From Halohasta litchfieldiae (GTDB lineage Archaea > Halobacteriota > Halobacteria > Halobacteriales > Haloferacaceae), in assembly GCF_002788215.1 (NCBI RefSeq), contig NZ_CP024845.1:806001-870000 (forward strand): a stretch of 64,000 bases of DNA, in the 5' to 3' direction. Made by a program: the position numbers and the translations under genes. Each line of letters begins with the position of its first letter. The first letter of the stretch is position 1. This document shows, in pieces, positions 1 to 64,000 of the stretch. The notes beneath the pieces were generated by a model that was given only the letters and a program-made list of their open reading frames with translations, did not search any database and was not told the origin of the DNA.

Positions 1-771
1 GTCACGCGAGAACTCCAGAACACGGTCGTCTGGCTCAGCTGTGGCTTCGATCGACCGCCGTCGAGAGACGCGGTCGATCGCTTCCTCACCGACCTCGAAC
101 ACGTCGTCGACGAGGTCTTCGACCGCCTCGTCGAGCAGGCCGCCTGCCGCGGCCTGCTCGACTTGACCTACTCCATCGATTCCACCGACGTGAGGACGAT
201 GCCCGCCGACCAAGACGCGTCGAAAGGCTACGATCCAACCGCCGAAGAGTACTACCACGGCTACGGCTGTACGATCGTCTCGACCGGGCAAAAGATCCCG
301 ATTGCCGCGGAGTTCACCGAGAGCAAGCAAGCGCCAGAGGAGACGGCGATGCGCGTCACGTGTGACGCGCTCGCCGTCGAGAAACCGATCTGGATGCTTG
401 GAGACAGCGCCTACGACACGCTCGGCTGGCACGACCACCTGCTGGCCGCAGGGGTCGTGCCAGTCGCTCCGTACAACGCACGAAACACCGACGATCCGAA
501 AGACATCGAGTACAGGGTCGAAGCCCGCATCGACGAACACAGCGAGGACGTTCAGCTGAAGCAATCGACGCTAGACGAGACGTACAACCGCCGGAGTGGA
601 GTCGAACGAACCAACGACGCCGTCAAGGACTGCGGCCTCGGGCACGTTCGCGCCCGAGGCCGCGTCCACGCACGAGCACAAGTGTTCCTCGCGCTGTGCC
701 TTCGTCTCGTTATTGCGATCACCAACGACGAACGCGGAGACAATCCAGGAAGCACCGTCATCACGCTATGA
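1..771 (+). CDS. DDE transposase, IS4-type, N-terminus cut by window edge
   Basis: The frame is open from the first base, so the gene starts before the window. About 256 residues are visible. The DDE catalytic core is clear: IDSTD (first Asp), GDSAYDT (second Asp) and YNRRSGVE followed by K (third acidic residue), matching the Y-(2)-R-(3)-E-(6)-K signature of IS4-group transposases. The protein would cut and join the element's ends. Its stop codon is three bases from the stop codon of the converging arlI gene, so the element's terminal sequence must overlap that gene's 3' end. No frameshift is visible in the part present, so it may be active. I cannot assign it to a named ISH group from memory. 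Confidence 0.85.
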   Translation, partial: VTRELQNTVVWLSCGFDRPPSRDAVDRFLTDLEHVVDEVFDRLVEQAACRGLLDLTYSIDSTDVRTMPADQDASKGYDPTAEEYYHGYGCTIVSTGQKIPIAAEFTESKQAPEETAMRVTCDALAVEKPIWMLGDSAYDTLGWHDHLLAAGVVPVAPYNARNTDDPKDIEYRVEARIDEHSEDVQLKQSTLDETYNRRSGVERTNDAVKDCGLGHVRARGRVHARAQVFLALCLRLVIAITNDERGDNPGSTVITL

Positions 772-792
772 GAACTATTCTATGACACCCTC
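1..792 (+). mobile_element. Insertion sequence, right-hand part
   Basis: This is the 3' portion of an IS element that continues beyond the left window edge. It contains the transposase reading frame. Its right end is inferred rather than seen as an inverted repeat: the neighbouring arlI frame departs from its expected family sequence at about base 792, which places the junction there. The target duplication and left end lie outside the window. Confidence 0.7.
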
Positions 793-3204
793 ATCCTGAA
801 CGTTGATCTCGTCGTTCTCGGCGTCGTAATGGTTGATCTCGGTCAGCGACTTGTTCCGCCGGACCTTCTTGCCCTTGACGCGGGTTGAGGTCTGGATCGA
901 AACGAGATCCAGCGCCGAGAACATCGTCTTCGAGACGTTGATCGGCTGGGTCGTAAACCGCTTGAGCACCTCGCCCACCGAATCGGCGTGGAACGTGGTG
1001 TAGGTGGTGTGACCGGTCGACATGACCTGGAACAGCGTCCGGCCCTCTTCGCCACGGATCTCGCCCATCACGATGTAGTCGGGCCGCTGGCGGAGGGCGG
1101 CCTCCAGCAGGTCGAACTCGTCGATGTCGCCCTTGTCGCCCTCGGTGAACGAGGGCCGGGTGACCGAGGCGATCCAGTTGCGCTGTGGGAGTTCGACCTC
1201 GCGGGTGTCCTCGATGGAGACAATCTTCGTGTTCGATGGGATAAACAGCGACACCGCATTGAGCGAGGTCGTCTTCCCCGAGGCCGTCCCGCCAGCGAAG
1301 ATGAGGGATTTGTCGTTCTCGATGGCCAACCACAAAAAGGCCATCTCGTTGAGCGAGAACGTCTTCCAGTTGATGAGGTCGATTGGCGTAAAGGGGACCT
1401 CCTTGAACTGCCGGATCGTGTAGTTGGTCCCGTGATCCGAGACTTCCTTGCCGAGCGTCAACTGAGCACGGGAGCCATCGGGGAGCGTGGCGTCGACCTG
1501 CGGACTGCGTTTGGAGACACCCTTCCCAGAGCGCTGGGCGAGTTTGACGACGAAGTCGTCGAGTTCGCTCTCGCCGTGAACGACGTTGGTGATGATCTGC
1601 TCGTAGCCCGAATGGTAGACGAAGACCGGTGAGTTGTAACCGTCACAGGAAATATCCTCGACGTTGATGTCGTGTTTGATCGGGTCGATCCGCTCGTAGC
1701 CGAGGAAGTCCCGCTGGAGGTAGTAGAGCAGTTTTTCGACCTGGTATTCGGTCAGCGTCTCGGCGTTCTCCGCAAGCACGACTGGCTCCGGCCGGGCAGA
1801 GATCCCGTTGAGTTCCTGATCAGTCGACACTGTCTCGGTGTCCGTCTCCAGATCGAAGCCGAAACTCGCCAAGAACTCCCCCAACTCGCTGTCGGGATCG
1901 GGATCGAGTCTGTACTCGTCGGGATCGAGCCGGTCGGGGACGAGTCGCTGGTGGAGCGGTGGTCGGTCGTCCCCGTCGGTCGAGGAGTCCCGCGAGTCGA
2001 GATACTCGCCGTAGCGGGTGCCTGCGGCTCTCGTGGTCGACTCGGTGTCGTCGTCTTCCAACTCGTCGAACATCGCTTCGAGCTGTGCGGCAGGCTCCTC
2101 GAATCGCTCGACGAGACCTTCGAATCGCTCGACGAGACCTTCGAATCGCTCGATGAGAGCGTTTGTGTAGCCGGCGAACTTCGGCGGGAGTGCGGCCAGC
2201 TGCTCGCTCAGCGTCGACTCGGTGGCGGTGTCGTACAGATCGTAGCGGGCCAACAGTCGGTAGGTTTCGGCCTCGATAACCTCCCGCCGAGCGTCACTGT
2301 CTGTGGCTTCGGAACCCTGATCGCCGTACTTGATCGCTGTTCTGAGCTTGCCGGTGAGATAGGTCGCGATCTCTTCTTCGATTTCGTTTCGGTAGGGTTC
2401 GACAACGTAGTATTTGGTCTCGTTTTCCTTCGTCGACCGGAAAATGATCACAAAGGAGTAGGGCTCGTTGACCCAGTAGCGTTCGATCTCGGTGAAGTGG
2501 GTCTTTTTTGCCATCGGCACTGCCTTTTCGAGATCGTAGCGGTTGGCCAGTGTCGTCGCCCCCTCGTCGGTCGTGAAAAAGTCGTCCTCGTCGATCTCGT
2601 TGTGGATGTCGACGGTGCGTTCCGCGACGAGGTCGGCCAACTGCTCGGCGGTGTCGGCCCCGCCAGCGAGCATCGAATCGAGGGAGTTCGGATCAAATTC
2701 CAGTGCCTCGCCCCTATCAAAAGGAATGAGAGCGCTCTCGGCCGTCCGGGGTCGACTGCCGTCGGGTTCGTAGTAGTACTGCCGCTTGTGGTGTTCCCAC
2801 AGCCACGTATCTTTGACGACGGGTGTCGTCTCGGGATTGCAGAATTCCTCAAAAAATCTATTTAAATGGACGACGCGGTCGACGGCCGTCTCGATGGCCG
2901 TCTCAAAGGCCAGCGGATGCATCCCCGCCAGCGCCTCGATATCCATGCCGAGAGCCTCGATTCGCTCCCAGTCGGCTTCGGACGGGGGAGCCGTTGAGGA
3001 CTGCGATTCCGTCGACAGCTTCCCGGCGGCTCCGGATGGTCCGTATTCGTCTACATACTCTGCCCATGTGTACTCACCAACGGTCGCAGCGTCGGTGGTG
3101 TCTGACGACGCCTGAGCGGTCGACTCATCATCGACTTGAGTAGTCTCTTCAGAGACATTTTCGGCATCGTCAACTGCCATACGCGTCGTAACTTCTGTTT
3201 GCAT
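775..3204 (-). CDS. arlI: Archaellum motor ATPase ArlI (FlaI), C-terminus truncated
   Basis: This is a type II/IV secretion-superfamily ATPase that powers archaellum assembly and rotation from the cytoplasmic face of the membrane. It has an acidic, low-complexity N-terminus, a conserved domain with a YWVNEPYSF-like segment, Walker A GGTASGKTT near residue 637, and Walker B YIVMGEIRG near 710. The wording around EINHYDAENDEINVQD is what I remember as typical of haloarchaeal ArlI rather than PilB. Family members continue for roughly 90 or more residues after this point, as the PilB homologue at 26.6 kb does, but here the frame ends in EGVIE supplied by the adjoining IS. An alternative start eight codons in (MAVDD, base 3180) fits a TATA box better. 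ArlH and ArlJ are not in the window. The paralogue PilB remains an alternative name. Confidence 0.75.
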   Translation of the reverse strand: MQTEVTTRMAVDDAENVSEETTQVDDESTAQASSDTTDAATVGEYTWAEYVDEYGPSGAAGKLSTESQSSTAPPSEADWERIEALGMDIEALAGMHPLAFETAIETAVDRVVHLNRFFEEFCNPETTPVVKDTWLWEHHKRQYYYEPDGSRPRTAESALIPFDRGEALEFDPNSLDSMLAGGADTAEQLADLVAERTVDIHNEIDEDDFFTTDEGATTLANRYDLEKAVPMAKKTHFTEIERYWVNEPYSFVIIFRSTKENETKYYVVEPYRNEIEEEIATYLTGKLRTAIKYGDQGSEATDSDARREVIEAETYRLLARYDLYDTATESTLSEQLAALPPKFAGYTNALIERFEGLVERFEGLVERFEEPAAQLEAMFDELEDDDTESTTRAAGTRYGEYLDSRDSSTDGDDRPPLHQRLVPDRLDPDEYRLDPDPDSELGEFLASFGFDLETDTETVSTDQELNGISARPEPVVLAENAETLTEYQVEKLLYYLQRDFLGYERIDPIKHDINVEDISCDGYNSPVFVYHSGYEQIITNVVHGESELDDFVVKLAQRSGKGVSKRSPQVDATLPDGSRAQLTLGKEVSDHGTNYTIRQFKEVPFTPIDLINWKTFSLNEMAFLWLAIENDKSLIFAGGTASGKTTSLNAVSLFIPSNTKIVSIEDTREVELPQRNWIASVTRPSFTEGDKGDIDEFDLLEAALRQRPDYIVMGEIRGEEGRTLFQVMSTGHTTYTTFHADSVGEVLKRFTTQPINVSKTMFSALDLVSIQTSTRVKGKKVRRNKSLTEINHYDAENDEINVQDEGVIE
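2101..2163 (-). repeat. 21-bp tandem repeat, three copies, inside arlI
   Basis: Three consecutive 21-base units encode a repeated seven-residue block (ERFEGLV-like), forming a short predicted coiled stretch between the N-terminal region and the acidic linker. The first two units are identical and the third has diverged. The length keeps the frame, so copy-number change would be tolerated. Confidence 0.85.
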
Positions 3205-3209
3205 ATATA
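3204..3209 (-). promoter_or_regulatory. TATA box favouring the internal arlI start
   Basis: TATATA lies about 26 bases upstream of the ATG at base 3180, the usual spacing for a leaderless haloarchaeal transcript. The upstream ATG at 3204 overlaps this box and could not then be used. This is an inference from spacing only. Confidence 0.45.
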
Positions 3210-3306
3210 GTTCTGGGGAGTAGTATCAGACATGATAACTAACGGCAGCTGTTCTAAATACGGAAGCGGAAGTAGTAGATTCCGATACCGACGCTCGGTT
3301 CGGCAG

Positions 3307-3699
3307 TTAGGGGACCGCTGTGACCGTGTGGCCTAGTTCCTCGACGGCGTCGATGATCTCCTCGTGGTCGGCGGTCGCCTCGTAGTAGAAAACGAGGTCG
3401 AAGGTGCCCTCGCGGAGCAGTTGTTGACACTCCCAGACAAACTCCTCGTCGTCGACCGTCAGGCCATGGAACTGATTCGACGCGAAGTCGGTGTCGTCGT
3501 TGCCCGCATAGATGTAGGTCTCGCCTTTGTGCGTGTGGTCGGCAATGATCTCGTTCATGTCGACGGTGAGTTCGTGCATTTCGAGATCCTGATCACTCGT
3601 CAGATTGGTGTGGACGATCAGCCCGACGAGTTCGATCTCGCCGGGTTCGAGGAGTGCTTTGGTTCGCTGATAGAGGTCCGAATCGAGTGTGTCGCTCAT
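3307..3699 (-). CDS. Conserved haloarchaeal protein, DUF5778-like
   Basis: This 130-residue acidic soluble protein has no signal peptide or membrane segment. The C-terminal half has a well-formed stretch, FVWECQQLLREGTFDLVFYYEA, that I recall as conserved among haloarchaea (DUF5778, from memory). Its function is unknown. It is transcribed away from the divergent membrane protein and toward the truncated arlI. No catalytic motif is visible. Confidence 0.7.
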   Translation of the reverse strand: MSDTLDSDLYQRTKALLEPGEIELVGLIVHTNLTSDQDLEMHELTVDMNEIIADHTHKGETYIYAGNDDTDFASNQFHGLTVDDEEFVWECQQLLREGTFDLVFYYEATADHEEIIDAVEELGHTVTAVP

Positions 3700-3791
3700 A
3701 TAGGCTCTGGAACGTCGACCAGTAAACGACTACCGATACAGCGATAGGAAACGGTACAAAGGTTTATTACTGATCTATTACACCTTTATGT

Positions 3792-4469
3792 ATGACCGAG
3801 TCGGTCCGACGGTTCGTCGTGGGTCGTGACCGAACGGTAACGCGGCGGATTCTGGGTATCTCTGCGGTACTGACTGTCGCTGCCTTTGGGACGCTCGCGG
3901 TGCCAACGGTCTGGGCGGAGTACGTCTCGCCCAGCGGTGCCGAGACAATGCAGTTGGCCGCAGCGGTCGGCTTCGTGCTGTCGGTAATTGCGGCGGTGTA
4001 TGTGGTTTCGAAAACCGCCGATATCAACCCCTACGTGCCGACTGCGGCCGTGTTCGTGGTATTCACAAGCTACGGCGTTACTGGTATCGTTACCGAGTTG
4101 CAACTCGTCTTTTTTATCGGTCCAGCGATCTTTTTAGGGATCCTCGTCGCGCTGTCGGCCTACGCTAATGACGGCGCGCTGGCCTCGCTGTCGGTCGTCT
4201 TCTTTCCGGTGTTGGGGTATATGATCAACGCACCCTACGGGATCGCCGAGAGCTTTGGTCTCCTCAATCGGTTCCGGGTCGCACTCGTCTTCAGTCTGAT
4301 TTTCACCTTCACGATTGGGATCGCAGGCTTCCTCACCGGCTCGGTGATCCGGCGGCTCGTCGACTACGCCGATATAATCACCGTCGAAGAACTCAGACAC
4401 CCCGACAGCGTCGACCCCGAGACGCCGACCGACCAGCTATCGAGCGACACCGAGACGGTCGACGAGTGA
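3792..4469 (+). CDS. Polytopic membrane protein, function unknown
   Basis: The protein has 225 residues with about six hydrophobic segments spread from residue 20 to 195 and a short acidic cytoplasmic tail. The second and third hydrophobic blocks contain small-residue-rich helices, and a YMINAPYGI loop follows near residue 145. No transporter or enzyme signature is recognised. A T-rich TATA-like element (tttatta) about 27 bases before the ATG supports a leaderless start. It stands alone between divergent and convergent neighbours. Confidence 0.7.
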   Translation: MTESVRRFVVGRDRTVTRRILGISAVLTVAAFGTLAVPTVWAEYVSPSGAETMQLAAAVGFVLSVIAAVYVVSKTADINPYVPTAAVFVVFTSYGVTGIVTELQLVFFIGPAIFLGILVALSAYANDGALASLSVVFFPVLGYMINAPYGIAESFGLLNRFRVALVFSLIFTFTIGIAGFLTGSVIRRLVDYADIITVEELRHPDSVDPETPTDQLSSDTETVDE

Positions 4470-4613
4470 CTGTTCAATGAACCAGCGTGTGGCCGGTCGG
4501 GAACCCGGCAATCGATCTATCGGTGGCTGGGGGACTCAGCGGGAAACGAGTTGAAGACTGTCAGGTCGACCGAACGGTTAAAACGGAAGCGAAAGGGGAC
4601 GCCGACAGCGCAG

Positions 4614-5678
4614 TTAGTCGGAGGCAGCGACTGGCTCGCTTGCCTCGGCCATCGCCAGCACGTCGTCGAAGAAGTCCAACGAGTCGTGTGGGCCGGGGTT
4701 GGCTTCGGGGTGGTACTGGCGGGTGATGATCCCCAGTTCCTCGCTGGCCAGCCCTTCGGCGGTGTCGTCGTTGACGTTGATCTGTTTGACCTCTAGGTCA
4801 CCGGGCTCGGAAACCGTGTAGCCGTGGTTCTGGGTCGTCATCACGACACGCCCGCTATCGAGATCACGAACCGGCTGATTGACGCCGCGGTGGCCGAAGG
4901 CCATCTTCTCAGTGTCGCCGCCGAAGGCGCGGGCGACGATCTGCTGGCCGAGACAGATGCCTGCAATCGGCAGTTCGCCGGCGAACTCCTCGACCAACGA
5001 CTGGGCATTGGTGAAGTTGGCCGGGTCGCCGGGTCCGTTCGAGATGAACAGGACGTCGGGATCGATTTCTGCGACGTCCTCGGCGCTAACCGTACAGGGG
5101 AGCACGTGAACGTCAGCACCGCGCTCGTTGAGCGAGCTGATGATCGATCCTTTTGCTCCGCAATCGATGAGCGCCACATCGTAGGAGCCGTCACCGAGGT
5201 GGGTCGTCGACTCCGGCGTGGTGACCTGCGAGCCGATGTCGACGTGGTCGCTCATCGCCTTACACTCGGCGAGTTCGGCCTTGGCGTCCTCCGGCGTGAC
5301 GTCTTCTCCGGCGACGATACCGCATTTCATCGCCCCTTCTTCCCTGATTGAGGTGACGAGATCTCGGGTTTCGATGTGGTCGATGGCTGGCACACCCTCG
5401 CTTTCGAGCCACGTCGCCACCGACTCGGTGAACTCGCGGGCGATGGCGGCACGGGGGTGAACACGACCCGACTCGAAGCGGTCGGCCCGGACCCCGTAGT
5501 TGCCAATCAGGGGGTACGAAAAGGTCAGGACCTGCTCCTCGTAGGAGGGATCGGTGAGACTTTCTTCGTACCCTGTATAGGCGGTTGTGAAAACCAGTTC
5601 TCCGCGTGTACGGCCCGGCGCGCGGCAGCGGGCTTCGAGCACGCGGCCGTCGGCCAGAGCGATGTAGGCGTCCGACAT
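4614..5678 (-). CDS. carA: Carbamoyl-phosphate synthase, glutaminase (small) subunit
   Basis: CarA hydrolyses glutamine and passes ammonia to CarB to make carbamoyl phosphate for arginine and pyrimidine synthesis. At 354 residues it has the normal length. The N-terminal CPSase small-chain domain covers roughly residues 1-150. The class I glutamine amidotransferase domain follows, with the nucleophile Cys in GICLGQQ near residue 241 and the His/Glu pair in YHPEANPGPHD near 320. carB is not adjacent. The gene is divergent from an Lrp-type regulator across 96 bases holding a clear palindrome, so regulation by that neighbour is plausible. Confidence 0.96.
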   Translation of the reverse strand: MSDAYIALADGRVLEARCRAPGRTRGELVFTTAYTGYEESLTDPSYEEQVLTFSYPLIGNYGVRADRFESGRVHPRAAIAREFTESVATWLESEGVPAIDHIETRDLVTSIREEGAMKCGIVAGEDVTPEDAKAELAECKAMSDHVDIGSQVTTPESTTHLGDGSYDVALIDCGAKGSIISSLNERGADVHVLPCTVSAEDVAEIDPDVLFISNGPGDPANFTNAQSLVEEFAGELPIAGICLGQQIVARAFGGDTEKMAFGHRGVNQPVRDLDSGRVVMTTQNHGYTVSEPGDLEVKQINVNDDTAEGLASEELGIITRQYHPEANPGPHDSLDFFDDVLAMAEASEPVAASD

Positions 5679-5729
5679 TACGAGTTACGTATCGTTCTTC
5701 GTTCTTAAGTGCGTCGTTCGAAGCTCAGC

Positions 5730-5742
5730 TACGAAATTCGTA
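5730..5742. promoter_or_regulatory. 13-bp palindrome TACGAAATTCGTA between carA and the Lrp gene
   Basis: A perfect six-base inverted repeat around one central base sits about 33 bases before the regulator's ATG and 52 bases before carA. It is therefore well placed to overlap the core promoters of both genes. It resembles the short dyads bound by Lrp/AsnC proteins, but the binding protein is inferred. Confidence 0.5.
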
Positions 5743-5774
5743 ATCCCTAACCCCTCCCATCCACACCGGGTTGT

Positions 5775-6188
5775 ATGGACGACCTCGACCGGCGGATTCT
5801 CAATATTCTGCGACGGGACGCCCGGACGCCCTACACGGAGATCGCAGACCGGGTCGGCACCTCGGAAGGAACGGTGCGGAACCGCGTCGACCGCCTCACC
5901 AGCGAGGGGATCATCGAACGCTTTACTGTGACGACGCGAACGGGGAACGTCAAAGCGATGATCGAGGTATCGGTCGACATGAACGTCAACACGAGCGAAA
6001 TCTCCGGGCGGATGGCCGACTGGGAGGAAGTCGATTTCGTCTGGCAGGTTTCGGGCGAGGACGATATCGTCCTTGTCGTCGACTGTGTCGACACGCAGGC
6101 AGTGAACGATCTCATCTCGCAGGCCCGCGAGATGGAGGAGGTCAAAGGGACGACGACGCGGCTGATTCTCGACGAGCGACTCGGCTGA
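5775..6188 (+). CDS. Lrp/AsnC-family transcriptional regulator
   Basis: This 137-residue regulator has the usual two-part build. An N-terminal winged helix-turn-helix (residues 1-60, starting DDLDRRILNILRRDAR) carries the recognition stretch TSEGTVRNRVDRL. A C-terminal RAM/ACT-like sensing domain covers about residues 65-135 and would bind an amino acid and drive oligomerisation. Divergence from carA suggests control of carbamoyl-phosphate or arginine/pyrimidine supply, with self-regulation. The effector cannot be told from sequence. Confidence 0.92.
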   Translation: MDDLDRRILNILRRDARTPYTEIADRVGTSEGTVRNRVDRLTSEGIIERFTVTTRTGNVKAMIEVSVDMNVNTSEISGRMADWEEVDFVWQVSGEDDIVLVVDCVDTQAVNDLISQAREMEEVKGTTTRLILDERLG

Positions 6189-6233
6189 CTCCCGTGGAAT
6201 TCGGGTACGGACAGTCGCGCGACGTATCGAACG

Positions 6234-6241
6234 CTTATTTA
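6234..6241 (+). promoter_or_regulatory. TATA box of idi
   Basis: The run cttattta is centred about 27 bases before the idi ATG, indicating a leaderless transcript and supporting that start codon. Confidence 0.6.
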
Positions 6242-6264
6242 TGCCACTGTGATATAGCCAACAT

Positions 6265-6831
6265 ATGAGTGCTGACGACGCCGCCGACGGCGAACGCCAC
6301 GCAAACGCCGGACAGGACGTAATCGCGGTCGACGCTGACGACACCGAACAGGAACTCGTCAACCGACTCGACGCACACACCGGTGATGGCATCCGCCACC
6401 GCGCCTTTACCTGTCTCGTCTTCGACAGCGAGGGCCGCCTGCTGTTGGCCCAGCGGAGCCCCGACAAACGACTCTGGGACACCCACTGGGACGGCACCGT
6501 GGCCTCCCACCCCGTCGAGGGCCAGAGCCAGGAAGACGCCACCATCCAGCGACTCGAAGAGGAACTCGGCATCACGCCCGACCAGTACGGCGACGTGGAG
6601 GTCACCGACCGCTTCGAGTACAAACGCTACTACGAGAACGCCGGCGTCGAGTGGGAAGTCTGTGCAGTGCTGAAAGTCACCCTCGACGATACGACGCTCA
6701 ATCCTGACGAAGACGAAATTGCCGGCCTACTGTGGGTCGACTACGACCACCTCCACGAGAACCCGCAGTGGTACCGTCAACTCCGTCTCTGTCCGTGGTT
6801 CGAGATCGCCATGCGTCGGGACTTCGCATAA
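6265..6831 (+). CDS. idi: Isopentenyl-diphosphate delta-isomerase, type I (NUDIX)
   Basis: Idi interconverts isopentenyl and dimethylallyl diphosphate, feeding archaeal lipid, carotenoid and quinone synthesis. The 188 residues hold a NUDIX fold with the Nudix-like helix RLEEELGI near residue 95 and the catalytic-Glu segment VEWEVC near 130. The segment aligning with the catalytic Cys of bacterial enzymes reads TVASHPV, so Ala replaces that Cys. The first 30 residues are an acidic extension. It is transcribed alone from a leaderless promoter. Confidence 0.9.
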   Translation: MSADDAADGERHANAGQDVIAVDADDTEQELVNRLDAHTGDGIRHRAFTCLVFDSEGRLLLAQRSPDKRLWDTHWDGTVASHPVEGQSQEDATIQRLEEELGITPDQYGDVEVTDRFEYKRYYENAGVEWEVCAVLKVTLDDTTLNPDEDEIAGLLWVDYDHLHENPQWYRQLRLCPWFEIAMRRDFA

Positions 6832-6890
6832 AAACGGCTTACTGAGACGATTGGGTTTCGAATATCGCAGTCGTCGACCGGTACGGATTG

Positions 6891-7103
6891 CTATTTTGTT
6901 CGCGTTACCGATGTTCCTGTTTGCTTCCCGACGACCTTCACCGAAAATACGCGTTCGCGAGGGATGAGTTCGTAGACGTCCCGGCCGTCTTCTTCACCGG
7001 CTTTGACCCGCCAGTGGTCGGTGTCGTCTTCGTAGGAAATATCTGAGCTGGCAACGCTGTACTCGACCGGTCCGTCCGGCGTTTCGTATTTGATGACGGC
7101 CAT
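6891..7103 (-). CDS. Small uncharacterised protein, 70 residues
   Basis: This small soluble protein is rich in Asp and Glu, starts MAVIKYETPDG, and has a predicted all-beta pattern. A TATA-like element (agtataacag) lies about 28 bases upstream of the ATG, which argues that it is real and leaderless. It is divergent from the HerA-like ATPase gene, with 97 bases between them. No family is recognised. Confidence 0.6.
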   Translation of the reverse strand: MAVIKYETPDGPVEYSVASSDISYEDDTDHWRVKAGEEDGRDVYELIPRERVFSVKVVGKQTGTSVTRTK

Positions 7104-7200
7104 ACACGCAGATACAGCTATCGTCTGTTATACTTGACTCATACAGACGGGCTGTCAGGAGGGGAAAGCGTTTACCGTCACGGCTGAACGTCGAATACAT

Positions 7201-9048
7201 ATGAGTTTGGAGGATTTCACCGATGTCGACGAGGAGGCCGACGGCGACCGCGAGGCGTCGACCGATACCGATCCGGGTGGCGACGACACTGCCGAAACGG
7301 CTCCCAACCCCGACCCGGAGCCGAACGACGACGGATTCGAGGAGTACTCGGTGACCGTCGACGGCGAGGACGTCGGCCTCGGCGCGCTGTCGGTCGCCCA
7401 AGGGCTCCGAGTCAGCGAGGAGTCCGACGACACGATCCTCCGGGCGTTCGTAACGGCGGGCAACCGCGAGTCGGTCCGACTCGGCAAATATCTGCTCGTC
7501 CCGTATCCGGACGACGAAACCCTGTTTTGCCGAATTGTCGGGCTCGAATACGCCCAGGAGTTCCAGTCCGACGACGCCACCGAGATCCACGCCCGCCGCA
7601 TGATGCGTAAATCGGGGATCGAGGAACGGGACTACAAGTTCATGGCCGAACTCGAACCGGTGGCCGTCCTTTATAAAGACTACGACGAGAACGGCGAGGC
7701 GGAACTCAAACGCCGGATGACCGACCGGGTCCCCAAACCCGGAGCCATCGTCACGGAAGCCACCGACAGCGCCGAAATCAAAACCGGACTCAAAATCCCC
7801 GAAGACGGCGTCTTCCTCGGCCATCTCTCGGTCGGTGGCGAGAAAGTCAGAACCGGTGCCACACCGCCAACTATCGACTACCGACTCAAGGACGACTACG
7901 ACTCCGGCGACCCGCTCGTCTTCCGCCATACACTCGTCGCCGGTGGCACTGGCTCAGGGAAAACCCACGCCTCGAAAAACATCCTCCGGCAGTATTTGAG
8001 CGAGGATCGGGCCTACCCGATGGACGATGGCCGAACGGTTCAACCGGCGGTCGTCCAGTTCGATCCACAGGACGAGTACGCCCAGATGCACGACGACAAC
8101 CCCGAGTTAGGCAGTGACTACGCCCGCAGGCTGGACCGCGAAGGCATCGCCTACGGCGGCGTCGACGACACCATCGCACTCGTCCCGAAGGAAGACGGCA
8201 CCAGCTACGGTGGCGAGAACCACCGCGCCGAACGCATCGAGTTCACGATTCCGTTCTCGATGACCGAAAAACGGCCGTGGCTCGTCGCTGGAAGCAGTCT
8301 CAACGAAAACCAGTATCCAGCCCTCAGAAAGCTTTTAAACCGCTTTTTCAGTCAACACGGCAAGAGCGGCACCTACAGAGAGTTCAAAAATTTCCTCGAC
8401 GATCCTGCGCTTAGAGAGGAACTCGACGAGTCGGGCCGCGTCCACGAGAAGACGTTCGACGCGGTCAAACGTCGAGTGTTATCGATGCCGTCGGGGATCT
8501 TCGATCAGTCGGCCAAACCGATCACCGAACTCGACCACCAGCTCGTCCGGCCGGGCGGGCTGACGGTCATCCCGACCTACCATCTGAGTTCAAGCCGCGC
8601 AAAGGAGCTGTTCGTGCTGGCGGTCTCAACGTATCTGATCGACGACAAACTCTCGAATACGCCCGACAGCGACCGAATCAAGGAGACCCCAATCGTTCTC
8701 GGGATGGACGAAGCCCACAACTTCCTCGACGAGGGCGACACCGTCCAGGCCCGCAAGGTGATCCAGAAGTTTACCGAGGCTGCCAAACAGGGTCGAAAGG
8801 AACGGCTCGGCCTGTTTTTGATCACGCAGGACCCACAGGATATCGCCGACGCGGTATTTAAACAACTGAACACCAAGCTGGTGTTGAATCTCGGTGACGA
8901 GGACGCGATCAACAGTGTGAATATTCCGTCGACACTCTCGTCGAAGGTGCCGTATATGGAAAAAGGCCAGCTCGTCGTCTACTCGCCCGACAACTCCGAA
9001 CCGGTGGAGTTGATCGGACTGTCGACGTGTCTCACGCGCCACGGATAA
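7201..9048 (+). CDS. HerA-like ATP-binding protein (DUF87)
   Basis: This 615-residue P-loop ATPase belongs to the FtsK-HerA superfamily. Residues 1-50 are an acidic tail. A beta-barrel-like HAS region follows to about residue 220, then Walker A VAGGTGSGKTHASK near 246 and Walker B IVLGMDEAHNFLDEG near 500. A sensor-like segment LFLITQDPQDIAD follows near 540. HerA proteins pump DNA and usually work with the nuclease NurA in end resection, but no nurA, mre11 or rad50 is nearby, so the partner is unknown. Alternatively it belongs to a haloarchaeal HerA paralogue group with other roles. Confidence 0.88.
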   Translation: MSLEDFTDVDEEADGDREASTDTDPGGDDTAETAPNPDPEPNDDGFEEYSVTVDGEDVGLGALSVAQGLRVSEESDDTILRAFVTAGNRESVRLGKYLLVPYPDDETLFCRIVGLEYAQEFQSDDATEIHARRMMRKSGIEERDYKFMAELEPVAVLYKDYDENGEAELKRRMTDRVPKPGAIVTEATDSAEIKTGLKIPEDGVFLGHLSVGGEKVRTGATPPTIDYRLKDDYDSGDPLVFRHTLVAGGTGSGKTHASKNILRQYLSEDRAYPMDDGRTVQPAVVQFDPQDEYAQMHDDNPELGSDYARRLDREGIAYGGVDDTIALVPKEDGTSYGGENHRAERIEFTIPFSMTEKRPWLVAGSSLNENQYPALRKLLNRFFSQHGKSGTYREFKNFLDDPALREELDESGRVHEKTFDAVKRRVLSMPSGIFDQSAKPITELDHQLVRPGGLTVIPTYHLSSSRAKELFVLAVSTYLIDDKLSNTPDSDRIKETPIVLGMDEAHNFLDEGDTVQARKVIQKFTEAAKQGRKERLGLFLITQDPQDIADAVFKQLNTKLVLNLGDEDAINSVNIPSTLSSKVPYMEKGQLVVYSPDNSEPVELIGLSTCLTRHG

Positions 9049-9066
9049 GCGAATCCCCCGATTGGC

Positions 9067-9360
9067 TTACCGCTGGGCGTAGACCTGGATTTCGCCGGAG
9101 CCGGTGACGATGACGCCCCAGTCGCCGACGGAGAACCCGATGAAACAGGACCGCTGTGGTGCGGCGTTCGGTTCACGAACGATCAGTTCGAGGGCGTCGG
9201 GGTCGACGGCCTCGTACAGCGGCGGGAGGTCGAGTGGGTCTTCGCCGCTAACGGCGGCGAGTGCCTCGATAACAACCTCGGTGATCGATCTGCTCTGTGC
9301 TGGACTGTACTGCGTAACATAGTGGAGTTCCCCCTCCCCCTGGACTGCTGCATTAGACAT
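9067..9360 (-). CDS. HalOD1 output-domain protein
   Basis: This 97-residue protein consists almost entirely of a HalOD1 domain, a haloarchaeal output module often found in signalling proteins. The recognisable parts are SITEVVIEALAAVSG, DPLDLPPLYEAVDPDALE and a GFSVGDWGVIVT strand. No catalytic residues are known for the family. It lies just downstream of the frameshifted bat-type regulator on the same strand, about 70 bases away. Confidence 0.85.
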   Translation of the reverse strand: MSNAAVQGEGELHYVTQYSPAQSRSITEVVIEALAAVSGEDPLDLPPLYEAVDPDALELIVREPNAAPQRSCFIGFSVGDWGVIVTGSGEIQVYAQR

Positions 9361-9427
9361 ACAAAAGACGGAACGACCGCAACGGCAATGAACATGCGCC
9401 CGTTATATACGCGCCTTTATAATCATC

Positions 9428-10101
9428 TCAGTAGTTCGCAGACAGTTTCTCCGTTGGCGGATGGTCGTACAGCGTTTTTTCGACAAGCGTTCGCAGCCCA
9501 CGGCGGAGTCGACCGCCAGCCGCTGACGAGGAAATCTCCAACTGATCGGCAACACCCTGTAGCGAGGTGTCTCTGGGCTGATTGAAGTAGCCGGCCTCGT
9601 AGGCGGTTGTGAGTGCCTCGTGTTGGGAGGGGGTCAGTCCGTACGCTTGGCTGACGCCGTCATCGATCCGATAGAGTTTGCGAATCCTAGCACCCACACC
9701 CTTGTTCGAACAGTAGTCTCGGAACTGTTGGAGGGCGTCCATATTCGGGAGTTCGAGAACGGCATACCAGCCCCCTCGTCGCTGACGGCCTCGATAAGTC
9801 GCAGCCCCATCTCGACGGCCGTCGCAAGCACCAGATACTCCGTCGACACCAGATGTGTCCGATACACTCGAAACGCCGGTGTCGAAATCATGGTCGAAAT
9901 GTCGGTCACCGTCGGATCCTCGGCGAGGACTGTTTCGAACGCCTCGAAGTCATCGCCGCGGACATGAAACAACAGAATATAGCTCCCCTCAGTCGCGATC
10001 AGTTGGTACTCCAGTTCGATATCCATCCCGGGACATCGCTCGATAGTCGGCGTCAACACGAGTTTTGGGTGTTCTAACAGTAGCTCGGCGATAAATCGCA
10101 T
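9428..10101 (-). pseudogene. Bat-type HTH_10 regulator broken by a one-base frameshift
   Basis: Two overlapping frames on the same strand together spell one protein of about 224 residues. The first runs from the ATG at 10101 through a GAF-less bacterio-opsin-activator-type N-terminal domain to ...AVSDEG. The second continues WYAVLELPNMDALQQ and ends in the HTH_10 domain (LTPSQHEALTTAYEAGYF, then DQLEISSSAAGGRLRRGLRTL). The switch is at a run of five C on the plus strand near base 9770; a sixth would restore the frame. It is a real pseudogene, a sequencing error, or a slippage-controlled gene. Its likely role when intact is transcription activation of unknown targets. Confidence 0.8.
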
Positions 10102-10156
10102 CGCTAGTCAGTAACGGTACCGTCGGCTAAGGCCGTTCTCACCACGTAGTCGCCAG

Positions 10157-11821
10157 TTACTCGTTCGTTGTCTCTGAAGAATCGGCGGGCTGCTCGTCGG
10201 TCGCATCCCCAGTCGACTGTTCGTCCTGTCGATCCCCAGTCGACTCCGCGTCGGGTCCGGACTCCGCAGGGATGGCGTCGACCGAATCCGTTTCGGATGC
10301 CACCGAAATCACCTCGGTCGAGTCATCGCCGTCAGCCTCGGCCAGTGCCGAAAGCTGATCGCGAACCGCCGGTCGCTTGATCGTGCCGGAGGCGGTGCGG
10401 GGCAGTGCGTTGGTGACCGCGATCAGCCGCGGGAGTTTGTAGCCGGCGAGTCGCTCACGGCAGAACGTTTCGACCGACTCCTCGGAGAGCGTCTCGCGTT
10501 TCGGGACGACGAGGGCGGCTACCCGCTCGCCCCACGTCTCGTCAGGAATCCCGACGACCGCCGCCTCGTCGACCTCGGGATGGGAGCGAAGCAGCTCGAC
10601 GATCTCGCCGGGATCGATATTTTCGCCGCCGCTGATGATCCGGTCGTCGAGCCGGTTGAGGACGTAGAGATACCCCTGCTCGTCGGTGTAACCGACGTCA
10701 CCCGTGCGAAGCCCGTGTTCACAGAACGCATCGACGTTGGCGTCGACATCGCCGTAGTAGCCGGCGGTAACGGTCGGTCCGGAGACGACGATCTCGCCGC
10801 GCTGGCCGGATTCGACCGGCTGGCCGTCGTCGTCGACAAGCGTCAGTTCAGTCCACAACAGCGGTCGACCGACCGTCCCGTCGCGGTCGAAGGCCTGCTG
10901 GGGCCGAGCGGTCGCGATCTGGGAGGCGGTTTCGGTCATCCCGTAGGTCGGAAAGACGGGAATCGAGTAGTTCCGGCAGCGTTCGATCAGCGATTCGGGG
11001 GCGGGTGCGCCACCGAGCAGGACTGCCCGTAGGGAGTCCGACAGCGTCCCACGGCGTTCGAGCATCTCCGAGAGCATCGTCGGCACCAGCGAGACGACGC
11101 TGATATCGTATCGCTCGATGTCGTCGGCGACCGTGCCGGGATCGAACCCCGAACGCAAGACGACGGCAGTACCGTACAGCGTCGACCGCAACACCGGCGC
11201 GAGGCCGCCGACGTGGTAGAGCGCCAGCGTCAGGAGCCAGCGGTCGTCGGGATCGACCCCCAGACGGAACCCCGAGGCGGTCGCACTCGCGAGCATATTC
11301 CCCATCGTGAGCACGACCGCTTTCGGATCGCCCGTCGACCCCGAGGTAAACACCATTAGCTGCGGATCGTCGAACTCCCAGTCGACCGGCTCGACGGGCT
11401 CGGGCTCGACAGACCGAAACGACTGGACCTCCGCCCACTGGGGATCGTCGACCGAGGCGACGGGCGTCGAGCCGGCGGCCTCGACGGCAAGTTGTTCGGT
11501 GTCGGCCCCACAGACGAGCACCGAGAGATCACTGTGTTCGATCTGTCCGGCGAGTTCCGTGGCTGTTAATCGGTCATTAAATGGAACTAAACGAAGACCT
11601 AACCGCTGGGCGGCATGGACCAGACAGACCGACAGCAGCTGTGTCGACATGAGCATTCCGACGTGGTCGCCGGTCTCGATCCCGAGGGCAGCGAGTCGAC
11701 CGGCGGTTTCGTCGACGGCGGCGTCGAGACCGCTGAATGACCACCGCGTGTCGGTGTCAGTGTCGATCAGGGCGAGATCCTCGGGGGTCGCAGTCACTCG
11801 GTGGGTGAGCCAGTCGTGCAT
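10157..11821 (-). CDS. menE: O-succinylbenzoate--CoA ligase (MenE), acyl-CoA synthetase family
   Basis: This adenylate-forming enzyme would activate o-succinylbenzoate with CoA in menaquinone synthesis. Of 554 residues, about 470 form the AMP-binding enzyme core. The P-loop-like motif VFTSGSTGDPKAVVL is near residue 155, TYGMTETASQ near 300, and GDVGYTDEQGYLY with RLDDRIISGGENI near 375-400. The catalytic lysine segment RTASGTIKR is near 485. The last 60 residues are a low-complexity acidic tail. It starts 23 bases after the uspA stop, so the two may be cotranscribed. No other men gene is in the window, so substrate choice rests on family resemblance. Confidence 0.85.
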   Translation of the reverse strand: MHDWLTHRVTATPEDLALIDTDTDTRWSFSGLDAAVDETAGRLAALGIETGDHVGMLMSTQLLSVCLVHAAQRLGLRLVPFNDRLTATELAGQIEHSDLSVLVCGADTEQLAVEAAGSTPVASVDDPQWAEVQSFRSVEPEPVEPVDWEFDDPQLMVFTSGSTGDPKAVVLTMGNMLASATASGFRLGVDPDDRWLLTLALYHVGGLAPVLRSTLYGTAVVLRSGFDPGTVADDIERYDISVVSLVPTMLSEMLERRGTLSDSLRAVLLGGAPAPESLIERCRNYSIPVFPTYGMTETASQIATARPQQAFDRDGTVGRPLLWTELTLVDDDGQPVESGQRGEIVVSGPTVTAGYYGDVDANVDAFCEHGLRTGDVGYTDEQGYLYVLNRLDDRIISGGENIDPGEIVELLRSHPEVDEAAVVGIPDETWGERVAALVVPKRETLSEESVETFCRERLAGYKLPRLIAVTNALPRTASGTIKRPAVRDQLSALAEADGDDSTEVISVASETDSVDAIPAESGPDAESTGDRQDEQSTGDATDEQPADSSETTNE

Positions 11822-11844
11822 TCAGTTGCGCCTCCGTCGGGTCG

Positions 11845-12276
11845 TCATTCGTCCTCCGCGCGGACTGTGAGGACAGGCATCTCTGCGCTTCGAACAATAC
11901 GTTCGGTAACGCTCCCGAGGAGGTAGCGATCTAGACCGGTTCGACCGTGGGTCCCCATCACGATCAGGTCGATTTCGTTGGCTTCGGCGTAGTCGAGGAT
12001 CCGCCTGTGTGGCGTGCCCGAGACGATTTCCGAGACGACATCGACACCGGCTGCCTCGGCGGTCTCGCTCACCTCGTCGAGAGCCAACTGCCCTTCCTCT
12101 CTGAGCGCGCCCATCACCGTCTCCGCGCCCGCATCGAGCGAGGGATAGGCGCTCGTGTCGACGACGTACAGCGTATGCAGTCGGGCATCCGAAAGCTCGG
12201 CGAGGTCGACGGCCTGCGAGACCGCTGCCTCCGAAGCTGGTCCCCCATCGGTCGGGAGGAGGATCTCACGATACAT
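11845..12276 (-). CDS. Universal stress protein, UspA family
   Basis: The protein is a single-domain UspA of about 143 residues. It starts MYREILLPTDGG and ends with the ATP-binding loop GTHGRTGLDRYLLGSVTERIVR near residue 115-135, so ATP binding is expected. I chose the ATG at 12276 over an upstream in-frame one because the domain begins immediately there and a TATA-like element lies 29 bases before it. It precedes menE on the same strand. Confidence 0.9.
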   Translation of the reverse strand: MYREILLPTDGGPASEAAVSQAVDLAELSDARLHTLYVVDTSAYPSLDAGAETVMGALREEGQLALDEVSETAEAAGVDVVSEIVSGTPHRRILDYAEANEIDLIVMGTHGRTGLDRYLLGSVTERIVRSAEMPVLTVRAEDE

Positions 12277-12300
12277 TTGCCTAAAGGCTCTCTCCGGCTG

Positions 12301-12310
12301 TACATAATCC
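12301..12310 (-). promoter_or_regulatory. TATA-like element of uspA
   Basis: Read on the minus strand, GGATTATGTA lies about 29 bases before the chosen uspA ATG, consistent with a leaderless transcript. Confidence 0.45.
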
Positions 12311-12600
12311 CTTGGGCAGTGTCGATCCGACACAGTCGATAGCGGGAGGGTCCTGACTGAAGGAGAGACTCAACCGGTCCGTCATTCAGAGGTTGTCGAC
12401 AACTGTGGATAGTGACGCTGTCTGTTGACAGTTAGTATGTCAATAATCGCAGCAACCACTCGTAATGTGACACTAACATCGGTATCCACTCGCCGTCAAC
12501 TTCTTATATACAAGCCTTGTGACCGTTCTGCTATCACGTACATCTCATTTCGGTGGATACGGCCCACGTCATGCGGTTCGCTGACGCGATCCACACAACA

Positions 12601-12608
12601 TTTATATA
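12601..12608 (+). promoter_or_regulatory. TATA box of the TFB gene
   Basis: A textbook tttatata box stands about 80 bases before the tfb start, giving a predicted leader of roughly 55 nt that carries a ggggg ribosome-binding-like run. The preceding 290 bases back to uspA hold a second TATA-like run near 12505 (cttatata) but no gene that I can support. Confidence 0.6.
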
Positions 12609-12688
12609 CCTAGGACGATTACTACATGTTAGGAGCCTCACCGGCCGTTCTTCTTTTTCTGGCTTGGTGGGATCATCCGGGGGATACA

Positions 12689-13684
12689 ATGAACGAAACA
12701 TCTATCAGAAGCTACGACCGGGGTCGTGAACAGACAACTGAACAACGGGCCGACGAGCAGACTGACGAACAGCAGGCCGACGAGGAACTCAGCTGTCCGG
12801 AGTGTACCGGTCAGCTCATCACCGACGAGGAACACGGCGAGACCGTCTGTGTCGACTGTGGGCTCGTTGTCGAAGAGGATGCCGTCGACCGCGGGCCGGA
12901 GTGGCGCGCCTTCGACAGCTCACAGCGGGATTCGAAGTCGCGTGTGGGGGCACCGACGACAAAGATGATGCACGACAAGGGGCTGTCCACGAATATCGGC
13001 TGGCAGAACCGCGACGCCTACGGCAAGGCCCTCAGCTCGAACCAGCGTCGACAGATGCAGCGGCTCCGCACGTGGAACGAACGGTTCCGCACCCGTGACT
13101 CGAAAGAACGGAACCTCAAGCAGGCACTCGGCGAGATCGACCGCATGGCGAGCGCCCTTGGGCTGCCGAAAGCAGTCCGAGAGACCGCCTCGGTGATCTA
13201 CCGCCGCGCGCTCGACGAGAACCTCCTGCCGGGACGCTCCATCGAAGGTGTGGCGACCGCATCGCTGTACGCTGCAGCTCGCCAGATGGGCAACCCGCGC
13301 AGCCTCGATGAGTTTGCCGCCGTCTCCAGAGTCGAAAAAATGGAGATGACCCGGACCTACCGCTATGTGGTCCGCGAACTCAAACTCGAAGTCAAACCCG
13401 CCGACCCCGAACAGTACGTCCCGCGGTTCGTTTCGCGGCTTGAACTCAGCGACGAGGTCGAACGCGAGGCCCGCTCGCTGCTGCGGGGCGCAAAGGAAGC
13501 AGGGATTACCAGCGGCAAATCACCGGTCGGACTTGCCGCCGCAGCTGTCTACGCCGCCGCACTGCTCACCAACCAGAAGGTAACCCAGAGTCAGGTCGGC
13601 ACCGTCGCCGACATCTCCGAAGTGACGATCCGCAACCGGTACAAAGAGCTGCTGGAAGTCGACCACAGCGAACTGTTCAACTAA
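12689..13684 (+). CDS. tfb: Transcription initiation factor TFB
   Basis: TFB bridges TBP-bound promoter DNA and RNA polymerase. The 331 residues start MNETSIRSYDRG and have an acidic linker, then a zinc ribbon with CPEC and CVDC near residues 36-58. The B-finger region reads EWRAFDSSQRDSKSRVGAP. Two cyclin-like repeats cover about residues 125-215 and 220-315, ending in a DNA-reading HTH (ISEVTIRNRYKEL). I chose the ATG at 12689 because it follows a ggggg element; the longer frame would add a spurious hydrophobic leader. Haloarchaea carry several TFBs, so which paralogue this is stays open. Confidence 0.95.
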   Translation: MNETSIRSYDRGREQTTEQRADEQTDEQQADEELSCPECTGQLITDEEHGETVCVDCGLVVEEDAVDRGPEWRAFDSSQRDSKSRVGAPTTKMMHDKGLSTNIGWQNRDAYGKALSSNQRRQMQRLRTWNERFRTRDSKERNLKQALGEIDRMASALGLPKAVRETASVIYRRALDENLLPGRSIEGVATASLYAAARQMGNPRSLDEFAAVSRVEKMEMTRTYRYVVRELKLEVKPADPEQYVPRFVSRLELSDEVEREARSLLRGAKEAGITSGKSPVGLAAAAVYAAALLTNQKVTQSQVGTVADISEVTIRNRYKELLEVDHSELFN

Positions 13685-13767
13685 TACAGTGCGCCCCTTC
13701 TCCGATGGTATCTGATGTGTGACACGTACACACAACGTTTTGTGAGTGGCACACGTTGTCATAGACC

Positions 13768-13953
13768 ATGACGGAAGCCTTTGTTCGGCTCCGCTGTTCG
13801 GAGTGTGGAAAAGACTGGCAGAAGACACCGACTGGCCTACCGGACGTACGGTCGAACTTCAGCTGTCCGAACTGTCATGGGACCCGTCGGTTCGCGGAGT
13901 TCCTTCGAACGGAGCGGGACCTCGAAACGGTCAAACAGTTCCAAGAAGCCTGA
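13768..13953 (+). CDS. Small zinc-ribbon protein
   Basis: This 61-residue protein carries CSEC near residue 10 and CPNC near residue 33, a four-cysteine zinc ribbon. Haloarchaea encode many such small zinc proteins, mostly of unknown function. It begins MTEAFVRLR and is followed by a hairpin that may end its transcript. It lies 83 bases downstream of tfb in the same direction. Confidence 0.75.
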   Translation: MTEAFVRLRCSECGKDWQKTPTGLPDVRSNFSCPNCHGTRRFAEFLRTERDLETVKQFQEA

Positions 13954-13956
13954 CCC

Positions 13957-13973
13957 AGTAGGTGGCTCCTACT
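13957..13973 (+). terminator. Hairpin after the zinc-ribbon gene
   Basis: AGTAGG and CCTACT pair around a five-base loop directly after the stop codon. No long T run follows, so termination is possible but not certain. The next 270 bases to the UPF0058 gene hold nothing else I can name. Confidence 0.4.
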
Positions 13974-14210
13974 CGCATAGTGGCCCCAGTTCGAGAGCCC
14001 TCATACAGCCCAGTCTCACACACCGACAGCCAGTAGTCGACGCCTACGATGACCGGTGGAGAGGCTGTGCGCGCAAGCAAACCGATGGCTATTTACACCA
14101 GATTGAGACCGTAATCCAAGGGAACATCATCATTCTTTAGTATCGAAACGGCCGATATTCGGGTATATAGACTCCATATATGAGTTCCTTGTTAACTCGT
14201 CTCAAGATAG

Positions 14211-14219
14211 TACTATAAC
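14211..14219 (+). promoter_or_regulatory. TATA-like element of the UPF0058 gene
   Basis: The run tactataac lies about 30 bases before the ATG at 14246, supporting that start over the ATG two codons earlier. Confidence 0.5.
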
Positions 14220-14245
14220 CCTTCGGTCGCTACGAGAGTTTGCTC

Positions 14246-14485
14246 ATGAAGAAGCAGGAGCTCATTCACCTACACGGCCTGCTTGCCGAGGTACGTACTC
14301 AGTGTGAGGCGTGGGAAGGCGATTTCACACTCACTGAATACGAAACACTTGGCATCAAGCCGACTTCGATCCACAAGTCAAAGACCGATCACAAAGCAGC
14401 TGTTTTCAAACTGGCAAAGGGAATCACATCCTCGATGGCCGAGGCCGAAGCGGAATCCGAACCGCTGGCTCCCAACGCGGACTAA
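14246..14485 (+). CDS. UPF0058 family protein
   Basis: This 79-residue protein starts MKKQELIHLHGLLAEVR, the hallmark of UPF0058, a small archaeal helical protein of unknown function. The family's conserved HKSKTDHKAAVFKLA segment sits in the middle, followed by a helix and an acidic tail. It is transcribed alone. Confidence 0.85.
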   Translation: MKKQELIHLHGLLAEVRTQCEAWEGDFTLTEYETLGIKPTSIHKSKTDHKAAVFKLAKGITSSMAEAEAESEPLAPNAD

Positions 14486-14664
14486 CACTCCAACAGTCTT
14501 CTACAGCTTTTAGCCACTGAGCCGCGGCTCTATTCTGTTAAACGAGTCAGTTGGCGAATCGGGATCGCTGATTATTCGTCACCGTCCCCAAATGCAGGTT
14601 TCGACGCACGGTAGGCGGTGACTACGCCGGCTGAGAACGACCTGAACCAGACACACGGATACGA

Positions 14665-15204
14665 TTACGATCCGTTCGAATCCGAGTCGGTGTCGACACC
14701 CGACTGAAGTCGGTCGGCGATTTCCGAGCCAATGGTCCGTGGATCGGCTTCGGTAATCTCGATACTGTCGCCGACGGTAATCGTCCCCGAAGAGAGGACG
14801 CGGGCACAGATCCCACCGCGATCCTCGCCGAGTGCACGGGCAACACCCCCCTCGTCGGCAACATGCTCGACGTGCCTACAGGGTGGTCGTGGTCGCGTCC
14901 CACGGAGTTCGACAGTGCCGATGCGAAACGTCGTCTCAAGCAGATCATGGAGTTTCACGCCACGAGTAACGATGTTACGGCGATGTCGACCATCCCAGAG
15001 ATCGATCCCGAACGTCTCATGGATCGTCTCGATGGCTTCGGCTTCGAGCAGCGTTATCTCACACACGTCGTACGGCGAGTAGTAGCCCGTTCCCTGAAGA
15101 TAGCGGTCACCCACGAGACCGCCGTCGACTGCTTCGACTGACTCGTGTGACTCCATCGGCTCACCCTCGTTCGGAGTCGTATACAGCTGTGCAACCGTTC
15201 CCAT
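14665..15204 (-). CDS. MOSC domain protein
   Basis: MOSC domains bind sulfur via a conserved cysteine and occur in molybdenum-cofactor sulfurases and related proteins. This one starts MGTVAQLYTTP and carries the GGLVGDRY and RRNIVTRG motifs near residues 30 and 80. The candidate sulfur-carrying Cys is in PRPPCRHVE near 105, and GGICARVLSSGTITVGD follows. A stand-alone single-domain form of about 179 residues is common in haloarchaea. The substrate is unknown; it may help with molybdopterin or persulfide metabolism. Confidence 0.9.
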   Translation of the reverse strand: MGTVAQLYTTPNEGEPMESHESVEAVDGGLVGDRYLQGTGYYSPYDVCEITLLEAEAIETIHETFGIDLWDGRHRRNIVTRGVKLHDLLETTFRIGTVELRGTRPRPPCRHVEHVADEGGVARALGEDRGGICARVLSSGTITVGDSIEITEADPRTIGSEIADRLQSGVDTDSDSNGS

Positions 15205-15235
15205 AGCTGGTGTAGAACCCGTCACGCTGTAACTC

Positions 15236-16249
15236 TCACGCCGAGCGAGTGAGCCGAACGTCGAGACAGACGTTCAGCTCATGCGGTGCGTAGGATTTCA
15301 CGACGTGTTCAGTTTCGACCGTAACCTCGTAGGTTGGTTCGGCCGCCGCCCGAATCGCTTCGATCCCGGGACCGAAGGGGTCCGAATCGTGCTGAATATC
15401 GTAGTAGTGAATTACACACTCCTCGCCCGCGAGGTCGACGGCGGTCTCGACGAACTCGTCGGCCGAGTGGGGGAGATTCATCACGAGCCGGTCGGCCCAC
15501 CCGCGGTAGTCGTCGACTACCGCTCTCACGTCGCCCGAGATTGCTGTTATAGACTCATTAACGCCGTTTCGTCGGGCGTTCTCTTGGAGATAGTCGATGG
15601 CCGTCTCGTTGAGGTCGACGGCGACGACTTCGGCCCCCCGGCTGGCCGCCGGGATCGCGAACGGGCCGACACCGGCGAACATATCCAAGACGTGTTCGCC
15701 CGCTTCGATTTGGTCGATGACACGGTGGCGCTCGGTCGCCAATCGTGGCGAAAAGTAGACTGCTGCGAGATCCAGCAGGAACTCGTGGCCGTATTCGCGG
15801 TGGACGGTCTCGGTCGGCGACCGGTCGACGGTCTCGTCTGTCTCTCGCTCGGCCAACACCTCCCAGTCGCGGACTCGGAGTTCACCTTTGATCTTCGAGG
15901 CCCGGTTGAGAACCGAGCGGGCAGGCAGATCCGACTCCATCACTGCCTCGGCGATCTCGGCTGCGCGGTTGGGATCGTCCTCGTCGACGATGACGACATC
16001 GCCCAGCCGTTCGAGCGAGGGCTCGTAGCCAAGGCTATCGGCCGGGGTCTGGACCGTTCGGCGCGCTGGAAGGTCGCGGAACTGTGTCTCGAAGCGGTCG
16101 GGCACGCCGTCGACGGTCGTCACCGGAATGTAGAGCGTGTCGTCCTCAGCGACGATCTGGTGGTCGTCGTCGAGCACACCCGCTTCGGCCAGCAGTTGTC
16201 GACTCTCCTCGCCGTCTTCCGGCAGGACGGCGATACAGGGAACCTCCAT
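15236..16249 (-). CDS. trm5: tRNA (guanine(37)-N1)-methyltransferase Trm5
   Basis: Trm5 puts a methyl group on N1 of G37 next to the anticodon, using SAM, to prevent frameshifting. The protein has 337 residues when started at MEVPCIAVLPEDGE, with an N-terminal D1/D2 region. The Rossmann-fold SAM motif is VLDMFAGVGPFAIPAA near residue 190, and the catalytic-loop NLPH motif (VMNLPHSADEF) is near 265. The upstream in-frame ATG would add 19 residues unlike the family and was rejected. Confidence 0.93.
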   Translation of the reverse strand: MEVPCIAVLPEDGEESRQLLAEAGVLDDDHQIVAEDDTLYIPVTTVDGVPDRFETQFRDLPARRTVQTPADSLGYEPSLERLGDVVIVDEDDPNRAAEIAEAVMESDLPARSVLNRASKIKGELRVRDWEVLAERETDETVDRSPTETVHREYGHEFLLDLAAVYFSPRLATERHRVIDQIEAGEHVLDMFAGVGPFAIPAASRGAEVVAVDLNETAIDYLQENARRNGVNESITAISGDVRAVVDDYRGWADRLVMNLPHSADEFVETAVDLAGEECVIHYYDIQHDSDPFGPGIEAIRAAAEPTYEVTVETEHVVKSYAPHELNVCLDVRLTRSA

Positions 16250-16344
16250 ACGGATTAGTCGGCGGGCGGTATGAGTAAGGGTGACGTTTCGGCGCGGTGT
16301 CGACAACGGGGTGTTTTAGGCCGCCGGTGTCGAACGGTCGACCA

Positions 16345-16623
16345 ATGAAAGATGGGGAGTTTCCGGAGCCCAAACCCGGGCCATCGTGGGAGCAGTTGCG
16401 AGTTCGGCTGGCCTGTAGTGGGGGTGTTGCAGTGTTCCAGATCGTCGTCTTCTGGGATTTTCTCGTCCAGTCGCGTCCGTTTCTGTGGCCGCCGGTCGAG
16501 CCGGTAACGCAGTGGGTGAGTTTTCTCATGGTCTCGGCTGGCTCGTTCGTCGTTATCTCGGGGCTGTTCGGCACGCTCATTGCGGATCAAATTTATAAGC
16601 GATATCTCGACACCGAGACGTAA
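16345..16623 (+). CDS. Small two-helix membrane protein
   Basis: This 92-residue protein starts MKDGEFPEPKPGPSWEQLRVR, with hydrophobic segments at about residues 28-46 and 60-80 and a short charged tail. The N-terminal proline-rich, charged part should lie outside the membrane. Similar small proteins occur across haloarchaea without assigned function. It is divergent from trm5 and converges on the ABC ATPase gene. Confidence 0.65.
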   Translation: MKDGEFPEPKPGPSWEQLRVRLACSGGVAVFQIVVFWDFLVQSRPFLWPPVEPVTQWVSFLMVSAGSFVVISGLFGTLIADQIYKRYLDTET

Positions 16624-16642
16624 TCCGTTGTGGGGGTCGTCC

Positions 16643-17440
16643 TCAGTCGTCGACAGGGTTGTCGGAGAGTGCCGTCACCCGCGGTGACTCGGTTGTCGTG
16701 TCCTCCGAGACGACCGTTCGGGCATCGAACGCCTGTTTAAGCGTCTCCTCTGTGAGTACCGACGTTGGGCTCCCGGCGGCAACGATTGCTCCATCGGCGA
16801 GCACCACCAGTCGGTCACAGTATCGAGCCGCGTGGTTGAGGTCGTGGATCGCCGCCACCGCCGCCGTCCCGTCGTCGACAGTCGACCGAACCAGATCCAA
16901 CGTCTTGATTGCGTGGTTGATATCGAGGTTCGCTGTCGGCTCGTCGAGCAACAACAGCGGGGTATCCTGTGCGAGTGCCCGTGCGAGCAACACACGCTGT
17001 CTCTCGCCACCACTCAGGTCGGTCACTGGTCGCTCCCTGAACGTCGAGAGCTCCGTTTCTGCGATGGCATCCGCGACCAGTTTTCGATCCGTCTCGCTTG
17101 CGGTGCCGAACCGACTAATGTGGGGGTTCCGACCCATCGCCACCGCCTGTTCGACCGAGAAGGAAAACGAGAGCCGTGTCTCCTGTGGCACTGTTGCAAC
17201 GAGTCGACCGATCTCCCGCGCCGAGAGCCCGTCGACCCGCTGGCCGTCGACAGTGACGGTTCCCCGTGTCGGCTGCACGCTCCCTCGAATCGCCCGGAGT
17301 AGCGTCGTTTTTCCGGCTCCGTTCGGACCGATAAGTCCGACGAGTTCGCCTGTCTCGGCGGTCATCGAGACGTCCGAGAGGATTTCGGTCCCACCGAGGT
17401 CGACCGAGAGATCGTCGACAGCAAGCACCGGGTTGCTCAT
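16643..17440 (-). CDS. btuD: ABC importer ATPase, cobalamin/Fe-siderophore type (BtuD-like)
   Basis: This cytoplasmic ATPase powers the adjacent permease. Of 265 residues, Walker A GPNGAGKTTLLR is near residue 36, the signature LSGGERQRV near 143, Walker B LLLLDEPTANLD near 162, and the switch His in AIHDLNHAA near 200. It overlaps the permease stop by four bases (ATGA), so translation is coupled. The BtuCDF/FecBCDE subfamily cannot separate B12, haem and iron-siderophore transport by itself. B12 is favoured by the cobalamin-dependent genes elsewhere in the window. Confidence 0.85.
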   Translation of the reverse strand: MSNPVLAVDDLSVDLGGTEILSDVSMTAETGELVGLIGPNGAGKTTLLRAIRGSVQPTRGTVTVDGQRVDGLSAREIGRLVATVPQETRLSFSFSVEQAVAMGRNPHISRFGTASETDRKLVADAIAETELSTFRERPVTDLSGGERQRVLLARALAQDTPLLLLDEPTANLDINHAIKTLDLVRSTVDDGTAAVAAIHDLNHAARYCDRLVVLADGAIVAAGSPTSVLTEETLKQAFDARTVVSEDTTTESPRVTALSDNPVDD

Positions 17441-18534
17441 AGCTCGTGGACCTCCCGGCTCCGAAGTAGATAGAGGAAGAAGGGAGCGCCTACTGCCGCA
17501 GTGACGATCCCGACCGGAATCTCAGTTGTACCCGCTCGGGCAACCGTGTCAGTGAGAACGAGAAACGACGCGCCCGCCAGTGCAGCGGCGGGTAACAGCA
17601 CCCGGTGGTCGGGGCCGACGACGAGCCGGACCATATGTGGAACGATCAGCCCAACAAACCCGATGACGCCGGAGACGGCAACCGCCGCCGCGGTGAGGAC
17701 CGCCGACACCGCAAGCAGGATTCGCTTGGTGCGCTCGACTTCGACACCGAGTCCGTGGGCGGCTTCCTCGCCGAGCAGGAGGACGTTGAGATCGCGCGCA
17801 TATGCGAGCAGGATGCCGAACAGTATCGGGACGATGAGGAGCGTAGTCGTGACATCCGCCCAGCCAGCGTTGCCGAGATGACCCATCAGCCAGTAGACGA
17901 CCGCTCGGAGCCCGTCACCGCTGTGAAGCTGCAAGAAAGCGATCACTGCGCCGAGAAACGCCTGAATAGCGACCCCCGCAAGCAGGAGCGTCGCAACCGG
18001 TGTCCGGCCACTCTCGGTGGCAATCGCATACACGCCGAACGCCGCCAACAGAGCACCGATGAAGGCCGCACCCTGAAGCCCGAGTCCGAACGGAATCGCC
18101 ATCGTGACAACCAGAAACGCGACCGCACCGGCCGCCGCGCCCGAGGAAACGCCGATGATCGAGGGGTCGGCCATCGGATTCCGGAAAAACCCCTGCATGA
18201 CGGTACCCGCGGCCGCGAGTGCGAAGCCCACGAGCGCCGCCAACAGGATTCTGGGGAGTCTGACCCGCATGACGATGAGTTGGTGTGTAGCGTCGACGCT
18301 ATAGGCGAACGGTGAATACCACTGCAGCCCCGGGGTCGGCAGCTGAAGCATGCCAGCCACCGACGTCCCGGTGAACTCGATACCGGTCGGCACCGCTACT
18401 GCGTTGAGCAGTATCTGTAACACTTCGAGGGGATGGATCGAGATCGGGCCGATACCCGCACCCACCGTAATGACGACCGCGAGCGCGGCGGCTAACCATC
18501 CCGACCAGCCCACCGCACGCCCTCGCACATCCAT
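17437..18534 (-). CDS. btuC: ABC importer permease, FecCD/BtuC family
   Basis: This FecCD-type permease has about ten membrane helices in 365 residues. The family motifs RLPRILLAALVG, MQGFFRNPMADPSIIGVSSGAA and GVIGFVGLIVPHMVRL (the coupling region to the ATPase) are all present. I chose the start MDVRGRAVGW at 18534: an in-frame ATG nine codons upstream would leave only about ten bases to the likely TATA element. It forms one unit with btuD and is divergent from the binding-protein gene. Confidence 0.88.
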   Translation of the reverse strand: MDVRGRAVGWSGWLAAALAVVITVGAGIGPISIHPLEVLQILLNAVAVPTGIEFTGTSVAGMLQLPTPGLQWYSPFAYSVDATHQLIVMRVRLPRILLAALVGFALAAAGTVMQGFFRNPMADPSIIGVSSGAAAGAVAFLVVTMAIPFGLGLQGAAFIGALLAAFGVYAIATESGRTPVATLLLAGVAIQAFLGAVIAFLQLHSGDGLRAVVYWLMGHLGNAGWADVTTTLLIVPILFGILLAYARDLNVLLLGEEAAHGLGVEVERTKRILLAVSAVLTAAAVAVSGVIGFVGLIVPHMVRLVVGPDHRVLLPAAALAGASFLVLTDTVARAGTTEIPVGIVTAAVGAPFFLYLLRSREVHEL

Positions 18535-18561
18535 GAATGAAAGCCACCTTGCAGTAGTCAA

Positions 18562-18593
18562 ATACTTATTGACTTCCCACCGAAACAGATGTA
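18562..18593. promoter_or_regulatory. Compact divergent promoter of the importer
   Basis: The run caaatacttatt can serve as TATA element for the binding-protein gene (about 28 bases to its ATG). Its complement aataagtattt can do so for btuC (about 35 bases to ATG 18534). The two core promoters therefore overlap, so one bound protein could block both. No clear operator dyad is visible. Confidence 0.5.
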
Positions 18594-19778
18594 ATGAGAC
18601 AATCGTCGCGGATTCTCGTACTCCTTCTCGTTGTCATTGCTGCTGTCGGCGTCGTGCCGGCGACTGTCGCGGGCCAGTCGACCGATACCAACCAAACTGA
18701 ATTTCCGATCACGCTCACCGATGCGACCGGGACCGAGGTGACGATCACCGAGCGCCCCGAGCGTGTCACGACGACCAATCCGAGCGCCGCGCAGGTGATG
18801 TGGGAACTCGACGCCGAATCACAGGTCGTCGGGCTCTCGAAGTTCGCTCACTATCTGGATGGGGCCGAAAGTCGACAGAACGTCTCCTCGACTGATTTCG
18901 GCGTGAGTATCGAACGTGTCGTCGATACTGAGCCGGATCTCGTGCTGGCACCGAACTCAACCGGCACGGAGACCGTCGAGAGACTGCGAGAGACTGGACT
19001 TACGGTGTACCACTTCCCGGAGGCGACCGACTTCGCGGACGTCAAATCCAAGACGCTGACAATCGGGCAGTTGACCGGCAACGAGCAGGCGGCCGTCGAG
19101 ACAAACAGGTGGGTCGACGCCAACGTCGAAGCCGTGTCGGCTGCGACCGCGGATGCTGACCGTCCCCGACTCATGTACCCCCTGTTGAGTGATTTCGCGG
19201 TCGGCGGTGGCACCTTTATCGACGAAATTATCAGTGCGTCAGGTGCCGAGAACGTTGCCGCCGAAGAGTTTGACGGCTACAAGATGGTCAGCGACGAGAC
19301 AGTGATCACGCTTGATCCGGAGGTCGTGATCGTCACTGACCAGACAGAAGGGAGGATTCTCACAGCCGAACCCTACTCGCTGACAACCGCTGGGCAGACC
19401 AACCAATCGGTGTTCCTTGAGGTCAACTACATCAACCAACCGGCCCCGCGAAGCCTCGTCTACTCCACACGGAACCTGACCGCACAGCTCCATCCGGGGC
19501 TGTACAACGAGTCGGATTTCGTCAGTCGCGAGGCCGCGGCCAATATGACCCTGTCGACCGAGACGGATACTGAATCCGAGGATGTCGAGACCAACGTCAC
19601 CGAAACCGGACCGGACAATACGACCAGTGATTCGGTGGGTGATGAAACCGGACCAGACAATACGACCAGTGATTCGGCGGCTGACGAAACCGGGGTTTCG
19701 ACGCCCGGGTTCGGCGTGACTGTGGCGGTGGTGTCGCTGATCGGCGGGAGCCTGCTGGCGCGCCGTCGCACGACGTGA
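18594..19778 (+). CDS. btuF: PGF-CTERM-anchored ABC substrate-binding protein (BtuF-like)
   Basis: This 394-residue exported binding protein has a Sec signal peptide at residues 1-27 ending in VAGQS. The periplasmic-binding TroA/BtuF fold covers about residues 35-310 (ITERPERVTTTNPSAAQVMWEL; EPDLVLAPNS). It ends in a low-complexity Thr/Asp/Glu-rich stalk and the PGF-CTERM sorting signal (TPGFGVTVAVV plus a basic tail), which an archaeosortase would process to anchor the protein to the cell surface. A 14-residue block starting ETGPDNTTSDS is repeated twice in the stalk. N-glycosylation sequons are frequent. It is divergent from btuCD; the ligand is probably a corrinoid or iron complex. Confidence 0.85.
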   Translation: MRQSSRILVLLLVVIAAVGVVPATVAGQSTDTNQTEFPITLTDATGTEVTITERPERVTTTNPSAAQVMWELDAESQVVGLSKFAHYLDGAESRQNVSSTDFGVSIERVVDTEPDLVLAPNSTGTETVERLRETGLTVYHFPEATDFADVKSKTLTIGQLTGNEQAAVETNRWVDANVEAVSAATADADRPRLMYPLLSDFAVGGGTFIDEIISASGAENVAAEEFDGYKMVSDETVITLDPEVVIVTDQTEGRILTAEPYSLTTAGQTNQSVFLEVNYINQPAPRSLVYSTRNLTAQLHPGLYNESDFVSREAAANMTLSTETDTESEDVETNVTETGPDNTTSDSVGDETGPDNTTSDSAADETGVSTPGFGVTVAVVSLIGGSLLARRRTT

Positions 19779-19840
19779 GGCGGCCAAGCGACCAAAGACA
19801 GTCGTAACGGTATTACCACAGCGCCGCCGTTGTCCTTCAT

Positions 19841-20116
19841 ATGGTCGAAAACGTGCTGTGGCCCGCCTACTTCGATGCCGGGCTGACGCGGTCGGAGGGT
19901 CGACGGGTGCCGATGGATCTCGCAGTCGACGAACCAACGGTCGACGAGGTGGCCGAAGCCGTCCAGCAGGTCGGCTACGACGCGATCATCGAACGCGACA
20001 AAACCTACTCACGGGAGTTCGAGCCACGCGGTCGGGTGCTTGTCAAGGGTGCCGACGACACAAAAAACGATCTGGTCCAAGCAATCGGCGCTTACGTCGA
20101 ACTGCTCCGAGACTAA
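19841..20116 (+). CDS. srp19: Signal recognition particle 19 kDa protein
   Basis: SRP19 binds SRP RNA and helps SRP54 assemble for membrane targeting. At 91 residues it is of archaeal length, with [20 protein letters not shown] at the N-terminus and GRVLVKG near residue 65, both family landmarks. The stop codon overlaps the gar1 start by one base, so the pair is translationally coupled, an order I recall from other haloarchaea. A gtattacc element about 27 bases upstream fits a leaderless start. Confidence 0.93.
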
Positions 20117-20343
20117 TGCGCCGGATTGGCACCGTCGACCGAACGGCACAGGGACTCGCCATCGTGAACGTCGACAGTGACGACGTCCCCGACATCGGCC
20201 TGATGGTCATCAACGAGTCACTGACGACCGTCGGCCGGATCGTCGACGTGTTCGGCCCCGTCGATGGACCCTATGTGGCGATCACGCCGACCTCGTCGAC
20301 CGGACTCACCGAACTGGTCGGGACGAAACTGTACGCTCGCTGA
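20116..20343 (+). CDS. gar1: H/ACA ribonucleoprotein component Gar1
   Basis: Gar1 is a small beta-barrel protein of the H/ACA complex with Cbf5, Nop10 and L7Ae, guiding rRNA pseudouridylation. The 75 residues include GLMVINESLTTVGRIVDVFGPVDGPYVAI, the typical Gar1 core (GRIVDVFGPV motif). It shares one base with the srp19 stop. Confidence 0.92.
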   Translation: MRRIGTVDRTAQGLAIVNVDSDDVPDIGLMVINESLTTVGRIVDVFGPVDGPYVAITPTSSTGLTELVGTKLYAR

Positions 20344-20391
20344 CCAGCCGCAAACACAACGCCCAAACCCCCCTCGCACCAAGCCGACGAT

Positions 20392-21372
20392 ATGTTTCCC
20401 CGGGAGTACCGCGGTGTCGCGGGTGCTGTCCTGCTGTTTCTGCTGATCCAGCTTGGCTCACTCGCCTTGGTCCAGACCTTTTTCGAACAGGGGTATCAGG
20501 CGGTCGAAAACCCCGACGATCCAACCAACAGTCTGCTGTACATCGGTGCCATCCTGCTGGCGACACTCGGCTTTCTGGCCGCTTTTAAATACGATCTCGA
20601 CTGGATCGTGCGCGTCGTCATCGTCGCCACCAGCGGACTGCTGTCGTGGTACGTCTTCAGCGCGATCTTCCCGATGGTGGTGGCGGTCGCACTGGGGTCG
20701 ATAGTCGCCGTCGCGCTGTGGGTTTACCCCGAGTGGTACGTTGTCGACACCGCCGGGGTGTTGATGGGTGCAGGCGCGGCCGGGCTGTTCGGCATCACCT
20801 TCGGACTCCTCCCCGCGTTGGTCCTGCTGTCGGTGCTGGCGGTGTACGACGCGATCAGCGTTTATAAAACCGAACACATGCTCGATCTCGCCGACGGCGT
20901 CATGGACCTCCGCATTCCTGCGATCCTCGTGATCCCGCTCACGCTGTCGTACTCACTGTTTGACGAAGACACGAAGATGAGTGCGACAGCCGACGATACC
21001 GACGAGACAGCTAATATCGAAGACGATGACGCCACCGAGCAGGCGGTCGACACCGACGAGGACGACGACCGAGATGTGTTTTTCATCGGTCTCGGCGATG
21101 CGGTGATTCCGGGCGTACTCGTTGCCAGTGCCGCCTTCTTCTCGCCAGCCCCGCAGTTTGCGGTGCCGATAATCGAACTCAACCTTCCGGCACTGCTCGC
21201 GCTGATTGGCACGATTGGCGGGCTGATCGTGTTGATGGGGATGGTGATGAAAGGCAGAGCCCACGCCGGGCTCCCGCTGCTCAACGGTGGCGCAATCGGT
21301 GGCTATCTCATCGGGTCGTTGCTGGCTGGGATCTCACTGCTCGAAACACTGGGACTGACCGGCTTCATATAA
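20392..21372 (+). CDS. Presenilin-like intramembrane aspartyl protease (PSH)
   Basis: This nine-helix membrane protease belongs to the presenilin/signal-peptide-peptidase GxGD superfamily. The first catalytic Asp is in VYDAISVYKTEHM near residue 153, the second in the GLGDAVIPG motif near 238. The LPLLNGG segment near the C-terminus corresponds to the PAL motif. A 40-residue acidic cytoplasmic loop separates the two catalytic helices. It would cut membrane segments left by other proteases; haloarchaeal substrates are unknown. It follows gar1 by 48 bases and may be cotranscribed. Confidence 0.92.
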   Translation: MFPREYRGVAGAVLLFLLIQLGSLALVQTFFEQGYQAVENPDDPTNSLLYIGAILLATLGFLAAFKYDLDWIVRVVIVATSGLLSWYVFSAIFPMVVAVALGSIVAVALWVYPEWYVVDTAGVLMGAGAAGLFGITFGLLPALVLLSVLAVYDAISVYKTEHMLDLADGVMDLRIPAILVIPLTLSYSLFDEDTKMSATADDTDETANIEDDDATEQAVDTDEDDDRDVFFIGLGDAVIPGVLVASAAFFSPAPQFAVPIIELNLPALLALIGTIGGLIVLMGMVMKGRAHAGLPLLNGGAIGGYLIGSLLAGISLLETLGLTGFI

Positions 21373-21433
21373 GAGTAGTCGCCTGCTACCGGCGTCCGAC
21401 ACCACACGGGTCTCCGCCGATCTCATCGACCGA

Positions 21434-21967
21434 TCAGTCGTCGACGCCCTCTCGGATTTTGACCGCCATCCCGCTGTGGAAGTCAGCCATGCCGTCGGCT
21501 GACAGTTCGGCTCGGCCAACTGCCAAGAGGTCGCCCCGCTCGTGGACAACTAACACCTCATCGCCCGGTCGAATCTCCGAGTCGACGTCGGTGACGAACT
21601 TCGCAAACGCGTTTTTCCCGTCTCGAACGAACGGCTCGGACTCATCGCCGACGACCACCCGATTCGCCGGGGCAGCAAGCCCATCGAGGAGTCGACGCCC
21701 GCCGGCGATAGCGAGCCGAAACCGGCCGTCGACGCCGTAGGAAACCAGTCGTGCGTCGTCGGTGTGGATCTGCCGCGGTCGACCACCGGACGACCGGCGG
21801 ACCTCGAAGCGTTCGTCGGTCGGGAACAGCGACGTTCCGGCCCCCGCACCGAACTGGTAGTCCGCGATAGTACGTAGCTCATCGATATCACGGGCCGGGC
21901 TGCTGTCGCCACTGTCATCGGTGGCGTCGGCGTCCGGAACCGCAGTCGACACGGAGTCGTCGCTCAT
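21434..21967 (-). CDS. PUA-domain RNA-binding protein
   Basis: The 177-residue protein has an acidic N-terminal tail of 30 residues, a middle domain (LRTIADYQFGAGAG) and a C-terminal PUA domain (RVVVGDESEPFVRDGKNAFAKFV, then DEVLVVHERGDLLAVGRAEL). This matches archaeal PUA proteins related to the C-terminal part of archaeosine tRNA-guanine transglycosylase. It likely binds structured RNA, probably tRNA or rRNA, and no catalytic domain is present. Confidence 0.88.
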   Translation of the reverse strand: MSDDSVSTAVPDADATDDSGDSSPARDIDELRTIADYQFGAGAGTSLFPTDERFEVRRSSGGRPRQIHTDDARLVSYGVDGRFRLAIAGGRRLLDGLAAPANRVVVGDESEPFVRDGKNAFAKFVTDVDSEIRPGDEVLVVHERGDLLAVGRAELSADGMADFHSGMAVKIREGVDD

Positions 21968-22023
21968 ATCAACTGGTTCGGGTCAGCACACAAAAACAAG
22001 CTGATTCGGCCGGTGGCGGCCGG

Positions 22024-22194
22024 TTAGTTCGGAACGATCCAACTGCGGAGCGCCAGCAGAAGCCCGAACAGAACGAGCCCGATCACGATCCCCGCCAGTG
22101 TACTATTAAGAACAACCCGACCGATAGCGAGTCCGACTGCACCGCCGAAAATGAACGGGATCGCCATCGCTTCGATCTGTTCGGGGGAAACCAT
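22024..22194 (-). CDS. 56-residue two-helix membrane protein coupled to the NYN gene
   Basis: This short gene starts MVSPEQIEAMAIPF and has two hydrophobic segments of about 18 residues each (IPFIFGGAVGLAIGRVV; TLAGIVIGLVLFGLLLAL). Its ATG follows the stop codon of the NYN nuclease-like gene with no gap, so translational coupling is likely. No family is recognised. Its membrane character and position suggest a partner or anchor for the NYN protein, which is inference only. Confidence 0.65.
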   Translation of the reverse strand: MVSPEQIEAMAIPFIFGGAVGLAIGRVVLNSTLAGIVIGLVLFGLLLALRSWIVPN

Positions 22195-22692
22195 TTATAA
22201 GAGGTAGGTGTCTTCTTCCTCGGAGAGATCGGTGAACTCGTCGGTCGCTTCGATCAGTTCCTCGGCGGTCGAGGATTTGAACGCCATCACTTCGACTTTG
22301 ACGCCCTCGTGGCGGAGATGCGAGCAGAGCCGCGAGAAGTCGCCGTCGCCCGTACAGAGGACGACCGTGTCGACGTGGTTGGCCAGCGTGACTGCATCTA
22401 GACTCATCCCAACGTCCCAGTCGGCCTTCTTCGACCCATCGCCAAACGTTTTGATCTCCTTGATCTTGGTTTCAAAGCCGATGTCGATCAGCGCATCGAA
22501 AAATTTCTCCTCTTCAGGAGAATCCGCCCGGATAACGTAGGCAATCGCTCGCGTCAGTTCGCGGTCCGAAACGGCCTCGCTGAGCAGCGAGGAGTAGTCG
22601 ATGTTCCGGGAGTACAGACTCTGTGCAGTATGGTAGAGGTTCTGTGAGTCGGCCAGCACGGCGACCCGTTGGTTCGGGTGAATATCAGTCAT
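22195..22692 (-). CDS. NYN-domain (LabA/DUF88) putative RNase
   Basis: The 165-residue protein is a single NYN domain of the PIN-like nuclease fold. Acidic residues expected to bind metal are in VAVLADSQNLYH, KADWDVGMSLDAV and CTGDGDFSRL. I chose the start MTDIHPNQRVAV; the longer frame would run into the upstream gene. It overlaps the end of the DUF2110 gene by eight bases and belongs to the tfe cluster, hinting at RNA processing tied to transcription. Confidence 0.85.
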   Translation of the reverse strand: MTDIHPNQRVAVLADSQNLYHTAQSLYSRNIDYSSLLSEAVSDRELTRAIAYVIRADSPEEEKFFDALIDIGFETKIKEIKTFGDGSKKADWDVGMSLDAVTLANHVDTVVLCTGDGDFSRLCSHLRHEGVKVEVMAFKSSTAEELIEATDEFTDLSEEEDTYLL

Positions 22693-23362
22693 TGTCCTCG
22701 CCGATGACACAGCGTAGCTCCGAGCGCATGTACTCGCCAATCGAAGCGAGCAGTCCCGGCGCGTCGGTACCGTCGCCACAGATTATGGACTGTTCGAGCA
22801 GGCCGAGTCGCTCAACGGTGACGATATCCTGAGCGTGACCGGCGCGGTTGACTGTCGCCCGAACCTCACCGCGTGTGGCGCTGTTGACGTTGACGCGACC
22901 GCGGCCACGACTCCAGTCGTACAGTCGGTCGACTTCCTCGTCGGCCAGCCGCGAAGGCTCGCCGTAGACGAACGTCATCGGGAGATGCTGGACGAGGCCG
23001 AACCGCTCGCGGATCTGAGAGGGCGTTCCCTGTCCGAGTCCGAGTTCGTCGGCCGGAATCCGAACTTTCTCACCGGCATCGAGAGTGATTCCGTCTTCGT
23101 CCCACGATTCAAGGGTTCCGACGTAGGTTTCGCCTTCGGTGAAGTGGTCGGTGATCTCACCCCAGCGTTCGCCCAGCACGTTCCGGGCAGCGGTTGCGTC
23201 GTCGCCGGTTAGGGTAACAGTAACAAAGTCGTCTCTGCGGACACCGATTTCGGCGTCGACGCTGAGTTGGTGGATGTCGTTTTCGATCAGTGAACCGAGA
23301 CTCTTGAGTGCGCGTTCGCGGGCATCGCCCTCGACATAACACTTTGTGGCAAGAACAACCAT
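22685..23362 (-). CDS. DUF2110 family protein, TFE-linked
   Basis: This 225-residue archaeal protein starts MVVLATKCYVEGDARERA. From memory the DUF2110 family is usually encoded next to tfe, as here, where its ATG shares one base with the tfe stop codon. The middle region (YVGTLESWDEDGITLDAG) reads like a small beta-barrel or S1-like RNA-binding fold. Its role is unknown; transcription- or RNA-linked function is inferred from context. Confidence 0.85.
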   Translation of the reverse strand: MVVLATKCYVEGDARERALKSLGSLIENDIHQLSVDAEIGVRRDDFVTVTLTGDDATAARNVLGERWGEITDHFTEGETYVGTLESWDEDGITLDAGEKVRIPADELGLGQGTPSQIRERFGLVQHLPMTFVYGEPSRLADEEVDRLYDWSRGRGRVNVNSATRGEVRATVNRAGHAQDIVTVERLGLLEQSIICGDGTDAPGLLASIGEYMRSELRCVIGEDND

Positions 23363-23886
23363 TAGGCGTGAATGTCCACGTTGAGTTCGTCACGAAGGGC
23401 GTCGACTCGGTCCTCCAAGGCGTCGACGAGTCGGTCGTTGTCCATCGATTCGAGCGGGGAGGCACACTCCGGACATTCGAAGCCGAAGTCCATCGCCTCA
23501 CCGAACTCGAAGCGGATCGAACACACCTCACAGAGATAGAACTCGTGCATGCGTTCGTACTCTTCGCGCTCCTCGATTGCCTCAAGAAGGCGGTGCATCT
23601 CCTCTTCGAGGTTCTCGGGAATGTTGTCGTAGTGGAACGTCCACAGATAGGTCAACCAGCCCGAATCCTCGTCGCGGAGCCGACGGTAGGAGGCCAGATC
23701 GTTCTCGTAGAGGATGAACAGCGCACGGCGAACCGTGTTCAGTTCGAGATCCAACTGCTCTGCCAGCTCTTCGTCCGTTACTTCGCCATCCGGCGGGGCC
23801 GCCGCCACGGGCATCCCCTCCGGTCCAACCAGTTCGTGGAGGTACTTCTGGATAACCGGGTCGTTCAGCAGATCCTCAAAAGCCAT
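23362..23886 (-). CDS. tfe: Transcription factor E, alpha subunit
   Basis: TFE helps RNA polymerase open the promoter and stabilises the initiation complex. The 174 residues start MAFEDLLNDPVIQKYL. An extended winged helix covers residues 1-95 (DEELAEQLDLELNTVRRALFILYENDLASYRRL). A helical linker follows, then a zinc ribbon with CEVC and CPEC near residues 118-140 and a C-terminal helix. I rejected the ATG 12 codons upstream because the family begins at MAFEDLL. It heads a coupled tfe-DUF2110-NYN-small-membrane-protein string. Confidence 0.95.
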   Translation of the reverse strand: MAFEDLLNDPVIQKYLHELVGPEGMPVAAAPPDGEVTDEELAEQLDLELNTVRRALFILYENDLASYRRLRDEDSGWLTYLWTFHYDNIPENLEEEMHRLLEAIEEREEYERMHEFYLCEVCSIRFEFGEAMDFGFECPECASPLESMDNDRLVDALEDRVDALRDELNVDIHA

Positions 23887-23943
23887 TACACGACATTCGG
23901 CGGTGTACTCGGTTAAAAGCACCGAACCGCCCCTATGGTCGCG

Positions 23944-24507
23944 TTAGGAATCGCTTGTTCGATCCGGCTCGTTGTCCCCGTCGACCACTTTTTTGCCGGT
24001 CGACTGGGGGATGACCTGATTGTCGGCGTCGACCCACTGTTGATCGAGTTCCCGACCCGCAAAGAGGCGGTCAAGGAAGACAGCCAGTCCTGCGACCTCC
24101 GAGTGTGGCTGGTTGGTCACCCCGACGTTCCAGTCGGCGTATTCGTAGATCTCGAACGGTACCTTCTCGCCACCGACGACGATCATCAGTGGTTCGCTGT
24201 CGAGGGCGGTTCGAACGTCGGCTTCGATCTCCTGGACCGGGAGGCCATACATCGTGAGATGGACAACGTTGCCCTCCCAGTTGCGAATGATCGCCCCGAG
24301 GCTGTCGCTCTGTTCGATTTCGAAAGGACCACCGAACCGATCAGTGATATCTTTGACCGTCTCGACGGATTGCCCCGCGTTGTCGGGAACGATCACCCGG
24401 TCGGCACCGAGCGCGCGGGCAGTGAGTCCGACATGGGTCGTCATTCGTTCGTCACGGCCGGGACGGTGGCCGTAGCGAACGACGACGACCTCGTGTGTCT
24501 CCTGCAT
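23944..24507 (-). CDS. trm56: tRNA (cytidine(56)-2'-O)-methyltransferase aTrm56
   Basis: aTrm56 methylates the ribose of C56 in the T-loop of archaeal tRNAs. It belongs to the SPOUT class with a deep C-terminal knot. The 187 residues start with VVVVRYGHRPGRDERMTTHVGLTARALGA, the family's hallmark. The knot region is near LMIVVGGEKVPFEIYEYADWNVGVTNQPHSEVAGLAVFL split over residues 105-145. It is divergent from the peroxiredoxin gene. Confidence 0.93.
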   Translation of the reverse strand: MQETHEVVVVRYGHRPGRDERMTTHVGLTARALGADRVIVPDNAGQSVETVKDITDRFGGPFEIEQSDSLGAIIRNWEGNVVHLTMYGLPVQEIEADVRTALDSEPLMIVVGGEKVPFEIYEYADWNVGVTNQPHSEVAGLAVFLDRLFAGRELDQQWVDADNQVIPQSTGKKVVDGDNEPDRTSDS

Positions 24508-24612
24508 ACTGCCGTCGACTCGGCCAACTGGCCTGTGGGTTTCGTTTTTGTATTAGTCGACGCCTACTGGGTCGACCACACTCTTTACCCAGCAGTAGTA
24601 ACTGGCTACTGT

Positions 24613-25101
24613 ATGGTATCTGTTGGCGATCAGGCACCCGATTTCACTGCACCGTTGGTCACTGACGGCGAGACCGAAGCCACGACGCTCACCGACCAGC
24701 TCGGGTCGGGACCGGTCGTCTTGGCGTTCTTTCCGGCGGCGTGGTCGACCACGTGTACGGCCGAACTCTGTACGTTCCGCGACAATCTCTCACAGTTTAC
24801 CGATCTCGAGGCGACGGTGTTCGGCATCAGCACCGATACCTCGTATGCGCTCGAACAGTTCCGCGAGGATGAAGGCCTCACCTTCGGGCTGATCAGCGAC
24901 AACGACGGCGCGATCATCGAGGCCTACGATCTGGTCGACGACCAGTCGTTCGCGTATAAAGGTATGAAGGGGGTTGCCACCCGCTCGGTATTTATTGTCG
25001 ACGAGGCAGGCACCGTCCAGTATGTCTGGATCGCCGACGACCCCGGACAACAGCCCGACTACGAGGCAGTGGTCGAGGCCGTCGCGGAGTTGGCGGTCTA
25101 A
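24613..25101 (+). CDS. Peroxiredoxin (AhpC/TSA, BCP-like)
   Basis: This thiol peroxidase reduces hydrogen peroxide and organic peroxides. The 162 residues start MVSVGDQAPDF. The active-site region is FFPAAWSTTCTAELCTFRD, so the peroxidatic Cys is in TTC near residue 47, with a possible resolving Cys in ELC five residues later, the BCP/PrxQ arrangement. A long upstream in-frame extension was rejected as antisense to trm56. It lies 52 bases before the HD-hydrolase gene in the same direction. Confidence 0.92.
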   Translation: MVSVGDQAPDFTAPLVTDGETEATTLTDQLGSGPVVLAFFPAAWSTTCTAELCTFRDNLSQFTDLEATVFGISTDTSYALEQFREDEGLTFGLISDNDGAIIEAYDLVDDQSFAYKGMKGVATRSVFIVDEAGTVQYVWIADDPGQQPDYEAVVEAVAELAV

Positions 25102-25153
25102 TCGGGCAACACAAGCCGAGTGTTTTTGCCGAGTGGGGCGCAATAAAAGCCGA

Positions 25154-25957
25154 ATGACCGACGCCAAGCAGTCGACGTTTGAGTACGATCCCGACGCCGA
25201 CCATCCGTATCCCGACGAGCGGGTAAACGAAATACTCCCGATTGTGACCTCCGACCCCGAGATCATCACCTATCTCTCGGCCCAAAACGTCAACGCTGTC
25301 ACCCGAAAACAGTACAGCGACCACGGCCCCAAACACATCGAGATCGTTCGGAACCGCGCGATCCGACTGTACGAACTGCTTAAACAGGGTGGGGTCGAGT
25401 TCAACGGTGCGCTCGAACAGGGGTTGGATGAATCCTTCGAGCCAGTGATTATCGTGCTTGCGGCGACGCTCCACGACATCGGTCACGTCGTCCACCGGGA
25501 CAGCCACTCCTACTACTCGATCCCGTTGGCTGCCGACATACTCGACCGACTGCTGCCGGACCTCTACGGCACCGAAACGGCCGTTCGGGTCAAAGCCGAG
25601 GTGCTCCACGCGATCCTCTGTCACCACACCGAGGAGACCCCACTCACCAAGGAGGCTGGTATTATTCGCATCGCCGACGGCCTCGATATGGAACGCGGGC
25701 GCTCACGAATTCCCTACCAGAGCGGTGGTCGCGGGATCAATACCCTCTCCAGTCAGGCGATCCAGAACGTCCGCCTCGTCGAAGGAGATGAAACCCCGGT
25801 CCTCGTCGAGATCGAGATGATAAACGCCGCCGGAGTCTATCAGGTCGACAGTCTCCTGAAGGCGAAACTCAAAGACTCGCTGCTCGAAGAGGAGGTGCGG
25901 ATCGTCGCGATCAACACGAAAGCCGACGATATGTTGGTCGAACGAATTGAGCTGTAG
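25154..25957 (+). CDS. HD-domain phosphohydrolase
   Basis: This 267-residue metal-dependent phosphohydrolase has an HD domain. The metal-binding His/Asp pair is in ATLHDIGHVVHRDSH near residues 110-122, with further His at ILCHHTEETPLTKE near 158 and Asp at RIADGLDME near 178. The N-terminus holds a long VNEILPIVTSDPEIITYL helix pair. The substrate is likely a phosphomonoester or nucleotide, not assignable here. The start ATG follows a short spacer after the peroxiredoxin gene. Confidence 0.85.
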   Translation: MTDAKQSTFEYDPDADHPYPDERVNEILPIVTSDPEIITYLSAQNVNAVTRKQYSDHGPKHIEIVRNRAIRLYELLKQGGVEFNGALEQGLDESFEPVIIVLAATLHDIGHVVHRDSHSYYSIPLAADILDRLLPDLYGTETAVRVKAEVLHAILCHHTEETPLTKEAGIIRIADGLDMERGRSRIPYQSGGRGINTLSSQAIQNVRLVEGDETPVLVEIEMINAAGVYQVDSLLKAKLKDSLLEEEVRIVAINTKADDMLVERIEL

Positions 25958-26042
25958 CTGTTTGGCCGCGGCGATAAGTACGACACGTCAAACGCTGGAC
26001 CCAATATATTAGGCCCCGTTCTTATTTCCCACTGGTACCTAA

Positions 26043-26050
26043 CTATAAAT
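26043..26050 (+). promoter_or_regulatory. TATA box of the HTH gene
   Basis: ctataaat lies about 31 bases before the following ATG, fitting a leaderless or near-leaderless transcript. A second AT run (caatatatta) lies 40 bases further upstream. Confidence 0.5.
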
Positions 26051-26077
26051 ACGAACAGTCCCAGACAGTCCCCTCCA

Positions 26078-26437
26078 ATGTCCAACTCTCATCCCCCCAC
26101 ACAGACGGACGCCAGTACACTACTCACAGACACGATTCGTCGACGGATCTGCTCGATTCTCACCGATCCGGACCCACCCGTGTCGGAACGGGATCTGGCA
26201 GGCGAACTCGCAGCGCGGTGTCTCGACACGCCAGCCAACGAGATCACGCCCGACCAGCGACAGCAACAACTGATTCAACTCCACCACCATCAACTCCCCA
26301 AGCTCGCTGACTACGGATTGGTCACCTACGACCAGTCGATGCGAACGGTCTCGATAACTGATGCGGGCCGCGAGGCACTGGCGGCTGTCTCCGACGGCCA
26401 ACAAAACCCGCGTGCAGCCGTGACGGTCACGAACTGA
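26078..26437 (+). CDS. Small HTH protein, DUF7344-like
   Basis: This 119-residue winged-helix protein has a DNA-binding segment from TIRRRICSILTDPDPPVSERDLAGEL to LPKLADYGLVTYDQ. That pattern is what I remember for the haloarchaeal DUF7344 family of HTH proteins. It precedes the pilB-pilC pair by about 150 bases in the same direction and could regulate it, though this is only a neighbourhood inference. Confidence 0.72.
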   Translation: MSNSHPPTQTDASTLLTDTIRRRICSILTDPDPPVSERDLAGELAARCLDTPANEITPDQRQQQLIQLHHHQLPKLADYGLVTYDQSMRTVSITDAGREALAAVSDGQQNPRAAVTVTN

Positions 26438-26590
26438 CCGGCGGTCGACCCACGAGTTTGTCCCCCTCGAACCCCGACTCGGAGCGTCGGCTTGCCCGAA
26501 CATATCAGATATATTTCTTTAATTATACGTGAATATCCGATTGATTATTAAGTGGTGCGAACAGATACCACAGCTACCCGACCCAGTATC

Positions 26591-28324
26591 ATGTCCGACT
26601 CCGATTCTTCAGGCGAGATTCCCGGTTCCAGTCGTGAGAACGCCAGCATCTCAAGCGGTAAACGACGGGCGACCACCGACAGCGAGGGCTTTTTCGAGAC
26701 GGCCACAGCACGCTTCGAAGAGCTTCGTCACCGGCTGAATTTGGTCGCCAAAATCATTCGCGGCTCGTCGGTCGTCGTCCGTCCCTACCGTCCAGCCGAG
26801 GACGGTCAGCTGGCCTCTTTCGAGATCCCCGACGGTGAGGAGGAAGTCGACCGCTACTGGGTCAACGCTCCGTTTGCCTACGTCGTCATCACCTACGACG
26901 ACGTCGAAAGCGAGCGCTACTACAACGCGGTCGAACCGGATCTCGATGCGTTCGAACAGCAGCTGTTAGGCCGACTCAAAACCGACATTAGAGCGCCGCT
27001 AATGTATCAGTCGCCCGGTAACGAAACCACCGAAGAAGCACTGGTACGGGAGCTGAGTCGACTGCTGGAGACCTATGGGATCGAGGTCGGAATGGGGACG
27101 TTTTATGCGCTGTTTTACTATCTCAAACGCGATTTCCGCGATTTCGGCAAACTCGATCCGCTACTGAACGACAACCATATCGAGGATATCTCGTGTGACG
27201 GCTATGAACTCCCGATCTTCGTCTACCATGACGATTACACGGATATCGAGACCAACATTTCGTTCAAAGAAAAAGAACTCGACAACTTCGTCATCCGGCT
27301 GGCCCAGCAGTCGGGCCAACATATCAGCGTCGGCGATCCGATGGTCGAGGCGACGCTCGAAGACGGCTCTCGTGCCGAAATGTCTCTCGGCCGTGAGGTC
27401 ACGCCCCGTGGCTCGGCGTTCACCATCCGGCAGTACGCCGACGATCCGTTTACGCCGATTGACCTGATCAACTACAACACGTTCAGTATCGAGCAGATGG
27501 CCTACTTCTGGCTCTGTATCGAGAACAACAAAAGTCTCATTTTCGCCGGCGGGACCGCCTCAGGCAAAACGACATCGATGAACGCGGTGTCGATGTTCAT
27601 TCCGCCGCGGTCGAAGGTGTTGACCATCGAAGACACACGGGAGCTGTCGCTGTACCACGACAACTGGCTGTCGTCGGTGACACGCGAACAGCTCAGCGAG
27701 GGATCGGATATCGACATGTACGACCTGCTGCGGTCGGCACTCCGGCATCGGCCGGAATACATTCTGGTCGGCGAGGTCCGCGGAAAAGAGGCCGTGACGT
27801 TGTTCCAAGCGATGAACACGGGTCATACCACGTTTTCGACGATGCACGCCGACTCCATCGAGACGGTGATCAACCGGCTGGAAAACGAGCCAATCAACGT
27901 CCCGCGGGCGATGGTTCAATCGCTGGATATGCTTTCGATCCAGACCCAAGCACGCATCGACGAACAGCGTGTTCGGCGGTCGCGGGTAATCGGCGAGATC
28001 CGCGGTATCGACCAGCGAACCGGCGAACTCGACTACGCCTCGGCGTTCAACTGGGATGCCAACGACGACACGTTCAAAAGCAACGACAGCGAGCTACTGG
28101 GCGAGATTCAAGAGGAACGTGGCTGGAGCCGTAACCAACTGCTCAGTGAGATGCGGAACCGCCGGCGGGTGTTGGCCTACCTCCAACAGAAGGGGATCAG
28201 CGACTACCGGCAGTTCACCGCGCTCATCAACGAGTATTACGCCGACAAGGGACGTGTCTTGGACCGCATCGCAGACGACAACTCAATTGACGATCCGACC
28301 ATCGAACAGCCAGTCGACAGCTAA
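26591..28324 (+). CDS. pilB: Pilus assembly ATPase PilB (TadA-like)
   Basis: This cytoplasmic ATPase drives type IV pilus assembly with the next gene's membrane platform. The 577 residues begin MSDSDSSGEIPG with a flexible acidic N-terminus. A conserved RYWVNAPFAYVVI region lies near residue 85, Walker A AGGTASGKTTSMN near 318, the Asp box EDTREL near 343, and Walker B YILVGEVRGKEA near 388. It keeps the full C-terminal region missing from ArlI at the left end. The stop codon shares one base with the pilC start. It could also be called a TadA/GspE-family protein. Confidence 0.9.
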   Translation: MSDSDSSGEIPGSSRENASISSGKRRATTDSEGFFETATARFEELRHRLNLVAKIIRGSSVVVRPYRPAEDGQLASFEIPDGEEEVDRYWVNAPFAYVVITYDDVESERYYNAVEPDLDAFEQQLLGRLKTDIRAPLMYQSPGNETTEEALVRELSRLLETYGIEVGMGTFYALFYYLKRDFRDFGKLDPLLNDNHIEDISCDGYELPIFVYHDDYTDIETNISFKEKELDNFVIRLAQQSGQHISVGDPMVEATLEDGSRAEMSLGREVTPRGSAFTIRQYADDPFTPIDLINYNTFSIEQMAYFWLCIENNKSLIFAGGTASGKTTSMNAVSMFIPPRSKVLTIEDTRELSLYHDNWLSSVTREQLSEGSDIDMYDLLRSALRHRPEYILVGEVRGKEAVTLFQAMNTGHTTFSTMHADSIETVINRLENEPINVPRAMVQSLDMLSIQTQARIDEQRVRRSRVIGEIRGIDQRTGELDYASAFNWDANDDTFKSNDSELLGEIQEERGWSRNQLLSEMRNRRRVLAYLQQKGISDYRQFTALINEYYADKGRVLDRIADDNSIDDPTIEQPVDS

Positions 28325-30387
28325 TGTTCCGCTATATCCCGCTTCTGGTTGGCGTTGGACTGTTCGGGTTGCTCCTGTTGTCACAGCTGTACGACCGTGC
28401 GGAGATCGTGCTCGACGGCATCGGCCAGGCACTGCTGGGAGAGACAGTCAGCTCCAACGACCGACGGCGCGAGCAACTCCCCAAGATGGAGGCAGCCCAC
28501 ATTCCCAGATCACACCGGTCGTTTAGCTCTCAAACCGTCCTCTACTCGATTTTGGCTGCCGTGGCTGCCGGACTGATCTCGCTGACTGTACTGTGGGTCA
28601 CACTGTCGTTCGTCAGCAGCTTGGCAGACTCAGTCGAGCCAGTCGGGCGGCTTGCGGCGCTCGGCGTCTTCGAACTGCTGCCACGGCTCCTGATCACTCT
28701 GTTCGGCAGTCTGGCTGCGACTGTGATCGTCGGCCTCACCGCCAACTGGCTTCGGTGGTTCGTCATCGACCAGCAGGCCTACGCCAGAGGCTCCCAGATC
28801 GACGCTACGCTCCCCCGAACGGTGGCGTTCATGTACGCGCTCTCGCGGAGCGGGATGGCGTTCACGCAGGTGCTCCGGACGCTCGCTGACAACCGGGCGG
28901 TGTACGGTGAGGCTGCCGATGAAGTCAACGCCACGGTTCGGCAGATGGATCTGTTCGGCGTCGACCTCCAGACCGCCATCAACGACATGGGTGAGCGAAC
29001 GCCGTCGGACAATATGGCCGAACTCAGCGAGAACCTCGGCAGCGTCCTCGGCAGCGGGCGGAGCCTCTCGACGTATCTCCGGTCACAGTACGAGCGCTAC
29101 AAGGAGGAAGCCGAGGCCCAACAGGAGCAGTATCTCGAACTCCTGGCGACGTTAGCCGAAGCCTACGTGACGGTGCTGGTTGCGGGGCCGCTGTTCATCA
29201 TCACGACGCTGGCGGTGATCGGACTCGTGTTACAGGATACACTGCCGGTTATGCGGATCATAACGTACGTTGGAATCCCGCTGGCGACGCTTGCATTTAT
29301 TGTCTACGTCGACAGCGTGACCCAGTCGACCGGAACACCCGGCGAGACGGAACATGACGACATCGAAACCATGGCTTCGGGCCAACAGGGACAGACAGCC
29401 ACTGATGGCGGGACCATCCAAGATCGGTGGCTGCGACAACGAGAAGCACTGGACACCTACGACAGCCTCAATCGCGTGCTGACGTGGGTCACACAGCCGG
29501 GTGAGATCATCCTCGGCCGACCACCACTGACGTTTCTCATCACCGTTCCCATCGGTCTCCTCTGGGTGGCGTTCACAATCGGCGAGTTCGACATCGAGCT
29601 GTTCAGTTTTCTCGAAACCGTCGTTCCACCAGTAACTGAAGCCGGCATTTTCATTCTCGGCACGTATGCAGTCGTCTACGACCTCCGCAAGCGGCAGGCA
29701 CGAAGCATCGAGAAGGCGATTCCGGACTTTCTCGAACGGTTTGCCAGCGTCAACGACGCCGGGATGACGATCATCGAGAGCTTCCGCCGGGTCAAAGACA
29801 GCGATCTTGGCGGACTCACCCCCGAACTCGAACGCACATGGCGAGACATCCAGTGGGGGTCGGACGTCGAGACCGCACTCAAACGGATGGATAGACGAAT
29901 TGATTCGCCCGTCGTAACCCGAGCAGTAACGCTGTCGACCAACGCGATGCAGACTAGCGACGACATTGCGCCCGTCTTGGAGATCGCCGCCGACGAGGCG
30001 CGGTCGACGCACGTACTCAACAGACAGCGCAAGCAGACGATGTTGACCTATCTCGTCGTTATCTACATCGCCTTTTTCGTCTTCCTCGGGATCATGGCCG
30101 CACTCATGATCTCGTTCATTCCCGCAATCGAAGACGTGATGGCACAGATGGCCGAAAGCACCTCCGGTTCCGGTGGCGCGGCCCCACGTGGGGGGCTCGG
30201 ACTGGCAGGCAGTGCGGGCGATGTCAACATCTCCGGCTACGAGACCATCTTCTTCCACGTTACCCTCGTCCAAGCGACCTGTTCCGGACTGGTCGCCGGA
30301 CAGCTCGGGCAAGGCTCGATTAAGGACGGTGTGAAACACAGCACGGCGATGTTAGTCATCACCTACATCATGTTTACGTTCATTTAA
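28324..30387 (+). CDS. pilC: Pilus platform membrane protein PilC (TadC/T2SSF-like)
   Basis: The 687-residue membrane protein has two T2SSF domains with membrane helices between and around them: hydrophobic stretches near residues 5, 70, 120, 290, 320, 400, 440, 580 and 640. The cytoplasmic T2SSF segments are YALSRSGMAFTQVLRTLAD and FLERFASVNDAGMTIIESF. It would anchor PilB and add pilins to the growing fibre. The pairing is typical for archaeal pili; the substrate pilin is not adjacent. A Gly-rich patch (SGGAAPRGG) sits near residue 620. Confidence 0.9.
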   Translation: MFRYIPLLVGVGLFGLLLLSQLYDRAEIVLDGIGQALLGETVSSNDRRREQLPKMEAAHIPRSHRSFSSQTVLYSILAAVAAGLISLTVLWVTLSFVSSLADSVEPVGRLAALGVFELLPRLLITLFGSLAATVIVGLTANWLRWFVIDQQAYARGSQIDATLPRTVAFMYALSRSGMAFTQVLRTLADNRAVYGEAADEVNATVRQMDLFGVDLQTAINDMGERTPSDNMAELSENLGSVLGSGRSLSTYLRSQYERYKEEAEAQQEQYLELLATLAEAYVTVLVAGPLFIITTLAVIGLVLQDTLPVMRIITYVGIPLATLAFIVYVDSVTQSTGTPGETEHDDIETMASGQQGQTATDGGTIQDRWLRQREALDTYDSLNRVLTWVTQPGEIILGRPPLTFLITVPIGLLWVAFTIGEFDIELFSFLETVVPPVTEAGIFILGTYAVVYDLRKRQARSIEKAIPDFLERFASVNDAGMTIIESFRRVKDSDLGGLTPELERTWRDIQWGSDVETALKRMDRRIDSPVVTRAVTLSTNAMQTSDDIAPVLEIAADEARSTHVLNRQRKQTMLTYLVVIYIAFFVFLGIMAALMISFIPAIEDVMAQMAESTSGSGGAAPRGGLGLAGSAGDVNISGYETIFFHVTLVQATCSGLVAGQLGQGSIKDGVKHSTAMLVITYIMFTFI

Positions 30388-30450
30388 TCGTCGACTACTT
30401 CGGCCACAGAACCCGACATCACTTTCAGCGCGCGTAGAGACCACCACAGT

Positions 30451-30735
30451 ATGACTGCGGATCTCGCCGAGAAAACCGACCGATACGAACGGATGTTGGC
30501 CGACGCCTTGGACGCCGCCGAGGAGACACCGGCCGCCGAGACACCACTCGCGGAGGCGGCCACCGACTGCCGGGTGATGGCCACATCGTATTTAAAAGAC
30601 GGTCGACACTTTCGAGAGAACGACGACCTCGTTAACGCCTTGGCCTCGTTTTCGTATGGCTATGGCTGGTTGGATGCCGGGGTGCGGATGGGACTGTTCT
30701 CGATTCCGGAGGACACAGAGCTATTCACAATGTAG
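30451..30735 (+). CDS. DUF357 family protein
   Basis: This 94-residue soluble helical protein starts MTADLAEKTDRYERML and carries the DUF357 pattern MATSYLKDGRHFRENDDLVNALASFSYGYGWLDAGVRMG. The fold resembles HEPN-like or TPR-like helices; archaeal members have no assigned role. It converges on cysS. Confidence 0.88.
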   Translation: MTADLAEKTDRYERMLADALDAAEETPAAETPLAEAATDCRVMATSYLKDGRHFRENDDLVNALASFSYGYGWLDAGVRMGLFSIPEDTELFTM

Positions 30736-30760
30736 TCGACGAGTAGCCGCCGACTACTCG

Positions 30761-32239
30761 CTACTCGAAGCGGAACGTCGACCCATCGCCGCTGTCTTCG
30801 ACCTCAACGCCGAGTGCCTCCAGACGGTCACGAAGCTCGTCGGCCTGTTCGTACTCCCCGGCTTCGCGGGCGTCTTCCCGAATGTCGAGGACGAGTTCGG
30901 CCAGATCACCAGCAATCGAGACATCACCTTCAGTGACGCTCTCGAACTGAAGCCCGAAGGCGTCGCCACCCAGTCGCTCGAACGTTTCGACGGCCCCTTT
31001 GAGTCCATGATAATCGTACTGTTCGGCCTCGTCGACGTGTTTGTTGACCGCAGTCGTCAGCGAGAGCAGTGCGGCCATTGCCTCCCGAACGTTGAAATCA
31101 GCGTTCATCGCGGTCCGGAACTCCTCGGTGGTCTCTGCGACTGCCTCACGGAGGTCCTCGTCGACCGCTTTCGAGCGGGCCGCAACTGAGTCGAGTGCGT
31201 CGACCGCCGTTTCATAGGCTCGTTCGAGACGCTCCCAACGCTGTTCGGCTTCGGTCATCGCATCCTCCGAAAAGGTCTGTTTCGAACCGTACTCCGTCGA
31301 GAGATAGAACGTCCGGATCACGTTCGGCCCGAACTCCTCTAAGGCCGCTTCGACAGTGAAGAAGTTGTCCAGACTCGAACTCATCTTCTCGCCTTTGGTT
31401 TCGAGGAGTCCAGTATGGAGCCAGTAGTTGGCGAACTGTTGACCGGTGGCGGCCTCGCTTTGGGCAATTTCGTTTTCGTGATGTGGGAAGACGAGATCGT
31501 GGCCACCGACGTGGATGTCGATGGTGTCGCCGAGGTGAGTCATCGACATCGCCGAGCATTCGATATGCCAACCCGGTCGACCCTCTCCCCACGGCGAATC
31601 CCACGTTTGGCCGGTGGGGAGTTCGTCGCCGTGGTCATGTTTGGCGTGTTCTTCGATGGCAGTCTCTGAGACGCCGCCGGCCTTCCAGAGCGCGAAGTCG
31701 GCGGGGTTCCGCTTTTCGGAGCGCTCCTCTGGGTCGCCCTGTGATTCGAGGTCTTCGAGGCGTTGGTTCGAGAGTTTACCGTACTCGTCGAAGGTGGTGA
31801 CATCGAAATACACCGAGCCATTGGTCTCGTAGGCGTGGCCTAACTCGATTAGTTGGTCGACTAACTCGATGATCTCGGGAATATGCTCGGAGACGCGGGG
31901 GTAGACCGAGGCGCGTTTGAAATTGAGTCCGCGCATGTAGTCGACGACTTTTTCGATGTAGTGCTGTGCAACATCGGCTTCGGTCTCCCACTCGGGTCGT
32001 TCGCCGACGCGGGCGGCGATCTTCTCGTTGACGTCGGTAAAGTTCTCAACGTGGGTGACGTCGTAGCCCGCGACATCGAGCCAGCGGTGGATCACGTCGG
32101 CGTGGGTCCAGAGTCGGGCGTGGCCCAGATGGGGGTCGTCAGAGACCGTCAACCCACAGACGTAGAGCAGAACATCGTCGCCAGTCGGCTCGAAGGCTTC
32201 GCGGTCGCCTGTTAGCGTATTGGTCACCGAGAGGGGCAT
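30761..32239 (-). CDS. cysS: Cysteinyl-tRNA synthetase
   Basis: This class I synthetase charges tRNA-Cys. Its 492 residues contain the HIGH-like motif DPHLGHAR near residue 36 and the KMSKS-like motif KGEKMSSSLDN near 280. The zinc ligands are Cys in YVCGLTV, Cys in ECSAMSM, and His/Glu in VFPHHENEIA. The C-terminal DALR-type domain ends in SGDGSTFRFE. The start MPLSVTNTLTG fits the family. Confidence 0.96.
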   Translation of the reverse strand: MPLSVTNTLTGDREAFEPTGDDVLLYVCGLTVSDDPHLGHARLWTHADVIHRWLDVAGYDVTHVENFTDVNEKIAARVGERPEWETEADVAQHYIEKVVDYMRGLNFKRASVYPRVSEHIPEIIELVDQLIELGHAYETNGSVYFDVTTFDEYGKLSNQRLEDLESQGDPEERSEKRNPADFALWKAGGVSETAIEEHAKHDHGDELPTGQTWDSPWGEGRPGWHIECSAMSMTHLGDTIDIHVGGHDLVFPHHENEIAQSEAATGQQFANYWLHTGLLETKGEKMSSSLDNFFTVEAALEEFGPNVIRTFYLSTEYGSKQTFSEDAMTEAEQRWERLERAYETAVDALDSVAARSKAVDEDLREAVAETTEEFRTAMNADFNVREAMAALLSLTTAVNKHVDEAEQYDYHGLKGAVETFERLGGDAFGLQFESVTEGDVSIAGDLAELVLDIREDAREAGEYEQADELRDRLEALGVEVEDSGDGSTFRFE

Positions 32240-32294
32240 CGTTGAGCAAACCCAGTCGGGGAGGCAATTTGAAGCCGTCGAAGTAGGCCGTCGA

Positions 32295-32585
32295 CTACCG
32301 CTTGAGCGAGTACGCGATGAGAACGAAGCCCAACAGGACGAACACGCTTTCGATTATCACTCCGACCGCGAGCGGGGAGCCGATGAGTTCGTACACCAGA
32401 CCGCCGACTGCCGAGCCGAACAGCACCAATCCGAACCCACCAGCGAGAAAGCCCAACGACTTGTCTTCGGTACGACGGTAGGCTTTGACTGCGTAGAAGA
32501 GCACCGAGCCACCCGCGACAAGCATGAGTGCTTTGACCACGAGGAGGACGAGTGCGAGGATGGGATCGGCCTCGGAATGAACCAT
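32295..32585 (-). CDS. Three-helix membrane protein, DUF7521-like
   Basis: This 96-residue protein has three membrane segments at about residues 8-32, 42-65 and 72-92 and a cytoplasmic YRRTEDKS loop. The layout fits a haloarchaeal small membrane family (DUF7521, from memory). A TATA-like aatattattat lies about 28 bases before the ATG. Function unknown. Confidence 0.7.
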   Translation of the reverse strand: MVHSEADPILALVLLVVKALMLVAGGSVLFYAVKAYRRTEDKSLGFLAGGFGLVLFGSAVGGLVYELIGSPLAVGVIIESVFVLLGFVLIAYSLKR

Positions 32586-32744
32586 ACCATCCGTTCCTAT
32601 GTGAGGATAATAATATTTCCGTGTTGTTACCGCTTTGTGAGTATCCCCACAACTGATATATACTCGCTGTCTGGCTGAAACGCCAGCGACTCGTCGAACC
32701 GATCAGCGACCAATGCTTTTGAGGCTGACAGTCTTGGCTTCAGT

Positions 32745-33149
32745 ATGGATGATTCGGAGCGTACGGAGCTACTTCAGCAGGTGAATCGACAAAGCGCAAC
32801 GGTGGGCGCGACGATTCCGGAGACGGTGACGATCCACGGCGAGGAGCTTCAGCTTCGAGAGTTTTTGATCGAGACACGGAAGGTCGACCGGATCTCAGCC
32901 GAGACGAGCGAGATCGTCTCGACGGCCAAACGGGTGTTTCGGGAGGAACGCGCCAAGCGGGTCGACCGGCTCAAGTCGGATCCACTGGACCGTGAGGAAG
33001 CCGAGCAGCTCGCCGACGAGATCGTTGGGATCGACCGCGCGTTGAACGCCCTCGAAACGATTCGACATCCCGACTTCGGCGACGAATCTCACTCGTCGAC
33101 CATCGAAGACCACAAGCGATGGCTCGGCTTCCTAGAGGCAGTTCAGTAG
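32745..33149 (+). CDS. Conserved haloarchaeal protein, DUF5788-like
   Basis: This 134-residue soluble, mostly helical protein starts MDDSERTELLQQVNRQSATVG. A predicted long helix RVFREERAKRVDRLKSDPL is followed by DREEAEQLADEIVGIDRAL. I recall the family as DUF5788 (moderate certainty). It overlaps the end of the converging gene by seven bases. Function unknown. Confidence 0.75.
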   Translation: MDDSERTELLQQVNRQSATVGATIPETVTIHGEELQLREFLIETRKVDRISAETSEIVSTAKRVFREERAKRVDRLKSDPLDREEAEQLADEIVGIDRALNALETIRHPDFGDESHSSTIEDHKRWLGFLEAVQ

Positions 33150-33685
33150 TCGCCGCCTTCTTTTATATAATCGGCAGTAGCCTCGACCAGTTGGAGCGCA
33201 GTCGGCCCATCCCCTCGCGGGACGACCAGTACCATCGTTCCGGCAGCAAGCCCAGTCGCAGTGACCGGTATCTCGGCGATCCGAAGCCGGTCGAGCGTCG
33301 ACGCGAGCAGGCGGGCGTCGACATCCCCGGTCACACGGAGTGCGGTCCGGCCCTCCGTTTCGACAGCCTCCTCGTTGCCCGAGGGCGTACCTGTGGGCTG
33401 GCCAACGCCGACCTCGTCGACTGCCAGTAGTGTATCGGTGGCGTCGACGGATTCGATATCGCTGTGAAGTCGAACCGTGATATCGCGCCCGGTCGGCTGT
33501 GTTTGGGCTGGCTCCTCACGGAGCTCCGCGGCGAACCGACGGAGCGCAGTCGCAATCGCCTCACGGTCGCCTTCCAGTTCGAGCGAGTCGGCGGCGGCGG
33601 TGTAGTTGACGACTCCGGCACGAAGCGCGTCGTACAATACGGGCCGGTTGCGGACGACCTCGCGGGTGGCGGCGGCGACTGACAT
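33143..33685 (-). CDS. Conserved haloarchaeal protein, DUF7523-like
   Basis: This 180-residue protein starts MSVAAATREVVRNRPVLYDALRAGVVNYTAAADSL, a helical N-terminal region resembling an HTH-like fold. The second part (ALRVTGDVDARLLASTLDRLRIAEIPVT) reads like an ACT domain. Regulation by small-molecule binding is possible but not shown. The start at 33685 was chosen over an upstream ATG that would run into cbiX. Confidence 0.7.
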   Translation of the reverse strand: MSVAAATREVVRNRPVLYDALRAGVVNYTAAADSLELEGDREAIATALRRFAAELREEPAQTQPTGRDITVRLHSDIESVDATDTLLAVDEVGVGQPTGTPSGNEEAVETEGRTALRVTGDVDARLLASTLDRLRIAEIPVTATGLAAGTMVLVVPRGDGPTALQLVEATADYIKEGGDY

Positions 33686-33787
33686 ACCCAGTAGGCACAC
33701 CGAGATCACATGATTATTTCGCCACGAACGCCCACCAGCGAGCCGAGACCCGAAGTCCATAAGGCCGTCCCATTCCTTGTCATAGAT

Positions 33788-34666
33788 ATGCAATCGCTGG
33801 TAATCGTCGCCCACGGGTCGCATCTCAACCCCGACTCTGCGACGCCGACACACACCCATGCCGATACCATCAGGGCAACCGGTGCGTTCGACGAGGTTCG
33901 AACCGGCTTCTGGAAGGAGGAACCCTCGTTGCGTGAAGTGCTTCGCACCGCGCGGGGAGACGAGGTGTACGTCGTCCCACTGTTCATCAGTGAAGGCTAC
34001 TTCACCGAGCGGGTCATCCCCCGCGAACTCCGCTTGGAGGGGTGGGACCCCGACCTCTGGGAGTCTGATGGGATCTCAGCGGATACCGCCACGCTGGTTG
34101 CCAGCGACATCGACAAAGCGGTTCACTACTGCGGCCCCGTCGGCACGCATGAAGCGATGACCGACGTGTTGATCCGTCGGGCTGTCTCGGTCACCGGCGA
34201 CGAGAACGTCGGCGAAGGGTTCGGCTTCGCCGTCGTCGGCCACGGGACTGAGCGCAACGAAAACAGTGCCAAAGCAATCGAGTACCACACCGAGCGCATC
34301 CGAGAGACCGGTCGGTTCGACGAAGTCAAAGCTCTGTATATGGACGAAGAGCCGGAAGTCGACGACGTCGCAGACCATTTCGACAGCGAGGATATCATCG
34401 TCGTCCCGCTGTTTATCGCCGACGGGTTCCACACGCAGGAAGATATTCCCGAAGATATGGGGCTCACTGATGATTACCGGACCGGCTACGATGTGCCCGC
34501 AGTTGTCGACGGCCACCGGATCTGGTACGGCGGCGCGGTCGGCACCGAGGAACTGACTGCCGACGTGATTCTCGAACGCGCTGCCGACGCCGGTGCGGAT
34601 ATCGGGAACGCGATAGAACGGGTCCGTCAGCGAACCAAACCAACGACAGGGGCGGCGGGCGATTAG
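33788..34666 (+). CDS. cbiX: Sirohydrochlorin cobaltochelatase, two-domain CbiX
   Basis: CbiX inserts cobalt into sirohydrochlorin in anaerobic B12 synthesis. The 292 residues are two homologous halves. The first has IVAHGSHLNPDS and VVPLFISEGYFTERVIP; the second has VVGHGTERNENS and VVPLFIADGFHTQEDIP. The second half keeps both expected metal-binding His positions; the first has Phe where the second His should be. The stop codon is immediately followed by the ATG of the DR2241-family gene, so the two form a pair. Confidence 0.88.
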   Translation: MQSLVIVAHGSHLNPDSATPTHTHADTIRATGAFDEVRTGFWKEEPSLREVLRTARGDEVYVVPLFISEGYFTERVIPRELRLEGWDPDLWESDGISADTATLVASDIDKAVHYCGPVGTHEAMTDVLIRRAVSVTGDENVGEGFGFAVVGHGTERNENSAKAIEYHTERIRETGRFDEVKALYMDEEPEVDDVADHFDSEDIIVVPLFIADGFHTQEDIPEDMGLTDDYRTGYDVPAVVDGHRIWYGGAVGTEELTADVILERAADAGADIGNAIERVRQRTKPTTGAAGD

Positions 34667-35803
34667 ATGTCGACTGTCAAACCTGCGCTTTCGGAGACAC
34701 AGCTGGCGGCGTTCAGAGAGACGCTTGCAGATGGGGCAATCGATCACGATGGGCTGGCTGCCGAATACGACGTCGACGAGGACACCTATCACATCGAGAC
34801 ACCTGACCAGCAGACAAGTGTCGGTGCCGACGAACTCAACACGGTCGACGCCGAGCAGGCGGCGTATATCACGAACTGGTATTTCTACACGCAGGAGGTC
34901 GGCAGTGAGGTCACCCAAGCGTTCTGTCAGTGGCTCGAACTGGCAGACGAACACCCAGTTGGAGACCGCTACACCGCGCTCGAATCCGGCGTCGACCGCG
35001 AGTGGGGCCAACTCAGCATCACCGCGACAGTTGCAGCCGACGGCACGCGACACTACGAGGTTCGCCACGTCGACGACAGTGACGCTGAGGCCAGCTCGCT
35101 GACAACCCACACCGACCCGTTTGACGCCCGCGATATCGGGACCCTCGATCCGGACGGTCGATACCGCCCGCTCCGAACAGCGCCCTCGCTCGACTCCGGC
35201 TGGATATTCCCGGATCTCAGCGCAAATGAGGTGTACGAAGCCGTCGAGGCCTTTTATCCGGCGACGGTCGTCAACTGGCATCGTGAACAGCGAGGCGAGC
35301 TCGATATCGACCACTGGCGGGACGAACAAGACCGACAGAGCGGCATCTACAATCTCATTACCGTCCTTCCGGACGAGGCCGTCGACTGGGCGGCTGCGGC
35401 CTGTTGTGACGATTCACAGTGTCTCAAACGACGTGAATGGGAGCTTTCAGAGGATGAACCGCTGGACGCCGAGGGCGGCGACGGCGTGTTCCCCTGCCGC
35501 GAACCGTGCTCGATGGTTGTCGCTGCGGGCCGGGAATGGGCCAAACTGGAACGAGAGGACACCCAAACCTACGAGTTCGAGCTGACGCCCAGTGAAAAAG
35601 AACAGCTCGAAGCAATCATCGATGTCGTTGCGGACGACGAAACCGATGAGATCCGAGAGGCCGATGTGAAAAACGGAGCCAATCGGTACCGGGTTCGGTA
35701 TCTCCGCGAAAAACGGGTCGACGACCACGGCAACCTCTCTGGAACGCCGACCCATCCGGAAGACGATGGCGGGAGTGTCGAAGATCACGACGACCACGAC
35801 TGA
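34667..35803 (+). CDS. DR2241-family protein with Cys cluster, CbiX partner
   Basis: This 378-residue protein carries a cysteine cluster near residues 245-290 (ACCDDSQC and FPCREPCSM) that could hold a 4Fe-4S cluster. The stabilising domain is N-terminal, and the last 25 residues are acidic with HDDHD. I recall DR2241-type proteins as partners of cbiX in archaea and Deinococcus, which fits its direct adjacency. Its likely role is in cobalt chelation or electron supply for tetrapyrrole synthesis. Confidence 0.72.
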   Translation: MSTVKPALSETQLAAFRETLADGAIDHDGLAAEYDVDEDTYHIETPDQQTSVGADELNTVDAEQAAYITNWYFYTQEVGSEVTQAFCQWLELADEHPVGDRYTALESGVDREWGQLSITATVAADGTRHYEVRHVDDSDAEASSLTTHTDPFDARDIGTLDPDGRYRPLRTAPSLDSGWIFPDLSANEVYEAVEAFYPATVVNWHREQRGELDIDHWRDEQDRQSGIYNLITVLPDEAVDWAAAACCDDSQCLKRREWELSEDEPLDAEGGDGVFPCREPCSMVVAAGREWAKLEREDTQTYEFELTPSEKEQLEAIIDVVADDETDEIREADVKNGANRYRVRYLREKRVDDHGNLSGTPTHPEDDGGSVEDHDDHD

Positions 35804-35855
35804 TCGTCGACACTGCCACGACTGACCTGCCAGTAAACCGAGAGCCAACAGGCGG

Positions 35856-36428
35856 CTACGCACGGCGTGTGAGTGCCAGTGCGGTGAACACGCCAGCGAT
35901 GACACCCATCAAGCCGAGAACCAAAGCTGTATTTTGTGCGAACGCGGCAATCGCCAGTGCGTCACCGATTCCGAGCATACCAGCGGTAGCAACCCGTGGC
36001 GACAGGTCGGTAACCATTGCTTGGAGCCGCTCGCGGGGCGTCGACGGCTCAGGCTCGCTGCGCTGTGGTTTCGCCAGCCGCTCGTCGACCTCGACGTGGT
36101 CGGTGACCGTTCCGGGTGGCGAGATCGTCACGTCGGTGTAGGCAGATTCGTTTCCGTATCCGGTAACGATTTTGAGCCGCCCGGTGACGGAACTACTGAT
36201 TGATCGGGTGTCGATCCCCACCGAGCGACTGCTGTAGGGTTCGACGTAGTGGTTGCCCTCACCGAGGTGTGCGACGGTCGACAGCTCGTCGTCGAGGTTG
36301 AGATGGACGTGAATCGCCTCGCCGTGGTTGCGGAGGTGGATCTCAAAGGGCCCGTCGGTCTCGAAGCCGGATGGCGTGGCTATCTGATGGAGGCCATCGC
36401 GGTTGAGGTCGACTGAGAGACGAGCCAC
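35856..36428 (-). CDS. Tail-anchored membrane protein, DUF7524-like
   Basis: This 190-residue protein uses a GTG start (MARLSVDLNRDGLH). Residues 1-120 form a soluble beta-rich domain (FEIHLRNHGEAIHVHLNLDDEL). A short Pro/Glu linker and two C-terminal hydrophobic helices (about 150-165 and 168-187) follow, ending in TRRA. The soluble part should face the cell exterior or cytoplasm near the membrane. Function unknown. Confidence 0.65.
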   Translation of the reverse strand: MARLSVDLNRDGLHQIATPSGFETDGPFEIHLRNHGEAIHVHLNLDDELSTVAHLGEGNHYVEPYSSRSVGIDTRSISSSVTGRLKIVTGYGNESAYTDVTISPPGTVTDHVEVDERLAKPQRSEPEPSTPRERLQAMVTDLSPRVATAGMLGIGDALAIAAFAQNTALVLGLMGVIAGVFTALALTRRA

Positions 36429-36459
36429 GTTCGTGACTCGCTCTCATACATCAAAAAGC

Positions 36460-36475
36460 TTCAGGCTAGCCTGAA
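36460..36475 (-). terminator. Terminator hairpin after trm112
   Basis: A perfect 16-base palindrome (TTCAGGCTAGCCTGAA) directly follows the trm112 stop codon on the minus strand and is followed by a TTTTT run. It reads like an intrinsic terminator and also lies 30 bases before the DUF7524-like gene's GTG start. Confidence 0.6.
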
Positions 36476-36670
36476 TTACGCGGCGGCCTCGTCTCGCATG
36501 TCCGGCGGCAGGAGGTTCGGAATCCCGTCTTCGATGGGGTAGACCTCGCCACAGTCCGTACAGGTGAGCGTTCCCTCCAGAATGTCGTCGTCGTCGCGGG
36601 TGTCGACCTCGAGATCGAGGTCGTGTTTATCAATCGGACAGCAGACGATCTCCATGAGCGACTCCTTCAT
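36476..36670 (-). CDS. trm112: Trm112 family zinc-binding methyltransferase activator
   Basis: Trm112 activates tRNA and protein methyltransferases. The 64 residues start MKESLMEIVCCPIDKH and contain CCPIDKHDL and LTCTDCGEVYPIEDGIPNLLP, the characteristic Trm112/YcaR fold with a zinc site. The gene is short but complete. A second possible start five codons in (MEIVCC) also fits. Confidence 0.88.
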   Translation of the reverse strand: MKESLMEIVCCPIDKHDLDLEVDTRDDDDILEGTLTCTDCGEVYPIEDGIPNLLPPDMRDEAAA

Positions 36671-36758
36671 TGATTTGTATTCACGGCGGATCGATCAAAA
36701 GCCTACGGGTTCCGAACAGTGTCGACCCCACTATGTCGAGTTCGGACATCGATCCCTC

Positions 36759-37178
36759 CTACGAGTCGACTTCCGTCGTCGACGTCTCGCGGTGGGCCTG
36801 CAGGACGATCCGAACCCGGTTGGCCAACACGTCCATATCACCGGTTGCCTGATCGCCTTTATAAACGAACTCGGTGACGCCGGCCTCGATAGCGTCCTTT
36901 GCGAGCGGTTCGAGCGACCGCCCGGTTAGAATAATCAGCGGTACCGAGGGGATCGAATCGTCCCCGCGGAGCGATTCGGCCAGTTCGACGCCGCTTTCGT
37001 CCGGGAGTTCGTAGTTCGAGATGATACAGTCGTAGGAGCCGTTTTGAAGCGCGCTTCGGGCCTCGACGGCGGTGCTGACGGTGGTTATCACGAACTCGTG
37101 GGCCGATTCGAGGGTTTCGACGACTTTGGTCGCCATGAAGTTGCTGTCCTCGACCAGCAGGATATGAGGTGTGGTCAT
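36759..37178 (-). CDS. Response-regulator receiver protein lacking the phospho-Asp
   Basis: This 139-residue single receiver domain starts MTTPHILLVEDSNFMATKV. The acidic pair (LVEDS), the switch Thr (IILTGRS) and the conserved Lys (FVYKGDQ) are present. At the phosphoacceptor position the sequence reads IISNYELPDESG, so Asn replaces Asp. It should not be phosphorylated in the usual way and may act as a constitutive binding module. The short C-terminus has no output domain. It lies downstream of the RAD55-like gene on the same strand. Confidence 0.88.
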   Translation of the reverse strand: MTTPHILLVEDSNFMATKVVETLESAHEFVITTVSTAVEARSALQNGSYDCIISNYELPDESGVELAESLRGDDSIPSVPLIILTGRSLEPLAKDAIEAGVTEFVYKGDQATGDMDVLANRVRIVLQAHRETSTTEVDS

Positions 37179-37249
37179 TTGGCGTCCATCTGGACTACAC
37201 CCACATATAACTGTAACATTCAATCGAAAAGGAAGTTAGGGGCGAGAGA

Positions 37250-38656
37250 TCAGAGGATGTCGACCGAGCCATCCGAGGAGACCTTGATAACGAGGTCGAA
37301 CGCAGACTGGATCGTGCTGATCTCGTTTTCGGTGTGGACCGCGGGGTCCATATGGTAAAAGCCCATCACGCCCATCGAGTTGAGTTGGCCTTTGAGGGTA
37401 AAGAGGAACTGGAACATGGTTTCGTTGCCGACGTACTGCTGGATCGCCGACAGGGTGTGGACGCCGACGACGGTCGGTCGACGGCTGTTGTCCCACTTGG
37501 AGACGATATGGCTGATGTTGATGCCGAGCTTGGCGAGATGCTTGAGGTTCGAAATCTGCTTGTAGATGTCGAGCTGTTTGGTAACGTCGGCTCCCGTGCC
37601 CGGTCGACCGGGGCTCAGCGTGCTCTGTCCGACCTCGATAACGGCGGTGTTGCCCTCCCGCCAGTCGGGGATGTTCCGGGCGGCTGCGAGCTGGTCGGTG
37701 GCCGACTGGGTCGCCGAGACGTAGAGGATGTTCTGTCCGGCCCCGTCGGTCGGCAACAGAAACCGCGAGTAGATGTCGTTGGTGATCGAGTGGGCTGTCG
37801 GACTCAACAGTAGCACCTGTGAGGAGGAGGTCGCTCGCCCGAACAGGTCGATGTTGTTCAGTATTTCGTCGATGGTATCCGAGCGTGTCGACCCTGTCGA
37901 CCGACCACCGTTGGCTCCCCTTGTGGCTGATTCTGCGTTGGGTGTGGTCCGGGTAGCCGCTCCAGCGTCGGACGTGGACGCCTCGGTCGACCCAGCTGTC
38001 GACGCTGCCTCGGCGGCCTCGGCGTCCTCGGCAGCCGAACTGGAGCCGACGCTCCCGATGCGATGTGAGATCCGTTCGAGGATCGTTCTGAACGATGACC
38101 GCCCGTTGCTCTCGTCGGCGTCCGTGGTTGCTGATTTCTCGTCGGGCTCGGCGGCTGGCTTGGCGTCGGGATCGGCGGCTGGCTCGGCAGTGGGCGGGGG
38201 TGAGGCCGACGCCGCAGCCGTCGAGTCGGGCGGTGTCGACTCGTGGGTCTCGTCTCGGGCGGTCCACTCGTCGACGTCGACTGCAGGATCTTGAGGTGAC
38301 TCTGTGGCCGGATCGGAGGGCGTCGGCTCCGCGTCGGCTGCTCGGTCGGCGCTAAAGGAGTCCCAGAGTCGACCGCGCTTCTGTGAGCCATCGGTGTCGG
38401 TCTGGGATGGAGAGACATTCGATGGCTCCGATGGGGCGGAGTCTGATGGCTCCGATGGGGCGGAGTCTGATGGCTCCGATGGGGTAGAGTCGGATGGCGC
38501 AGAGATTCCACCAGATGACTCCGGTGAGATCGACTCCGGCTGCTGGTCGTCTTCGATCCGCTCCAAGAACTCGTCTATTCGGGAGTCGTCGGTCGACTCC
38601 TCGTCGGCCACAGCGCCATCGGCTGTCTCGGCATCGGTCTGTGAATCATCAGTCAT
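37250..38656 (-). CDS. RAD55/KaiC-like protein (DUF7504-like) with long acidic N-terminus
   Basis: This 468-residue protein has about 230 low-complexity residues rich in Ser, Pro, Asp and Ala, including three PSEPSDSA-type repeats, then a RecA-like C-terminal domain. That domain begins near TIDEILNNIDLFGRATSSSQVLLLSPTAHS, where the P-loop is degenerate (no GxxGxGK). It continues through TAVIEVGQ and RRPTVVGVHTLSAIQQYV. It resembles the haloarchaeal DUF7504 family, often tied to taxis or signalling genes. It lies between the receiver gene and the coiled-coil gene, all on one strand. Confidence 0.75.
   Translation of the reverse strand: MTDDSQTDAETADGAVADEESTDDSRIDEFLERIEDDQQPESISPESSGGISAPSDSTPSEPSDSAPSEPSDSAPSEPSNVSPSQTDTDGSQKRGRLWDSFSADRAADAEPTPSDPATESPQDPAVDVDEWTARDETHESTPPDSTAAASASPPPTAEPAADPDAKPAAEPDEKSATTDADESNGRSSFRTILERISHRIGSVGSSSAAEDAEAAEAASTAGSTEASTSDAGAATRTTPNAESATRGANGGRSTGSTRSDTIDEILNNIDLFGRATSSSQVLLLSPTAHSITNDIYSRFLLPTDGAGQNILYVSATQSATDQLAAARNIPDWREGNTAVIEVGQSTLSPGRPGTGADVTKQLDIYKQISNLKHLAKLGINISHIVSKWDNSRRPTVVGVHTLSAIQQYVGNETMFQFLFTLKGQLNSMGVMGFYHMDPAVHTENEISTIQSAFDLVIKVSSDGSVDIL
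38421..38492 (-). repeat. 24-bp tandem repeat, three copies
   Basis: Three 24-base units in the low-complexity region encode a repeated eight-residue block (PSEPSDSA-like). The first two copies are identical and the third has diverged. They keep the frame, so length change would be tolerated. Confidence 0.9.
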
Positions 38657-38739
38657 AGTTTTCTGAGAGCTGCCGATTGCGTGGACGGTGGGATGGATAC
38701 CCAAAGCGACCGATCAGTGTCGACGCCAACATCCACCAA

Positions 38740-39852
38740 TCACCAGTCCGTCTGATAGCTGTCTTGGCCACCCGTTTTGTGGGTCGACGGTGGGCGATCA
38801 CCGGCGTCGCTCTGCCGGGGCGACGAATCGGCCGAGTCGAACTGCTGTGGCCGGTCGGTGGTGTTGATCGTCGACCGAGAGAACGGGATCCAGTTCCAAC
38901 CGCCTTTCGAGATGCCGGTAAACCGCTGCTCACAGCTGGGACATTCGGGTACTTCGAGCAGTCCGAGATCGATCTTCTGGTCACAGTTACCACAGACACC
39001 GTTCGAGACCCCATGTCGAATCGCCTCCTGTTTGAGGTCCGTCAGCGCATCCTGCTGTGCGTTCCGTTCACGGAGGGGTCGCAGCGCCTCCTGTCGGGAG
39101 TCACTGACCGCACCGAGGCGGTACTCGATGTTGTCGGTGGTATCCAACAGATGCTGTAACACCTGTTCGATGCTATCGAACTCGGATTCGAGCTGCTGTT
39201 CGAGCTCCGCGTGGTCGGTACTGTTGGCCTCGACAGTTGCTTGGAGTTCGGCGTAGTCCGCGCTGTTCTGCTCGACGGCGGCTTCGAGTTCGGCCAGCGA
39301 TATCCCGTCGTCGAGCCGCGATTCGATTCCCGCGAGTCGCTTGTCGACCGACTCGATCCGCTCGGAGAGTTCGTCGATAGTCTCGTCGGTCTCGGTCTGC
39401 CGGTCGACGACCGCCGACGAAAGGTCATCGAGCTGCCCTTCGAGCACCGAAAACCCGTCTTCGGCCGCCTCCTCGTGCTGTGGTTCGTCATGCTGATCCT
39501 GCGAGAGCTCCTCGATTGCGGTCCGAAGTCCCTGCAGCTCGGATTTGAGCTCCGAAAACTCCGCGGTCGACCGGTCGGTCTGCGAGATGTCGGCCCCCTG
39601 ACTGACCGTCTCTCGCCCGTGGTCGACGGTGTCGGCTGCTGTCCCCTCGTCGGGCTGTGGTGAGTTGTTCGTGACTGCCGAATCCGACACAACGCCTGAC
39701 AGCTCTTCGAGAACCCAGTACGACGACAGGATCTCATCGAGCAGTTTCTGCTTTGAAACGCCTTTCTGACTGGCAGTTTCAGCCACCCACTGCTCTAATG
39801 CATCGGAATCAAACCCATGAGTACCACCAACAGGAGAAGAGTCGTTCGACAT
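38740..39852 (-). CDS. Coiled-coil protein with zinc ribbon and RHH-like N-terminus
   Basis: This 370-residue protein has a ribbon-helix-helix-like N-terminus (FDSDALEQWVAETASQKGVSKQKLLDEI near residues 14-45). A long coiled-coil region follows, with ELEAAVEQNSADYAELQATVEANSTDHAELEQQLE near 205-240. A zinc ribbon (CGNCDQKIDLG, CPSCEQRF near 300-325) precedes a disordered tail. No known family is recognised. It heads the minus-strand cluster with the RAD55-like and receiver genes, and a scaffold role is plausible. Confidence 0.7.
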   Translation of the reverse strand: MSNDSSPVGGTHGFDSDALEQWVAETASQKGVSKQKLLDEILSSYWVLEELSGVVSDSAVTNNSPQPDEGTAADTVDHGRETVSQGADISQTDRSTAEFSELKSELQGLRTAIEELSQDQHDEPQHEEAAEDGFSVLEGQLDDLSSAVVDRQTETDETIDELSERIESVDKRLAGIESRLDDGISLAELEAAVEQNSADYAELQATVEANSTDHAELEQQLESEFDSIEQVLQHLLDTTDNIEYRLGAVSDSRQEALRPLRERNAQQDALTDLKQEAIRHGVSNGVCGNCDQKIDLGLLEVPECPSCEQRFTGISKGGWNWIPFSRSTINTTDRPQQFDSADSSPRQSDAGDRPPSTHKTGGQDSYQTDW

Positions 39853-39993
39853 ATTTGTTCAGGGAAGTTACTTGTAGTTCGTAGCGATTCTTTACTGTTA
39901 AATGTTCGGGATATTTGATTAAAACAGAACCTGATATGACACCTGAACAACATACTGGCCGAGTGTTGGCTATTGAAATGTAAGTATAGTAGA

Positions 39994-40007
39994 ATTATCT
40001 AGATAAT
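39994..40007. promoter_or_regulatory. 14-bp perfect palindrome in a 353-bp divergent intergenic region
   Basis: ATTATCTAGATAAT lies about 140 bases from the coiled-coil gene start and 200 from the DUF5305 gene start. It resembles a repressor operator. The rest of the region is AT-richer than its surroundings and holds no gene I can support. Confidence 0.45.
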
Positions 40008-40205
40008 CATACAATCACACTGACTAGTCACATGAAAAGATCCAAAAACCATCATCATTATATCCGTGGTAGCCATACAGCGGTAGCAGTGACGACGAGA
40101 GACCGATTTGGTCCGGGCCAGACACCGAATCAGTTTCGGGTCGGAATCTCAGGCAATCAGAAACATGTCTGACCCGACTCGGTCGACCGATTGTGAGGCT
40201 GTGAG

Positions 40206-41267
40206 ATGAACGCACGACTGAAACTACTGGTTGCGAAAAACGGGCTGGTGTTGGCGGCGGTCTGTGTCGTGGTTGGACTGCTGTTGTTCGCTGGTGCCGG
40301 GCAGGTGTATACGTCGCCGGCTGTCGTCCAGCCGGAGCCCCAAGAGGTCGACCGGTTCGATATCGATCTCAGGCTGTCGGAAACTGCGGTTGTCCAGACC
40401 GAAAACCCGCTGTATGAGCAGGGAACGCGGATTCAAAAGCCGGTGTATTTCGCAAATATCACACCGGAGCTGACGCTGTCGGTCGTCGTCGACACCAACA
40501 GCGACCGTGACGTCGACATCGACCAGCGGCTCGTCCTCAGCGAGCGGGCAACGAGAAGTGGCTCGGAACTCTGGAGCCGCGAACGGGTGGTGACGACGAA
40601 CGAGGAGACGATCACCGACGGACGGAGCCGAACGAACATTACGCTCGATGTGAATAGCCTTGCAGAGAACCAACAGGACGTTGCAGAGATTATCTCATCG
40701 GTGTCGAGTATCAACACCCAGCTTCGTCTGGAAACGAGCTACGAAACCGAGCCGGTCAACGGCGAGTCGTACGCCGGCCAGTTGCAGCTTTCGCTGACTC
40801 CCTCCTCGACGGACAACGCCTACTGGCTTTCGGGCTCGCGATCCGACAGCGACACCGAAACCAGACTGAGCCAGCCGGATCCGGTCCAACAGCCACCCAA
40901 CTACGTCAGGGTCCTCCTGTTGGTCCTCGGTGGGTGTGGGATGCTCGGTCTCGGTGGGGTGGTCGTCGTGAAGTCACGGGGCCTCGACCCACAGGAGCTA
41001 CAGATCGAGGTGTACAACGAGGAGTACAGCGAGTGGATCTCCAAGGGCGAGCTCGTCGTCGACCCCGACAGACAGTACGTCTATGTCAACTCGCTGGGCG
41101 ACCTCGTCGACATCGGGATCGATGCCGACAAGCGAGTGATCCATGATACGGATCTCAAAGCGTTCGTCGTCGTCGACAACGACCTGATCTACTACTTCGC
41201 CAGAGAGCCGACCAACATCGAACTGTGGGCGAACGTCGGCAGCTCCTCGGAGACCGATCAACGGTGA
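40206..41267 (+). CDS. DUF5305 family membrane protein
   Basis: This 353-residue protein has an N-terminal membrane helix (residues 14-34), a large extracellular domain with many Asn-x-Ser/Thr sequons (residues 40-235) and a second helix near 240-260. A cytoplasmic C-terminal domain (EWISKGELVVDPDRQYVYVNSLGDLVDIG) resembles a small beta domain. The pattern matches haloarchaeal DUF5305. It converges on the signal peptidase gene and overlaps it by ten bases. Together with the DUF1102 gene it looks like a surface-assembly module. Confidence 0.8.
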   Translation: MNARLKLLVAKNGLVLAAVCVVVGLLLFAGAGQVYTSPAVVQPEPQEVDRFDIDLRLSETAVVQTENPLYEQGTRIQKPVYFANITPELTLSVVVDTNSDRDVDIDQRLVLSERATRSGSELWSRERVVTTNEETITDGRSRTNITLDVNSLAENQQDVAEIISSVSSINTQLRLETSYETEPVNGESYAGQLQLSLTPSSTDNAYWLSGSRSDSDTETRLSQPDPVQQPPNYVRVLLLVLGGCGMLGLGGVVVVKSRGLDPQELQIEVYNEEYSEWISKGELVVDPDRQYVYVNSLGDLVDIGIDADKRVIHDTDLKAFVVVDNDLIYYFAREPTNIELWANVGSSSETDQR

Positions 41268-42367
41268 GTTTGGCGGACCGAGATCGGCCTGAGTCCGAAG
41301 AAAAACAGGTAGACAGCGACAACCGGCAGTGTGGCACTCAACGAGATCGTTAGCATCGCGACAACCGGGTGGATCGCATGCAGGAGCCGAATCACTGGTA
41401 ACGGAAGGCCATAGAGGTAATGGGTTTCTGAATAGGATCGCGAAAACGCCCCGGTTTCGTCCGGTGCAGTCACTGTGAGCTGCACCTGTTTGCTGTCTCC
41501 GTGCGAAACGACAGCGGTTCCGTTGGTGACCGCAAGCCCCGAACTCGCCGGTTCGATAACAACGACCTTCGGTAGATATTGGGAGTTCTCCACGGTGTAG
41601 GAGATATTCATGGAGCCGCCAGCGGTGACACGTGCACTGTTATCCGAAGCGATTGACGGAGACGTACTGAGGAAATTGGCCGTCGTTGTGCCGCTCGGAA
41701 GCACCATACTCGTCATGATCGGGAGGATCAAAACCAGTATGAGACCGGCCACAACGAGCCGTCCACTCACGACGCCGCTCCGACTCGTCGACCGCTCGGT
41801 CTGTCGACGGCTGTCGGAGGTGAAAAATCCATAAAGCAGTGTGAAAGCAATCAACACCACCCCGAAGCCGGTCGTCATCACACCGATTTGGGCACCGCTG
41901 CCGACACCGATGGCTCCGGTCACCGACCGGACACCGTTTTGGACAACTGCTGCAGCCGACCCAAGCGATGGAATAACGACGACCTCTCCGTTGATCTGGA
42001 GGGCGACAGCAAGCACCTGCACGTCGTTTACGGGCGGCTCTCCGGCGGCTTGATCCGTGAACGAGTTGGCATCTCCCTGTGTAACATATCCCTCAGACGT
42101 CGTCTCGATCACACGGTGTGTCGTGGGGCCACCCCCATCGAGCGATTGGGCCTCGTAGGTTATCACGTCACCCGCTGAAACACCGCCTGCGAGGAACGGT
42201 GGAATCGCAACGAACCCGTCACCGACTGCGAGTGTCGGGTCCATACTACCCGTTGCGACGTAGCCGAGCAACAGCGGCTGGCCGAGCAGTTGGCCGGCCA
42301 CCAGCGCAACTGCTATCAGAACCAAGAACGCCGTGATGGATTTTTGAATGACTGAGAGTGTATCCAT
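41258..42367 (-). CDS. Signal peptidase I (S26, Sec11-like) with C-terminal extension
   Basis: This membrane protease of 369 residues cuts signal peptides. The nucleophile Ser is in YVATGSMDPTLAVGD near residue 42, and the partner His (archaeal/Sec11 type rather than Lys) is in GGGPTTHRVIET near 85. After the roughly 150-residue catalytic domain come a helix near 160-175, another near 200-215, an extracellular beta domain and a final helix near 335-360. The extension, together with the adjacent DUF1102 and DUF5305 genes, suggests a dedicated SipW-like peptidase. Confidence 0.88.
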   Translation of the reverse strand: MDTLSVIQKSITAFLVLIAVALVAGQLLGQPLLLGYVATGSMDPTLAVGDGFVAIPPFLAGGVSAGDVITYEAQSLDGGGPTTHRVIETTSEGYVTQGDANSFTDQAAGEPPVNDVQVLAVALQINGEVVVIPSLGSAAAVVQNGVRSVTGAIGVGSGAQIGVMTTGFGVVLIAFTLLYGFFTSDSRRQTERSTSRSGVVSGRLVVAGLILVLILPIMTSMVLPSGTTTANFLSTSPSIASDNSARVTAGGSMNISYTVENSQYLPKVVVIEPASSGLAVTNGTAVVSHGDSKQVQLTVTAPDETGAFSRSYSETHYLYGLPLPVIRLLHAIHPVVAMLTISLSATLPVVAVYLFFFGLRPISVRQTHR

Positions 42368-42688
42368 TGGGTGTCGGTTACTCCGAAACTGACGAGATGC
42401 AGGCGTCGCTTATTCGTTCCACAGCTGAATACCTTCTCGGGAGTACTGTATCTTCCGATTGGTTTTTAGTACAGATATTCAGAACAACCACAACTAAACA
42501 CGGCCACGCCGACTGCGACAGAACGGTACGGTCGACGGCGACGATATGACCGAGTCGACTACGAGACACACGCTCGGCGCGTCAGTGGGTGCAAGTCGAA
42601 AGCGTGTCGACCAGCCAAACAGAATACTACGTACTGTAATTTAGAACACACATCCAAATCACATTTGTATGCAAAGTAGTTACTGGCA

Positions 42689-42706
42689 CAGTACTGAGCA
42701 GTACTG
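42689..42706. promoter_or_regulatory. Twin CAGTACTG palindromes upstream of the DUF1102 gene
   Basis: Two identical palindromic octamers are separated by two bases, making an 18-base operator-like site. Related TACTGTA sequences occur in the same 417-base divergent region near 42443 and 42631. The site lies about 80 bases before the DUF1102 ATG. No bound protein is known. Confidence 0.5.
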
Positions 42707-42748
42707 TTAGATAGTGTGATTGACAAACTATAATTATCAATAGAAGAT

Positions 42749-42758
42749 ATTATATATG
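42749..42758 (+). promoter_or_regulatory. TATA box of the DUF1102 gene
   Basis: attatatatg lies about 31 bases before the ATG at 42785, consistent with a short or absent leader. Confidence 0.55.
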
Positions 42759-42784
42759 TAGATTACAATGACATTCAACGTAGC

Positions 42785-43534
42785 ATGAACAGGCGTAATT
42801 TCGTGGTGGGGCTTGGGACAGTCGCGACCATAAGTGGTGTGGCATCAGTGACGGCAGCTTCGTTCAACGACAGCGTTAATCCGTCGACCAACTTCCAGAT
42901 CGTTCCGCAGACGTCAGCGCTCGTCGTTCGACGACTGCAAACTGAGGTCGGTTCGTACGGTAGCTTGGCGTCAGGCAATGCCTCGTGGAACGGCTCCGAG
43001 ATCAACGACTTCGGGAACGTGACCAACGAGGATAACGTTAACAACAGCGTCGTTGCACATCTCAACGACACGGAAAACGGTGAGCTGGGCGCACAGCTCG
43101 CGTTCGACAACCAGAACACGACGAACTACTCCGCGTATATGGACAACGGTGGCACCGACGACGAGTGGGGCTTCTTCGAAATCGCCAACGTGGGTGAGAC
43201 GCCGGAAACCGTCGGGATCACGTTCGGTTACAACGGGGATAACGTCGGTGCGACCGAACAGCTTTCGGAGGGTGACGTCGCCGACATGTTCAACTTCCGA
43301 ATCAATGGGACCAAGGTTTCCCCAACGAGCGGTACCACGACCGAACCAGCTAATCAGGTGGAAATCGGTGCAGGAGAGGTCGCAATCGTCGGTCTCGAAA
43401 TCGCCATCGATGCCGAGGCATACGAGACGATCCAAGCGCAGGCCGATGCGACCGCGTTCAGTCCAGCGAGCACGAGCAGTATCAGACTCCTCGACAGCAT
43501 CGAAGTCGGTGTCGACTTCGACCCGAACGCCTAA
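42785..43534 (+). CDS. Secreted DUF1102/TasA-like protein
   Basis: This 249-residue exported protein starts MNRRNFVVGLGTVATISG, with a twin-arginine-like motif followed by a hydrophobic stretch and a predicted cleavage near SVTAAS. The rest is a beta-rich Asn-, Thr- and Gly-rich domain without cysteines, typical of DUF1102 proteins related to TasA/camelysin fibre subunits. It is divergent from the S26 peptidase gene, which may process it. Fibre formation is inferred. Confidence 0.8.
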   Translation: MNRRNFVVGLGTVATISGVASVTAASFNDSVNPSTNFQIVPQTSALVVRRLQTEVGSYGSLASGNASWNGSEINDFGNVTNEDNVNNSVVAHLNDTENGELGAQLAFDNQNTTNYSAYMDNGGTDDEWGFFEIANVGETPETVGITFGYNGDNVGATEQLSEGDVADMFNFRINGTKVSPTSGTTTEPANQVEIGAGEVAIVGLEIAIDAEAYETIQAQADATAFSPASTSSIRLLDSIEVGVDFDPNA

Positions 43535-43633
43535 CCCGGCTGCTTCGACGTTCGGATTTATTTTTTAGCATCACGACCGCCGCCCAGACAGTCCGACCGA
43601 TGGGATCATACAAAGCGACGCCGAGAGCACTCT

Positions 43634-44425
43634 ATGGAGCAGTCGACCGACGATCTCGCGGCGGTCGCCAGCGATGCCGTGCGGGCAAGCGGTGACTACC
43701 TCCGCGAGGCGTTCAGAAACGGAGCCGTCGACGGCGAGTACGACACCACCGACGTGAAGGCGGTCGCCGACCGCGAGGCCCAACGGCAAGTCCGGTCGGT
43801 GATCGACTCGCACTACCCGGACCACGCTTTCGACGGCGAGGAATCCGAGTGGAGCGACTCCGACCACGCGTATCGGTGGGTGGTCGACCCCCTCGACGGT
43901 ACCAACAACTTCGCCAGCGGCTATCCGAAGTTCGCCACGGCGGCGGCGGTCCTCCACAACGACGAGCCGGTCGTTGCGGCGATCTACGAGCCACTCACCG
44001 GGACACAGTATCTCGCCCGGCGTGGCGAGGGCACCACAGTCGACGGCAGGCCGATCCGAGTGACCGATGGCTCGACACACCCGCTCGAACACGGGACGGT
44101 CGCGCTGGTTATCGGTCTCCCGGCAGTGACGAATTCGGCGTTGGCACAGCAGGCCGAGACGCTCGAACTCGCGCTTCGAGACCAGTGTAAACGGGTGGTG
44201 GCGACGTGGGCACCCTGTGTCGACTGGGGCCTACTGGCTCGTGGCGCGATTGATGGGCTCGTCGCGTTCCACCCCGAGCGCTACGAGCAGTATGCCGGGA
44301 GCCTGCTGGCGGCCGAAAGCGCGGTCAAAGCAGTCGACACGGTCGACGACGATGGACTGTACGTCGGCGCACCGAACTCCGAAACGACCCAGCGGCTCCA
44401 CGAGACGGTCATGGACAGTCTCTAA
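43634..44425 (+). CDS. Inositol-1-monophosphatase family protein
   Basis: This 263-residue Mg-dependent phosphatase of the IMPase/FBPase superfamily starts MEQSTDDLAAVASDAV. The metal-binding motifs are FDGEESEW near residue 72, WVVDPLDGTNNFASG near 82-96 and CVDWGLLARGAIDG near 198-210. It dephosphorylates inositol phosphate, fructose bisphosphate or NADP-like substrates; family resemblance alone does not decide. It stands alone before the bPH2 genes. Confidence 0.9.
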   Translation: MEQSTDDLAAVASDAVRASGDYLREAFRNGAVDGEYDTTDVKAVADREAQRQVRSVIDSHYPDHAFDGEESEWSDSDHAYRWVVDPLDGTNNFASGYPKFATAAAVLHNDEPVVAAIYEPLTGTQYLARRGEGTTVDGRPIRVTDGSTHPLEHGTVALVIGLPAVTNSALAQQAETLELALRDQCKRVVATWAPCVDWGLLARGAIDGLVAFHPERYEQYAGSLLAAESAVKAVDTVDDDGLYVGAPNSETTQRLHETVMDSL

Positions 44426-44503
44426 CGATATTGGGACTTATACCACCGCCGCCGCTAGAGGTGGTATGTTTCGCTGTCGTCGCAGTCGACCGGAGGCACG
44501 ACG

Positions 44504-44962
44504 ATGAACAAACTCAATCCACGGATCAGAGTGGTGTGGATCCTCCGGGCGATCATCACCGCCCTCGTCGTTGGCGCTCTCGGCGTCGGCGTGGCGACCT
44601 TCTTCGATCAGTCCCGGCTGATTCCGGTCGGCGTCGCAGTCGTCCTTGTAATCGCTGGCGTGCTCCACGCCATCGTCCGCTACCGGAACTGGGCGTACGT
44701 GGTCGGTGAGGACGCCATCTATCTCGAACGCGGCGTGTTCACCGAAGTCCGAACCGAGGTCCCGCTGGTCCGCATCCAACACGTCGACTCCCGGCGGTCG
44801 GCGTTCGAACGCCTCGTCGGGCTGGCAAGTACGGTCGTCTACACGGCTGGCTCGCGCGGCGCGGACGTGACGATTCCGGGACTGACGCCCGACGACGCCG
44901 ACGGCCTCCGCAAACGACTCAAAGGACTCGTCATCGACACCGACGGGGAGGACGCCGTGTGA
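44504..44962 (+). CDS. bPH2-domain membrane protein (YdbS-like)
   Basis: This 152-residue protein has two N-terminal membrane helices (about residues 10-30 and 35-55) followed by a single bacterial PH domain (YVVGEDAIYLERGVFTEVRTEVPLVRIQHVDS). The next gene starts four bases before this one stops. The YdbS-YdbT type pair occurs across bacteria and archaea with unclear function, possibly in membrane integrity. Confidence 0.85.
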   Translation: MNKLNPRIRVVWILRAIITALVVGALGVGVATFFDQSRLIPVGVAVVLVIAGVLHAIVRYRNWAYVVGEDAIYLERGVFTEVRTEVPLVRIQHVDSRRSAFERLVGLASTVVYTAGSRGADVTIPGLTPDDADGLRKRLKGLVIDTDGEDAV

Positions 44963-46770
44963 AACTCGCGTTGAAAGCCGTTCCCTACCGCGCCCTCCAG
45001 AAGACGACAACGCTTGTCATCTCGGCGATCTTCATCGTCTCCTTTGGGATCGGTGTCGAGTTCGGCCCGCCACAGTTTCTGGCCGTACTCGTCGCCAGTT
45101 TCCTCGCGATGCTCGTCTACGAGATCGCCTACTACCGGCGCTTCGAGTACGAACTCACCGACGACACCCTCGACATTCGATCAGGGGTGTTCAACCGTCG
45201 CAAGCGGGAGATCCCCTACGGGCGAATCCAGAACGTCGACATTACACGCAACATCCTCCAGCGACTGTTCGGTCTCTCGGAACTCGATATCGAGACCGCG
45301 GGCGGCGGCTCTACTGAGGCAACCCTCCAGTACGTGACGGCCTTCGAGGCCAAGCGGCTCCAGTTGGATCTCCGCCGGTACAAGCGTGGCGAGTCCCCCG
45401 AAACACACGCTGACGAGGGACAGCCGGGCGTCGAAGGTGGGGTCGTCGACGAGCGTCGCGTCGAGAGCCACGACGATGACGAACTGCTGTTCAAGATCGC
45501 TCCATCAGAGTTGGCGTTGGCAGGAGTGCTCTCGTTCGATCCGCGGGTGCCCGGCGCGATCATCGCCCTGTTCAGTGGCTCGATACCGTTCATCTCGCCG
45601 ATCATTCCGGTCGAGGCACCGCCACTGGTCGTTCTCGGAATTCTCGCGGCGCTGTTCGCTGTCGGCATCGTGTTGGCGTGGGTCGTCGGAGCGATTTCGG
45701 CAGTTCTCAACTACTGGGGGTTTCGACTCACCCGCTCCGAGGAGGAACTCAGATACGAACGCGGGCTGTTACAGCGCTACAGCGGGACGATCCCGTTTGA
45801 CAAGATTCAGGCGATCACGATCACCGACAACCCGCTCAAGCGGCTGACGAGATATGCGACGCTTGTGGTCGAAACCGCGGGCTACGCTCCCGGACAGAGC
45901 GACGGCCGGGGAAGTGAGGCGGCGATTCCAATCGGGAGCCGCGAGCGAGTCGACCAGCTCACCCACGAGATCACCTCGGCCGAAGAGCCGACGTTCACAC
46001 GACCACCCAAACGGGTTCGTCGACGCTATCTTCTCCGCTACCTGCTGGCACTCGGCGCGCTGACAGGACTGGTCTACGGGGTTGCGACGCTGTTCGACGT
46101 CGCCGAGCAGATGCCGTGGTATCTCCCCGCGGTCGGCGTACTGCTGACGCCGATTGCGGCCCACTTCAAGTGGCGTCACCGCGGCTACTGGCTCGGCGAG
46201 GAGCATCTGGTCACCCGAAACGGCTTTTGGTCGCGGGAGACCAAACGGATCGCATACTACCGGATTCAGACGGTGATCGACACACGAACGATCTTCCAGC
46301 GTCGGTGGAACGTAGCGACAGTCATCGCCGATACTGCAGGCTCGCTGTCAATTCTCGGCACGGGTGCGGCCGCGGTCGACATCGACCAGCGGGACGCCGA
46401 CCGACTCCGCGCGGAACTCGCCGACCGGCTCCGAACCGCAGTCGCAGACCGTCGTCAGCGTCGACGCGAGACACGCGAGACACGAGAGACTGACACTGAG
46501 ACGACCCCCGGAGACGAAGAAAGCGACCAACCGTCCACGGATGTCTCTGAAAACGGGACGGGATCGACCGACACGGTCGAGCGTGCTGAGACGCCGGATG
46601 GTATCGAAAACGACGATGTATCGGACGTAACTGAAAACGGTGAGGCCCCAACAGACCGCCCCGAAAACAGCAACAAGCCGCCGGAGGCAGACGAGGACGA
46701 TGCGTCGACTGACGTGACAGCCAACGGGCAGGATGTCGACCGATCCGACGAGTCGGAGCGTCGAGATTAG
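44959..46770 (+). CDS. Three-domain bPH2 membrane protein (YdbT-like)
   Basis: This 603-residue protein uses a GTG start overlapping the upstream stop. It has three bPH2 domains, each preceded by a membrane-helix pair. The repeated core reads FEYELTDDTLDIRSGVFNRR near 75, LRYERGLLQRYSGTIPF near 265 and YWLGEEHLVTRNGFWSRE near 415. The last 110 residues form an acidic low-complexity tail. The architecture parallels the preceding single-domain protein, suggesting duplication, and the two should act together. Confidence 0.85.
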   Translation: MKLALKAVPYRALQKTTTLVISAIFIVSFGIGVEFGPPQFLAVLVASFLAMLVYEIAYYRRFEYELTDDTLDIRSGVFNRRKREIPYGRIQNVDITRNILQRLFGLSELDIETAGGGSTEATLQYVTAFEAKRLQLDLRRYKRGESPETHADEGQPGVEGGVVDERRVESHDDDELLFKIAPSELALAGVLSFDPRVPGAIIALFSGSIPFISPIIPVEAPPLVVLGILAALFAVGIVLAWVVGAISAVLNYWGFRLTRSEEELRYERGLLQRYSGTIPFDKIQAITITDNPLKRLTRYATLVVETAGYAPGQSDGRGSEAAIPIGSRERVDQLTHEITSAEEPTFTRPPKRVRRRYLLRYLLALGALTGLVYGVATLFDVAEQMPWYLPAVGVLLTPIAAHFKWRHRGYWLGEEHLVTRNGFWSRETKRIAYYRIQTVIDTRTIFQRRWNVATVIADTAGSLSILGTGAAAVDIDQRDADRLRAELADRLRTAVADRRQRRRETRETRETDTETTPGDEESDQPSTDVSENGTGSTDTVERAETPDGIENDDVSDVTENGEAPTDRPENSNKPPEADEDDASTDVTANGQDVDRSDESERRD

Positions 46771-47417
46771 TCCTCGCGGGCGGCCGCGACAACAGACGTG
46801 AACTCGCGGGCCCGTTCAGTGATCGTCTCGAACTCGCCGCGTTCGGCCGCCTCGTAGTCGACCAGTGCGCCACCGACGCCGACACACTCGGCTCCGGCCT
46901 CGATGTAGTCGGCCGCATTGTCGAGGTCGACGCCGCCGGTCGGCATCAGCGGGATCTGGCTGTAGGGGCCTTTGATCGCGCTCAGGTGGCCCGGTCCGAG
47001 CGAGGAGGCCGGAAACACCTTGACGAGATCGGCACCGGCCTCGTACCCCCGAATCGCTTCGGTCGGCGTCATCACACCCGGTGCGACCAGCGTCCCGTAG
47101 CGGTTACAGGTCGTGATTACGTTCTCGTGGAGGCTTGGGCTGACGACGAACTCCGCACCCGCCAACATCACTGTCCGAGCCGTTTCCGAATCGAGAACCG
47201 TCCCGGTTCCGACGACGATCTCGTCGCCAAAGGAACCGGTGAGATCCGACAACATATCACCGATACCGGGTGTGTCAGCGGTGAGTTCGATTCCCGTTAC
47301 GCCGCCTTTGAGAAGCGCATCGGTGATATCGATCAGTGTGTCCGGATCGGCACCGCGCAGGACTGCGACGACGCCGCTGTCGACCAATTGCCCGTAGGTT
47401 TCGGCTTTTGCGTGCAT
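46767..47417 (-). CDS. KDPG/KHG aldolase family protein (Eda-type)
   Basis: This 216-residue class I aldolase has a TIM barrel. The catalytic Lys is in LVKVFPASSLG near residue 133, the Glu in GIELTADTP near 43, and the phosphate-binding loop in LMPTGGVDLDNAADYI near 155. It cleaves 2-keto-3-deoxy-6-phosphogluconate or 4-hydroxy-2-oxoglutarate. The bacterial-type family is less common in archaea than the DHDPS-like KdgA. The start MHAKAETYG has a TATA element about 27 bases upstream; a TTG two codons earlier is possible but less well placed. Confidence 0.85.
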   Translation of the reverse strand: MHAKAETYGQLVDSGVVAVLRGADPDTLIDITDALLKGGVTGIELTADTPGIGDMLSDLTGSFGDEIVVGTGTVLDSETARTVMLAGAEFVVSPSLHENVITTCNRYGTLVAPGVMTPTEAIRGYEAGADLVKVFPASSLGPGHLSAIKGPYSQIPLMPTGGVDLDNAADYIEAGAECVGVGGALVDYEAAERGEFETITERAREFTSVVAAARED

Positions 47418-47438
47418 ATCCAACCGTTCAATCCGGAC

Positions 47439-47448
47439 ATATTAAAAA
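47439..47448 (-). promoter_or_regulatory. TATA box of the KDPG-aldolase gene
   Basis: Read on the minus strand, tttttaatat is centred about 27 bases before ATG 47417, which favours that start. Confidence 0.55.
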
Positions 47449-47603
47449 GGCGTGTGTGAGTCGGCCACAGTGTTAGGCGACCGTACCTGAATCGGGAGCC
47501 GCGGGGTGAGCCGCCTGCGACAGACAGCCCCAAACCGCACGACTCCGGCGTGTTAACCGGTCGTACCAAATCCCCTATTAGTAGATACACGCACAGTATA
47601 GGT

Positions 47604-47876
47604 ATGAGCACCTCACCGACCACCGAACCCCAATCTTCCAGTCTGTCGACTGATTCCACGTCGGACCTCACCGCGAAACAGCGGCGGATTCTCGACTATC
47701 TTCGAGCACAGGTCGACAGCCAGACCTATTTTAAATCCCGACTCATCGCTGACGAACTCGATATGAGCGCCAAAGAGGTCGGCGCGAACATGACCCCGCT
47801 GGTCGAGGGTGATATCGATCTGTCGGTCGAAAAATGGGGCTACTCATCGGGGACGACGTGGATGGTAACGGCCTAA
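47604..47876 (+). CDS. Small winged-helix protein, DUF7123-like
   Basis: This 90-residue protein has a Ser/Thr-rich N-terminal 22 residues then a winged-helix domain (LTAKQRRILDYLRAQV, then LIADELDMSAKEVGANMTPL). The family is widespread in haloarchaea with no fixed role (DUF7123, from memory). I chose the start MSTSPTTEP. It converges on nrdJ. Confidence 0.78.
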   Translation: MSTSPTTEPQSSSLSTDSTSDLTAKQRRILDYLRAQVDSQTYFKSRLIADELDMSAKEVGANMTPLVEGDIDLSVEKWGYSSGTTWMVTA

Positions 47877-47935
47877 CCGCGAAAAGAACGGAAAATCGCT
47901 CGGTCGAACGCAGTTCTCTCAGTTAGTCAGTCGAC

Positions 47936-50900
47936 TTAGCACTCCGACCAGCCACACGACTCGCAGGTCTTGCAGCCTTCCGAGAAGTACAGCGACATGC
48001 TGCCACATTCAGGGCATTCGGGCGACTCACCGGCGGCCAGCAGATCGTCGGTGGCGTCGGTCGTCTCGGTAGACTCTGGCTGTGCGGCCGGTCCGGGTGT
48101 CGCACCGTTGGCGGTCGTGTCGTCGGAGACTGCGCCGCCGTCGGTCTCGTGAGCCGCTGCGGGTTCGTCGTCAGCAAGCTCCGAGAGGTTCTGCTGTTTC
48201 GGATACGGGTTGTCGATCTCGCCAGCGAGATAGCGACGCAGGGCCGTTCCGATGGCGTCCGGGATGGAGTTGATCTGCTCGCCTTTGTCCCAAGCGACCT
48301 TCGGACTCCGAATCCCGTTGAGTTCGTCGGCGATCTCCTCGGGGTCGACGCCCGACCGAAGCGCCGTCGAGATCGTCTTGGCGAGTGCCTCGGTAAAGGA
48401 GGCCGTAAAGCCGCCGGAGTTGCCGATATTGGCAAACAGTTCGAACGGCTGTCCGTTTTCGTCCTCGTTGATGTTGACGTAGACCTTGCCGTAGCCCGTG
48501 TCAATGCGCTGGGTTACACCGTAGAGGACATCTGGTCGTGGCCGTTTCTTGCCGAGGCCCTCTTGGTTCCGCTCGGGCTGGGTGAACAGCTGATCGAGTT
48601 CCGCGCCGATCTGGGCCCGTACTTCGTCGTTGTCGAGGAAGTCCTCGATACCGCCGAAGACCGCCTCGATCTGGGCGGTGATCTGCTCGGCTGCCTCGCC
48701 GTCGTCGGCGAACTCGGTGTTTTTGGCTCGCGTCGTCAGCACCTGTTTCGAGCGCGTGCCGTCTCGGTAGACGGTGACACCCTTGCCACCGTTGTTGTAG
48801 ATGTAGCGGTAGACCTCGTCCATATCCTCCTTGGTCGCACTGTTCGGGAAGTTACAGGTCTTCGAGATCGCCGAGTCGACGCCGGCCTGACAGGCACACT
48901 GGACGCTGGCGTGGTCCTTACCCGACAGATCCGAGGTGACGACGAACAGTTCACCGATGGCCTTCGGGACGGTTTCGAGGCCGTCGACGCCGTCGAACTC
49001 GTTGGTTGCCATCTGGTCTTGGGCCTCTTGTTTGACCTCGTCGATGTCGATGTCGTTGGCCTCCAGCACGCGGAGGAAGTAGTCATCGAACTCGACGAGC
49101 ATTTCGTCGCCCTGGACGTCGTCGGAGACGTTCTTGTAGTAGGCGACGTTGAAGATCGGCTCACAGCCACCCGTCGTGTTGCCGATCATCGATGTCGTGC
49201 CGGTCGGCGCAATCGTGGTGGTGTTGTGGTTCCGGATTGGGAAGCCCTCGGCCCACTCGTCGGCGTCCTCGCCGGTGTGGTGTTCGAACCACTCGCGGTA
49301 GTCGGTCGGGTTGGCGTACTTCGAATCCTCGTAGTCGGCAAACGGCCCACGCTCTTGGGCCAGTTCGTGAGAGGCCCACTTCGACTCGTGGTTGATGTGG
49401 GTCATCAGCTCGCGGGCAACCGCGTTCCCTTCGTCCGAGCCGTAGCGAATCCCAAGCTGGATGTAGAGCTGAGCCAGTCCCATGACACCAAGCCCGATCT
49501 TCCGCATTTCGCGGACCTTCTGTTCGATCTTGTCGACCGGGAAGTCGGACATCGTGACGACGTTTTCGAGGAAACGCGTTCCGGACTCAATTCTCCGGTT
49601 GAACGCATCCATGTCGACGGCCTCCTGAATGAACGCCTCGGCCGCGGCGTTGAGGTCACTGTAGTCGTCGCCGTGGTTGTCGTACCAGACACGCCAGTCA
49701 GGCGCTTCCTTGTCAGCTAGTGTTGAAAGGTTGATGTGGCCGAGGTTACAGGCCTCGTACTCTTCGAGCGGCTGTTCGCCGCAGGGGTTGGTAGCCAGAA
49801 TTTCGTGGTCCGGGTGCTCGTCGACGTCGAAGGAGTGTTCCTTGTTGACGCGTTCGAGGTAGATGATTCCGGGTTCGCCGTTCTCGTGGGCACCGTTGAC
49901 GATGTGTTCCCAGAGTTCTTCGGCGGGAATCGAAAGCTCCTCGCCGACTTCGACGTGCTCGCCGAGGTCGTAGAGGTCGTAGATCTCCTTCGTTTCCGGC
50001 GTTGCGATGTGCGGCTCTTCGGTTCGGGGGTTGGTGAAGGTGAACTCCTCTTCGTTGAACAGCGCGTCCATGAAGTCGTCGGTGACGCCGACAGAAATGT
50101 TGAAGTTCGACAGGTGGCCCTCGACTGCGTTGCGGAGGTGTTTGGGGACTTTCCCCTCCTCGTCGATCAGTTCGCGGGCCTCTTCGAGCGCATCTGCAAA
50201 GGAGTTATGCGTAAAGTCGTCGGGGTCGTTGAGTCGCAGCGAGTGGGCCAGCGAGACGTCCTTGTTCTTCGAGTGGATGAACTGGATGACGTCAGGATGC
50301 GAAACGCGCATGACGCCCATCTGGGCACCGCGCCGCGCACCACCCTGGGCGATGGTTTCGCACATCTGGTCGTAGGTTCGCATGAAGGTGATCGGGCCGG
50401 AGGCGATACCGCCAGTCGACCCGACAGAGTCGCCGTAGGGACGGAGTTTCCAGAAGGCATACCCCATGCCACCGCCGGACTGGAAGACCTCGGCGGCCTC
50501 CTTTGCGGTCTGGTGGATATCGGAGATGTCGTCGCCCGGGGAGTCGACGAAACAGGCCGACAGCTGCTGGAGTTCGTCGCCAGCGTTCATCAGCGTCGGT
50601 GAGTTCGGCATAAAGGAGAGCTGGGTCATCAGATCCTCGAACTCGTCGGCAACGTCTTCGACGTGGCTCCGGACCTCGTCGGGGAGGTCAGGAACGATAC
50701 TCTCGTAGGAGAACTTGTTGACGTTGTAGACCGACAGCTCGGTTTCGGCCTGATCGTCGGCGGTCGTGCCGGTACCGAAGACTTCCTCAGCGAGTTCGTC
50801 GCGGCGAGGGTGGTCGGGTTTGATCTGCTGTGGCGTGACCGTGATTTCGAGATCCAGATTGTCGGCCTCGAAGACGGCCTCTGCGAGAGCGACGTTCTGG

Positions 50901-51091
50901 GCGACACGGGTGAACAGCTCCTCTTGGCTTTCGTTCGGGTTCCCCTGGGCATCCTTTCGGAGATACCGAGCGGGGAGGATGTTGTTGTAGGCATTGCTGG
51001 TGAGACGGTCCTCGATGGTCTCACCCTCAGTGCGTTTGATCGGCATTTCGAGTTCGTCGGCAGAGAGCTCCGGTCGGCTCACGCAGACCAC
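47936..51091 (-). CDS. nrdJ: Adenosylcobalamin-dependent ribonucleotide reductase, class II
   Basis: NrdJ makes deoxyribonucleotides with a B12-derived radical, with no oxygen requirement. Of 1051 residues, the active-site region has CFVDSPGDD and GGARRGAQMGV near 180-260, the NPCGEQPLEEYEACNLGHINLS thiyl-radical segment near 435, and APTGTTSMIGNTTGG near 635. The C-terminal tail ends in CPECG, CKTCESCGWSEC, a zinc-ribbon or redox-exchange segment. The start is a GTG. A second GTG three codons in overlaps the stop of a short upstream reading frame. B12 dependence links it to the cbiX and btu genes. Confidence 0.94.
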   Translation of the reverse strand: MVCVSRPELSADELEMPIKRTEGETIEDRLTSNAYNNILPARYLRKDAQGNPNESQEELFTRVAQNVALAEAVFEADNLDLEITVTPQQIKPDHPRRDELAEEVFGTGTTADDQAETELSVYNVNKFSYESIVPDLPDEVRSHVEDVADEFEDLMTQLSFMPNSPTLMNAGDELQQLSACFVDSPGDDISDIHQTAKEAAEVFQSGGGMGYAFWKLRPYGDSVGSTGGIASGPITFMRTYDQMCETIAQGGARRGAQMGVMRVSHPDVIQFIHSKNKDVSLAHSLRLNDPDDFTHNSFADALEEARELIDEEGKVPKHLRNAVEGHLSNFNISVGVTDDFMDALFNEEEFTFTNPRTEEPHIATPETKEIYDLYDLGEHVEVGEELSIPAEELWEHIVNGAHENGEPGIIYLERVNKEHSFDVDEHPDHEILATNPCGEQPLEEYEACNLGHINLSTLADKEAPDWRVWYDNHGDDYSDLNAAAEAFIQEAVDMDAFNRRIESGTRFLENVVTMSDFPVDKIEQKVREMRKIGLGVMGLAQLYIQLGIRYGSDEGNAVARELMTHINHESKWASHELAQERGPFADYEDSKYANPTDYREWFEHHTGEDADEWAEGFPIRNHNTTTIAPTGTTSMIGNTTGGCEPIFNVAYYKNVSDDVQGDEMLVEFDDYFLRVLEANDIDIDEVKQEAQDQMATNEFDGVDGLETVPKAIGELFVVTSDLSGKDHASVQCACQAGVDSAISKTCNFPNSATKEDMDEVYRYIYNNGGKGVTVYRDGTRSKQVLTTRAKNTEFADDGEAAEQITAQIEAVFGGIEDFLDNDEVRAQIGAELDQLFTQPERNQEGLGKKRPRPDVLYGVTQRIDTGYGKVYVNINEDENGQPFELFANIGNSGGFTASFTEALAKTISTALRSGVDPEEIADELNGIRSPKVAWDKGEQINSIPDAIGTALRRYLAGEIDNPYPKQQNLSELADDEPAAAHETDGGAVSDDTTANGATPGPAAQPESTETTDATDDLLAAGESPECPECGSMSLYFSEGCKTCESCGWSEC

Positions 51092-51141
51092 TCCATGGCG
51101 TCTACGCCGCGCTGGGCGGCACTTCCAGTCGATGTACTCAT
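51079..51141 (-). CDS. Possible 20-residue leader peptide of nrdJ
   Basis: A short frame starts MSTSTGSAAQRGVDAMEWSA and its TGA overlaps a GTG start codon of nrdJ (GTGA). The geometry allows translational coupling or a regulatory leader. There is no sequence proof of expression. Confidence 0.35.
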   Translation of the reverse strand: MSTSTGSAAQRGVDAMEWSA

Positions 51142-51459
51142 ATTCTGAACACTCATTTGGGACGGGAATGTTGTACCAACGGAACCCTCATAACAGCTTT
51201 GGTTGGTGTATTGGAAACGGGTGTGTCATTCGCCAACGCGGTCGCTGGCGGGTAATGCGAAATGACCATCACGTCGACAGTTGTCGACTTCCGGTCGTTG
51301 GTTTCGCTACGGTTGGGACGAGCATAAGCGTATCCGAAGCGAAGTGAAACTAAAATCTCACTGAACCTGCTCCAGATGGCCACAGGTCGGTGTCGACTGG
51401 AGATAGACGGAGCTCTCCGGTGGTGAAAGTAGTGTTATTGATACATCACCATTCCATAC

Positions 51460-51469
51460 GTTTATTTTC
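51460..51469 (+). promoter_or_regulatory. TATA box of the small membrane gene
   Basis: gtttattttc is centred about 26 bases before ATG 51491. The 320 bases between this and the nrdJ leader hold no other gene that I can support. Confidence 0.5.
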
Positions 51470-51490
51470 GCTCACCGATTGGCACCCAGT

Positions 51491-51686
51491 ATGCTACTGG
51501 ATGGACTCCCGGCTACCCTCGCACAGGCAGGCCTCCTCGGGACGGAACTCGGACAGCTACTGATCGTCCTCGTTGGGATGTTGGTTGTCCTCGTCGTTGG
51601 CCGTCTCTTCTTGAAAATCGCGTGGCGACTCGTGACCATCGGCGTGGTTGTCGTCGGCGCAGCACTGGTACTGACGCAGTTCGGAC

Positions 51687-51694
<8 letters not shown>
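51491..51694 (+). CDS. Small membrane protein, 67 residues
   Basis: The protein starts MLLDGLPATLAQAGLLG and has two hydrophobic helices (about residues 20-40 and 46-66). A well-placed TATA box supports expression. It overlaps the end of trpG by eight bases on the opposite strand. Function unknown. Confidence 0.65.
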
Positions 51695-52336
<642 letters not shown>

Positions 52337-52340
<4 letters not shown>

Positions 52341-53944
52341 TGCTCTGCCTCCTGTGGCTCAGTTTCGATCTGCTCGATGGCGGCCAACACGCCGTCCATC
52401 TTCTGTTCGGTCTCCTCGTACTCGGCGGTCGGATCACTGTCGGCAACCAGCCCCGCTCCTGCTTGGACCGTGATTCGATCCTCCCCACCGCTGTGGTCGA
52501 TGGTGGCGGTTCGGATGACGATAGCGAACTCGGCGTCGCCGCTCCACGAGAAATAGCCGACGCCGCCACCATACACTCCTCTAGGCGTGCGTTCGAGGTC
52601 GTCGATGATCTCCATCGCTCTGACCTTCGGCGCACCGGTGAGAGTCCCCGCCGGAAACGTGACGCGCGCCGCATCGAAGACGTCGTACTCATCGGCCATT
52701 CGGCCAGTCACGGTCGACTCGATGTGCTGGACGTGGCTGTATTTGAGGACGCTCATGAACTCCTCGACGGAGACAGAACCGGATTCCGAAACCCGGCGCA
52801 CGTCGTTGCGCGCGAGGTCGACTAACATCGTGTGCTCGGCGCGCTCTTTGCCATCGGCCAACATCTCACCGGCCAGCCTGCGATCTTCGACCGGGCTGGT
52901 GCCGCGCGCGCAGGTGCCCGCAATCGGGTTCGAAACGATCTCTCGATCCTGAACTGAAACTAGGGTTTCGGGACTCGCACCCACAATCGAGAGATCGTCG
53001 TGGGCCATGAGATACATGTACGGCGAGGGGTTGACATCGCGAAGGGCCTCGTAGAGGCCAATCGGGTCAATCTCTCCCGTTAGTTCCCGCTTCCGAGAGA
53101 TCACGCCCTGATAAATATCACCATCGAGGACGTGCTGTTTGGCAGTCCGGACCGCCTCTTCGTACTCGTCCTGCGGACCTGCGGTCTCGCCAGTTCGGTG
53201 GAAGCCACCCGGTTCGGGCTCGCTGGCTTCAGAGAGCGTTTGGGCGATGTCGACGGCCTCGCTCCGTAGCTCGTCGTACCGCTGGCCGGGGTCGTCGCTC
53301 CCATCCAACACGGGTGTAAACACCAACTTGACGGTTCCCTCGGCGTCGTCGAAGACGACCGTTCGAGTCGTGAGTGCAAACTGCGCGTCGGGGAGTTCGC
53401 TGTCGGGGCGGTCCAGTCCCACGTCCTCTAAGACGAGGTCGTAGACGGTTTCATGAGCGAGAAAGCCGACGAGTCCGCCGGAAAGTTGTCGACGGGTCGT
53501 CTCCGGGAATCCCAGCCGTTCAATTGAGGGGAGACCGCGCCGGAGTCGGTCCAGTATGTCGCCGTCGGTTGCGGCATCGCCTTTGTAGGCCTCGACCAGC
53601 AGATCGGCCGCCGGACCAAGACGGTCGACTTCGGTGCGGTCGGGGTAGACCGAGACAATGGCTTCGGGGTCGTAGCCCACAAACGAGTAGCGGGCGTGGC
53701 GTTCAGCATCCGTCTCGGGTGCGAACGCGCCGTCCGGGTCCGATGAGGCGGTCTTTTCGGCGCTTTCCAGCAAGAAGTTGTACGGGCTCTGGTCGGCCAG
53801 CGCGGCGTAGGTCGCCAGCGGCGAGGTGTCGACGTCAAGCGTGACTGCAACGCGAGCGACGACCGGCGCATCCGGTTTGCCGATCAGGTCGACGAACGCC
53901 TCGCGGTCTCGATCAAAGGTCAGTAGTTCGGAACCGGAACTCAC
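52337..53944 (-). CDS. trpE: Anthranilate synthase component I
   Basis: TrpE converts chorismate and ammonia to anthranilate. The 535 residues contain the LLES segment (PYNFLLESAEKT) that forms the tryptophan feedback site in other TrpE proteins, and the chorismate-binding core with GTCARGTSPVEDRRLAGEML near 345. TLTGAPKVRAMEIIDDLE and GVYGGGVGYFSWSGD follow near 450-475. The start is a GTG whose bases overlap the trpF stop (GTGA). Feedback inhibition by tryptophan is expected. Confidence 0.94.
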
Positions 53945-54588
53945 ACCGGCACCTCCAGCTCTCGGCCTGCGTTCTGAACAAAAGTCGCCAGCGCGGTGTG
54001 GTCTTTCTGTCCCGGTTCGCGTTCGACACCGGAGGCGACGTCGACCGCAAACGGTGCGGCGACTCGCACCGCCTCGGCGACGTTGTCGGGGGTCAGGCCA
54101 CCCGCCAGCACGACTGGTGAGGTGAGGGTTTCGGCGAGGTCGGCGGTCGACTCCCAGTCGTGGGTTTCGCCCGTTCCGCCAGCCCCATCCTCGGTTGTCG
54201 AGTCGACCAAAATCGCGTCGGCCGCGGCGTCGAGTTCGTGGGCACGTTCGGTGTCGGTGTAGTCGATGGCTGGAATGACCTTGATCCCGGTCTCGGCCCG
54301 AATGTAGCCGATATCGTCGCTGTCGAACTCGCCGTGGAGTTGGATCGCGTCGGGGCGGATCGCTCGGATCAGGTCGACCGCGTGGTCGGCGTCTTCGGGC
54401 ATCGTCACGAGGGTTGCGGTGACGAATGGTGGCACCTCGGCGACGAGTTCGGCGGCCGTGCCACGGTCGACCTCCCGTGGGGTGTCGACCGAGACCGAGG
54501 AGATAATCCCCACGGCATCAGCACCGGCTTCGATTGCCGCTCTGAGGTCGGCGGGATCGGTGAGTCCACAGATCTTGACGCGGGCCAT
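53941..54588 (-). CDS. trpF: Phosphoribosylanthranilate isomerase
   Basis: TrpF rearranges phosphoribosylanthranilate in tryptophan synthesis. The 215 residues start MARVKICGLTDPADLRAAIEAGADAVGII, with the catalytic Cys in KICG. QLHGEF near 95 and VVLAGGLTPDNVAEAV near 160, with DVASGVEREPGQKD near 180, complete the TIM-barrel phosphate-binding site. Its ATG shares one base with the trpD stop. Confidence 0.95.
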   Translation of the reverse strand: MARVKICGLTDPADLRAAIEAGADAVGIISSVSVDTPREVDRGTAAELVAEVPPFVTATLVTMPEDADHAVDLIRAIRPDAIQLHGEFDSDDIGYIRAETGIKVIPAIDYTDTERAHELDAAADAILVDSTTEDGAGGTGETHDWESTADLAETLTSPVVLAGGLTPDNVAEAVRVAAPFAVDVASGVEREPGQKDHTALATFVQNAGRELEVPV

Positions 54589-55613
54589 TAGGCCTCCACG
54601 TCCGTCTCGGTCTCGGCGGGTTCGCCGCGGAGGGCGGCCAGTTTGGCTGCTGCACCGCCGTTGTCGATTGCCTCGGCGGCGGCTTTGACACCCTCAGTCA
54701 GCGACTCGGCTTCGCCTGCAATGTAGATGGCTGCGCCAGCGTTGGCGAGAATGAGATCGCGTTTGGGGCCCTGTTCCTCACCGATGAGGATGGCTTCGAG
54801 ATCGGCAGCGTTTGCTTCGGGAGTGCCGCCAGCGACGTCTTCGATTGGGGCCGAATCGAGGCCCAGATCGTCGGCCGTGAGCGTGTACTCGGTGATCTCC
54901 TCGCCGTCGACTTCAGCCACCGTAGTCTCGTCATGGATACCGATCTCGTCCATCCCGGATCCGTGGACGACGAGTGCGCGGTCGACTGGCATCTTGGTGA
55001 GTGCGCGAGCGATGATGGGGACGAGTTCGGGGCTATAGACACCGAGAATTTGGGCGTCGGCTCCCGCGGGGTTGGTGAGTGGGCCGAGCACGTTGAAGAT
55101 GGTCCGCATTTCGAGTTCCTTGCGCGGGCCGATGACGGCTTTCATCGCGGGGTGGAAAACGGGCGCGAGCATGAACCCGATACCGTCGGCCTCGATGGCG
55201 TCCTGCACGGCGGGTGGTTCGGCGTCGACCGTAACCCCGGCGACTTCGAGGACGTCAGCGCTGCCCGATGACGAGGAGACGGAGTAGTTGCCGTGTTTGG
55301 CGATTGGAACGCCCGCGCCCGCGGCGACGATGGCGCTGGTTGTCGAGACGTTGATCGTGTCGTAGTCGTCGCCACCGGTGCCGCAGGTGTCGACCAGCGG
55401 CGTGCGGTCGGGCTCGATGGTCCGGGCGGCATCGCGCATCCCCTGTGCGAAGCCGGCGATCTCAGTTTCAGTTTCGCCTTTTGCTCTGAGGGCGGTCAGC
55501 AGCGCGCCGATCTGGGCCTCGGTGGCGTTCTCGAAGACGAGCCGCGCCGCATCGCGGGCCTCGTCCAGTGTCAAGTCCTCGCCGTCGGTCACTCGCTGTA
55601 TGTAATCCTGCAT
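54588..55613 (-). CDS. trpD: Anthranilate phosphoribosyltransferase
   Basis: TrpD joins anthranilate to PRPP. The 341 residues carry the PRPP-binding VDTCGTGGDDYDTINVSTTSA near residue 75 (motif GTGGD), KHGNYSVSSSSGSADVLE near 105 and FLLAPVFHPAMK-like FMLAPVFHPAMKAVIGPRKELEMRTIFN near 150-175. It is the first gene of a four-gene coupled operon (trpDFEG). trpC, trpB and trpA are elsewhere. Two TGTACA boxes lie just upstream. Confidence 0.95.
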   Translation of the reverse strand: MQDYIQRVTDGEDLTLDEARDAARLVFENATEAQIGALLTALRAKGETETEIAGFAQGMRDAARTIEPDRTPLVDTCGTGGDDYDTINVSTTSAIVAAGAGVPIAKHGNYSVSSSSGSADVLEVAGVTVDAEPPAVQDAIEADGIGFMLAPVFHPAMKAVIGPRKELEMRTIFNVLGPLTNPAGADAQILGVYSPELVPIIARALTKMPVDRALVVHGSGMDEIGIHDETTVAEVDGEEITEYTLTADDLGLDSAPIEDVAGGTPEANAADLEAILIGEEQGPKRDLILANAGAAIYIAGEAESLTEGVKAAAEAIDNGGAAAKLAALRGEPAETETDVEA

Positions 55614-55646
55614 TGTTAGTCACCAGTGTATGAGTTCGTCTTGTGA

Positions 55647-55662
55647 TGTACAACTCTGTACA
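55647..55662. promoter_or_regulatory. Paired TGTACA boxes upstream of trpD
   Basis: Two TGTACA hexamers are separated by four bases (tgtaca-actc-tgtaca), 34-49 bases before the trpD ATG. TGTACA is the TRP-box consensus bound by the TrpY repressor in Methanothermobacter (established knowledge). Here the pair would overlap the core promoter, so tryptophan-responsive repression is a reasonable inference. Confidence 0.6.
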
Positions 55663-55864
55663 TTGGTAAAACGTTGTCGGCGTTGTGAGTGTTTGTGAAA
55701 CGGTGGCAGTCGACATGACTTAGAGGGCTGTGAGTCGGGTGTGGAGGTAGGTTTGTCGACGTGGTGTGGCACCATGGCAGAAACCACCAGCCGAAGCGGA
55801 GATTCGAAACCTTCAATTATCTCCCCCGGATACGATAAGTTGCGTCAGACAGCGACACCAGATC

Positions 55865-55939
55865 GGGTTTGTGGTCTAGTCTGGTTATGACACCTCCTTG
55901 ACATGGAGGAGGCCGGCAGTTCAAATCTGCCCAAACCCA
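55865..55939 (+). tRNA. tRNA-Val (anticodon GAC)
   Basis: The acceptor stem GGGTTTG/CAAACCC, anticodon stem CCTCC/GGAGG with loop TTGACAT, and T arm GGCAG/CTGCC with TTCAAAT are all intact, giving a 75-base tRNA with anticodon GAC. The discriminator is A and no CCA is encoded. No intron is visible. Confidence 0.95.
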
Positions 55940-56659
55940 TTCTCTACTTTCTCGCAACGACGAGCGACGCGAGATCGCTTGCGATCTCGAAGCGAACGGC
56001 GAAGCCGTGAGCTATGCGAGCGTAGTGAGCAGAGTGAGGCAGCTATTGGCGTTGGTGTTGTTCAACCAGTCCGAGAGTGAAGTCGACTGCTTCGAGGACA
56101 GTCCTGCTGAGCCGGGTTCTCATCAGCAAAAATAAGAGGTAACTGATACCCAAATCTGTGAGGGCCACAACTCATTACCGGCAAGCAACTACCTACTACT
56201 ACAAGATCATCAGCGGGTGCGGCCCCCACCGTTGATGTTCTTACCCTCCCCCTGCCACACCAGTTTCCCCCATTGATGTGGTATCTGAACTGGAAGCCCC
56301 CGATCCAGTTCACGAAGTTAGTTCCCACACACGGTGTGTTACCGTCGTTTTCCCTACTGACGAGGCTTTCTCCCCGGAATGCGAAGAGAAAGGAACTCCA
56401 CCAGTACCCCTCGAAACACTGGTCACGGCCCCCACAGTGACCAGCTTTTGCAGAGACCTCCGCTTTGGATCGCTCCCCTTTGTCTCTGCAGATCAGTGTC
56501 TAGAGTACAACCAGAAAGGAACTCATATTCACACAAATTATCAATAAATCAGACCGTGTGTTTCACCACTACTGTAGGCGGTCAGCTCCAAAACTGAACA
56601 GTCGACAGCAAAGCACCATGGACAAAGCGTCTCGGCCGGAGCGAGCAGCCCGACGCCAG
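55940..56659. other. Gene-free region with a series of hairpins
   Basis: No convincing protein gene lies between the tRNA-Val gene and the DUF7289 gene. The region instead holds at least eight inverted repeats in line, of which those at 55970-55989, 56286-56312, 56419-56444 and 56449-56490 have 8-9 perfect pairs. Three loops contain GCCCCC (plus strand). It could be a structured RNA on either strand, the 3' region of a transcript, or a remnant of an element inserted at the tRNA. RNase P and SRP RNA signature sequences were looked for and not found. Confidence 0.55.
55970..56008. repeat. Two hairpin repeats just after tRNA-Val
   Basis: CGAGATCGC and GCGATCTCG face each other across two bases, followed by ACGGC-GAA-GCCGT. 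Such hairpin-rich filler is common between haloarchaeal genes and could end the tRNA transcript. Confidence 0.55.
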
Positions 56660-58171
56660 TCAGTTGAGGTCGACCCGAACGGTGTTGTGACTGACGTGGA
56701 GGTAGGTAAGCAGGTCGGCTGCTCCAGTGAGTTCGATGGTGGTGCCTGCGAGATCCTCGTCGTAGTCGATACCGAAACTCCCGCCGCCGTCAAGACTGTT
56801 GGCGACGAGCGCCCCATTGATCTGGCCGTTCCCCGTCGCTTCGACAGCAGCATCAGGAGCGTAGATGACCGCATCGAAATTGATGGTACCGGTCCCAGAG
56901 CTACTATCGAGGAATCCATCGGCGACGTAAAACACGTTTCGCTCGGCTTCAGGTTCCGAACTCGTAGTCCCAACCTCGGCGTTGCCTGTCGCGCGCAACG
57001 AGCCGTTGATGTAGTAGCTCACGCCGTTGTCGGTTGTATCAGTGACGCGGATATCGTGGTTTTGGAGGTCGACCGTTCCGTCGACGACGATTGTGACATC
57101 ACCGCCGCTGGTATCGATTTTGGTATCGTTAGTCAGCGTGAGATCACCATCGTAAAAATAGGTCCCATTGGTGAGTGTACACCCATCATCGTTGAGACAA
57201 CCACTCCCAGAACCGCGTGCGTCGCTAACTTGCTGTTCGATGAGGGGCTTGGCTGAGCGATGGGCGACGTTATCCTCGACGGAGCCATCGATATCCGCAC
57301 TGTTTCCGTTCCCGTTTCCGTTTCCATTCCCCGGATTGTACTCAGACTGTGTCGAGACGGCAGTATCGAGCTGTATCTCGTCGGGGACAGTGAGCCGCGA
57401 CACCACAGTCTCGTTTGCGTGGTAGATCAGTGTCTCGCCGTCAGTCCGCTGGTTGAAATACTCGTACCAGCCTTCGTAATACGCACTCCGAATCTTCACT
57501 TCGATAGTGCCGTTATCTAGCGGCGTCGACACGTTCGGGACCGCGTCAGTGGCTACACCAACGGGAGTGATTCGACCGGTAGGCTGGCCGCCAACCGTAC
57601 CCTCACCGGTGACTTGAATGATCGGGAACGTGAGCGTCGTCCCGCGGTAGTAGTACTCCGGTGGCGAGGCAAGACGGCTAGTGCCGTCCTGTTTCGACCA
57701 GATCCCACCGCCCTGATAGGCGACCGCACGGCTCTCGCCGCTGTAGACAATCGCACCCAAATCGGAGTCGAACAGCTCCGTCCGAGAGTCGTTTGTCACG
57801 TTGGAAATCGTGATACGCCCCGCATCCGGCTGCACTGACACAGACCCCTCCTGCATCAGTCCGAGGCTGAACCGCTGGGAGTCCGCATCACCGAGCGCAA
57901 CAAGGCTGAGTTTCGAACTCAGATGCGACATCCCGTTTTCGACGTTGTTGGCTTCGGCCGTCGAGACGAGGTCCCCGAGTGCGACCCCGCCCAGCGCGAC
58001 CGACGTCCCGATCACCGCCATCGAGAGGCCGAGAATCAACACGGTTCCCACCAGTTCGGACTGGCCACGATCCGACCGCCGGGAGCGCCCTCGACCACGT
58101 GGAAAATCCCGCTCCGTCGACCCATCGCTGGCCATCGCCGCGAGGCAACTGGCGAGTCGACGGGATATCAT
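56660..58171 (-). CDS. Pilin-like surface protein (DUF7289-like)
   Basis: This protein of about 503 residues has a type IV pilin-like N-terminus: a basic stretch, then DRGQSELVGTVLILGLSMAVIG, where a prepilin peptidase or membrane anchoring would act. The body is a long beta-rich domain with many Asn sequons. It includes a GNGNGNGNGN run, CLNDDGC (a possible disulfide) and a right-handed beta-helix-like part from about residue 350 (TNGTYFYDGDLTLTNDTKIDTSGGDVTIV). I used MISRRLASCLAA as start; MASDGSTERD 12 codons in is possible. Substrate handling by pili is inferred. Confidence 0.78.
   Translation of the reverse strand: MISRRLASCLAAMASDGSTERDFPRGRGRSRRSDRGQSELVGTVLILGLSMAVIGTSVALGGVALGDLVSTAEANNVENGMSHLSSKLSLVALGDADSQRFSLGLMQEGSVSVQPDAGRITISNVTNDSRTELFDSDLGAIVYSGESRAVAYQGGGIWSKQDGTSRLASPPEYYYRGTTLTFPIIQVTGEGTVGGQPTGRITPVGVATDAVPNVSTPLDNGTIEVKIRSAYYEGWYEYFNQRTDGETLIYHANETVVSRLTVPDEIQLDTAVSTQSEYNPGNGNGNGNGNSADIDGSVEDNVAHRSAKPLIEQQVSDARGSGSGCLNDDGCTLTNGTYFYDGDLTLTNDTKIDTSGGDVTIVVDGTVDLQNHDIRVTDTTDNGVSYYINGSLRATGNAEVGTTSSEPEAERNVFYVADGFLDSSSGTGTINFDAVIYAPDAAVEATGNGQINGALVANSLDGGGSFGIDYDEDLAGTTIELTGAADLLTYLHVSHNTVRVDLN
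57303..57332 (-). repeat. Hexanucleotide repeat encoding a Gly-Asn run
   Basis: Five near-identical six-base units (GGAAAC-type on the minus strand) encode GNGNGNGNGN. Slippage would add or remove Gly-Asn pairs without breaking the frame. Confidence 0.8.
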
Positions 58172-58326
58172 AACGACCGATACAGTCTCGATCCTGATAA
58201 ACACTCTCACGAACCTATCGATACTGAGAATGGACGGTGGGAGCCGGGGGCGGTATATCGAAATCAAAGACAGACACAGAAATTGCCAATATGTTGATTA
58301 GTTTGGCTGTGGTATTGCAACTGGAT

Positions 58327-58593
58327 ATGGCCGACAAAACGCACAATGAGACCACACTGTCGCGGGCAGATGCCGCGGAGTATCTTCGGTCGCTGGGAGC
58401 GACGCTCGCCGGCGAGTCGGGGTCCTGGACCGTGCCGGTCGGGAACAAACGTGTCGAGATCCAGCCCGATGACGAGATCACCGTGGAGACAACCGTCGAC
58501 GAGCGCTCGCGGATGCTCGGCGACGATATCACGTCGACAACCGTCGAGTTGAGATGGAAAGAAAGCGGCGAGTCGGCCGAAGGGGGTGACTGA
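58327..58593 (+). CDS. Amphi-Trp domain protein
   Basis: This 88-residue protein starts MADKTHNETTLSRADAAEYLRSLGATLAGESGSWTVPVGNKRVEIQPDDEITVET across two short blocks, matching the small amphi-Trp family of haloarchaea and bacteria. It is soluble with an acidic C-terminus. Function unknown. It is followed closely by the next membrane gene. Confidence 0.82.
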   Translation: MADKTHNETTLSRADAAEYLRSLGATLAGESGSWTVPVGNKRVEIQPDDEITVETTVDERSRMLGDDITSTTVELRWKESGESAEGGD

Positions 58594-58594
58594 G

Positions 58595-58987
58595 ATGGTA
58601 CTCCAAGCAGAAGCGATGGTGCTCCAAGCAGAGCTCACTGGCTCGCTGATCGTCCTGCTCGTCAATCTGGTCATCGGGACGATTGCGATCTACGCCGGTG
58701 CCCGGCTCATCATTGACGCCGATACCGCAATCGGTCGGGCGGCCGTAACCGCCCTTCTCGGGGCGCTTGCGTGGGCTCTCGTGAGCTTCTTTTTCGGGTT
58801 CATTCCGATCTTGGGACCGTTGCTCACGCTCGTGGCGTGGATCGGCATCATCAACTGGCAGTACCCCGGCGGCTGGGGCACCGCCGCTGGAATCGGCCTG
58901 ATCGCGTGGTTGGTGGCCGTGGCCACACTGGTCGTCCTCGGGAGCCTCGGGGTCGTCGGCTTCGAGGCACTCGGCGTGCCGACGTAG
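58595..58987 (+). CDS. Membrane protein with four to five helices
   Basis: This 130-residue protein has hydrophobic segments at about residues 12-30, 45-65, 68-88 and 98-125. The gene starts two bases after the amphi-Trp stop; a GTG three codons upstream is an alternative start within the overlap. The first 14 residues are a near-repeat (MVLQAEA-MVLQAEL) from a 21-base tandem duplication. No family is recognised. Confidence 0.68.
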   Translation: MVLQAEAMVLQAELTGSLIVLLVNLVIGTIAIYAGARLIIDADTAIGRAAVTALLGALAWALVSFFFGFIPILGPLLTLVAWIGIINWQYPGGWGTAAGIGLIAWLVAVATLVVLGSLGVVGFEALGVPT

Positions 58988-59016
58988 AAAGCCGCAACCG
59001 GCTTCGCCCGACGGTC

Positions 59017-60843
59017 TCACTCAACGTGGGTTTCGAGAAAGTCGACGACCGCGCGGTAGGCCTCAATCCGGTTTTCGAGTTTGGTAATGCCGTGGCCCTC
59101 GTCCTCGAAGACGAGTTTGTCGACCGGAACACCCTGCTTGCGGGCCTTCTCGACGATCTGTTCGGCCTCGTCGACCGGAACCCGTGGATCGTTCGCCCCA
59201 TGTAGGACGAACAGCGGCGCGTCGATTGCTTCGACCCTGTTGATCGGCGAAATAGATTCGAGGAACTCCCGATCCGCCGCAAGCGAACCGTACTCGGCCT
59301 CCCGGAGCTCGCGCCGCCAGTCGCCCGTGTTTTCGAGGAACGTCACGAAGTTGGCGATGCCGACGATGTCGACACCGGCGGCCCACAGCTCGGGATACTC
59401 GGTCATCGCCGCCAGTACCATGAAGCCGCCGTATGAGCCACCCATTGCGACGATCCGGTCGGGGTCGACCGCGGGATGATCGTGAAGCCACTCGACGGCA
59501 GCTTTGATGTCAGCCACCGAATCCATCCGGTTTTCGACGTCGTCGAGCGACGCATACGATTTGCCGTAGCCCGATGACCCCCGAACGTTGGGTTCGAACA
59601 CCGCGTAGCCGTGGGCCAGTAGGTACTGTTTAACGCTGTTGAACGAGGGTCGACGCTGGGATTCTGGACCGCCGTGGATGTCGACGATGACTGGTGTCTC
59701 GCCCGAGCCGGTGTCCGTATTGGGCAGCGAGAAGAACGCCGGAATATCTCGTCCGTCGAACGTCGGATAGTGGACTAACTCAGATTCGACAAAGGTGTCT
59801 CTGGGTATCCCCGCGGTCGGCGCATCGGTCCAGCGTTCGGTCTCGCCGGACTTGATGTCGACGACGTGAAAGTTCGCGTTCTCCGTGTCGCCCGTGACGG
59901 TGACCGCAAACTGGTCGCCCTCCGGGCCAAAACTGACGCCGCCGGAGACAGCCTCCGGCAGGTCCGGATCGGGAAACGGATCGATCCGATCGGGAGCAAC
60001 GATCTCGCCGGTGGTCCACTCGGTGTAGCCCTCGACGTTGCGACCGTAGACGATTCGACGGCTGTCCTCGTCGACCGCCAGTCCGCCGACGTTCCACTCG
60101 TCGCCGGTGTGATGCTCTCGGCGTTCGGTCTCGACGACGGAGAACTCCCCGGAGTCGACGGCGAGGCGTTCGAGTCGAAGCGTGTCGGTGTTTCGGTCGG
60201 TGACCAAGTAGATGTTCTCGCCATCCGGTCCCCAACTGGGACTGCTGTAGCGAACCGACCCCTCGTGGGGCGCCAGGTGATCAATCTCTCCCGAGTCGAT
60301 ATCCAAGACGTACAGGTCCTGATCGTAGCCGGAGTAGGCTTGTTGGACGATGAGTCGACTGTCGTCGGGACTCCAGCCGGCGAGGCTGAGCCAGCCGTCG
60401 CCCTCGAAGATCAACTCGGCCTCGTCGCCGACCGCGTCACGGTCCTGTATATACACGTCGAACACCGACTCCTCGCGGCGGTTCGACGTGAAGGCGAACT
60501 GCTCGCCGTCGTGACTCCAGCCGCCCCATCGGTGTTTGGCGTCGGGATGCTGGGTTAGGTCGACGATCTGGCCGTCGGTGAGATCGAGCCGGTGGAACTG
60601 GGTGCGTTCGTTGCCGCCGACGTCTTTGCCGAATATGATCTCCTGTCGTTCGGGCGAGTAGGAGCCGAAGGTGACCCGTTCCTCGAAGAACGTGTGTTGG
60701 TCGGGCCAGCCACGAGGCGAGGTAAGGCTCCAGAGCTGTGGGGTGCCGGTCGTGTTGAGCCGGAAGCAGAGCCGGTCGCCCTCCGGGCCGAAGCTCGCCC
60801 CGAAGGCGCTGCGGACGTTGAGATAGCGTTCGATGTCGTACAC
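59017..60843 (-). CDS. S9 family prolyl oligopeptidase-like peptidase
   Basis: This 608-residue serine peptidase has an N-terminal beta-propeller of WD-like repeats (residues 1-350) and a C-terminal alpha/beta-hydrolase domain. The catalytic Ser is in AMGGSYGGFMV near residue 465, Asp in HGANDPRVPVDEAE near 550 and His in EDEGHGITKLE near 583. No signal peptide is seen, so it should be cytoplasmic and cut oligopeptides. Acylaminoacyl-peptidase activity is an alternative. Confidence 0.9.
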   Translation of the reverse strand: MYDIERYLNVRSAFGASFGPEGDRLCFRLNTTGTPQLWSLTSPRGWPDQHTFFEERVTFGSYSPERQEIIFGKDVGGNERTQFHRLDLTDGQIVDLTQHPDAKHRWGGWSHDGEQFAFTSNRREESVFDVYIQDRDAVGDEAELIFEGDGWLSLAGWSPDDSRLIVQQAYSGYDQDLYVLDIDSGEIDHLAPHEGSVRYSSPSWGPDGENIYLVTDRNTDTLRLERLAVDSGEFSVVETERREHHTGDEWNVGGLAVDEDSRRIVYGRNVEGYTEWTTGEIVAPDRIDPFPDPDLPEAVSGGVSFGPEGDQFAVTVTGDTENANFHVVDIKSGETERWTDAPTAGIPRDTFVESELVHYPTFDGRDIPAFFSLPNTDTGSGETPVIVDIHGGPESQRRPSFNSVKQYLLAHGYAVFEPNVRGSSGYGKSYASLDDVENRMDSVADIKAAVEWLHDHPAVDPDRIVAMGGSYGGFMVLAAMTEYPELWAAGVDIVGIANFVTFLENTGDWRRELREAEYGSLAADREFLESISPINRVEAIDAPLFVLHGANDPRVPVDEAEQIVEKARKQGVPVDKLVFEDEGHGITKLENRIEAYRAVVDFLETHVE

Positions 60844-60925
60844 AGGCGTTTGTTGGGGGCTGTCGACAAACCGTTTCGGGTCGTATCGGGGGGGTTTTTA
60901 CTGCCCGCATCCCTCGGGCAGGACA

Positions 60926-61999
60926 ATGCGTGTCGCGTTTGTCTCGATGTATACGCTTCACACGCGTGACACCTCTGTGACCCGCCGACTGGCACGACTG
61001 TCGGGCCTGCTGGCCGACCGGGGCCACGACGTCCACGTGCTCTGTGGCCGGTGGTGGGACGGCTCACATCCGACGTTCGAACAGGACGACATCACCTATC
61101 GAGCGGTCGACGGGGATTTCTCCTCGCGCCTGTTCGTCTCCAAACTCCCGTTTGCACTCCGCAGAACCAAGCCGGATATCGTCCACGTTCCGAACAGCCC
61201 GGTCGGCCACGGGCGGGCGGCGAAGGCCGCCTGCCGGCTGCTCCGCGTCCCGCTGGTCGTCGACTGGTGGGCCGACCAAATCGACGAATCCGACGGCGAC
61301 TACCGAAAACTCGCCCGCAGCGCGGACGTGATCGTCGCCCCCTCCGAGACCGTCAAAACAATCGTCCGCGAACACGGTGGACCGGAGGACGCCATCTCGG
61401 TGATCCCACCGAGTATCGATTTCGACCTGGTTGAGTCAAGCGACGTCGACAACCGGTTCGACTACGTCTACAGCCGTCGACTCGACGCCGATGCCAACGT
61501 TGAGACCTTTCTGCTCGCGCTGGCCGAACTCCGCACCCGCGAGTGGCGCGCCGCCGTCATCGGCTCCGGCCCAGCATTGGAAGGGGCTAAACGCACCGCC
61601 AAAGACCTCCGAATCGGAGACCGAATTGCCTTCCTCGGCGAACTCCCCGAGGCAGAACGCGTCCCGATTTTTAAAGGCGCGCAGGTGTTCGCACAGACGG
61701 CCACTCACGAGCCGTTTGCGGCTGAACTGCTCTGGGGGCTGGCCTGTGGCTGTGTCGGCATCTCCGAGTATCAGGTCGACTCGGCGGCCCACGAACTAAT
61801 CGAACACAAATCCCGACTCCCCGGAACCCGCGGCAGTCTGGTGTCGACGCCCCAAGAACTGGCCGACGAAATCATCGCCGCCGAAATGATGGACCACGAG
61901 ACGGTCAATCCCAACTACGAGCAGTACGACCACGACCCGATCATCGACCAGTATCTCGAGTGTTACGAGGCCGCGATAGAAGACTACGGGTTCTTTTAA
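60926..61999 (+). CDS. Glycosyltransferase family 4
   Basis: This 357-residue GT-B enzyme starts MRVAFVSMYTLHTRDTSVTRRLARLSGLLADRGHDVHVL. The N-terminal acceptor domain leads into the donor domain with DVIVAPSETVKTIVREHGG near 140 and YSRRLDADANVETFLLALAEL near 190. The C-terminal E-x7-E region near AATHEPFAAELLWGLACG (about 265) is typical of retaining GT4 enzymes. It likely adds sugars to surface glycans or lipids. The donor and acceptor are unknown. Confidence 0.88.
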   Translation: MRVAFVSMYTLHTRDTSVTRRLARLSGLLADRGHDVHVLCGRWWDGSHPTFEQDDITYRAVDGDFSSRLFVSKLPFALRRTKPDIVHVPNSPVGHGRAAKAACRLLRVPLVVDWWADQIDESDGDYRKLARSADVIVAPSETVKTIVREHGGPEDAISVIPPSIDFDLVESSDVDNRFDYVYSRRLDADANVETFLLALAELRTREWRAAVIGSGPALEGAKRTAKDLRIGDRIAFLGELPEAERVPIFKGAQVFAQTATHEPFAAELLWGLACGCVGISEYQVDSAAHELIEHKSRLPGTRGSLVSTPQELADEIIAAEMMDHETVNPNYEQYDHDPIIDQYLECYEAAIEDYGFF

Positions 62000-62079
62000 C
62001 GGGTAATCGGTCTTTACCGGGTGACTCGATCTGGTAGTCGATGGCTACGCGCTTCTCTCGAAGCGTATTCAGCCGAACC

Positions 62080-64000
62080 TCACTCGTATCGCTTGCGCTC
62101 GGCGTCGACCACATCGCCACCCAACTCACTGAACGCTCGGGCAATCGCCCCCATCTCCCGCATACACTGGCTCGTCGAGGCAAAATCGAGATCTGACGCC
62201 ACTGACTCCCACGGCTCACCTTGCACCACTTTCCGAACGAGCAGTCGTTCTTGACGATCCGAGAGATCAGCCGCCGACTCGAACAGCTGGGCCATCGCCA
62301 GTCTGTGGAACAGGTGCGGGGCAGCCTCGTAGGTGCCCGGCCCGTAGCCGACACCCGCAATGAGTTGCCACTCCCTGTCGTCGAACGTCTCGGCGATGTC
62401 GCCCCCAGACGAACCGGTTGCCGCCAGCGCCTCCCGAACGACAGCCGCATCGAGGTCCGACAGCATGTCGCTCAGCATGGTCCCGATCCGGTCACGGAAC
62501 CAGTCGACGTGACGATCCGTGAGTGCCTGTCCCGCCGCCGAACAGGGCCGCAACATGAGCGCGGAGTGTTCACCGCTCCGGTCGTTGGCCGTGATCGAGA
62601 GATGGACCGTCCGATAGCCGTTGGATCGCCAGAAATCCAGCAGTTGCGGCGTCGCCCCGTAGCCGACGCCGAGCCAGTCGACCGTCTCGCCGAACTCCTC
62701 GTAACAACGGTCCAGAAGCTGCGAGCCCAACCCTCCAGAGCGGACCGCGTGGTGGGTGGCAATCCGCATCACACGGTAGCCCACCGGCTCGGCGGCAGCC
62801 TCGTCTCTGAGTTGGCTCGTCAGCACGTCCGGCAGCATATTGCCACGGACGCGTTGGCCCTCGTACATTGCAGCACGCAGGTCGGCATCGAGCCCGCCCT
62901 CGCGGGCCAGCACAGCAACCGAGACGACGTGGCCGTCGTGTTCGAGTGCGCGAATCTGGAGGTTGGGCGCATCGAGCAGTCGAACCAGATCGGTCGGCTC
63001 CGTTCGGTAGTGGGCGACTACTAATAAGCCGAACACTGACCGCAGGAGCTGTTCGTCGTCGGCTAACTCGTCGGCAGTCAGCTGTCGGTAGCTGACGCTT
63101 TCAGGGGTCGCCCCGGCGGCAAGCTGGTCGACCGGCGGTTGGGCGTCGAGCAGGAGTGTCCGAAACAGCCACGATTCAACGGGATCACCGCGAGCATAGC
63201 GGATCGGTTCGTGGAGTTCGATGGCGTCGACAGTGTGCTCGCTCTCGGCCAGCCGGTCGCGGAACCGAACGTCGAAACCACGGCCGGTTCCCTCGTAGCC
63301 GTGGACAGTGGTACAGAACGCCACCGATGGGGCCGCCAGTAGGTCTTCAAGCAGGTCGACCGGAATCGCGGCGGCCTCGTCTGCGATGACTATGTCGACC
63401 TCGCTGGCGAGTGCTGTTGCTTCCGGTGGCGTCCGGAATCGGATGCGACCGTCAGTGGTAGTCGAAAGTCGCGGTTGGGCCGTGTTTGCGGCGGTCGACA
63501 GCACGCCGAGTTGGTCGAGGAGTCGCTCGGCACGCGTGAACAGCGCGGCAGTGTTGTCGAAGGCGGGAGCCGTGACTAGCACATCCCGGCCAGCCGCCGC
63601 CAGCGAGCCAGCGGCCAGTCCGGCCGCGCTCGATTTTCCGCGTCCCCGGTCGGCTTCGAGGACGACCGCGTGGCCCGGCTCCGAGAGCGCCGCAAGGTGG
63701 GCGACCGCACGGGCCTGATCGGCGGTCAGACAGGCCTCGAAGGCGACAGTCGGGAACGGGGTGTCAGTCCTGGTGGATGGGTTGGGTGCCGACCGTGACT
63801 GCTCGATGGCCGGGTGGCTGAGCCCATCACGCTCGACGGTGACCGATAGCGACGCCTCGGGAGTACCGTCGGTCTCGACGGTGGCGATGGCGATACCCGG
63901 ATGCGTCGTGAGTGTCTCGACCAACCGCTGGCGAAACCGGTTGCCAACTGCACTGCGGTCGAACGGTGGGACCGCAACTTGGTCGACGAGCGCATCGAGT
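62080..64000 (-). CDS. tmcA: tRNA(Met) cytidine acetyltransferase TmcA, N-terminus cut by window edge
   Basis: TmcA acetylates C34 of elongator tRNA-Met (and other RNAs in archaea) using acetyl-CoA and ATP. The frame stays open to the right window edge, so the start lies beyond. The helicase-like part has Walker A LEADRGRGKSSAAGLAAG and Walker B VDIVIADEAAAIPVDLLE. The GNAT acetyltransferase part has RVMRIATHHAVRSGGLGSQLLDRCYEEF, and a C-terminal tail domain binds tRNA. About 640 residues are visible. Confidence 0.93.
   Translation of the reverse strand, partial: LDALVDQVAVPPFDRSAVGNRFRQRLVETLTTHPGIAIATVETDGTPEASLSVTVERDGLSHPAIEQSRSAPNPSTRTDTPFPTVAFEACLTADQARAVAHLAALSEPGHAVVLEADRGRGKSSAAGLAAGSLAAAGRDVLVTAPAFDNTAALFTRAERLLDQLGVLSTAANTAQPRLSTTTDGRIRFRTPPEATALASEVDIVIADEAAAIPVDLLEDLLAAPSVAFCTTVHGYEGTGRGFDVRFRDRLAESEHTVDAIELHEPIRYARGDPVESWLFRTLLLDAQPPVDQLAAGATPESVSYRQLTADELADDEQLLRSVFGLLVVAHYRTEPTDLVRLLDAPNLQIRALEHDGHVVSVAVLAREGGLDADLRAAMYEGQRVRGNMLPDVLTSQLRDEAAAEPVGYRVMRIATHHAVRSGGLGSQLLDRCYEEFGETVDWLGVGYGATPQLLDFWRSNGYRTVHLSITANDRSGEHSALMLRPCSAAGQALTDRHVDWFRDRIGTMLSDMLSDLDAAVVREALAATGSSGGDIAETFDDREWQLIAGVGYGPGTYEAAPHLFHRLAMAQLFESAADLSDRQERLLVRKVVQGEPWESVASDLDFASTSQCMREMGAIARAFSELGGDVVDAERKRYE

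Follow-up and report, generated by a model that had tools for sequence, protein, structure and literature searches.

A cluster of hairpins with C-run loops in Halohasta litchfieldiae and its two diverged relatives within the genus

Hairpins with C runs in their loops are known from Staphylococcus aureus, where RNAIII and related sRNAs carry C-rich (UCCC) hairpin loops (PMC2837412). In haloarchaea, the origin recognition boxes carry a halophile G-string, and oriC1 is enhanced by a G-rich inverted repeat (PMC3936714). The array described here, from Halohasta litchfieldiae, resembles RNAIII in having several hairpins with C runs in their loops, but it is known from DNA sequence, is likened to RNAIII by loop design alone and lies outside the RNAIII family. 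Moreover, its host is a haloarchaeon, and a Shine-Dalgarno sequence is not strictly required in haloarchaeal translation (PMC8241225). If the proposed element acts as an RNA, its nearest functional analogue would be found among sRNAs with C-rich loops, RNAIII being one of them. With the origin boxes and the oriC1 repeat it shares G runs and inverted repeats in a haloarchaeon (PMC3936714), but the boxes at cdc6 genes of Halohasta differ from it in sequence, and in the array the G run is the spacer of each inverted repeat. Like dispersed intergenic palindromes of the REP-like or MITE-like kind, it is noncoding and occurs as several diverged copies in varied contexts. It was not assigned to them, as it has three copies only, several different stems per unit and no defined ends that we could identify.

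The window, i.e., the whole stretch of 64,000 nucleotides that was analysed, covers positions 806001-870000 of a single 3.33-Mb contig. The array lies at 56203-56492 of the window, between tRNA-Val (GAC; 55865-55939, plus strand; detected by ARAGORN and Rfam) and a convergent DUF7289/DUF7305 gene (56663-58219, minus strand), and consists of six stems of 7-11 bp. In hairpin H3 (56208-56237), CATCAGCGG pairs with CCGTTGATG over 9 bp, one of them G-T, around the loop GTGCGGCCCCCA. A linker with CCCCC at 56248-56252 separates it from H2 (56255-56281; CCACACCA / TGATGTGG; 7 of 8 positions paired), which has CCCCC in its loop and is the best conserved part. H1 (56286-56312) has a stem of 9 bp (TGAACTGGA / TCCAGTTCA) and the loop AGCCCCCGA. 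The other hairpins are found at 56366-56392 (CTTTCTC / GAGAAAG; 7 bp; loop starting with CCC), 56419-56444 (CTGGTCAC / GTGACCAG; 8 bp; loop GGCCCCCACA) and 56447-56492 (TTTGCAGAGAC / GTCTCTGCAGA; 11 bp with one G-T; a 24-nt loop ending in CTCCCCTTT). The stems differ from one hairpin to another while the loop type stays the same: at least CCCC on the plus strand, read as a G run on the minus strand, was present in five of the six loops.

An earlier note on this DNA had drawn one array over 55940-56560. Among the repeats that it listed, those at 55970, 56209, 56286, 56366, 56419 and 56449 were recovered as stems of at least 7 bp, but those at 55996, 56106 and 56138, as read from the letters, were weak (4-6 bp); the stem at 56255-56281 was missing from its list. 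The stem at 56286 has 9 bp instead of the 8 that it gave. GCCCCC was indeed found in three loops (at 56209, 56286 and 56419), and C-run loops are commoner than had been said, since CCCCC or CCCC occurs also at 56255 and 56449. A separate feature (55959-56020) accounts for the repeats at 55970 and 55996; it is made up of a 9-bp hairpin (55970-55989) and a dispersed haloarchaeal palindromic motif, GCGAACGGCGAAGCCGTGAGC (55992-56012). The hairpin at 55996 is this motif, which is scattered across haloarchaeal families; of 20 related genomes, 8 contain it with at most one mismatch (reversed control, 0). This feature is distinct from the C-run array, and the earlier finding merged two things. It may be noted that at the tRNA-Val-like loci L013-L015 the matches extend toward the same palindromic motif.

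When the region 56200-56495 was subjected to 300 dinucleotide shuffles, the shuffled sequences had a mean of 0.8 stems (maximum 3) against the six observed, and a mean of 0.12 CCCC loops (maximum 2) against the five observed, in agreement with the earlier claim that the hairpins are too many for chance. With a loop-centred descriptor applied to the other strand, the count was 4, a value not attained in any of 3000 shuffles, which averaged 0.33. The same test was carried out at each of the three copies of the array (the window copy and two relatives, L017 and L020), and the result was 0 of 3000 in every case. In about 1.28 Mb of Halohasta DNA, sampled as stretches, at least three inverted repeats with G-run loops within 160 nt were found only at these three copies and in one coding gene (L270), where the cluster sits inside a long coding frame that is cytochrome oxidase subunit-like by eye. 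Genome-wide, the enrichment of G-run loops was weak at most.

L017, first found as a weak match, lies in Halohasta litorea R30 (contig NZ_JANHDJ010000012.1), and through it L020 was reached, a second copy within the genome of the window. L017 and L020 match at 75% over 142 nt; between L017 and the window array the figure is 78%, over 60 nt. All three copies, taken in the G orientation, have the order H1, H2, G-run linker, H3. Hairpins homologous to H3 occur in L017 and L020, both of which also have a C/G run at the place matching the linker and retain hairpins with C/G-run loops. The H1 stem of the window is wholly unlike theirs, and its homology is one of position alone. The copies have diverged by indels and several stem mismatches, and their contexts vary. 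Near L017 there is a tnpB-like gene, identified by eye, as well as a tyrosine recombinase matching Pfam Phage_integrase. The context of L020 includes an ArdC-like gene and, at a distance of 1.2 kb, an orc1/cdc6 gene. Further copies of the L017-type recombinase were without the array.

The core common to the three copies (56205-56285, minus strand) was built into a covariance model (R1) and searched against 167 genomes of the family and 391 of the class. No further copy was accepted, and only three true copies were present among the matches inspected; in one run the inspection was mostly of matches at E 0.01 or below. The lower-scoring matches that were read were coding-like, several resembling methyl-accepting proteins and one the tail of GlmM. 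Neither the window array nor that of L017, used as a DNA query, had a match among plasmids and phages. Exact patterns run over viral and genome collections gave H. litorea as the sole accepted match, matches in three bacterial genomes being judged by organism alone. Rfam, run over 55940-56660, returned the tRNA alone at gathering score and no other match even at E<=1. The array family, so far as seen, is confined to three places in the genus Halohasta.

The distance from tRNA-Val to the next gene is ~720 nt in the window compared with ~330 and ~110 nt in two related genomes, in which the DUF7289/DUF7305 gene adjoins tRNA-Val by synteny. In a third relative of the same genus, an integrase-bearing insertion follows directly after the same tRNA-Val (L101; G002:C19:375500-395400). 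The order of its genes, which code for secreted and membrane proteins and include an ATPase-like gene, suggests a provirus, and its DNA gave no match among phage records. The shorter gaps and this insertion agree with the earlier suggestion that the array is what an element left behind at the tRNA, but no att site was found, and the L017 and L020 copies have no tRNA gene within ~9 kb. A search for flanking copies of the tRNA 3′ end gave no att-site trace around the array; that end occurs as a single copy in the window and in the genome. No integrase was recognised by eye among the window ORFs at 50000-62000. With neither a duplicated tRNA 3′ end nor a recognised integrase, the array was not classed as the remnant of a tRNA-integrated element. 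The window array showed no homology above shuffles to the tRNA-Val gap of H. litorea. That gap (L011, ~1758-1783) has a perfect 9-bp hairpin of its own (GCATACTAG / CTAGTATGC, loop AGGGGAAG), and near it CCGTA-GCCCCCATTT-TACGG; the L011 hairpins are not homologous to the window array.

The possibility of an undescribed structured RNA, raised in the earlier note, was examined by folding and covariation. The strand with C loops (plus in the window) folded better than shuffles in the three copies, with z of -3.8, -5.8 and -4.8, compared with -1.3, -4.8 and -2.0 for the opposite strand, the C strand being favoured partly because of promiscuous pairing of G runs. The plus strand of the window folded as DNA gave z -4.7. 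In the covariation test, with three sequences only, two pairs had changed on both sides, and 51 of 500 shuffles scored as high; covariation is thus only suggestive. A test on the placement of the stem substitutions gave P 0.52 and 0.14. By hand count, the non-Watson-Crick stem pairs on the G-loop strand were 5 G-T and 9 A-C, with no clear strand preference. A promoter and terminator scan of bacterial type, applied to this archaeal host, found nothing of note. A structured RNA is possible: the folding and the retained C/G-run-loop hairpins fit it, but the double changes are not significant against shuffles, and from the fold, mismatch and covariation results the RNA and DNA readings both stand.

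Our preferred reading, to which we give a probability of about 0.4, is a noncoding multi-hairpin element that probably spread with mobile DNA and whose C-run loops would serve as repeated binding sites, most likely in a plus-strand RNA. The array would offer a landing site several times over, each time with a stem that keeps its loop open and a C/G run that is recognised; the active form would most likely be RNA from the strand with C-run loops. The reading is supported by the excess over shuffles and over the Halohasta sample, by the homologous copies, by the different stems but like loops of the hairpins inside the window, and by the lower z of the C-loop strand in each copy. Probable distribution by mobile DNA is suggested by the contexts: the integrase and tnpB-like gene at L017, the orc1/cdc6 and ArdC-like genes at L020, and the tRNA that bears an insertion in a relative. 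Counted against it are the small number of sequences, with neither covariation nor substitution placement significant, the empty promoter and terminator scan, the array-free copies of the L017-type integrase, the lack of a clear strand preference in the mismatches, and the part of the C-strand advantage that G-run pairing contributes.

Not far behind the plus-strand RNA element stands a reading as DNA, in which the array would be a control site of a mobile element; taken by itself this is somewhat doubtful. The array would then belong to a plasmid or integrative element and control replication, partition or recombination, its inverted repeats with G-run spacers being bound as duplex or extruding to form cruciforms. 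In the window the copy may be a relic. The copies near an orc1/cdc6 gene and an integrase, the G-strings and G-rich inverted repeat of haloarchaeal origins (PMC3936714), the mismatches without strand bias and the fold as DNA all point this way. However, the cdc6 gene near L020 is accompanied by a separate repeated box that lacks the array sequence, boxes beside other cdc6 genes look different, no cdc6 was seen near the window copy, and the stems vary between hairpins, unlike iterated protein sites. An ORB origin was rejected, as no cdc6 gene was seen by the window copy and the box at L020 is a different one. The genome of the window, one 3.3-Mb chromosome, has ~13 orc1/cdc6 genes above the family cut-off, several with distinct G-run repeats alongside, which suggests many integrated replicons.

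Decay of mobile-element DNA, with hairpins that are now functionless and a pattern inherited from an ancestor, would account for the diverged copies with their indels, mismatched stems and variable contexts, and for the shorter tRNA-Val gap of relatives. We consider it unlikely, as several perfect 8-9 bp stems are left in the window, including hairpins absent from the relatives, and the whole array is in excess over shuffles. That the hairpins are a by-product of coding sequence is less probable by far. The L020 copy does lie inside an open frame of 145 aa, with a stop that overlaps the ATG following it, and locally this frame is open in L017 and in the window too. But no convincing homologue was found in 167 genomes besides the L017 stretch, and plasmids and Pfam gave none. 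By codon position, the substitutions separating L017 from L020 fall 4/10/10, the third not being favoured, and the indels between them shift the frame; coding was hence rejected as the cause of conservation. The orphan 145-aa frame (L024, 8905-9342, minus strand) belongs to no known family and overlaps the beginning of another open frame, of 152 aa, that lies upstream of cdc6. A chance cluster, in a C-rich stretch that was picked by eye, is the least probable account: it is contradicted by the shuffles at each copy, by the ~1.28-Mb background and by homologous arrays at two other loci.

For the multi-hairpin element, a bolder version is a long shot: a new archaeal class of multi-hairpin RNA on mobile DNA, in which the C5 loops on different stems would be nearly the same and would pair with G-rich targets or bind them, the RNA serving as a multivalent regulator or sponge in a haloarchaeal cytoplasm of very high potassium, or in which the G5 loops of the opposite strand would be joined as a quadruplex. 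At present the array is a well-delimited curiosity limited to one genus. If transcribed, it would represent an archaeal RNA family without an Rfam match and of simple repeated design, with different stems and the same loop; if it acts as DNA, it would point to a kind of control site in the mobile elements of haloarchaea that has gone unrecognised.
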